A stretch of DNA of 28,605 bases from positions 1-28,605 of the IMG/VR virus record IMGVR_UViG_3300021197_000815; one strand, given 5' to 3'. The translations under genes were made by a program, and so were the position numbers. The DNA is from a virus. A model generated the notes under the pieces. That model was not told the origin of the DNA. It did not search any database and saw only the letters and a list, made by a program, of their open reading frames with translations. Positions 1 to 28,605 of the stretch are shown one piece after another (positions within the stretch are counted from its first letter, which is position 1; every line of letters begins with the position of its first letter).

Positions 1-805
1 GAAAGCGTACATTCGCACCCTCAATGCTCATATCGCCCGTACCAGTGTCAACAATACGGCTATTGCTACCATCATGATAAATCTGCAAATCACTGCCAGC
101 ACCAAAGATGGCCTTGTCGTTGTCGCCGAAGGTAGCATTGCCACCGTCGAAGGACACATCGCCAGACACCGCAAGAGATGTCAGCGTGCCAACAGAGGTC
201 ACGTTAGGCTGCGCCGCCGTTGCCAGCGTACCCGTGATGCTCGTGCTTGCCGCCAGTGTCGTAAAGCTACCCGCAGCAGGTGTTGTCCCGCCGATCACTG
301 TGCCGTCGATTGTGCCGCCGTTGATGTCAGCTGTATCTAGTACCGCTGAGTAGATAGTAAAGACACCATCACCTGTAGTGATAAGAGCTGCTGCTGTACC
401 GTCAGGTGCTGTGATAGCAGCTGTAGAAGTAATGATGGCATTAAGGGTGCCTTGGAAGTAACCATCCTTAAACATAAAGATGGGGGTACCTAGGTCAATA
501 TCATTGTCTGTGGCAGGGTACACCACCCCGTCCTCAACCCTAATCTGCTCAGTAGACGCAGATGCTACATCAACGTAAAAGCTAAAGCGGTCATTATCGG
601 TGTCTACTGCTAACTTATTTAGAGGAGTACTCGAACCAGCATCACCTATAAGACTGATTACAGGACCTTCATTAGGGGACCCATCGTGTGCGTGGCCCGC
701 TGTACTGTCAAACACAGCTAGCAGTTGATCAAACTCACTGTTAGAGTCAGACGCCTGAATAGTGTCACCGTCGGTGTAGCTGCTCTGTCTAGTGTAACCC
801 GTCAT
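1..805 (-). CDS. Tail fibre or tail-fibre-like protein, 3' end outside window
   Basis: The reading frame starts at the ATG at 805-803 and stays open to the window edge (268 codons seen). A ribosome binding site TAAGGAG lies just upstream and overlaps the stop of the preceding gene. The first ~140 residues have a mixed sequence with a 'HAHDG' motif often seen near the start of phage fibres (known from such families). This is followed by a Gly/Thr/Ser-rich shaft with repeated linkers such as GGTIDGTVIGG and SITGTLATAAQ, then LQIYHDGSNS-type motifs common in marine phage fibres and fibre-knob proteins. It is the last visible gene of the late operon, consistent with host recognition at the tail tip. 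The part after about residue 155 is visibly more GC-rich than the start. Family assignment rests on composition and motif recall. Confidence 0.75.
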   Translation of the reverse strand, partial: MTGYTRQSSYTDGDTIQASDSNSEFDQLLAVFDSTAGHAHDGSPNEGPVISLIGDAGSSTPLNKLAVDTDNDRFSFYVDVASASTEQIRVEDGVVYPATDNDIDLGTPIFMFKDGYFQGTLNAIITSTAAITAPDGTAAALITTGDGVFTIYSAVLDTADINGGTIDGTVIGGTTPAAGSFTTLAASTSITGTLATAAQPNVTSVGTLTSLAVSGDVSFDGGNATFGDNDKAIFGAGSDLQIYHDGSNSRIVDTGTGDMSIEGANVRF

Positions 806-817
806 CTTTTTCTCTCC

Positions 818-2530
818 TTAGCGTCTTGCCGCTGTAGTAAATTCTAATTGGAAACCCTTTAAAGAGTAAGGGGTTGATAACCCATTATCTACAACTCTTA
901 AAGCTATAGAAAAACCTGAACCTTCTATAGGTTGTCTAACAAGTGGGTTTGACTGACCGCCATAAGTGGAGAGCCCATAAACACCCAACCCGTATAAAGC
1001 GACCACTTGCGACGAATCAAAGGGGTAAGCGGCTGGTCGGGGCGCGGCTCCACTCTCGTAATCATACCTTATGTATAAGTCAGAGTTAACAACACCCTCA
1101 GGTGCGTAGTTTATGATGACACGCTGGAATGACTTACGGATACCCGCGTCACCCGCTGTGATGTCAGGGCTACGGTACCTACCGATAATGTGTTCCCCGT
1201 CGAAGGTATTGCCTTGTTGGTCCCTATAGATATACCCGTCATAACCACCTAGGATTATGTAAAAAGCACCACGGTACTCCTCTGTGTCAGAGCTGTACAT
1301 ACGTATACCACGGGTGGTTGCAAACTCATACCCATCTTCATCTAGACTACAGATAACACCGTCTGTAGCACTAGGGGGTACCCCTTCTTTATTGAAAAGG
1401 ATACGATACTGAGTCTTGTTAGGGATAATATAGGAGATAAACTGGTCTACTTCTACTCTATTCTGGAAGAGGCTTTGAACTGGGCGCGAAATAGTGCCTA
1501 AGTCAACATCACCGATACGCTCAGTACCTGCAATCGTACGAAGACCATCAGGCCCTAGGAAGACGATATCCCCTCCTAGTTCTTTAATAGTCCAACCGTT
1601 ACGGCAACCAATACCTCTTGAAACAGGGTCCAACCTGAAATCTGCTTGAGAGTTACCAGATAAACGGTAGATACGATCAGTCGAGAAGATGTAAAGGGTA
1701 TCACGGAAGTTAATCATACCTGTAACAGGCGAGTCCACAACAAAACTACCAGCGCCATTAGCTGTTGAGAAGTCGTCTAGGGTCAAAGGGGCTGTAAAGA
1801 TAATCTCTTGTGGGTTAAGGGACATCCCTGCGTAGAAACCTGTATTCTTAAAGAGGGCTACGTGTTGGGGGTCCGCAGGAGCTAGGCTTCCTGTAATATC
1901 CGTCAAGCTAGCCCCATCCCAGTAGGAGGCGTTGTTCGAGCCATCTACAAAAACAAGGATTTCACTGCCATTGAAGTTAACACGGCGGTGGTTATACCTG
2001 TTGGCACCCGTGCGTCCTGAGTCGATCTCTGTCCAAGTCTGATTAACAACAAACCCTTCTAGGTGAGAGTCAGCAATTGTACCGTTTACACCACGTACAC
2101 ATCCTGTAAAAGTAGAACCAGTTTTACCTGTGTAGTTGATTTGCTCTAACCCTATAAAAAGGGTACCCGTCTCTGAGAAACCCTCAGAGGATGCTACAGT
2201 TACAGTAGTATCTGCTTGACCTAGACCACCACCTACTAAGATCGTCGAAGCTCCAGTAGAGCGATAAACACCCTCCCCACGGGCTGCTACAACCTCTCCT
2301 TGGAAGAAAGCAGACATAAGAATGGGCTCAGCATCAGATGATGTAAAAGGAACCTTACTCCCACCCCACTTTGTATAACCGTCAATACGACGGTACCCCC
2401 CTCCTGTGTCTGGTTCAAAGTTCTGCAACTCAACAGCCATACCTGGTTCAACGTCAAAGTTAGAACGGTTAAGAACAAGACCCCCTCGAAGGGGGAAGAT
2501 GTAAGGACTAATCCCTGAACTATCTGCCAT
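818..2530 (-). CDS. Tail hub / packaged-DNA stabilisation protein, P22 gp10-like (putative)
   Basis: A 570-residue protein with no signal peptide or membrane segment, rich in short beta-type strands, Gly, Tyr and Asp-Gly turns (for example 'SLDEDGYEF' and 'GGYDGYIYRD'), consistent with a beta-propeller. The N-terminus has 'PLRGGLVLNRSNFDVEPG' and 'RRIDGYTKWGG', a pattern I associate with phage tail/stabilisation proteins of the gp10 type. It lies between a gp4-like adaptor and the tail fibre, which is where P22 keeps gene 10. P22 gp10 is ~470 residues, so this protein is longer. Function is inferred from position plus composition; a tail-tube-B-type nozzle protein is the alternative. Confidence 0.6.
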   Translation of the reverse strand: MADSSGISPYIFPLRGGLVLNRSNFDVEPGMAVELQNFEPDTGGGYRRIDGYTKWGGSKVPFTSSDAEPILMSAFFQGEVVAARGEGVYRSTGASTILVGGGLGQADTTVTVASSEGFSETGTLFIGLEQINYTGKTGSTFTGCVRGVNGTIADSHLEGFVVNQTWTEIDSGRTGANRYNHRRVNFNGSEILVFVDGSNNASYWDGASLTDITGSLAPADPQHVALFKNTGFYAGMSLNPQEIIFTAPLTLDDFSTANGAGSFVVDSPVTGMINFRDTLYIFSTDRIYRLSGNSQADFRLDPVSRGIGCRNGWTIKELGGDIVFLGPDGLRTIAGTERIGDVDLGTISRPVQSLFQNRVEVDQFISYIIPNKTQYRILFNKEGVPPSATDGVICSLDEDGYEFATTRGIRMYSSDTEEYRGAFYIILGGYDGYIYRDQQGNTFDGEHIIGRYRSPDITAGDAGIRKSFQRVIINYAPEGVVNSDLYIRYDYESGAAPRPAAYPFDSSQVVALYGLGVYGLSTYGGQSNPLVRQPIEGSGFSIALRVVDNGLSTPYSLKGFQLEFTTAARR

Positions 2531-2545
2531 GTTGTCTTGTCTTTC

Positions 2546-3262
2546 TTAAATACGGGTGGTGCTTGTGGGCAGACCCTGACCCACCAATACGGTTGAACGT
2601 ACGTAAGGGTACCTGTTGGCTAACAAGGAACGCATGTGGGTAATACCTTCCTGGAATCGCTGCCAATTAAGCTGGTACTGGTCTACCTCCCCTCGGTACT
2701 GGTAGGCGTAAGCTGTTGCACCGTCAGCGATAACTGCACGATAAAGGTCAGGTATACTGGGTACGTCGTCGGCTTTTACTAAAGGGGTTGGGTTGGTGTA
2801 GTACTCAAACCGCAGTGTGTAGGCTTTATCTGGGTACGGGTAAAGAAGGTAGTTATTATCAGGGGTGCGTACAACGTATAAAGGGACCCCTCCATAGAAG
2901 GCAGCATCGTCCTCCTGGTCAATAAACCTATCTACGTATTCATTGTACGCTAAAAGAGTAAGACCCCCACCTGGTGAACCAAGGGAAGTATCCTTCTCTA
3001 GCCTAAATGTATTGTAGTCTACTGTCTTAGTGTTATTAGGGAGGTTAAAGCGGGTGACACCTGGCACCAACACTTCTGAGTGAGTGTTGTGATTAAAGGG
3101 CCAATTATAATCTTTGTGGTTAATGTAGTTGATGGCGTCGTTAACAGCGTTTTTACACTGTGTTTGGTAGCCACGAGAACTAAGAAATGTACCTTGAGTC
3201 AAGGCGACTTCGTTAATACGAGCTAGTACCTCATTAGTGATGTCTAAGTATGTATACGCCAT
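2546..3262 (-). CDS. Head-completion / tail adaptor protein, P22 gp4-like (putative)
   Basis: 238 residues from the ATG at 3262, which has GAAGAGAAGA upstream. A longer in-frame reading to 3307 is less likely because those codons lie in the capsid terminator. The N-terminal part is helical ('YLDITNEVLARINEVAL', then 'KNAVNDAINYINHKDYNWPF'), the middle is beta-rich with Tyr/Pro ('YLLYPYPDKAYTLRFEYY'), and a C-terminal helix carries 'AVIADGATAYAYQYRGE'. This layout is typical of phage adaptor proteins that bind below the portal ring and close the head after packaging. It sits directly after the major capsid gene, as in P22-like morphogenesis modules. Role inferred from order and architecture. 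Confidence 0.6.
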   Translation of the reverse strand: MAYTYLDITNEVLARINEVALTQGTFLSSRGYQTQCKNAVNDAINYINHKDYNWPFNHNTHSEVLVPGVTRFNLPNNTKTVDYNTFRLEKDTSLGSPGGGLTLLAYNEYVDRFIDQEDDAAFYGGVPLYVVRTPDNNYLLYPYPDKAYTLRFEYYTNPTPLVKADDVPSIPDLYRAVIADGATAYAYQYRGEVDQYQLNWQRFQEGITHMRSLLANRYPYVRSTVLVGQGLPTSTTRI

Positions 3263-3281
3263 TCTTCTCTTCTCTACGGTA

Positions 3282-3305
3282 AGAAGGAAGGGCCCCGAAG
3301 GGCCC
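3282..3305 (-). terminator. Rho-independent-like terminator after the capsid gene
   Basis: On the minus strand, GGGCCC-TTCG-GGGCCC forms a 6-base-pair all-GC stem capped by a stable UUCG tetraloop, followed by TTCCTTCTT. It begins 14 bases after the capsid stop codon and ends before the next start. The U-tract is interrupted, so partial read-through into the tail genes is likely. Confidence 0.75.
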
Positions 3306-3319
3306 AACCTTAAGTTTTA

Positions 3320-4399
3320 TTATGCAAGGTTGTACTTAGCAGTAACAATAGCCTCTGGACGCAGAATCTTACGACCGTAGAGGTGCATACCACGTACGAT
3401 GTCAGCAAAGCTGTCAGGGTCACGGTATGTTTCTGTTTTGTTGATCTGCTCAGCAGTAGCGATTGCAGAGTCATGACCCGCAACGATAGCACCGAAGTTA
3501 GTTTCCTGCGAAGCAGTACCTACTGTAGACGCACCAGTGCCTACGCTTGGCAGGTTGTTGGAGACGTATACACGGAAACCGTTCCACTTAGGAATAACGA
3601 GACCGTTACGGAGAGCACCATCGTCACCGAAGTCAGCATTCAGGAAACGGCTGTCTTCGTCAGCAAGGATTTCCATCATAACTGGGTCGATAACAACCCA
3701 ACGACCATCTTTGTCAACGTTCTGTACGTCGAGGAGACGACCCATACGGTTGATCAACATTACTGGTGATACGTATGAGGTTGGGAGTGCTGTGGCACCA
3801 GGCAAACGAGCAGCAACTGGAACCGAAGGTGAAGTAATACCTGTGTGGTCAGTTGTGATGTTGCCGAATGCTTTGGCGTCGAGCTTGTTAACTGCAAGAA
3901 GTTCGTCAGAACCTGCAGCTGAGTCAGCTTTAGTACCGTTCACAGTTGTGTTAACTGTATCAGCGTTTGTGTGCAGAGCAGACTGCGCATAACCTGACAA
4001 GTAACCGAGAACTTCTTGGTCATGCTGGTCAGCCAAGCGGTACGCCGCACGGTTGGTTGCAAGATCCATGAAGTTTACGTGGCTGTGAGCTTCTTCGATA
4101 TCATCAATCTTGAAAGCAAAGTAGTTAGCTTTGTCTACGACGAGCGAGAAGTCATCGTCTTGCAAGTCTTGTGCAGCAATCTGTGTACCACGTGCGTACG
4201 ATGATACTGAGATTTCTGGTTCTTTGATGATTTTAACTGTATCACCCTGTGAAGCGATCTCACCGAAGTAGTCAGAGTTGGTGATGTCGGTACAGATTGA
4301 TTTCTTGCGGAAAGCAAGTTGTACTTTCTTCGAATAGATTACTGAAGAGAAGTTACCGTTTGGGAGGTTAGTATAACCACCTGCTGATGCAAAAGCCAT
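3320..4399 (-). CDS. Major capsid protein
   Basis: A 359-residue protein without signal or membrane segments. The N-terminal segment 'FSSVIYSKKVQLAFRKKSI' followed by 'GEIASQGDTVKIIKEPEI' is the pattern of HK97-fold coat proteins: an N-arm followed by the E-loop region. The C-terminal part contains 'FRVYVSNNLPS', 'IVAGHDSAIATAEQI', 'DIVRGMHLYGRKILRPEAIV', typical of the P-domain and A-domain strands in phage coat proteins. It follows a scaffold gene and precedes a gp4-like adaptor. It has its own strong promoter, a leader of about 250 bases and a terminator, as expected for the most abundant virion protein. The start is supported by AGAAGGATATATACA before the ATG. Confidence 0.88.
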   Translation of the reverse strand: MAFASAGGYTNLPNGNFSSVIYSKKVQLAFRKKSICTDITNSDYFGEIASQGDTVKIIKEPEISVSSYARGTQIAAQDLQDDDFSLVVDKANYFAFKIDDIEEAHSHVNFMDLATNRAAYRLADQHDQEVLGYLSGYAQSALHTNADTVNTTVNGTKADSAAGSDELLAVNKLDAKAFGNITTDHTGITSPSVPVAARLPGATALPTSYVSPVMLINRMGRLLDVQNVDKDGRWVVIDPVMMEILADEDSRFLNADFGDDGALRNGLVIPKWNGFRVYVSNNLPSVGTGASTVGTASQETNFGAIVAGHDSAIATAEQINKTETYRDPDSFADIVRGMHLYGRKILRPEAIVTAKYNLA

Positions 4400-4646
4400 T
4401 GTATATATCCTTCTAGATGTTTGGCTTGATAAAGTAGGACGTAGTGGTGTCCCAGTTAAGAGAACCTAAACAATCGGGATAAGAGGCTGATAGATTTCTA
4501 GGGTGCTTTCGGGGTAGCTTGCCAGCTAGTCCCTCCAGGGCCTGTACTTAATCAGGTAAGTCTTAGAGATTATTAGTGTTCAGTAGTCTACCCCATAAGG
4601 GGCTACTGTATATGTCTACGGGTATCCAAGTAGGGGCCGTTAAACA
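4400..4646 (-). promoter_or_regulatory. Hairpin-rich 5' leader of the capsid mRNA
   Basis: The stretch between the capsid promoter and the capsid start holds no credible gene. Read on the minus strand it contains a hairpin at 4581-4608 (CAGTAG + CCCC paired with GGGG + CTACTG, TTAT loop, small bulge), CCTG/CAGG at 4541-4556, CCCT/AGGG at 4531-4540, and TAGCT-GGCA-AGCTA at 4515-4528. None is followed by a U-run, so these are not terminators. They could stabilise the mRNA, be an RNase III site, or control translation. No known riboswitch class was recognised. Confidence 0.5.
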
Positions 4647-4652
4647 TATACA

Positions 4653-4681
4653 GTTATACCATACTCATTCTTGAGTGTCAA
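4653..4681 (-). promoter_or_regulatory. Sigma70-type promoter for the capsid gene
   Basis: TTGACA at 4681-4676 and TATAAC at 4658-4653 with exactly 17 bases between them, on the minus strand. The predicted start is near 4646, giving a leader of about 250 bases before the capsid ATG. It lies just after the stop codon of the scaffold gene. Confidence 0.8.
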
Positions 4682-4703
4682 GTTTTAATTGAGTATAATG
4701 ATA

Positions 4704-5648
4704 TTAGCGAGCACGGCCAGAGATGTCATAAACAAACTTACCTGAGGCCATTGCTTCTTGGATTTCATCGTAGCGATTCTCAAACTCTTTGTCACTCATC
4801 TTAGAGATAACTGACTCTTTGAGGTAAGAAGCTGCATCGTCTGTCTCGATAGCAGTACGGGTCTTCTTAGCTACTGTCTTAGCGGCATCCTTGGCCTGTG
4901 CCTTCTTAGCGGAAGGTGTAAGACCATTATCAACCTTATAAAGGTCAAGAACACGGATAACACTACCAGCATCGTCTGAGTTCTCATAGAGAGCATCACG
5001 TACCCACTTAGGTTGTTCATCAACCCAGTCATGGAACTCGTCTGCTTCACGGAGGTCATCGAAGTCAGAGTGTGCCTTACGGATCTCCGTCTCAGCACGA
5101 GTACGTGTAGCTTCGTACTTAGCTTCGTCAAGCTCCTTGAACCGTTCGTTAGCCTCAGCAAAACGCTCAGCAGCTTTCTTCTCAGCAATAGTCTCCACAA
5201 TAGCAGCTACGTCTGGGTGTTTGTTTGCCCAAGCTTCAATGTCTTCATCTGACTTAGGAGGACGTACAGCGGTATCGGACTCAGCAGCTTCAAGCTTCTC
5301 TTTCCACTCCTTCTCCTTCTCAGCCATATGTCGACGAAGATCACCATAGCGCTTCTTAAAGGACTTCTCCTCACGGCTAAGCTTTACGCCATCTTCATCT
5401 TCATCTTTATCTTCTGGCTCATCAGCCTCAGGAGCGTCCGCTACAGGCTCTTTAACCTCTTTAGGGGCCTTGGGTACCTCAGCCTCCTCCTTGGCCTCCT
5501 CAGGGGCCTCTACGCCGCTCTGAGACGCCATCAAGGCTGCTAGTTCAGCTTCATCCTTTTCAATACGAGCTTGTTTAGCTGCGTAGTTGCTTCCACGGGA
5601 CATCATAGACTCTTTGATGTGGACGTCCTTAACCATTTCTTTAGCCAT
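4704..5648 (-). CDS. Capsid scaffolding protein (putative)
   Basis: 314 residues, very rich in Glu, Asp, Lys and Ala. Residues ~20-110 are highly acidic with low complexity ('EDKDEDEDGVKLSREEKSF'). Residues ~110-210 are a long predicted coiled coil, and a shorter charged helical C-terminus ends near 'FVYDISGRAR'. This acidic coiled-coil design, the size (P22 gp8 is ~300 residues) and the position immediately before the major capsid gene match phage scaffolds that direct procapsid assembly and leave before DNA packaging. Sequence identity to a named family was not tested. The ATG at 5648 has AAGGAATA upstream. Confidence 0.75.
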   Translation of the reverse strand: MAKEMVKDVHIKESMMSRGSNYAAKQARIEKDEAELAALMASQSGVEAPEEAKEEAEVPKAPKEVKEPVADAPEADEPEDKDEDEDGVKLSREEKSFKKRYGDLRRHMAEKEKEWKEKLEAAESDTAVRPPKSDEDIEAWANKHPDVAAIVETIAEKKAAERFAEANERFKELDEAKYEATRTRAETEIRKAHSDFDDLREADEFHDWVDEQPKWVRDALYENSDDAGSVIRVLDLYKVDNGLTPSAKKAQAKDAAKTVAKKTRTAIETDDAASYLKESVISKMSDKEFENRYDEIQEAMASGKFVYDISGRAR

Positions 5649-5722
5649 TGTATATTCCTTTATGTTGGGGTCAGCTTATGCTGAGTGGCCTTAGTTAATT
5701 ATATAGGATAGTTGGTGAGGGC

Positions 5723-7327
5723 CTATTTGCGGCCCAAACCTTTCTTAACAGTTGGTTTCTTTTCCATCTTCTTCTTGGAGGGACGAGGTGCTACGAGACC
5801 ACCTTTAGCCATACCACCCCAGCCTGAACCTTGACCTTGGTCACCTTGTCCGCCTGTGGCAGCACCGGCTGCACCGTCACTTGTACCGCTTACACCGTTA
5901 CCCATACCATCGTTACCGCTCGCACCAACACTACCTGTACCACCTTGTGCAGCACCACCAGAGGCTTGACCTTCAGTACCAGCCCCGTAACCACCTGAGT
6001 AACCCTCAGGACCTGGTGCATTCATCTCAGCAATAGACTTACCTGTACGAGCAGAGGCCTCTAACTGGGATGCAACTCTATCACCAGCAGTAGTGGCTAA
6101 TCCACGGTAATCTGCAGCAGTACGACCTGTACGTCCTGTGGATGTAGGAGCTGTGGTTGTACTTGTTGAAGTAGATGTTGTCTGAGAACCCTTAGGTGCT
6201 TTACTGTTTTGCGAGATAGCTTCAATAGCTTGTGCAGTCTTATTCGCCAGACCAGAGGTAAAGAGTCCATTTGTGTTTAGATTGTTCTCTTTAGCGAAGC
6301 TTTTAGCAGCCTCTGCAATAGCATTAGCTTGAGCTGTATGACCCTGTGCAGCTAGTGCAGCTGAGTTAGCCATAGCCTCTGAGTAGGTCTTACCTGCCAT
6401 AGCTTTACCTGCAACACTAACACCTAGGGCCCCAAGTGGCCCTGCAAAGACCTGACCGGCCAAACCAACAGCCCTTGAGCCAAAGGATTTACCATCCTCA
6501 CTCATGGTAGACATAGTCGCCTCCGCAAGTGCATCTGGGTCTCCGTAGTCGAAACCACCCATCCAACCCTTACCAGCATTCTCGTTGTCTGTGGTAGGTG
6601 TGTTCTCATCCGGACCACGGCCCTCCCCAGGTTCATCAATACGTACAGGTGTGTTAGCTTGTGTTTGGTACACAGGGGCCGATACACCACTGGTAGCACC
6701 TGTTGCCTGTTGCTCTTGTTTAGTCTGTTCTTGTTTGGTAAGAGGTAGCCCTGTGTAGGAGAAACCCATTTGGTACTCACGGGGGTCAAAGGAGCTCCGG
6801 TACGTACCATCCGTTACAACACCACCTTCTGCCATACCCTGTACAGCAGCTGGTTGAGCCTGTGGGCCTGCATCTTGAATGAAGATACCCTTAGCTTTCA
6901 ACATGTTTACAATAGATGGGTCTTTAGCTGCAGCACCTTTAACACGATCAATAATACCGTTAATGTCAGCGCCCGGTACAAGACCACCAGCTGCGTAACC
7001 ATCGAGCTCCTCTAGATCAGACGAGAGGGTGTGCTCTAGTATCTCTTCCTTAGCCTCAGGGGATGCAACAGGTTCACCACCGATACGTCCGTTCTCACCC
7101 ATCTCTTCGAGACCATCCTTAGCTTTGTTGACCATCTTCTCAAGAGTAGATACACCGATGAACTTAACTACATCAGCAGGTACAACGTACTCACCCTCAG
7201 ACAGTTTAACGTCTACGTCATCACGTACGTCAGAGGCGTTAGACCCAACAGGGATTTCGTTACCTGATACAGGATCTACATCCATACCGTCTGTGGCCAA
7301 ACCACCTTCTTCCATCATCTTATCCAT
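5723..7327 (-). CDS. Virion-associated glycine-rich protein (putative)
   Basis: 534 residues. The N-terminal region contains 'VKLSEGEYVVPADVVKFIG' then 'LEKMVNKAKDGLEEMGENG', a segment I recall from structural proteins of marine podophages, located between portal and scaffold or capsid. The motif [AE]-x-GG-[LV]-[VA] recurs at about residues 7, 112, 167 and 509. An Ala-rich helical section (about 280-350) is followed by a long Gly/Ser/Thr low-complexity tail and a Lys-rich end ('SKKKMEKKPTVKKGLGRK') that could bind DNA. No catalytic motif was seen. It may be an internal or ejected virion protein, but that is inference. Confidence 0.5.
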   Translation of the reverse strand: MDKMMEEGGLATDGMDVDPVSGNEIPVGSNASDVRDDVDVKLSEGEYVVPADVVKFIGVSTLEKMVNKAKDGLEEMGENGRIGGEPVASPEAKEEILEHTLSSDLEELDGYAAGGLVPGADINGIIDRVKGAAAKDPSIVNMLKAKGIFIQDAGPQAQPAAVQGMAEGGVVTDGTYRSSFDPREYQMGFSYTGLPLTKQEQTKQEQQATGATSGVSAPVYQTQANTPVRIDEPGEGRGPDENTPTTDNENAGKGWMGGFDYGDPDALAEATMSTMSEDGKSFGSRAVGLAGQVFAGPLGALGVSVAGKAMAGKTYSEAMANSAALAAQGHTAQANAIAEAAKSFAKENNLNTNGLFTSGLANKTAQAIEAISQNSKAPKGSQTTSTSTSTTTAPTSTGRTGRTAADYRGLATTAGDRVASQLEASARTGKSIAEMNAPGPEGYSGGYGAGTEGQASGGAAQGGTGSVGASGNDGMGNGVSGTSDGAAGAATGGQGDQGQGSGWGGMAKGGLVAPRPSKKKMEKKPTVKKGLGRK

Positions 7328-7534
7328 CTAGTAGGTCTCCGTCTTTGAACCATTGATTTTATCACGGAGCTGCTTGAGGCTACGTAACGCTTTGATCTCA
7401 CCTTGTAGGCGGTGTAAGTGCAAAGGCTCATCCCTTTGTTCTATTTGTTTCTGTGCAAACGTTATACGCTCGTCGATCTCTTCACAGAAAGAGTCCCAGA
7501 GAGCTTTATCGTTTACCAGTCTTTTGATTTGCAT
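7328..7534 (-). CDS. Small coiled-coil phage protein of unknown function
   Basis: 68 residues from the ATG at 7534, ending with TAG immediately before the next gene's ATG at 7327. A longer version would start with TTG at 7552. It is charged and helical ('ITFAQKQIEQRDEPLHLHRL', then 'IKALRSLKQLRDKI'). Such small charged helical proteins often lie between portal and scaffold genes in podophages. The upstream leader has the inverted repeat TTTCAA-GTAT-TTGAAA (7552-7567). Function unknown. Confidence 0.6.
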   Translation of the reverse strand: MQIKRLVNDKALWDSFCEEIDERITFAQKQIEQRDEPLHLHRLQGEIKALRSLKQLRDKINGSKTETY

Positions 7535-7600
7535 TGTCTTGTTATCTTTCAAATACTTGAAATTGACTAGAGGGTATGGTTATTACACCAGCAGTGCTTG

Positions 7601-9742
7601 TCACTGATTACCACCTAGGCCCGAAGCAAGAGAGGCCTCTAGACCAGCGCCGTTACCCGATCCGTTATTAGCTGAGTGGCCTTGTTCACCTGGGACTGGG
7701 GCTGCACCTGTACCCATACCACCAGCAGGCATACCACCTGTAGGTGCCTGAGGTGCCTCACCAGGAGCTGCCGCTGGGGCAGGAGGTGGGTTTTGTTCTT
7801 GGAACTTCTTAAGAATCTCAGCTTGTACAGCTGCATCACTCAGAGAGTTAGCCACCTTATCAGGGTCGAGGTCCATTGACTCAGCAATCTCACGGATGAT
7901 GTAATCCATCTTAGCGAAAGGAGCCAAGGCTGGGTTCTGAACAACTTGCAAGAACTGCATAAGACGTTGGCTACGTACTTCGTTAGCCATAAGCGACGAG
8001 GTACCACGTGCCTTAACTTCAAGGTCACCCTTGATCTCAGGATCGTGGTCGAACTGCATGTTGAAGGAGAAGAATGCTTTACCAAGTGGTCCAAGCAGGT
8101 AGTCGTCTACGTTCTTAATAACTGTACGGATAGAGCCGTTGGCAGCTGACATGAGCATAGAGATACCACTAGCTGTACGACCAACACCTGATACACCTGT
8201 TTGACCGTGTGAGAAGCTAGGAAGACCTGTTGACTCATCGGCAAGTACACGAGCCTTGTCAAACATCTGCATGTTCTCGTTAGACACGTTGGGGAATGAC
8301 GTACCAAAGATAGCCTGACCAGGGGCACCACCTTGACGACGGAAGACCTTACCGGGGTATACCTCAAGGTCTTGACCAGGGGCTAGGTTATTCTCGTCTA
8401 CTTCAATAAGGAGGTTACCTGACAGGGCTGCGTTGTCCACAGCCATACGCATGAAGCCATTCATAAGCGTCTGTGTGTCATCCATGTTCTCAGCAAGACC
8501 TACACCGAAGAAGGAGTAAGGGTTTACCTCGTAAGGTACTGCGTAGTAGGGGATAATCTGTGGGTTGAATGGGTTCATAACCAAACGGAGAACTTGACCG
8601 TTACAAATCCATACGTTTACATTCAGCTGATCAACCTTACGGAGCTCACGTGGGATGTCCACTTGGTAGTCCTCTAGAATCTCACGATCCACGTAACCCC
8701 AGAACTCTAGAACCTCGTAGCGCTCGGTAGCTGTCTCAGAACTATCGTCCTCCATAACTTGCTCCCACCACTCTTTAGTGTAGGATGCACCGTTAGCCAA
8801 CGCCATATCAATAGCATTGTCACGGAAGAAGGGACGCTTCTTAAGGCCACGTAGTCGTGAACGAGACATCTTGTGACGCTCTACAGCGTACTCAGCTTCA
8901 TCCATACTGTTAGCATCGGGGTCTGGGTAGAAGTTCCAGATAGATACAGAGTCACACGAAGGCATTGTTTTGATACGGGGTTTGTAGTTACCATCATCAT
9001 CCCAGTGTGGATATTCTTTATCTACTGCAAAAGGACCTTTCATGATGCCAGTACCGAACAGAGCACACTCAAAGGCTGCTGTACGGAGCTTCTTAGAGGC
9101 ATTAGACTCCTCCAACTGGTCATGGATCTTCTTTTCCATCTTCTTAGCAGCTACCATAGCTGGGTATACAGTAATTTCAGTCGCTGTTGTACCAGGACCT
9201 TCCTTCAACGTGTCCATAACCGGCTCTAGTTTAGCCTTCATAGCACCAAGACGCTCTTTAAGGTCTACAACTGTCTCCCCTGGGCGTAGTTTGGTGTCTT
9301 CTGGTGACAACTGTGGCCCTTTAGCCTTCTTCATATCGTCATTTGACTCAAAATGAGCTGATTCTACGATACCTTCAGGTAAAGAAGTTGGGTCTACGGA
9401 GATTGGGAACTTATTATTACCGAAAAGTACCTCTACAAGCTGACCATAGGCTGCAAGAACCTTAGTTTTGGTGACTTTAACGAAGATACGGGACTTTTCA
9501 GTCGATGTAAACTGTACATCTGGGCCGTAGAGGCCACGGTAGTTACGGTAAGAACGTACCCAACGTTGTTCATCGGTGTAACGGGCTGTCTCAGCCTTGC
9601 TGAACCTCTCTTCCACGAAAGAAACAACAGCGCCTACAGGCTCATCAGTATAGTCACCCTCTTTAATATCCTTCACAAAAGAAGAATCAGACTCTTCCAT
9701 GTTGTGTTCAATCTCAGTGGCGTCTGTTTCGAAGTTATCCAT
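7601..9742 (-). CDS. Portal protein
   Basis: 713 residues, close to P22 gp1 (725) and much longer than T7-type portals (~535). The ring-forming protein at the head vertex serves as the DNA channel and terminase dock. The N-terminal section has 'RYTDEQRWVRSYRNYRGLYG' and 'SRIFVKVTKTKVLAAYGQL', and the middle has 'PYYAVPYEVNPYSFFGVGLAE' followed by 'LMNGFMRMAVDNAALSGN', the stem/wing pattern typical of podophage portals. A Pro/Gly/Ala-rich tail of ~65 residues ends the protein. It is 18 bases downstream of the large terminase. Motif recall plus gene order make this a confident call. Confidence 0.88.
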   Translation of the reverse strand: MDNFETDATEIEHNMEESDSSFVKDIKEGDYTDEPVGAVVSFVEERFSKAETARYTDEQRWVRSYRNYRGLYGPDVQFTSTEKSRIFVKVTKTKVLAAYGQLVEVLFGNNKFPISVDPTSLPEGIVESAHFESNDDMKKAKGPQLSPEDTKLRPGETVVDLKERLGAMKAKLEPVMDTLKEGPGTTATEITVYPAMVAAKKMEKKIHDQLEESNASKKLRTAAFECALFGTGIMKGPFAVDKEYPHWDDDGNYKPRIKTMPSCDSVSIWNFYPDPDANSMDEAEYAVERHKMSRSRLRGLKKRPFFRDNAIDMALANGASYTKEWWEQVMEDDSSETATERYEVLEFWGYVDREILEDYQVDIPRELRKVDQLNVNVWICNGQVLRLVMNPFNPQIIPYYAVPYEVNPYSFFGVGLAENMDDTQTLMNGFMRMAVDNAALSGNLLIEVDENNLAPGQDLEVYPGKVFRRQGGAPGQAIFGTSFPNVSNENMQMFDKARVLADESTGLPSFSHGQTGVSGVGRTASGISMLMSAANGSIRTVIKNVDDYLLGPLGKAFFSFNMQFDHDPEIKGDLEVKARGTSSLMANEVRSQRLMQFLQVVQNPALAPFAKMDYIIREIAESMDLDPDKVANSLSDAAVQAEILKKFQEQNPPPAPAAAPGEAPQAPTGGMPAGGMGTGAAPVPGEQGHSANNGSGNGAGLEASLASGLGGNQ

Positions 9743-9760
9743 GTCTTTTCCTTGTGAGTC

Positions 9761-11359
9761 TTAATAACCGAAGACGGAGTCGGAGGCCTGGAAGCCTGAT
9801 CTTTGTGCGTTAGGGTCGTAGTCAAAGAGACTACTGCGAGGTCTTGTCATTAGGCCGTACCTCAGAGCATCGTAACCGTGGTCAATAGGGCTCTTTGTAT
9901 CTACATCTTCTGGATTATTCTTATCAAGAGGAAGAGATGGAAGTTCGGAGATGATGTTACGACAGTTGTTAAAGAATACTAGTCTTGGTTCTTCTGTAAA
10001 CTCGTCTACCTGTAGTCTACGGTGTATTTCGTTCTTACCTGCGATACGAGAACCTTTGGAACGATCAGATGGTCTCCAGCGACAACCCTTCATAATCATC
10101 TGTTCAGCTAGAGAAGGACCTGTGTCACCTCTGTTGTGCCAGAGAGAGCTATCGAGCACACCGTAGCGTATCTTCTCACCAGCTTCAGCTTCGAGAATCA
10201 TCTCAGCCAAGTCTACCGCTGTGACCTTGCTGCAGTAGAGCTCCCGGTAGATAACGATCTGCTCAGCAGGTGTTACAGCAAACCAGAGAACTGCTGTCAT
10301 TGAACCGTAACCGTAGTCACACGCCCTGAACTTAGGCCAACTGTTTGGGATATCGTACGGCTCAACTACGTGCTTCAATGTACTGAACTCAGAGAAGGCT
10401 GAACCTTCAGAGATGCTCCAGTCACCGTCTAGAAGTTGACGACGTTGGTGTTCAGGCATTGAAAGTAGGTTAGCCTCGTACATACCGTCTTCTGATAGGT
10501 ACGGGTTGTTGAATAGGTTAGCTGGGATGAACCTACGCTTAAAGAGAGGTTGACCCTCCCTTGAGTGACCTTTTGGCCACGTAATTGTTTGCCCATGTTC
10601 GTCTGTAGCGTAGAAGCTAGAGTTAGCTGGTGCTGGGTCGATGAACATCTTCTTAACCCAGAAGTGACCAGGGCCACCGGGGTTGGTTGTTGCTCTCATG
10701 TACAAAGGTAGGCCTGAGGCGCTCGTTGCACGTAGACGGGAACGCATGTAGTTCCAAGCAAAAGGAGAAGGCCACTGTGTAAGTTCATCGAGGCCGATCC
10801 AGTTGAAAGCCTGACCCTGGTAACGCATAACGTCATCGTCACGGTCAAGGTATGACATCCAGAGTGTAGCTCCACTAGGTGCTACCCAAGTCTTATCTCT
10901 CTCCATGAACTTAATACCTGGGATAGCCCGTGGGTACAGTTGTTTAGATACTGAGATAAGTTCACGTAGTTCTTCAGTTGATCGACGAACAAGTAGTCCA
11001 CGAGACTGAGGGTTGTTGAAGTAACGTACAGGGTCTGCCACCATTGCGTAGGACTTACCACCACCAGCTGCACCACCGTAAAGTACTTCTTGCTCACTAG
11101 AGGCTAGGAAGTCCTCTTGGGGGCCAGGGTTGGGTGCAAAGATAATATCCTGAGCAGCTTCTATGTCAATGTCAGCTGGCTTAGCCTTCGCTGGAACCGT
11201 CAGAGGAGTCTTCTCCTCCTTCTCTAAGGCTTCTGGTTCCTGAACCACCGAGTCTATCTTCTTCGAGCTTACGCGCCGTTTCTGCGGCTTCTTTCGCACG
11301 TTTTTCATACTTTCGATAGGAGCTGGCTTGGTTACGCCTTTGTTCTTCGATTGAGACAC
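9761..11359 (-). CDS. terL: Terminase large subunit (packaging ATPase/nuclease)
   Basis: 532 residues. Walker A GGAAGGGKS at 95-103; Walker B 'WIGLDE' with D191/E192; coupling motif 'RATTNPGG' near 223-229. The nuclease domain has acidic residues D348 ('ACDYGYG'), D403 ('GVLDSS') and D493/D497 ('DHGYDALRYG'), as expected for a RNase H-fold headful nuclease. The start is GTG at 11359, with AGGA about 11 bases upstream; an ATG at 11308 is a weaker option. The first ~60 residues are Lys-rich, low-complexity and overlap the preceding gene in another frame by 179 bases. It lies next to the portal gene, as usual. Confidence 0.95.
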   Translation of the reverse strand: MSQSKNKGVTKPAPIESMKNVRKKPQKRRVSSKKIDSVVQEPEALEKEEKTPLTVPAKAKPADIDIEAAQDIIFAPNPGPQEDFLASSEQEVLYGGAAGGGKSYAMVADPVRYFNNPQSRGLLVRRSTEELRELISVSKQLYPRAIPGIKFMERDKTWVAPSGATLWMSYLDRDDDVMRYQGQAFNWIGLDELTQWPSPFAWNYMRSRLRATSASGLPLYMRATTNPGGPGHFWVKKMFIDPAPANSSFYATDEHGQTITWPKGHSREGQPLFKRRFIPANLFNNPYLSEDGMYEANLLSMPEHQRRQLLDGDWSISEGSAFSEFSTLKHVVEPYDIPNSWPKFRACDYGYGSMTAVLWFAVTPAEQIVIYRELYCSKVTAVDLAEMILEAEAGEKIRYGVLDSSLWHNRGDTGPSLAEQMIMKGCRWRPSDRSKGSRIAGKNEIHRRLQVDEFTEEPRLVFFNNCRNIISELPSLPLDKNNPEDVDTKSPIDHGYDALRYGLMTRPRSSLFDYDPNAQRSGFQASDSVFGY

Positions 11360-11651
11360 GTTTATGTAATCCTACATGTGAGATATAGCGACCTGAGTTC
11401 TCGGAGAGCCATCTAGCCACCATACGGAGGCTGTACTCAGCTAAGTACTTCTTAGCCTGCTCTAGCATTTCCAGTTCACTGGGGATGGGTTGAAGGAGGT
11501 TAGGGTCCTCTGGGTCTTGTTCGTATCCGAATGGAACATGTCTTCCGACACGTACAATAGGGTACCATTCCCCGTTTAGACCTTTCTTAGGTATCTTCCA
11601 TGTCTGCCCAGTAACTTTGGACTTAAAGGAAGGTGCTTGTTTTCTAGCCAT
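11181..11651 (-). CDS. Helix-turn-helix protein overlapping terL; possible small terminase
   Basis: 156 residues. After 'GEWYPIVRVGRHVPFGYEQD' comes a helical region at about residues 65-105 ('EYSLRMVARWLSENSGRYI', then 'SHVGLHKRV') that looks like a DNA-binding helix-turn-helix. A basic coiled coil and an acidic Gly/Ser tail follow. The fold and position just before terL suggest the DNA-recognising small terminase or an accessory packaging factor; similar proteins of unnamed function lie near terL in marine phages. The last 179 bases are also the start of terL in another frame. The -10 of a promoter abuts the ATG, which is odd (see findings). Confidence 0.65.
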   Translation of the reverse strand: MARKQAPSFKSKVTGQTWKIPKKGLNGEWYPIVRVGRHVPFGYEQDPEDPNLLQPIPSELEMLEQAKKYLAEYSLRMVARWLSENSGRYISHVGLHKRVSIEEQRRNQASSYRKYEKRAKEAAETARKLEEDRLGGSGTRSLREGGEDSSDGSSEG

Positions 11652-11680
11652 CTTATATCACACACACATCAGTTTGTCAA
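11652..11680 (-). promoter_or_regulatory. Sigma70-type promoter before the terminase block
   Basis: TTGACA at 11680-11675 and TATAAG at 11657-11652, 17 bases apart, minus strand. The -10 directly abuts the ATG at 11651, so the predicted transcript would start just inside that reading frame. The spacer is a GT repeat. It lies between the HNH gene stop (11688) and the terminase block. Confidence 0.7.
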
Positions 11681-11687
11681 GTATATT

Positions 11688-12173
11688 TCACCACTTAGCT
11701 TTGTTAGCGACAGCTCTACACACTTCAATGAAACGTTCTTGAGAGTATGCTTGTTTCATCATGTTCACCTCTGAGGTTACCCATTGTAGGTTGCCCTCAA
11801 TATATCCGAGGTTACTGTCGATCCTGTCAAGAGATGCGTTGTTGGTTATCTCCATAGCGTCGAGGGGTTCACCGGAGAGAGCGCACTGAAAGTCTTGTTC
11901 AATCAGCAAATCAGCTAAGTAGTCAAAAGATACGCTAAACTCGATACCACGTGTCTCTGCACCTGTCTTGTACTTGTGAGCAAAGGAGCAACGGAGAACA
12001 CCTTTGTAGTAGCCTTTGTGCGAGTTACCGTTAGGGTCTTTGTTAGCACAGGCTTTACATAACTTACCTAGTCTCTGGGACTCACGGGCGTAATTATAAC
12101 GTGCATAAGTCACCTGAGAACCACACTGAGGGCAGTCCTTAGCATACCTACCGTTCTGTAACTTAATCACCAT
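11688..12173 (-). CDS. HNH-type endonuclease with N-terminal zinc finger
   Basis: 161 residues. Two CxxC pairs (C14/C17 and C39/C42) form a probable zinc finger. The C-terminal half has 'CALSGEPLDAMEI' followed by 'SLDRIDSNLGYIEGNLQWV', the motif of free-standing phage HNH nucleases in which the Asp/Asn residues and surrounding His/Cys support metal-dependent nicking. Such genes are usually mobile homing endonucleases inserted between essential phage genes, and this one sits inside the packaging block. It overlaps the upstream gene by 7 bases. Its target could be the neighbouring terminase genes of related phages (inference). Confidence 0.8.
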   Translation of the reverse strand: MVIKLQNGRYAKDCPQCGSQVTYARYNYARESQRLGKLCKACANKDPNGNSHKGYYKGVLRCSFAHKYKTGAETRGIEFSVSFDYLADLLIEQDFQCALSGEPLDAMEITNNASLDRIDSNLGYIEGNLQWVTSEVNMMKQAYSQERFIEVCRAVANKAKW

Positions 12174-12457
12174 TTCTCGCGTGAACTCCAGTAGGCTGCA
12201 GACATCTTACCTTTGGCGATGTTCTTACCGTGACGTGCCTTAAAGGACGCCCGTTTCTTCTTCATCTTATCTGACTCACCTGCTTTAGGTTTACCAGCAG
12301 TCTTAGCCCCTTGCTCACCGAAGCGAATAGTCTTAATCTTATCACCTTCTTTAGCGACGACAACATGGGACTTCTTAGGGTGGTTAGGTGTACGTTTTGG
12401 TTTGTTATAACCTGAGACACCTGCACGTTCTAGGCGTGGGTCTTTCTTAACAGCCAT
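12167..12457 (-). CDS. Small basic conserved phage protein
   Basis: 96 residues, strongly basic (Lys-rich). The central 'EGDKIKTIRFGEQGAKTAG' and the C-terminal 'SFKARHGKNIAKGKMSAAYW' are patterns I recall from a conserved protein of many marine phages, ending with a Trp-containing motif (here 'SSREKW'). Function not known; the basic charge and the terminase neighbourhood suggest nucleic-acid contact, which is inference. The ATG is shared with the stop of the preceding gene (one-base overlap). Confidence 0.7.
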   Translation of the reverse strand: MAVKKDPRLERAGVSGYNKPKRTPNHPKKSHVVVAKEGDKIKTIRFGEQGAKTAGKPKAGESDKMKKKRASFKARHGKNIAKGKMSAAYWSSREKW

Positions 12458-12825
12458 TAGTCTTGTTCCTTCTTTGAAGGTAGGATGAACACTGGTTCCT
12501 TAGAGGATACCTCTACCTTCTCTGTCTTAGTGAAACCAGCACGGTCCATAAGGTCCTTGGCTGCGTTCATCTTTTCCTTTGCACCTAGCATGTCTGTGTC
12601 ACCCATAACCTTGAACATGGTATAGGCTGCTTTAGTAGAGCTCTGTGCAATAAACTTACGGGTAAGCTCGTAGATCTCATCAGCTAGAGCAGACGTCACA
12701 GAAGACGTAGGTACGTTGTCGGAGTAACCCGCAAGCTTCTTAGCTTTAAGAGGATCTCCCTCAGCTTCTTCAAACAGTACAGCTAGGAATAGCTCCTGTT
12801 TATCTGTTAATGTTCTCTTAGTCAT
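12457..12825 (-). CDS. Terminase small subunit-like protein (putative)
   Basis: 122 residues, mostly helical. It opens 'LTDKQELFLAVLFEEAEGDP' followed by 'LKAKKLAGYSDN', matching the N-terminal helix-turn-helix of small terminases (the 'LT.KQ..F......G....AA..AGYS' style). The central helix 'KAAYTMFKVMGDTDMLGAKEKMNAA' could oligomerise, and a short tail ends 'SKEPVFILPSKKEQ'. In phage packaging this subunit recognises the DNA and recruits TerL. It overlaps both neighbours by one base. Because another HTH protein lies beside terL, which of the two is the real small terminase is open. Confidence 0.65.
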   Translation of the reverse strand: MTKRTLTDKQELFLAVLFEEAEGDPLKAKKLAGYSDNVPTSSVTSALADEIYELTRKFIAQSSTKAAYTMFKVMGDTDMLGAKEKMNAAKDLMDRAGFTKTEKVEVSSKEPVFILPSKKEQD

Positions 12826-13187
12826 CAGATCCCCCTCGATGGGTTATAGAATTGTTTACCAGAAACAGATATATCAATAGTCCCCGATCCTTTGTAGGCA
12901 ACTACCTTATCACCTGCGTGGAGGTAGATTCGGTCTGATTCTATAAACTTATAAGTATTATTGCCTGAAATAGAGTGGTCCCGCACAATATAGCAGTAAG
13001 AGGCATGGTCTGCGTGGTAGACTAAGATTGAGATATTACCAGAAGCACCGCCGTTGGTAGCCCCACAAAAGGTAATCTCACAGTCATGGTTAGGGGGGAC
13101 AGTGTAGACTACATCAGCATCTACTCCTGTTGTTGTACTTGTAATGGAACGACTCTCAAAGAAAGTACTATAGTCTTGCCTAGCCAT
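12825..13187 (-). CDS. Beta-rich structural-type protein of unknown function
   Basis: 120 residues with no signal or membrane segment. The sequence alternates hydrophobic strands and Gly/Asn/Ser turns ('DADVVYTVPPNHDCEITFCG', 'NISILVYHADHASYCYIV', 'DKVVAYKGSGTIDISVSG'), suggesting a compact beta-sandwich such as a capsid decoration or head-fibre domain. It belongs to the late operon just before the terminase genes. A virion role is a guess from composition and location. Confidence 0.6.
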   Translation of the reverse strand: MARQDYSTFFESRSITSTTTGVDADVVYTVPPNHDCEITFCGATNGGASGNISILVYHADHASYCYIVRDHSISGNNTYKFIESDRIYLHAGDKVVAYKGSGTIDISVSGKQFYNPSRGI

Positions 13188-13189
13188 CT

Positions 13190-13486
13190 TTACTCTTCCC
13201 AGGCTTCATTTACGTCTGGTGTCGATGGGTCATCAGCTTTAAAGTGACCATCCTCGTCACGAGCACGTTTCTTCTTAGGTGCTGCCTTCTTCACCTTCAC
13301 TGGTTTATCTGCAGCAGCGCGTTCACAGTCACAGATAGCAACCATAAGGTCCTGGTCCTTACAGTCGAACTCACCGTAGGGGTTCATACTTGCAACGACG
13401 TCACCACGTTTGTTTACGATCTTATCTGATGAGAAGAAGTAACCCTTCTTGTTGAGTTCCTTCTCGTGTTCCTTAAACATCATCAT
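13190..13486 (-). CDS. Small phage protein with charged disordered tail
   Basis: 98 residues; start at 13486 (Met-Met-Met, any of three) behind AAGGAAGTACAAGAA. The N-terminal half is compact ('KKGYFFSSDKIVNKRGDVVA'). The second half is a Lys/Ala linker followed by 'DGHFKADDPSTPDVNEAWEE', an ending seen in small proteins of cyanophages and other marine phages (recall). It overlaps the previous gene's stop by four bases (ATGA), indicating translational coupling. Function unknown. Confidence 0.65.
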   Translation of the reverse strand: MMMFKEHEKELNKKGYFFSSDKIVNKRGDVVASMNPYGEFDCKDQDLMVAICDCERAAADKPVKVKKAAPKKKRARDEDGHFKADDPSTPDVNEAWEE

Positions 13487-13791
13487 TTCTTGTACTTCCT
13501 TTGTGTAGCTGGGTTGGAGGCCCCAATGTTCTTGCCATACTTCTTAGCGTCTGCCTTACGGGAGAAGCTACGGTTGGCCGACTTAGGTTTAGCCTTCAGG
13601 TTCTTGGTGGAGTTATCACGAGGGTTACGGTTCTTATGGTCTACGTCCTTACCGTCCCCTTTAGAGACGACACCCTTCTTCTCCATCTTACGGCGAGCTG
13701 CCTTACGAGAGGCGTTAGCCGCTAGGTTAGACTTAGGTGACTTGAGTTGAAGCTCACGCTCCCTCTTGTAGTCTCTCTTCTTCTCTGGCAT
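13483..13791 (-). CDS. Small very basic protein with HNH-like DxDHKN motif
   Basis: 102 residues from the ATG at 13791 behind GAGGATC. A longer reading (to 13896) would run through the 46-codon gene upstream and is rejected. Extremely Lys/Arg-rich. The centre has 'KDVDHKNRNPRDNSTKNLKA' and then 'KPKSANRSF', which resembles the HNH active-site layout (DH..N....N) of phage nucleases, but the domain is very short, so it may be a DNA-binding protein only. It lies in the late arm upstream of packaging genes, where small HNH packaging cofactors are known in other phages. Function uncertain. Confidence 0.6.
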   Translation of the reverse strand: MPEKKRDYKRERELQLKSPKSNLAANASRKAARRKMEKKGVVSKGDGKDVDHKNRNPRDNSTKNLKAKPKSANRSFSRKADAKKYGKNIGASNPATQRKYKK

Positions 13792-13793
13792 GT

Positions 13794-13934
13794 TTAGTGA
13801 TCCTCGAACAAGCAGATGGATGTGATAACTGTGCCGTTGTATAGTTTGAACGTGGTGGTAATAGACGCGGGGTCCATATTCCAGCATCCAAAACAACTAC
13901 CACATGGTTTCTTCGTATTAATCCAACATCCCAT
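13794..13934 (-). CDS. 46-residue Cys-rich small protein
   Basis: A short frame from ATG 13934, preceded by GGAAAGCAAGAG, ending with TAA two bases before the next ATG. It has four Cys in the first 18 residues (C3, C11, C14, C17; 'KKPCGSCFGCW') and one more near the end, a spacing suited to metal binding or disulphides. The clean ribosome binding site and tight packing with both neighbours support a real gene. No family recognised. Confidence 0.6.
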   Translation of the reverse strand: MGCWINTKKPCGSCFGCWNMDPASITTTFKLYNGTVITSICLFEDH

Positions 13935-13958
13935 ACTCTTGCTTTCCTTTTTTGGTTT

Positions 13959-14354
13959 CTACCATTTGTCTTCTGATCGTGAGCCTTGTGACTCATTAGC
14001 TTCTGCTGACCTACGTCTGAGTAGCTCCAGTTCTAGCTCTTTCTTTTGAATATCCAGCTCTATCTGTCGTACAGCTAGTCTCTGAGCCTCATCGCACCTG
14101 TTGTAACTAGGCCTTCGCTTCTGAAACTCGATGACGTACTTGAAGCCTACAACGACATCATCGGTCTCTGTGTCCACTTCGCTAAAGAACTCTAAGCGCT
14201 TACCATTGCTGTTGTCTACCGTATGTTGACAGGTAGCCTGGCCGTAGCGTGTAGTAAAACTATCAGCTTTAGCGGTGCCAGAGACGGAGACACACACGGC
14301 TGCTAAGCTTAGTGTTCCCGCCAGACTGCTCACGCTTAACCTTAGTACAGACAT
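13959..14354 (-). CDS. Exported protein with C-terminal helix (unknown)
   Basis: 131 residues from ATG 14354, behind AAAGGTAAATATT; a longer frame upstream lacks a site. It has a signal peptide (hydrophobic 'LAGTLSLAAVCVSVSG', probable cleavage after AKA at ~30). The mature part has two Cys (42, 87), which could form a periplasmic disulphide, a strand-rich middle and a Leu/Glu-rich amphipathic helix ('LAVRQIELDIQKKELELELL') that could pair with another protein. The gene overlaps the upstream exported gene by 86 bases in another frame. An inner-spanin-like role is conceivable, but spanins have an N-terminal anchor, not a cleaved signal. Function unknown. Confidence 0.65.
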   Translation of the reverse strand: MSVLRLSVSSLAGTLSLAAVCVSVSGTAKADSFTTRYGQATCQHTVDNSNGKRLEFFSEVDTETDDVVVGFKYVIEFQKRRPSYNRCDEAQRLAVRQIELDIQKKELELELLRRRSAEANESQGSRSEDKW

Positions 14355-14646
14355 AATATTTACCTTTGTTTCTGACGGTAACTTTAATATCCACGACTTC
14401 ACCTGTGTCTAGTGTTACCTCGTTGTTAATCAGAGAGGACCTCCACTGAGACCTAGTGGGACGTAGTGTATCTTTGTCCAACACCTCAACCTTGTAGGTT
14501 ACAGGGCCCTCGTATAGGTTCTTGAGCCATATGTTGCTCTCACCAAATACGGACACGCTACTCTGGAGGTCCCTTGTGGAAGATTGATGTGAGGCTGCAC
14601 CACCAGCGTAAGCTAGCAGTGCAACCATTGTTATGACCCTAAACAT
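14269..14646 (-). CDS. Exported beta-sandwich protein, chaperone-like (unknown)
   Basis: 125 residues from ATG 14646, overlapping the TGA of the upstream gene (ATG/GTG double start possible). Signal peptide 'VITMVALLAYAGGAASH'. The mature part is strand-rich ('SNIWLKNLYEGPVTYKVEVL' and 'TLDTGEVVDIKVTVRNKG') with Cys100 and Cys119. The order of strands, ending in 'SSRVCLRLW', recalls immunoglobulin-like periplasmic domains such as pilus chaperones, but no diagnostic motif is present, so that is only a resemblance. It is the middle of three consecutive exported genes, implying a shared envelope function. Confidence 0.65.
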   Translation of the reverse strand: MFRVITMVALLAYAGGAASHQSSTRDLQSSVSVFGESNIWLKNLYEGPVTYKVEVLDKDTLRPTRSQWRSSLINNEVTLDTGEVVDIKVTVRNKGKYYVCTKVKREQSGGNTKLSSRVCLRLWHR

Positions 14647-15131
14647 CACTCAAAGCAGGTGACGGTGAAGGCAATGGGATAAGCACCCTCGTCTGCAATC
14701 TCTGTTACAGCTACATCGACAGTAGCTGGGTCAAGTGTCAGTGTGTCGATTGTCAACGCCCCATCAGGCACCAAGGTAAACGTACCTGTCAGGTCACCGT
14801 TGTCTGTGATTGCTGTGGCTCCAAATGTGGAACCAGTGTAGTCAATCGCAGTAATAGCACCAGAGTTACCGTCAAAGACACTGTCGTTAGTGATGAGGAT
14901 AGACCCTAGTGAACGATAAGTGATGTCCATCGTCGCTGGGTTTGTAATACTTACGAACTGTCCGTTAGGTTCATCGTATTCCATAGCACCCGTTAGGGGC
15001 CCCGTAAAGGAACACGACATCGCAAGGTTGGTAGCATTTAGGGTCAGCGACATATCAGGCCCAATAATGCTAGAGGAGGCTGAGGTAACCCCAAAAGCCG
15101 CAATAGATGCAGCAGCTAGTATCTTCTTCAT
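14646..15131 (-). CDS. Exported beta-rich protein, pilin-like composition (unknown)
   Basis: 161 residues from ATG 15131; a second start at 15152 adds seven residues (MKSKGKI). Signal peptide 'MKKILAAASIAAFGVTSASS'. The mature protein is acidic, Thr/Gly/Asp-rich and strand-rich, with two Cys, one near each end ('LAMSCSFTG' and the C-terminal 'FTVTCFE'), as in many secreted beta-sandwich subunits. No membrane anchor after the signal. The start region is tandemly duplicated (see the repeat entry). It lies between a lipoprotein gene and two further exported genes. Possible surface or periplasmic factor blocking superinfection; unproven. Confidence 0.65.
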   Translation of the reverse strand: MKKILAAASIAAFGVTSASSSIIGPDMSLTLNATNLAMSCSFTGPLTGAMEYDEPNGQFVSITNPATMDITYRSLGSILITNDSVFDGNSGAITAIDYTGSTFGATAITDNGDLTGTFTLVPDGALTIDTLTLDPATVDVAVTEIADEGAYPIAFTVTCFE

Positions 15132-15165
15132 GATCTTTCCTTTACTCTTCATGATCTTTCCTTTA
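15124..15165 (-). repeat. Tandem 21-base duplication of a ribosome binding site and start codon
   Basis: Two adjacent 21-base copies (15145-15165 and 15124-15144) differing by one base. Each carries TAAAGGAAAGATCATGAAGA, so both contain a full ribosome binding site and an in-frame ATG. The TAA of the upstream lipoprotein gene lies in the first copy. Confidence 0.9.
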
Positions 15166-15342
15166 TTGCAGACCTACGTCAACTTCTGCTTCTTGATCAC
15201 CTTCAGAGAGGTCACCGTTACCTGTGTCTGCCTGCTGTTCACACTGAGCGAGTAAGCAGATGTTCACAGGGGTGTAGCCTGTACTGTACGAACAAGCTGA
15301 AAGTACAAATAGAGTAGAGAGGAGTAGAGCTAGTTTAGGCAT
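15163..15342 (-). CDS. Small lipoprotein (possible outer-membrane spanin or exclusion factor)
   Basis: 59 residues from ATG 15342, one base after the upstream stop. The N-terminus 'KLALLLSTLFVLSAC' is a textbook lipoprotein signal with lipobox LSAC (lipidated Cys17). The mature part is ~43 residues with two more Cys and a strongly acidic end. Small lipoproteins after a holin gene are often o-spanins (Rz1-like), which fuse the outer membrane in lysis, but this one is not Pro-rich and no adjacent i-spanin is obvious. It could instead belong to the exported cassette downstream. Location between lysis genes and exported genes fits both. Confidence 0.7.
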   Translation of the reverse strand: MPKLALLLSTLFVLSACSYSTGYTPVNICLLAQCEQQADTGNGDLSEGDQEAEVDVGLQ

Positions 15343-15343
15343 A

Positions 15344-15751
15344 TTACTTACCATCCTTCCACTTCTCTATGGCCTTCTCACCACTGCGACCTACGATGTA
15401 ACCACCAACACCTAGTGTTAGAAGGTTCCAGAGCTGGTCTGGTAGCTCAAGGGTGTTCTCCAGTACACTTGGGAATACGATACCCAGTACAGGGAAGAAC
15501 AAGTAGTTCATAGCTATAATAGAGATAGCGACCATCATCAGGAGGGGCCGCCAAGCGGATGTGATCCAGCTCTCTGACTTAGCCTCAGCGAGGATGATCT
15601 CACCACGTATCTTCTCAAGGGAGTCAGTGTGTTCGAGAAGAGCTAGTTTAGTCTCTCTTTCTATCTCAGCTCTCTTATCTGAGTCTGGGATAACCTTCTT
15701 CAGCACATCACCTAGGATCGGTGCAAGAACGGGGATAAGGGCCTGAAGCAT
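15344..15751 (-). CDS. Holin, GTA-type three-TM family
   Basis: 135 residues. A helical charged N-terminal part (to ~60) is followed by 'SWITSAWRPLLMMVAI' and hydrophobic segments at ~68-86, ~84-97 and ~108-122 with 'LGVGGYIVGRSGEKAIEKW'. This 'W..S.WRP.....' plus 'GGY..GRS.EK' pattern is that of the 3TM holin family of gene transfer agents and many alphaproteobacterial phages. It would form the inner-membrane lesion that releases the endolysin. It is separated from the next membrane protein by only a few bases. Confidence 0.85.
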   Translation of the reverse strand: MLQALIPVLAPILGDVLKKVIPDSDKRAEIERETKLALLEHTDSLEKIRGEIILAEAKSESWITSAWRPLLMMVAISIIAMNYLFFPVLGIVFPSVLENTLELPDQLWNLLTLGVGGYIVGRSGEKAIEKWKDGK

Positions 15752-15754
15752 ATT

Positions 15755-16024
15755 CTACTTGTCCTTTCTAGACACCCACATAGTGAAGATCAACATCACA
15801 AGTGAGTTAAAGATGAACCACAACCAGTTGGAGATGTCACGTCCCCACTCATACCCTGAAAGGTACGCTGTGGTCCAACCTGATTGGGCCCAGAGGTATG
15901 TGACGACTGCTAGGGCCATTAAGAAACCTACGAGGCTACGTCTCTGTACAGCAGCAGGTACCAAGGCGATGAGCAACACCGTTGCCCACAGTAGTGTTAT
16001 GAAGTCTACGGTAATTGATGACAT
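15755..16024 (-). CDS. Three-TM membrane protein in lysis cluster
   Basis: 89 residues with hydrophobic segments at about 8-25, 31-47 and 66-84 and an Arg/Lys end ('VSRKDK'). It starts behind AAGGGAAG and overlaps the upstream 49-residue membrane protein by 19 bases. Position between endolysin and holin suggests an antiholin, second holin or lysis-timing protein. No family recognised. Confidence 0.65.
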   Translation of the reverse strand: MSSITVDFITLLWATVLLIALVPAAVQRRSLVGFLMALAVVTYLWAQSGWTTAYLSGYEWGRDISNWLWFIFNSLVMLIFTMWVSRKDK

Positions 16025-16155
16025 TCAACTACTTCCCTTTTTATTGTTATTACCCACGAGCTCTGAGCGGCGAAGTCCACCCAGAACATAAAGAGCGTAG
16101 CGAGTATGAAACCTGCTATAGCTGCAGGTACGTTGTTTCGTAGCTGACCCTTCAC
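16006..16155 (-). CDS. 49-residue single-TM protein with GTG start
   Basis: A short frame starting at GTG 16155, which overlaps the TGA of the upstream gene (GTGA). AAAGGGGGG lies about ten bases upstream. It holds one hydrophobic segment ('AAIAGFILATLFMFWVDFAA') after a short basic N-terminus. Overlaps at both ends fit translational coupling inside the lysis cluster. It may be a holin-type or regulatory micro-protein; no family recognised. Confidence 0.55.
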   Translation of the reverse strand: MKGQLRNNVPAAIAGFILATLFMFWVDFAAQSSWVITIKREVVECHQLP

Positions 16156-16409
16156 AGGACTAGCCCCCCTTTAATCACAAAAGCCATCACAGCGGAGATA
16201 GCCCCACCTATTACGAAGAAAGCAACCTTCTGGTTAAAGGAACCTCTTTGGTTCTCAACTTCTTGTACGGTTCGGATAGTCTGCTCTAGTAGAGCAATGG
16301 TTACGGTGAGGTCAGAAGAGGTATCTCTTAGCTTCTCTAAGAGTACGTAAAGGTCCTCCACCTCTTTCTCTATCCGAGCCATGCGTAGCTGTAGGTCAGA
16401 TTCAGTCAT
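16152..16409 (-). CDS. Coiled-coil, C-terminally anchored lysis-type protein (XhlA-like architecture)
   Basis: 85 residues: a heptad-rich helix from ~5 to ~50 ('MARIEKEVEDLYVLLEKL'), then a hydrophobic C-terminal segment at ~62-80 ('KVAFFVIGGAISAVMAFVI'). This layout is the same as XhlA-type phage proteins that work with holins at the membrane. It lies directly after the endolysin gene. Architecture match only. Confidence 0.6.
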   Translation of the reverse strand: MTESDLQLRMARIEKEVEDLYVLLEKLRDTSSDLTVTIALLEQTIRTVQEVENQRGSFNQKVAFFVIGGAISAVMAFVIKGGLVL

Positions 16410-16477
16410 CAGTGGAGCCCCTCTTTATTGTATTCTTTTATGTACTGAGCAGAGAGGGTATGCAGTCCCTCGGGTGA

Positions 16478-17002
16478 TCAGTGTGTCATGTCTTTGAGGA
16501 AGAGGGCACGTTCTTCTTGACGTCTCTTAGTCAAACCACGTAGTACCTTACCTTTTTGCTTATCCCAGCGGAGGAGTTCGTCAGCTGCTCCTTTATAGTC
16601 TTTCTTATTCAACTTCTTCAACAGAGTTGATCTCTTGAAGTTGGTAGCACCTAGGTTATAGACAAAGGAGGCTAAAGCATCATACTGGTTCTGTGTCAGA
16701 GGTACCTTAACGTGCTTCTTGAGAGCTGCCTCTACCCAAGCCAAATCATGCTTGAGGAGTTCCTCTGCTCCTTTCTCCGTTATGACCATCCCTGGTTTAG
16801 CTGTCTTAGTGTGACCGTACCCGATAGTCCATACATCATCACGTGTAGGTAGGTAGGACCTCAGTCTTAAACCTTCGGACTCCTTGATCAAGTCCACGTT
16901 ACTGATCGACATAGATTGTACATCTGCTTCACCACCAACACTGTAACCTAAGTACTGAGCAGTAGCAACTGTTAGTTGTTGTAGGAAGTTGTTGAAGTTC
17001 AT
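16478..17002 (-). CDS. Endolysin, GH24 lysozyme-type muramidase
   Basis: 174 residues. It breaks the glycan strands of peptidoglycan at the end of infection. 'KESEGLRLRSY' gives the catalytic Glu (E43), and 'VWTIGYGHT' has the conserved Thr59, followed by 'NQYDALASFVYNLGA' typical of phage lysozymes. The N-terminal ~30 residues are weakly hydrophobic with no clear signal or SAR anchor, so release probably needs the holin. The usual Asp nine residues after the Glu is Pro52 here and one residue is inserted; D55/D56 may take the role. The ATG overlaps the upstream stop (ATGA). Confidence 0.88.
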   Translation of the reverse strand: MNFNNFLQQLTVATAQYLGYSVGGEADVQSMSISNVDLIKESEGLRLRSYLPTRDDVWTIGYGHTKTAKPGMVITEKGAEELLKHDLAWVEAALKKHVKVPLTQNQYDALASFVYNLGATNFKRSTLLKKLNKKDYKGAADELLRWDKQKGKVLRGLTKRRQEERALFLKDMTH

Positions 17003-17262
17003 TCCCAGTCTCTTTTAGTATTCGGTTGGTGGACATCTCTGGCATCTAGGAGTCCTTCAAGATACATGGAACGCTCCATGCGGTCTAAGGATACCCACTC
17101 ACCTGTGTCCTGGAAGTACTTCTGTCTGACGTAGAAGACCTCACTACGAGGTATGTGCATAGTCTGCAGAGCCTTTATGTCATCCCCTGCGAGAGCACTA
17201 AAGAACCTCCCTAGGATGTCGTCTTCTGGTCCGTGTGTATCTGTTCGTTCTGGAGTCTTCAT
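16999..17262 (-). CDS. First gene of the late arm; unknown function
   Basis: 87 residues, charged and helical ('EDDILGRFFSALAGDDIKAL', 'SEVFYVRQKYFQDTGEW', 'MERSMYLEGLLDARDVH'). No signal or membrane segment. It overlaps the endolysin start by four bases, so the two are translated together. It is the first gene after two consecutive late promoters. Function unknown. Confidence 0.65.
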   Translation of the reverse strand: MKTPERTDTHGPEDDILGRFFSALAGDDIKALQTMHIPRSEVFYVRQKYFQDTGEWVSLDRMERSMYLEGLLDARDVHQPNTKRDWE

Positions 17263-17287
17263 CGTACTCTCTCATTAGCTTACCCCA

Positions 17288-17316
17288 GTTATAACATAGG
17301 GTGTTCTTCAAGTCAA
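17288..17316 (-). promoter_or_regulatory. Sigma70-type promoter at the head of the late arm (proximal)
   Basis: TTGACT at 17316-17311 and TATAAC at 17293-17288 with a 17-base spacer, minus strand. The start is ~20 bases before the first late gene. Confidence 0.75.
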
Positions 17317-17378
17317 GCAGAAATACCACCTTAGCTATACTAAGGGCTCTGCTTCTCCTTCAATTTTATTGAATAATT

Positions 17379-17400
17379 CCCCTGAAGTTCCCTTGAGGGG
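17379..17400. other. Hairpin in the late-arm leader
   Basis: CCCCTGAAG-TTCC-CTTGAGGGG: a nine-position stem with one mismatch. It is not followed by a clear U-run on either strand. A second perfect hairpin, CCTTAG-CTATA-CTAAGG, lies at 17329-17345. Both fall between the two late promoters, so they are in the leader of the distal one. Confidence 0.5.
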
Positions 17401-17423
17401 GTGCGACAAAGGAGGTGAAGTAC

Positions 17424-17436
17424 ATACTTAAAGTAT
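17424..17436. repeat. Palindromic operator candidate, copy 1
   Basis: ATACTTAAAGTAT, a perfect six-base dyad around one central base. Other copies are at 17490-17502, 17593-17605 and 24369-24381. Confidence 0.75.
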
Positions 17437-17489
17437 GACTTGGGTTGGACATGTAGCCGCGAGGTCAACCCCTTATGTGTACTTAATGT

Positions 17490-17502
17490 ATACTTTAAGT
17501 AT
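17490..17502. repeat. Palindromic operator candidate, copy 2
   Basis: ATACTTTAAGTAT, the reverse complement of copy 1. A degenerate relative (GTACTTAATGTAT) overlaps it on the left. Confidence 0.75.
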
Positions 17503-17592
17503 CTCTTATGTTCTTCACTTAAGTTCTACTTATCTTCTTCATCTTCTATGTTATATCTTATTAGATGTAGGAGTTTTAGTGTTCTTTAAGAA

Positions 17593-17605
17593 ATACTTTA
17601 AGTAT
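17593..17605. repeat. Palindromic operator candidate, copy 3, abutting a promoter
   Basis: ATACTTTAAGTAT directly follows the -10 (17606-17611) of a perfect leftward promoter, covering the expected transcription start. That is a classic repressor-operator position. Confidence 0.8.
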
Positions 17606-17634
17606 ATTATACCATAAGTGTGTTTGGGTGTCAA
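17606..17634 (-). promoter_or_regulatory. Perfect-consensus sigma70 promoter at the head of the late arm (distal)
   Basis: TTGACA at 17634-17629 and TATAAT at 17611-17606, separated by 17 bases, minus strand. It drives a leader of about 340 bases before the first late gene. A 13-base palindrome sits immediately downstream over the start site. Confidence 0.85.
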
Positions 17635-17662
17635 GCTAAAAGCGACATGCTAGATGAAGATA

Positions 17663-17705
17663 GGGAAGATCTCCCACGAAAGGGTCATTTAGCGGGAAGA
17701 TCTCC
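17663..17705. repeat. Direct repeat GGGAAGATCTCC
   Basis: Two identical 12-base copies at 17663-17674 and 17694-17705, about three helical turns apart (31 bases). Flanking CATTTAGC (from about 17686) and GCTAAAATG form an imperfect inverted repeat around the second copy. Possibly a protein-binding site upstream of the distal late promoter. Confidence 0.6.
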
Positions 17706-17933
17706 TGTGTATTAGCTAAAATGCAGAACATTCTCCTTCACCCTGTTTTCCACCCAGGCCTCAACCTGTAGTTGACCAGGTACTACATAGGGTATACACA
17801 TAGGCTTCGAACCCCTAGTGGGTTAACAAAGTGGTTAACAGACCTAAAATACCCCTCTCTGTCATTGTGGGTATATAATAACGCCACACCCCCCACTGGC
17901 CCCTCTACCCCCTGCATACATATTCCCTTTGTC

Positions 17934-18110
17934 GCATATGAGAATCATTCTTAAGTAGCTATATACATTCCGTTATTGCTATATGAGAACCATTCGCAAC
18001 AAGCATACACATTCAAGAAGCTGAATAGATTGACTGCTCGGTCGGGATTGCCTTCGCCAGAGACAAGAGACATATTCAAGAAATGCTATATGATAATCAT
18101 TCGCAAGTAG
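17934..18110. repeat. Triple Fur-box-like direct repeats
   Basis: Three copies of a ~25-base unit GCTATATGAKAAYCATTCGC at 17934-17958, 17978-18003 and 18084-18110. The cores TGAGAATCATTCTTA (17939), TGAGAACCATTCGCA (17984) and TGATAATCATTCGCA (18091) fit an imperfect 7-1-7 dyad like a Fur box. A companion repeat CAYATTCAAGAA occurs at 18008-18019 and 18071-18082. Confidence 0.7.
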
Positions 18111-18305
18111 AACGGTATTGCTGATGGTTTTCGTAGGGTATACGGGCAGGTTGGAGGTTATATTCACAAACCTGAATACATTCCCATAAATAGAACACAC
18201 CCAGAACAACCTTAAGAACACATAGGGAACGCCCCATAGACCCCGATTTTAGCCTCACTGAGCACCATCTCTGGTTTTGACGATATGCGACCCCCTAGAA
18301 ACTGA

Positions 18306-18354
18306 GTTCCCTATCTGTTCCCTGCCTGTTCTACTTCGTTCCCTTTGGTTGTAT
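18306..18354. repeat. Helically phased GTTCCCT repeats (iteron-like)
   Basis: GTTCCCT begins at 18306, 18317 and 18338, with a degenerate GTTCTAC at 18328, so steps are 11, 11 and 10 bases, i.e. one helical turn. Another GTT follows at 18348. An inverted copy AGGGAAC lies at 18224-18230. An AT-rich tract (TATATATATATTA) follows directly. This could be a replication origin or multi-site operator. Confidence 0.6.
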
Positions 18355-18578
18355 ATATATATTACTACCCGCGCGTTTATCCTTTTATAGGCTGCACCAA
18401 ACCTAAGCGAACCTATTTTCTCACCTGCTAACCTATTGATTTTAAACGATAATCGAAGAAAGTTAGTATTTTATTGCATTTTATTTGATTTATTTTAGAT
18501 GGAAACGAATCAGCTAACCCATTGTTTTCATTACATATTCTTTGGACCGACCTGAATTTATCCAATGTTTTCAAGGGG

Positions 18579-18607
18579 TTGACATTATCTCGGTCTGCCC
18601 TCATATT
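18579..18607 (+). promoter_or_regulatory. Rightward sigma70-type promoter for the early arm
   Basis: TTGACA at 18579-18584, a 17-base spacer, and CATATT at 18602-18607 (4 of 6 to consensus). The predicted start near 18614 gives a long leader of ~350 bases before the first early gene. Confidence 0.65.
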
Positions 18608-18613
18608 CAATTC

Positions 18614-18970
18614 ATCGGCAAGACAGCAAGACAAGCCAGACAGTCGAAGCGGGGAGGCGAACCCCTAGGATCAAAATCAAACGCCCTAGGTTTTAGGCTT
18701 GCGTGAGGCCGACGCCCCGATTTGGACGGGTGAGCAGCGCAAGTCTGGTTTAAACTGGGTAGCAGTCGAGTAATTGTGTGGCCACTAAGGTGCGCCACGT
18801 GAGCAGTGAAGGAGGTTGCTAGGGTCCTGAGGCTATAGAGCGGACCTCACTTATACTTAGACTGTTGCAGCAAGTGGGTGAGGGTAGTGAAGGCTTAGGG
18901 TTCCCATTTTATAAACCAGTGCATCCATGACGGGTGCATTGCTTGTGAAATGGAATAAGGAACAAATACC
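18614..18970 (+). other. GC-rich structured leader upstream of the first early gene
   Basis: No gene seen. The composition switches from AT-rich to GC-rich here. Pairings visible: CCTAGG repeated at 18664 and 18685; GGTCC (18823-18827) with GGACC (18842-18846), which competes with TGAGG (18828-18832) with CCTCA (18845-18849); and a 9-position stem AGTGCATCC/GGGTGCATT at 18918-18940 just upstream of the ribosome binding site. It may be a regulatory leader or a separate small RNA. Confidence 0.45.
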
Positions 18971-19447
18971 ATGACAAACGACATTAAAGTAATTGAAGAT
19001 AAATTCGTGACTGCAATGGGCTCAGGTGTTGCCGCTACTGGCCACCTCATTGCCCTTGTGCAAGACCTAGCTAAATCTGGGGTGGGTGGCACTGTTGCCA
19101 GCGTGATTGCTCGACTTGCCAAGAAAGGTGATATGCAAGGTGCTCGTGCGGTTCGGTCTATCGTCGGGACTATCTTCGTGGGCTCTAAGGTGGTGAAGGC
19201 GAAGGATGGTAAACTGTTGCTTTCCATGAAGGATGCTGAGCTAAATCAGGAAGCTCTTGAACGCCTAGTCAAAGCTGGTGGTGAGAAGCTGTCTATTCGT
19301 GACACATTGGTTAAGCGGGTAAAAGGTGAGACAGAAAAGAAAGAGATTGTGTTGCCTGAATATGCCGAGAAACTCGTGAAGCGTATGGCCAAGGAAGGCT
19401 TCTCACAAGCCGCCCTCGTCGCAGCCATCCAAGCCGTGAAAGCCTAA
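18971..19447 (+). CDS. First early gene; unknown helical protein
   Basis: 158 residues, Lys/Ala-rich and mostly helical ('HLIALVQDLAKSGVGGTVAS', 'EYAEKLVKRMAKEGFSQAAL'). No membrane or signal segment (the mild hydrophobic stretch at ~20-45 is Gly/Ala-rich and broken). It starts behind AATAAGGAACAAATACC. As the first gene after the rightward promoter it may act early against the host or in replication, but no motif shows this. Confidence 0.7.
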   Translation: MTNDIKVIEDKFVTAMGSGVAATGHLIALVQDLAKSGVGGTVASVIARLAKKGDMQGARAVRSIVGTIFVGSKVVKAKDGKLLLSMKDAELNQEALERLVKAGGEKLSIRDTLVKRVKGETEKKEIVLPEYAEKLVKRMAKEGFSQAALVAAIQAVKA

Positions 19448-19457
19448 TCTATACAAC

Positions 19458-19489
19458 GTGGCCACCTTTCCTCCCTCGTGGGTGGTCAC
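19458..19489 (+). other. Hairpin between early genes
   Basis: GTGGCCACC (19458-19466) pairs with GGTGGTCAC (19481-19489) over nine positions with one G-U pair; the loop is 14 bases. No U-run follows, so it is more likely an mRNA-processing or stability element than a terminator. Confidence 0.5.
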
Positions 19490-19591
19490 TCATGTGCAGA
19501 TTACCAGTGGTGTCGCTACTATGACGCCAGCCTTGGGGGCGGGATACCCGTGCTAAAACCCGCACTAACTCTAATCGTGAAAGGAAAAGTC

Positions 19592-19723
19592 ATGGTGCAA
19601 GTTATCTTGAATGGTGTGGCCGTGGGTCACCTGAGTGAAGCCAATGCCCGCCTTTACCTTACTCAAACTCGTGGCACAATCGTGTCGCAGACAGCAACCA
19701 CTATCAATGTCGTGAAAGGATAA
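19592..19723 (+). CDS. Small early protein (43 residues)
   Basis: Starts at ATG 19592 behind CGTGAAAGGAAAAGTC; a longer upstream frame would run through a hairpin and has no ribosome binding site. The sequence 'VILNGVAVGHLSEANARLYL' followed by Thr/Val-rich strands suggests a tiny alpha/beta fold. The same leader style (CGTGAAAGGA) is found before 19727, 20000 and 20862. Function unknown. Confidence 0.6.
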   Translation: MVQVILNGVAVGHLSEANARLYLTQTRGTIVSQTATTINVVKG

Positions 19724-19726
19724 ATC

Positions 19727-19981
19727 ATGTCTAGTTGGAACCACGTTAAAAATGATGCCACCCGTGCCTTGCTCAGTGGGCGTATCCCCGCTGATTTACC
19801 TAATTTAACCCAAGCCCTAGATGCTATGTTGGATGAGCAGGCGATTGATGCCTCTAATCTCGATCTAGAAGATAGTGTTTTCTTCTATCGTGCCGACATG
19901 TTATCAGAGGCGCATGATGCCTATATGTGCCGTGACAAAGGTCTCTGTATGAACCGCATCAAAACCTTCTATTCCGTTTGA
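19727..19981 (+). CDS. Small early protein (84 residues), unknown
   Basis: Preceded by CGTGAAAGGATAAATC. Acidic and helical ('PNLTQALDAMLDEQAIDA', 'YRADMLSEAHDAYMC'). It begins three bases after the previous stop and belongs to the tightly packed early operon. No motif recognised. Confidence 0.65.
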   Translation: MSSWNHVKNDATRALLSGRIPADLPNLTQALDAMLDEQAIDASNLDLEDSVFFYRADMLSEAHDAYMCRDKGLCMNRIKTFYSV

Positions 19982-19999
19982 AACGTGAAAGGATAAATT

Positions 20000-20107
20000 A
20001 TGACCGCCTACTTTACTGCCTGCGCTGTATCGTGGGCGTTAGAAAACCGTGTAGACGCAACGTGTGATCCATGTGATGATTGCACCCATTGGATAGGAGA
20101 AATATAA
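20000..20107 (+). CDS. 35-residue Cys-rich small protein
   Basis: Frame from ATG 20000 behind CGTGAAAGGATAAATT, ending one base before the next ATG. It contains 'CDPCDDCTHW', a CxxCxxC arrangement with a nearby His that could bind a metal. The ribosome binding site is as good as those of its neighbours. No family recognised. Confidence 0.55.
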   Translation: MTAYFTACAVSWALENRVDATCDPCDDCTHWIGEI

Positions 20108-20108
20108 C

Positions 20109-20510
20109 ATGCCACGCTTAGAGCAGATCGTGTTTGCTATAGACAAGAACCATGACGCCCATATCGTGTCTAAATTCATGAGACACATGGACACACAACG
20201 TGCAATGGGTAAAACAGATAGTCCTATGGTGCAGTGTATTGGTGCTTGGACAGACCTTGAAGGTAAGACCCACATGGAGCCTTCCTATATGGTGAGCACC
20301 CGTGACTTTGACAAACACGTGAGAGGCAGTGGGTATGTAGACGATCAAGTTTGTTTCTTAGTGATCCCAGGTGATACCCGCCAGCCTTGTGCCTTGCAAT
20401 TCCCTGACGGGAAGCATAGGTCTCTTAAACCCATGAGGAAGATCACATCTACCGAAGGTGTGTCTGATTGGACGTATGTTATTGAAACAGGAGAATATTT
20501 CACATGCTAG
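20109..20510 (+). CDS. Early protein (133 residues), unknown
   Basis: Alpha/beta-type composition without signal or membrane segments. 'SYMVSTRDFDKHVRGSGYVD' followed by 'CFLVIPGDTRQPCAL' looks like a compact enzyme-like or binding domain, but no catalytic motif was recognised. GGAGAAATATAAC precedes the ATG. The stop overlaps the next start. Confidence 0.65.
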   Translation: MPRLEQIVFAIDKNHDAHIVSKFMRHMDTQRAMGKTDSPMVQCIGAWTDLEGKTHMEPSYMVSTRDFDKHVRGSGYVDDQVCFLVIPGDTRQPCALQFPDGKHRSLKPMRKITSTEGVSDWTYVIETGEYFTC

Positions 20511-20602
20511 ACCTATTTGAGGAACTCGCAGACGTCACCACGTTGTCTGAAGACTATCGTGAGATAGAAGAAATCTTAGAAGAGGAATATGAAGATGGGT
20601 AA
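20504..20602 (+). CDS. 32-residue acidic small protein
   Basis: Frame from ATG 20504 behind ACAGGAGAATATTTC, overlapping the preceding stop and the next gene's start. Very acidic helical peptide ('YREIEEILEEEYEDG'). Overlaps on both sides and a good ribosome binding site support it. It could be a DNA-mimic or an inhibitor-type micro-protein (inference). Confidence 0.5.
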   Translation: MLDLFEELADVTTLSEDYREIEEILEEEYEDG

Positions 20603-20774
20603 TAAAGTAGACATGAAACCAGTGAGCCTATTTGCGACCCCTGTATCTATGGGTGAGCTAGAAGCTTGGCTTGAGAATACCCGTGATCCGATGGTGGTGA
20701 CGGGTGCCATGATGATGTATAACCTACTCGTGTCGAGCTATGATCTGCATGAAAAGGCTAGTGAAGACGCATAA
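20595..20774 (+). CDS. Small early protein (59 residues), unknown
   Basis: ATG 20595 has AGAGG nine bases upstream; ATG 20589 is too close to the site. The core 'TPVSMGELEAWLENTRDPMV' followed by 'VTGAMMMYNLLVSSYDLHEK' is helical, reminiscent of small conserved proteins in alphaproteobacterial phages. Function unknown. Confidence 0.6.
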   Translation: MGNKVDMKPVSLFATPVSMGELEAWLENTRDPMVVTGAMMMYNLLVSSYDLHEKASEDA

Positions 20775-20804
20775 GGTTGCGTTAGATATAAACAAGATGT
20801 AGTG

Positions 20805-20828
20805 CCTGCCATATATACTTGTGGCAGG
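20805..20828 (+). other. Hairpin in early intergenic leader
   Basis: CCTGCCA (20805-20811) pairs with TGGCAGG (20822-20828), a perfect 7-base stem with a 10-base AT-rich loop. It lies between 20774 and the next start; no U-run follows. Confidence 0.5.
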
Positions 20829-20861
20829 TGTTGTGTCTTACTCGTGAAAGGAGTAGCAGAG

Positions 20862-21080
20862 ATGCTCATATCAGGTTGGTTTGAAACAGAAGAAGGCGCA
20901 GGTTTTATCGAGGTGTCAGATGTGGATACTGTCGGTGATCTTGCTTGTATCCTCTACGCTAATTATGGTGTGGATGTGATCGGTGTAGACATTGAGCTTG
21001 AAGGTGAGTATACTGATGGCACAGATGTCTCCACTACTATGACAAAGCTGGCTGAGGAGCTTGAAGCTCTTATTGCCTAA
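20862..21080 (+). CDS. Small acidic early protein (72 residues)
   Basis: Starts at ATG 20862 behind CGTGAAAGGAGTAGCAGAG. A longer upstream frame is rejected because it covers the hairpin. Acidic alpha/beta protein ('EVSDVDTVGDLACILYANYG', 'LAEELEALIA'). Unknown function. Confidence 0.65.
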   Translation: MLISGWFETEEGAGFIEVSDVDTVGDLACILYANYGVDVIGVDIELEGEYTDGTDVSTTMTKLAEELEALIA

Positions 21081-21121
21081 ATGAAACAGGTGAGCACCTA
21101 ATCAAAGAAAAGGATTGTGCT

Positions 21122-22633
21122 ATGATTAATGTTAAAACTCTAGACGATGTGCCTGTAGGTGCTTTTTACAAGAATGGTATCGTGTTCAGTGAGATTATCG
21201 CAAAGCAGAGTTCCGAAGGTTATGTCAGCTCAGGCATCGGCAAGGTTGTCGTGACGAATGGAGGTGTCTGCGCTCCCGCTGTTGACCTTTATTCAGTATG
21301 GCCTACCGAAGGCCAGTCAGATGCGTGTAGTCGCATCTACTCAGAGGAGTATGTCAACAACCTATCAGACCCTGACGTAATCGTGAGACGTGCTAAGGAT
21401 TGCCCTCTGATCAATAACTCTAAGTATGGCTCACCTGCTGAGGTAGGTTTAGCCTTCCTTTCGTCATCAGGTTATTACTTCAGCTCGAACGAGACACCTG
21501 TGCAAGGATTCCTCTGTAGTCGTCAGGAGGTAGATATAAAATCTATCCGTTTTGCTATTGGTCTCCACAGACCTGATAAAGAAGATGGTGGCAAGGTTTC
21601 TATCTATCGTGACGCTGTTGACTACAAGCGTGACAGACGCACAACTCTTAAGGCTGGCCGTGCCTTCCGTCACATGTTCCCCTCTGCTGATGACAAGTCC
21701 ATCGCATCATTGGCGGAGGCTTGGCTTGAACACTCAGCTCCTCGTGACCTCACCCTTAAAGTAGGTCGCAGTGTTGATGACTTCACACGTGCTTATGACC
21801 ACGATAGAGCTCCTTTCCGTAACCCTATTATCACAGGTAATCGTAAGTCTATTGCCTCATCATGTATGCAAGGTGTTGGTCGTGAGTATCGTGACGAGGT
21901 TGGTCTCTGGGACTATGCCTCAGTAGGTGCAGCTTACGCCTCTGGTGACTTTGAGGTTGCTTGGGTAGAGGACAAGGATGGCCTCATAGCGGGCCGTGTA
22001 GTCTATTCGGTAGCTGAGGGTCGCAGAAACACATCAGGGCCTCTCTATGGGGCTTGTGAGCAGTCTCTGGGCATGTTGCAAGACCACCTCACTGTAAATG
22101 ATCTAGAGTATGATGTTGAAGCGTGGTCAGGTCTACGTCTGAAGTGTGTAGGGCCAAAGGGTGAACCTGTTGTCCCTTATCTTGACGGTGACTTAGGTGG
22201 TAGTGTTACTTATGATGGTAAGTTCATTGAGCTTTGCTATATCAGCGATGGTGAGTTTACCTTCGACGACACTAACGGTTACCCATCCCCAGGTGGTATG
22301 TGTGAATGTTGTGGTGGTGGTTTCAACCACGAGGAACTACATGGCACCGACTACGGTCCTTATTGTGAGCATTGCTTTGATGAGACATTCACCTATCTTG
22401 AGTGTGGAACTGTAGTTGATCGTGAAGAAGCTGTTGAAGCTTATATATTCCTCGACAACGCAGCTGGTGGCCGTACACTGACGCAAGTTATCCATATTGA
22501 TGAAGCTGTTTACTGTGAGGAGTATGATGAGTATTGGCATGAGGACTACGTTACTATCGACGATGAAGGTGTTGCAAGACCTACACATCTCATCCCCGAT
22601 CAACTTGAATTAGACTTGGAGGAAGCAGCATAA
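21122..22633 (+). CDS. Large conserved early phage protein with C-terminal zinc-finger Cys cluster
   Basis: 503 residues, the largest early gene in the window. The segment 'RKSIASSCMQGVG' (~241-253) followed by 'AYASGDFEVAWVEDKDGLIAG' resembles a conserved core I recall from uncharacterised proteins of podophages. Residues ~394-428 form a Cys/His cluster (C394, C396, C397, C415, C418, C428; 'YCEHCFDETF') that should bind zinc. The end is acidic. AAAGGATTGTGCT precedes the ATG. It overlaps the next ATG by one base (TAATG). A nucleic-acid or protein-contact role is inferred from the zinc ribbon. Confidence 0.7.
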   Translation: MINVKTLDDVPVGAFYKNGIVFSEIIAKQSSEGYVSSGIGKVVVTNGGVCAPAVDLYSVWPTEGQSDACSRIYSEEYVNNLSDPDVIVRRAKDCPLINNSKYGSPAEVGLAFLSSSGYYFSSNETPVQGFLCSRQEVDIKSIRFAIGLHRPDKEDGGKVSIYRDAVDYKRDRRTTLKAGRAFRHMFPSADDKSIASLAEAWLEHSAPRDLTLKVGRSVDDFTRAYDHDRAPFRNPIITGNRKSIASSCMQGVGREYRDEVGLWDYASVGAAYASGDFEVAWVEDKDGLIAGRVVYSVAEGRRNTSGPLYGACEQSLGMLQDHLTVNDLEYDVEAWSGLRLKCVGPKGEPVVPYLDGDLGGSVTYDGKFIELCYISDGEFTFDDTNGYPSPGGMCECCGGGFNHEELHGTDYGPYCEHCFDETFTYLECGTVVDREEAVEAYIFLDNAAGGRTLTQVIHIDEAVYCEEYDEYWHEDYVTIDDEGVARPTHLIPDQLELDLEEAA

Positions 22634-23574
22634 TGACAGCCAGTAAGCAAAAGCTGGTAAGCATGTTGACCTATATGAGGCCTGCTTACAGTATCACAGA
22701 GCAGATATTCTGTGAGAAGTATCTGTTGCCTGTCTTCGGTGAACCCGATGAGCACGGCAACTATATCAAAGTGATAGGCGACAGACCTAACATCGCCTTC
22801 ACAGCACACACCGACACTGTTCACAAGATGGAGGGTATCCAAAAGCTATCTATCTCCGATGATGTCGTCACTACTATGACAGGCAGCTGCCTAGGTGCTG
22901 ATTGCACCACAGGGGTCTGGTTGTTGCTGGGTATGATCGAAGCAGGTGTTGAGGGCGTTTATATAGCCCACGCAGCTGAGGAGATAGGTGGTGTCGGTAG
23001 CACTAACCTAGTCAAAGATTACCCTGCTTGGTTGATCGAGATTGATGCAGTCATATCTTTCGACAGGTTCGATACGTGCAGCATCATTACACACCAAGGT
23101 GGTATGCGCACAGCTAGTGACGACTTCGCTAAGTCACTGGCAGGTGTTCTTGAGTTGCCTCAGCTTAAGCCTGACAACTACGGAACCTATACCGACTCGA
23201 TGGAATACTCTGAGATCGTGTCAGAATGCACCAATATCAGTGTGGGCTACTACAACCAGCACACAGCCAAGGAGTCACAGGACCTAGAGTATGCTGAGAT
23301 GCTGCTTGAGAGGCTCATAGAGGCCGACTGGAGTGCCTTGGTGTTCTCTCGTGACCCGACAGTAGTGGAGTACACTGAAGGCTCTGTAGGGCGCTACTCA
23401 GAGAGTGTTGAGGATGATGCTGAAGTTGCTAAGATATGGAAACTTCTACTTGACAGACCAAGTGAAGTAGCTGACCTGCTATACAGCTACGGTTTTACAA
23501 TGGATGACATGTGTGACGAGCTTGACTTAGACCTTATGGACAGATCGTTCTACACAGATGTCGCTACATACTAA
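22633..23574 (+). CDS. M20/M28-like zinc metallopeptidase
   Basis: 313 residues. The dinuclear-zinc ligands of M20/M28/M42-type peptidases appear in order: 'AHTDTVH' (H59, D61), 'LGADCTTGVWLLLGM' (D90), 'HAAEEIGGVGS' (E116 general base, E117), 'SFDRFD' (D144) and 'YYNQHTAKES' (H210). The family removes residues from peptides or hydrolyses amide bonds in the cytosol. No signal peptide. The 60-90 residues after H210 are acidic and non-conserved in appearance. It shares a TAATG overlap with the upstream gene. The substrate is unknown; host peptide turnover or removal of a peptide signal are possible. Confidence 0.85.
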   Translation: MTASKQKLVSMLTYMRPAYSITEQIFCEKYLLPVFGEPDEHGNYIKVIGDRPNIAFTAHTDTVHKMEGIQKLSISDDVVTTMTGSCLGADCTTGVWLLLGMIEAGVEGVYIAHAAEEIGGVGSTNLVKDYPAWLIEIDAVISFDRFDTCSIITHQGGMRTASDDFAKSLAGVLELPQLKPDNYGTYTDSMEYSEIVSECTNISVGYYNQHTAKESQDLEYAEMLLERLIEADWSALVFSRDPTVVEYTEGSVGRYSESVEDDAEVAKIWKLLLDRPSEVADLLYSYGFTMDDMCDELDLDLMDRSFYTDVATY

Positions 23575-23590
23575 TCAAAAGGAGACTAAC

Positions 23591-23866
23591 ATGAAACTAC
23601 TCATTGCAACAACAATCGCAGCACTGGCCTCTTTCAGTGTAAACGCAGCTACTATTGGTGTCCAAGCTATTGATGATAATGGAGGACCTATCGGTAAACA
23701 TGAGGTCATTGACCTGAAAGGACACACCTGTAGGGATGCTGTTAAGTTTATCCGAGACAGTATGCCCAACTCTATATGGATTGACCTAGGGAACCATAAG
23801 TACCTATCTAGTGAAGACGGTTCACACGCACTTATGATTTGTATTGATGACGGAAAGGAAGTTTAA
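23591..23866 (+). CDS. Small exported protein
   Basis: 91 residues from ATG 23591 behind AAAAGGAGACTAAC. Signal peptide 'LLIATTIAALASFSVNAA', cleaved near residue 20. The mature ~70 residues are mixed alpha/beta with two Cys (47 and 84), a likely disulphide. The only exported protein of the early arm seen here; a periplasmic role such as superinfection exclusion is plausible but unproven. Confidence 0.7.
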   Translation: MKLLIATTIAALASFSVNAATIGVQAIDDNGGPIGKHEVIDLKGHTCRDAVKFIRDSMPNSIWIDLGNHKYLSSEDGSHALMICIDDGKEV

Positions 23867-23867
23867 T

Positions 23868-24068
23868 ATGACATATACTTACATCGCAGAGATTATGAGC
23901 AACAAGTCCCTTGTGGATTCAACTACTTCTTCTGATCTAAAGGAGGTTGTCTCATGGGCGACATCTAACTCTATTGAGGGTGACCTAATTGTAATCTCTG
24001 AAGGTTATGAAGGTGCTGATGGTGTTGTCGACAAGCACGACCACATTAATTCATGGTACAACAGCTAA
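23868..24068 (+). CDS. Small early protein (66 residues), unknown
   Basis: Starts at ATG 23868 behind GGAAAGGAAGTTTAAT, one base after the previous stop. Alpha/beta composition ('YTYIAEIMSNKSLVDSTTSS', 'GDLIVISEGYEGADGVV'). No motif recognised. Confidence 0.6.
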   Translation: MTYTYIAEIMSNKSLVDSTTSSDLKEVVSWATSNSIEGDLIVISEGYEGADGVVDKHDHINSWYNS

Positions 24069-24080
24069 GGAGCTCACACT

Positions 24081-24290
24081 ATGTCTAGAATCATTAAAGA
24101 CGTACCACCTAGTCCTTGGCCAGATGTGGCTAGGCAACTACTACACTACGGTGCTTTAGAGATGAACCCTACAGCAATAAGTATATGCGCTAAGGTTACC
24201 ACCATGAAGCATCCCACACAGTCTCAAGTTAACGCTCTATATTCTATAGCTAGTTCTATTAATGTCGCTATATCTGAAGATTCTTCTTGA
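24081..24290 (+). CDS. Small early protein (69 residues), unknown
   Basis: ATG 24081 behind AAGGAGCTCACACT. The middle is helical ('PDVARQLLHYGALEMNPTAI') and the C-terminus may form a second helix ('SQVNALYSIASSINVAI'). Its stop codon lies inside the -35 element of the following promoter. Unknown function. Confidence 0.6.
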   Translation: MSRIIKDVPPSPWPDVARQLLHYGALEMNPTAISICAKVTTMKHPTQSQVNALYSIASSINVAISEDSS

Positions 24291-24315
24291 CATGTGTGAC
24301 AAATATCTTTAAAAT
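24287..24315 (+). promoter_or_regulatory. Strong sigma70-type internal early promoter
   Basis: TTGACA at 24287-24292, 17-base spacer, TAAAAT at 24310-24315. It would drive thyX and the genes after it, with a leader of ~90 bases carrying an operator-like palindrome. Confidence 0.8.
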
Positions 24316-24368
24316 AAGCTTTAGCTTCCTTAAAGAGAATAATTGAATTAGAAAAGTAGATGAAGAGA

Positions 24369-24381
24369 ATACTTAAAGTAT
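24369..24381. repeat. Palindromic operator candidate, copy 4
   Basis: ATACTTAAAGTAT, identical to the copies in the central region, ~54 bases downstream of the -10 of the promoter at 24287-24315. It links regulation of this early promoter to that of the late promoter. Confidence 0.7.
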
Positions 24382-24413
24382 TACTTCATGTATACATAAA
24401 GAAAGGCCTAGGT

Positions 24414-24617
24414 ATGGACCCCAACATCAATAAGTTGATAGGACAACTTAACATAGCTGAAGGTGATACACAGGCTTCTCTTGATGTAGCCTTTGACCTG
24501 ATAGAACTCCTATTGGTTCAGGTTGACCACCTTCAGACATTCGTTGAAGAGAACGGGTTGACGAGTGAAGATTATCTCGAATACCTTGAACGATTCGATA
24601 AACGAGTCCTACACTAA
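24414..24617 (+). CDS. Small acidic helical protein (67 residues)
   Basis: Start chosen at ATG 24414 behind GAAAGGCCTAGGT; an upstream ATG at 24360 lacks a good site and would include the palindrome. Helical and acidic ('ASLDVAFDLIELLLVQVDHL', 'LTSEDYLEYLERF'). No motif recognised. Confidence 0.6.
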   Translation: MDPNINKLIGQLNIAEGDTQASLDVAFDLIELLLVQVDHLQTFVEENGLTSEDYLEYLERFDKRVLH

Positions 24618-24628
24618 AGGAGACTACT

Positions 24629-24799
24629 ATGACATTCGATCCTACAACAATCGCAATTATAGCACTAGCTGGTGTAGCTATCTATCAACATTTTCAGATT
24701 GCTGACCTTAACGGAGCCGTTGATGAGATCATCGAAGGTCACAATCGCTTTGTAGATGCAGTGGTAGCTGCCGCAGACAGTATGGAAGAGGAAGACTAA
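24629..24799 (+). CDS. 56-residue small membrane-anchored protein
   Basis: ATG 24629 behind AAAGGAGACTACT. One N-terminal hydrophobic segment ('TIAIIALAGVAIYQHF') followed by a short acidic helix ('GAVDEIIEGHNRF', 'AAADSMEEED'). Its TAA shares the A of the thyX ATG, so it is translated just ahead of thyX. Unknown function. Confidence 0.65.
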   Translation: MTFDPTTIAIIALAGVAIYQHFQIADLNGAVDEIIEGHNRFVDAVVAAADSMEEED

Positions 24800-25458
24800 T
24801 GACCCAGATTAAAGCTGAGCTACTTGCAGTAACCCAACCTTGGGGGAAACAATCTTTCACTACACCAGAAGGGCTTGTTGCTTATTGCGCAAGGGTGAGT
24901 AACCCGAAGAACCAGGATAACCCTGATTATGCTGGTCTTCTTCAGTACTGCGTTAGAAACAAGCACTGGTCTGTGTTTGAAATGTCTAACGCTGTTGTGG
25001 AGATCGAAGCGCCACGGGACATAACCCGCCAGCTTCTTCGTCACCGTAGCTTTCTGTTTCAGGAATTTAGTCAAAGATATTCCGACGAGATTGAATTCAC
25101 TGAACGAGATTTTCGTAGACAGGACGACAAGAATCGCCAGAACAGTATTGATGACCTAACTGAACCTCAACAGGATTCAGCATCCGTGATGTCGTCGATA
25201 GTTAGAAGCACTGCCGAAGACTACTACAAAGAACTGATTAAAATGAAGGTGGCAAAAGAGTGCGCACGGGTGATTCTTCCTGAAGGCATGACTATGTCCC
25301 GTCTGTATGTAAACGGTACATTTAGAAGCTGGTTACACTACATTGATGTCAGGGACGATGTCGGTGTCACACAATGGGAACATGTACTTCTTGCACGAGC
25401 AGTACGTAAGGTACTGGAACCCGTAATGCCAACTATGCTAGGAACACCTGATGTTTAA
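24799..25458 (+). CDS. thyX: Flavin-dependent thymidylate synthase ThyX
   Basis: 219 residues. ThyX makes dTMP from dUMP with methylene-tetrahydrofolate, FAD and NADPH; phages use it to feed DNA replication. The signature RHR(x7)S is present as 'RHRSFLFQEFSQRY' (R81-R83, S91, R93), and the C-terminal part has 'ECARVILPEGMTMSRLYVNG' followed by 'TFRSWLHYIDVR', the second conserved region with substrate-binding Arg and Asn. Length is normal for the family. It overlaps both neighbours and is the clearest metabolic gene in the window. Confidence 0.95.
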   Translation: MTQIKAELLAVTQPWGKQSFTTPEGLVAYCARVSNPKNQDNPDYAGLLQYCVRNKHWSVFEMSNAVVEIEAPRDITRQLLRHRSFLFQEFSQRYSDEIEFTERDFRRQDDKNRQNSIDDLTEPQQDSASVMSSIVRSTAEDYYKELIKMKVAKECARVILPEGMTMSRLYVNGTFRSWLHYIDVRDDVGVTQWEHVLLARAVRKVLEPVMPTMLGTPDV

Positions 25459-25978
25459 GAGCCTAGACCCTTTAGAAATACCTAAATTACTCAGATACGA
25501 AGATGGGAGGTTGTTTTGGAAGCCTCGTGATCGAGACCTTTTTACATCAAAGTGGGCATTCACTGTATGGAACAAGAGGTATGCAAACACAGAGGCGTTC
25601 ACTTATATATCCAATGGTTACCTAACTGGGCGTATTTATAACAAAGGTTACCTAGCCCATAGGGTTATATTTTGCCTGCTCCACGGCAGGTGGCCTACGC
25701 TCGAAATAGATCATATAGACGGGGACCCTAGTAACAATCGTATAGAAAACCTACGTGAGGTGTCTTCATCCGATAATAGTAAGAATATGAAGCGAATGGA
25801 TCACAATATGTCGGGTGTAACTGGGGTCTACTATGAGCAGTACACTAGTAAATGGTGTGCAAGCATTGAGTCCAAGGGTAAAAGGTATAAGAAGAGGTTC
25901 ACACAGTTTGATGATGCAGTCTCTTGGAGAAAGATTAAAGAAAAGGAGTTTAACTTTCATGAAAACGATAGGAGATGA
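25451..25978 (+). CDS. HNH homing endonuclease with AP2-like DNA-binding domain
   Basis: 175 residues. 'YLAHRVIFCLLHGRWP' and 'EIDHIDGDPSNNRIENLREV' (H70, D87, H88, N96, N100) form an HNH_3-type nuclease. From ~120, 'SGVTGVYYEQYTSKWCASI' followed by 'GKRYKKRFTQFDDAVSWR' is an AP2/ERF-like DNA-binding module common in phage homing enzymes. The ATG lies 8 bases inside the thyX end, so it is translationally coupled to thyX and may cut thyX-linked DNA in related phages (inference). Confidence 0.9.
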   Translation: MFKSLDPLEIPKLLRYEDGRLFWKPRDRDLFTSKWAFTVWNKRYANTEAFTYISNGYLTGRIYNKGYLAHRVIFCLLHGRWPTLEIDHIDGDPSNNRIENLREVSSSDNSKNMKRMDHNMSGVTGVYYEQYTSKWCASIESKGKRYKKRFTQFDDAVSWRKIKEKEFNFHENDRR

Positions 25979-26120
25979 CGCCTTTGCTGACATGTGTCGC
26001 CTTCGGTGCAAGCCTGACACACAGTATGAGAGCCGCCTTGTAGCTGATCAAGTGTCAACAATCATGCAAGACCTGTATCCTGTATCATGGGCTGCACTAA
26101 TGAAAGGAGAAAAGCAATGA
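25959..26120 (+). CDS. 53-residue small protein
   Basis: Starts at ATG 25959 behind AAAAGGAGTTTAACTTTC, 20 bases before the HNH stop. Helical ('DDAFADMCRLRCKPDTQYES'), with two Cys. A longer overlapping frame upstream is rejected. The stop overlaps the next ATG (ATGA). Unknown function. Confidence 0.6.
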   Translation: MKTIGDDAFADMCRLRCKPDTQYESRLVADQVSTIMQDLYPVSWAALMKGEKQ

Positions 26121-26479
26121 CTAATCGTAAATTTACACCGCCAACAGAGTTTCCCGCTGAGTATGAAGATGGATATGGGTGTAAGGTCACTATCTTGGGG
26201 CGTTCTTATTACAACAAAGAGAGACCTCTGGTAGGTTTTGATGACGAGGGCTGCGCCTGTAATTACGCAGAAAACGGGGCTTATTGGCCTGATGATGGGG
26301 GTAAATATGACCTTCACGACATCCAAAAGCGCATCACAACGTGGCACAACGTCTACGAGGGTTGGGTCGGGGCTTCAAATAAAGTGAACCGTGGGGCTAC
26401 AGAAAACCGCCTCTGCGTCTACCGCATTGAACGTAACGAGGATGGTAGCAACCCTGAGATATTCGTGGAGGAAGTGTGA
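26117..26479 (+). CDS. Conserved phage protein (120 residues), unknown
   Basis: ATG 26117 behind AAAGGAGAAAAGCA. 'PTEFPAEYEDGYGCKVTILG' is a pattern I recall from small proteins of alphaproteobacterial phages. Cys pairs occur at 'GYGC' and 'GCAC'; Asp/Tyr/Trp-rich strands follow ('YWPDDGGKYDLHD'). No catalytic motif recognised. Confidence 0.65.
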   Translation: MTNRKFTPPTEFPAEYEDGYGCKVTILGRSYYNKERPLVGFDDEGCACNYAENGAYWPDDGGKYDLHDIQKRITTWHNVYEGWVGASNKVNRGATENRLCVYRIERNEDGSNPEIFVEEV

Positions 26480-26538
26480 AGAGGATACTACTCACAACAA
26501 CAACACTTAAGCAACCGTGGAACGAAGGAGATTGGGAC

Positions 26539-26763
26539 ATGAGTGAAACAGTAACAGCGTCAATCCGAGACGCACTGGTTATGAAGTGCGTCAAAGATAT
26601 TGCGGAAATTACAGGGGAGGGAGAGAACCTTGTTACCCATGCAGCACTGGTCTTTTTTGTCGCTGAGGGTCTTACGGGGCTTGGCGATGTGTACAGATTG
26701 CGTGAGCAACTAGCACACGTAACGAGCAGCATCCTTGATAGATTAACGGAGGAAACAGAATGA
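26539..26763 (+). CDS. Small helical protein (74 residues)
   Basis: Start at ATG 26539 behind GAAGGAGATTGGGAC; a GTG at 26476 overlapping the previous stop is possible but its site is too close. Helical throughout ('ASIRDALVMKCVKDIAEITG', 'LREQLAHVTSSILDRL'). Unknown function. Confidence 0.6.
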   Translation: MSETVTASIRDALVMKCVKDIAEITGEGENLVTHAALVFFVAEGLTGLGDVYRLREQLAHVTSSILDRLTEETE

Positions 26764-27008
26764 CTGACGGAAACACATACGCAATCAACAAGCACCTCGA
26801 CGAGCGTGAAGACTATGACGCACTGCAAGAGGTCACGGCAGAGCTTGAGCAGGCAGAGGCACGGATTGAGGAACTGGAGGGTAAGCTGGCGAAGGCGTTA
26901 GAGCTTGCGGAAGAAGCCTTTGAGTTCAACATAGAGGATGATGGCCCTCGTGCATGGCACTCTATAAATGACCGCATCGCAGAACTGAAAGGACAGGACG
27001 ATGAGTGA
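26760..27008 (+). CDS. Coiled-coil protein ending in KGQDDE
   Basis: 82 residues with a strong coiled coil at ~20-58 ('LEQAEARIEELEGKLAKALE'). The C-terminus 'ELKGQDDE' encodes the ribosome binding site of the next gene. The coiled coil resembles that of the gene at 27336 ('RIEELE-KLAK' shared), suggesting the two arose from one module. Overlaps both neighbours. Confidence 0.7.
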   Translation: MTDGNTYAINKHLDEREDYDALQEVTAELEQAEARIEELEGKLAKALELAEEAFEFNIEDDGPRAWHSINDRIAELKGQDDE

Positions 27009-27159
27009 TTATACAAAAGCACTAACGGCTGAGCAACTTATTTACTTCATTGCAAATGATCGCCCAGAGTTGTCTCACGATAAAGTTATGTGGCAACGCA
27101 ACGAATACATCAAAATCTGTCGTGAGTGGCTTGAGAACAAAGGACAAGACGATGAGTGA
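27001..27159 (+). CDS. 52-residue small protein ending in KGQDDE
   Basis: Frame from ATG 27001, eight bases inside the previous gene. Helical ('YTKALTAEQLIYFIANDRPE', 'NEYIKICREWLENKGQDDE'). The last codons are nearly identical in DNA to the ends of both neighbouring genes. Good overlap logic and ribosome binding site (AAAGGACAGGACG). Unknown function. Confidence 0.65.
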   Translation: MSDYTKALTAEQLIYFIANDRPELSHDKVMWQRNEYIKICREWLENKGQDDE

Positions 27160-27343
27160 TGGCATTATTGACAAAATACTGGACCGTTATGGGTTTTTGG
27201 GGGCGCTTGCACTTGCGCTTGCTTTGGTGGTTCTGGTTAATGTGTGGATTGTTGCTTCTGTGATTTACCCAGTCGCATTTTTAACACCTGTTTTAGTGGC
27301 GATCTGGATGGTTTGGAGGGTGAAAGGACAAGACGATGAGTGA
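27152..27343 (+). CDS. Small two-TM membrane protein ending in KGQDDE
   Basis: 63 residues from ATG 27152 behind AAAGGACAAGACG, overlapping the previous gene by eight bases. Hydrophobic segments at ~13-31 and ~34-55 ('LGALALALALVVLVNVWIV', 'IYPVAFLTPVLVAIWMVW'). Short charged C-terminal tail 'RVKGQDDE'. Unknown membrane protein. Confidence 0.65.
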   Translation: MSDGIIDKILDRYGFLGALALALALVVLVNVWIVASVIYPVAFLTPVLVAIWMVWRVKGQDDE

Positions 27344-27629
27344 TGATCTGGTGAAGCGGTATCAGCTGGACTACCACCACACTCGAACATATGCAGAGAT
27401 GGCGGAAGACTGTGATGGCGATTGGGTAAAATACAACGACTACAAAGACGCCGCCGACCGCATCGAGGAACTGGAAGCAAACATCAATATTAAGGCAGAC
27501 TTCATTGATGCAACGATCAACCAGCTTGCGGCATCTGATCAGCGTATCGAGGAACTTGAAGCCAAGCTGGCGAAGGTGACAGAGGAGCTTGAAGAATATA
27601 AATGGATGTATGAGGACTTGTGCAAATGA
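27336..27629 (+). CDS. Coiled-coil protein (97 residues)
   Basis: ATG 27336 behind AAAGGACAAGACG. Two heptad stretches ('AADRIEELEANI' at ~40 and 'SDQRIEELEAKLAKVTEELE' at ~67), related to the gene at 26760 in sequence. N-terminal 'MSDDLVKRYQLDYHHTRTYAEM' is distinct. No KGQDDE end. Unknown function; may bind another protein. Confidence 0.7.
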   Translation: MSDDLVKRYQLDYHHTRTYAEMAEDCDGDWVKYNDYKDAADRIEELEANINIKADFIDATINQLAASDQRIEELEAKLAKVTEELEEYKWMYEDLCK

Positions 27630-27850
27630 GCTACTGGCATTACCAACTGATGTACCACAAGCGTGAAAACCCTGCTGCCTTTGAGGGCGATGGCTACTAT
27701 GCTATCCATGAATACTACACTCTGGAGGGAGGCGATACTTGGACTGTACAACCTGTAGAAGTAACAGGAGAAGACATTGAAGACGTTAAGAAATCTCTTC
27801 TGCTTATGCTACATGACATTGACAAACACGGAGTGAAAGACTATGAGTAA
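27626..27850 (+). CDS. Small conserved phage protein (74 residues)
   Basis: Start at ATG 27626, inside the previous stop (ATGA), behind TGAGGACTTGTGC. 'SYWHYQLMYHK' and 'YAIHEYYTLEGGDTWTVQPV' followed by 'DIEDVKKSLLLMLHDIDKHG' form a pattern I recall from small proteins of alphaproteobacterial phages and hosts. An alpha/beta fold is likely. Function unknown. Confidence 0.65.
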   Translation: MSYWHYQLMYHKRENPAAFEGDGYYAIHEYYTLEGGDTWTVQPVEVTGEDIEDVKKSLLLMLHDIDKHGVKDYE

Positions 27851-28145
27851 AGAAACAGACTACAACGTAACCCGCAGTGCAGCCACTCAGGTCACAGACC
27901 GTTTTAGCCGTATGTTGCGTGACCTAGAGGATGACTTCGAAGAAGAGATTGTAGTGTGGAGCCTGATGAAGTATTACAACCTATGCTCAGTACCCGTTAA
28001 GGACGAGGGTGGGGTGGACATGGGTGTAGATGAAGACCTACTGTGGGCTATTGAACGTATCTTGCAGGACTTCATGGCTACATCTGACTTCAACGATTGG
28101 ATGCTTACCGTTAAAGGTAAACGACCAAGTAAATGCGGAGATTAA
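27843..28145 (+). CDS. Acidic helical phage protein (100 residues)
   Basis: ATG 27843 behind GGAGTGAAAGACT, eight bases inside the previous gene. Helical and acidic ('VTDRFSRMLRDLEDDFEEEI', 'DEDLLWAIERILQDF'). No signal or membrane segment. Unknown function. Confidence 0.65.
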   Translation: MSKETDYNVTRSAATQVTDRFSRMLRDLEDDFEEEIVVWSLMKYYNLCSVPVKDEGGVDMGVDEDLLWAIERILQDFMATSDFNDWMLTVKGKRPSKCGD

Positions 28146-28173
28146 CCCCTGTATTTACCGCAAGAGGTAAGTA

Positions 28174-28219
28174 GTAGCACAGCTACGCAGTGAAACGGAG
28201 AATGTAAGCTTCGTGCTAC
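28174..28219 (+). other. Intergenic inverted repeat GTAGCAC/GTGCTAC
   Basis: GTAGCAC at 28174-28180 and GTGCTAC at 28213-28219, a 7-base inverted repeat spaced by 32 bases, in a 131-base gap without a gene. A small hairpin TTACC-GCAAGA-GGTAA lies just before it (about 28154-28169). Possibly a leader structure for the last gene. Confidence 0.45.
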
Positions 28220-28276
28220 ATATTCAGCAATTAAGACTTACACGTACTACAAACACGCAAAGGACGGAGAACAACT

Positions 28277-28567
28277 ATGGATGACGTTTGCCCCTCATGC
28301 AGAGAGCCACTGGATTGTCCATCAGGAGATGGTTGTGCGGCCATGACTAAGCATACGGACAGCACTATGACTGACGAAGTAGGGCACATGCAGGTCACAG
28401 GCATCACTGAACATGAGGACGGTGGTGCTACCGCAGAGTTTGACATGGATGACACCACAGCAGCACTAGCACAGGAGCTAGGGTTGAAGCTACTGATCTA
28501 CTGTGGAGCTACTGGTACTGACATCGACTATGTATTCGATAGCATTCTAGGAAGAGATAAAGAATAA
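28277..28567 (+). CDS. Small protein with N-terminal zinc-knuckle motif (96 residues)
   Basis: ATG 28277 behind AAAGGACGGAGAACAACT. N-terminal 'VCPSCREPLDCPSGDGC' has four Cys and could bind zinc. After an acidic linker, 'TAALAQELGLKLLIYCGATG' followed by 'TDIDYVFDSILGR' is helical. A shorter start at the Met near residue 31 is possible. The last gene before the terminator. Function unknown. Confidence 0.6.
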   Translation: MDDVCPSCREPLDCPSGDGCAAMTKHTDSTMTDEVGHMQVTGITEHEDGGATAEFDMDDTTAALAQELGLKLLIYCGATGTDIDYVFDSILGRDKE

Positions 28568-28575
28568 GAGATTAG

Positions 28576-28605
28576 AGGGGGCTTTACACAGGCTCCCTTT
28601 TTCTT
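28576..28605 (+). terminator. Rho-independent terminator
   Basis: AGGGGGC (28576-28582) pairs with GCTCCCT (28592-28598) with one G-U pair, nine-base loop, followed by TTTTTCTT up to the window edge. It ends the early operon. Confidence 0.8.

Follow-up and report, generated by a model that had tools for sequence, protein, structure and literature searches.

The genes for p161, p125 and p131 lie side by side in a viral contig and encode secreted proteins, and the cassette they form is almost certainly a conserved envelope module. Sequence comparison supports well that the three are a real module of genes acting together, because their order is invariant, their overlaps are conserved and they appear to have been co-transferred between unrelated phages; the original prediction, which had four genes including an adjacent lipoprotein gene acting together, is supported on the same grounds. 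It is quite possible, though short of probable, that the cassette is an usher-free phage chaperone–subunit system, in which a PapD-like chaperone of one domain joins with a pilin-like partner in a donor-strand complex, in the periplasm or at the outer membrane, and that phages widely carry this system, and exchange it horizontally, as a means of changing the host surface. Hundreds of marine phages that are otherwise unrelated carry the cassette without annotation, all of its genes being labelled 'hypothetical', and no description of it was found in the literature, of which our coverage was incomplete. It thus appears that a means by which many phages act on the host surface has been overlooked, yet the strict gene order, strong constraint and recognisable predicted fold of the cassette point to a shared envelope function.

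Organisation and spread of the cassette

The window, by which we mean the whole stretch of DNA analysed, is a viral contig of 28.6 kb with podovirus-like portal, capsid and tail genes. The four ORFs proposed earlier as consecutive genes with export signals were all confirmed, with their coordinates, on the minus strand (Table 1). The lipoprotein has a lipobox, and p161, p125 and p131 carry Sec signal peptides by motif; the cleavage motif of p125 is kept in relatives, before HQSST, and so is that of p131, an A-x-A before D. As had been noted, the three non-lipoproteins have exactly two mature cysteines each (C40 and C159 in p161, C100 and C119 in p125, C42 and C87 in p131). Upstream of the cassette lie genes for a lysozyme, cc85, tm89 and a GTA-type holin; downstream there is an HNH gene, followed by the terminase genes. 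The predicted gene overlaps were also found: p161 and p125 are coupled by TGATG (a 1-nt overlap), and p131 starts inside the p125 gene, with an out-of-frame overlap of 86 nt that is the same in all three close relatives.

Table 1. Position and description of the cassette genes, their neighbours in the window and the additional secreted genes of contig L146
Feature	Position	Strand	Description	Basis
Lipoprotein	15163..15342	-	59 aa, lipobox LSAC; looser fourth cassette member	ORF
p161	14646..15131	-	161 aa; secreted, acidic, two-Cys; proposed pilin-like subunit	
p125	14269..14646	-	125 aa; secreted, basic, single Ig-like domain; proposed chaperone	AF2 model
p131	13959..14354	-	131 aa; secreted, two-Cys; probable C-terminal coiled coil	
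Holin	15344..15751	-	GTA-type, 3-TM; neighbour, non-member	PF11351 4e-17, phrog_3427 2.6e-31
tm89	15755..16024	-	Small membrane protein; cassette companion	38-57% identity in L005, L006, L007
cc85	16152..16409	-	Coiled coil + C-terminal TM; cassette companion	29-55% identity
Endolysin	16478..17002	-	Lysozyme; neighbour	PF00959 5.5e-48
L146 secreted proteins	4162-4710 and 4640-5512		Upstream of cassette in L146	182-185 aa with C-terminal TM; 290 aa

It is clear from a crude scan of the 49 genes of the window that export signals cluster in the cassette beyond chance: the sole lipoprotein signal falls in this stretch, and so do three of the four clearest cleavable signals. The fourth belongs to another secreted protein (23591-23866, plus strand; 91 aa, signal MKLLIATTIAALASFSVNA), encoded in the rightward arm, away from the cassette. 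Compared with the nearest relative, the three genes are under purifying selection, with dN/dS of about 0.12, 0.12 and 0.31.

Direct relatives were found in three IMG/VR contigs (3300021197_000641, 3300021197_000832 and 3300035070_001610). The order p161–p125–p131 is the same in all four window-type records (the window and the three relatives, L005, L006 and L007), and p161 is 57-83% identical across the three other phages. When whole records were compared, the capsid protein of the window was only about 23% identical to those found in the relatives, and neither its portal nor its terminase had a match in them; common to all are cc85 and tm89, and two relatives share the lysozyme. Little else is shared, and the simplest reading of the sequences is that the cassette, together with cc85 and tm89, moved between phage backbones.

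The lipoprotein is a looser companion than the other three proteins, and its position varies. It precedes p161 in the window and in one relative (L006, where it is 73 aa long), it follows p131 in Vibrio phages, and it was not found beside the cassette in other groups.

Through a weak match of the p131 profile (E 0.005) in a metagenomic bin we came upon L108, a phage contig in which three genes of the cassette kind stand in a row. The window and L108-type proteins are homologous by hhalign for both p125 (probability 87%, E 4e-6) and p131 (92%, E 5e-7). The comparison of window p161 with the L108-type pilin-like protein was not significant, and a broader profile of the upstream secreted proteins of other groups gave only a weak match (probability 11%, E 0.0027); p161 may be linked to the first genes of the Vibrio and L108-type cassettes mainly by position, size, signal and cysteine placement. 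With one p125 subtype 28 viral loci were found, and a pattern scan with its alignment gave 368 confirmed stretches. Among 109 L108-type loci, which comprise 82 distinct p125 genes, the upstream sequence was long enough in 97, and all of these had the first gene; the downstream sequence was long enough in 104, and all of these had p131. Distant relatives of p125 and p131, preceded by a comparable secreted protein with two cysteines, are found in over 100 marine virus contigs. A further match, L107, was due to chance and was dropped.

L108-type phages add two secreted genes upstream, of 182-185 aa and 290 aa, neither of which has a Pfam match; the larger protein had no match among GenBank phages either. 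Five copies of the 290-aa gene were seen on separate contigs of one Rhodobacteraceae bin, which suggests that phage contigs were binned with their host. On the 3' side of the cassette, the L108-type loci that were read contain genes for a coiled-coil TM protein, usually an EF-hand TM protein, holin-like proteins and an endolysin, GH19-like by eye in L146; the GTA-type holin family of the window also follows the cassette in these phages.

The cassette is also present in cultured Vibrio phages. Searching with an L108-type p131 gave matches in 188 phage records (best E 4e-5), of which 184 are of Vibrio phages; with p125 as encoded by pVp-1 there were 179, all of Vibrio phages. Their genomes measure 57-61, 79, 83-84 and 111-129 kb and belong to several lineages. 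In addition, when window p125 was compared with viral models, the matches included a protein of 100 aa from Vibrio phage Ceto; Ceto gp146, which takes the place of p125 in the cassette of that phage, is annotated with this length. The order in the Vibrio examples examined is fibre-like gene, pilin-like gene, p125, p131 and small lipoprotein; the last was found after p131 in six of the six phages checked. The first genes of the Vibrio and L108-type cassettes are 24-30% identical and keep both cysteines. Seven Vibrio cassettes directly follow fibre-like genes and, since these genes are homologous across lineages, the fibre-like gene and the cassette travel together in these phages. Holin and endolysin genes come after the cassette in T5-like Vibrio phages, while the cassette of pVco-14 and K251 has the fibre-like gene on one side and head-tail genes on the other. 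Because cultured Vibrio phage isolates with laboratory hosts exist, the system is immediately testable.

A tblastn search of GenBank phages and plasmids gave no match to the window proteins. No bacterial version of the cassette emerged when 346-398 genomes of Rhodobacteraceae, Alphaproteobacteria and Pseudomonadota were searched with profiles; the one productive match was a phage contig in a metagenomic bin. Roseophages CRP-9, CRP-13 and CRP-603 share terminase-region DNA with the window; p125 is absent from them, and no cassette was seen by eye in their lysis region. The view that phage late operons rarely carry several exported proteins was wrong, as the cassette is a common marine phage module, and the possibility that the gene set would be missing from every other phage is dismissed by its wide recurrence.

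Predicted fold of p125 and comparison with pilus chaperones

An AF2 model of p125 (pLDDT 72) predicts an Ig-like sandwich; the original prediction called two of the proteins strand-rich, and for p125 the model agrees. The best solved matches (Foldseek, VIA) were the N-domains of pilus chaperones, SafB (Z 10.7), FimC (10.5), Caf1M (10.3) and PapD (10.1), with 92-104 residues of the predicted structure matched at 2.2-2.8 A. The match spans p125 residues of about 23-125 and ends at PapD residue 116, the end of the N-domain. With Z of about 9, MSP and ASH domains are not far below, so the fold alone is no proof of a chaperone.

The two cysteines of p125 are invariant and are placed by the model on strands F and G. 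An F–G disulfide is characteristic of FGL chaperones (PMC4133393), in which the pair sits at the same position, whereas the short F–G loop of p125 is as in FGS chaperones (PMC4133393). The N-terminal anchoring arginine of the chaperones (R8 of PapD, R20 of Caf1M) has no invariant counterpart, residue 25 being R or Y in window-type proteins. The second, C-terminal chaperone domain is absent, mature p125 having about 106 aa. Pfam scans of p125 and its relatives gave no significant match to PapD_N, the PF00345 search of the four records was likewise negative, and hhalign of p125 against Rhodobacteraceae PapD_N gave a probability of 1 or less (E 0.05-0.09). An usher (PF00577) was absent from the four records, which are possibly fragments, and was detected in the E. 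coli control. A host usher would be unreliable: of the 61 Rhodobacteraceae genomes sampled, only 5 had PapD_N and 6 had SCPU.

p125 thus resembles the chaperones of chaperone–usher systems (PapD, FimC, Caf1M and SafB; PF00345) in its predicted Ig-like domain, its export and its place beside a secreted, subunit-like two-Cys protein. It differs from them in being phage-borne, in lacking a C-terminal domain, an usher and significant sequence similarity, and in its unconserved anchoring arginine and short F–G loop. Judged by the model, p125 may work like a pilus chaperone, by which we claim no membership of the family.

Mature p161 has a pI of about 4 and a single K/R, while p125 is basic in all four window-type members (pI 8.6-9.7), and this charge complementarity supports a chaperone–subunit pair. 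It is non-uniform in the L108-type, where the pI of the pilin-like proteins ranges from 4.4 to 8.6. p161 itself had no credible Pfam, PHROG or PDB match, and PDB profile searches were negative. In the L108-type pilin-like proteins the first mature cysteine lies about 12 residues from the N-terminus; so short a segment leaves little room for a donor extension, and ordinary pilus polymerisation is therefore doubtful.

We also noticed that mature p125 begins with His in every aligned window-type and L108-type member (HQSST, HEMTP), despite identities of 20-28%; Vibrio members differ (LTL). A copper protein or LPMO-like protein was considered and rejected, as the L006 protein has a single His and hence no histidine brace.

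Possible function of the cassette

We propose that the cassette is a mobile phage module directed to the envelope, which would be expressed with the late genes, a timing we infer. With its PapD-like fold, p125 would serve as a periplasmic chaperone made of one domain, taking up the pilin-like p161 and keeping it stable, plausibly by means of the last strand of p125, which has alternating hydrophobic residues and one half of the F–G cysteine pair. At the outer membrane the complex would be completed, or held in place, by p131 and, where there is one, the lipoprotein. Most likely the complex would then alter the cell surface or block the receptor of the phage as lysis approaches and while it proceeds, with the outcome that progeny would not re-adsorb to the dying cell and rivals would not infect it. 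That p125 chaperones the protein encoded upstream seems on balance probable; the full chain, up to an altered receptor or surface, ranks first among the readings but is held only tentatively. Superinfection exclusion is plausible, because the Vibrio cassette travels with a tail-fibre-like gene, linked to adsorption, and a small lipoprotein, and this linkage favours action at the surface. The small phage lipoproteins T5 Llp and Rtp45 block or shut a receptor from the periplasmic side (PMC9586334, PMC12685063), and in Vibrio cassettes, too, a small lipoprotein lies a few genes from a fibre-like gene; this likeness is one of arrangement, and the cassette differs in its three further secreted proteins and, in the window, in having no adjacent fibre gene. 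Counted against the surface reading is that the neighbours in the window, L005 and the L108-type are lysis genes and not fibres. Since lysis genes, fibres and head-tail genes alternate among the groups, no single neighbourhood fixes the function.

The same lysis neighbourhood, which recurs in L006, L007 and T5-like Vibrio phages, and the co-travel of cc85 and tm89 would suit a secreted complex that works alongside holin, endolysin and spanin, either weakening the outer membrane or controlling when lysis occurs. We rank this lysis accessory second and think it rather unlikely, as the pVco-14 and K251 cassettes lie outside the lysis cluster and the relatives already have separate spanins and endolysins. 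The spanins of the relatives (phrog_1804 in L005, phrog_1026 with an overlapping lipoprotein in L006 and L007, and the PseT.2-like gp072 in pVp-1) also speak against a divergent two-component spanin, with p131 as its inner-membrane and the lipoprotein as its outer-membrane part; an ordinary spanin is excluded for the relatives. Known spanins are also late genes near lysis genes, with overlapping frames and a lipoprotein (PMC6139136), the C-terminal part of p131 is probably a coiled coil, in Vibrio phages its gene overlaps that of the lipoprotein, and the 59-aa lipoprotein of the window, in which no other spanin was recognised, weakly matches phrog_456 (E 0.054). The cassette differs from spanins, however, in the predicted Ig-like p125 and in cleavable signals, the A-x-A motif leaving p131 no lasting anchor, and no lipoprotein was found next to the cassette of L146; we consider this reading extremely improbable.

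Pilin-like subunits might instead be assembled into a fibre on the infected cell, by a host usher or none, for aggregation or capture of a new host. The chaperone-like predicted fold of p125 fits such a fibre, and phage curli modules are known to move between marine phage families (PMC9599517, PMC7029224), but the missing usher, the rarity of host systems and the short pre-Cys segment make it improbable. Of the earlier suggestion of a pilus- or curli-like surface modification, the pilus part gains from the predicted likeness of p125 to chaperone N-domains, and the curli part finds no support, as p161 has no visible repeats and no cassette protein matched csg. Phage curli, found in pelagiphages and phage Melnitz, have been proposed to act in lysis, against superinfection or in aggregation (PMC9599517, PMC7029224, PMC9004378); like this type VIII secretion system, the cassette is a multi-gene secreted module moving between unrelated marine phages, but it has no CsgG/CsgF-like gene among its proteins and its subunits lack curli repeats. 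The constant upstream fibre-like gene of Vibrio phages, and the tail-fibre-like genes just upstream of the cassette in L006 and L007, would agree with proteins that decorate or mature the neighbouring tail fibre. We regard such a virion role as very unlikely, since cleavable Sec signals export the proteins from the cytoplasm, where tailed-phage virions are assembled, and the cassette has no fibre next to it in the window, in L005 or in L108-type phages. A PADLOC search gave nothing.

Other features of the window

Between the leftward and rightward arms of the window there is a stretch of about 1.7 kb without a convincing gene (17263-18970), possibly a regulatory region. A 96-aa gene on the minus strand (12167-12457; KPKRTPNHPKKSHVVVAKEG) showed an unusual conservation at the DNA level, its sequence being ~67-79% identical to genes of unrelated roseophages and cyanophages. 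In addition, the plus strand encodes a flavin-dependent thymidylate synthase, ThyX (24799-25458), whose nearest relatives, in genome contigs, are only ~50% identical and come mostly from Chlorobiaceae, with some from Prochlorococcus and marine MAG contigs.
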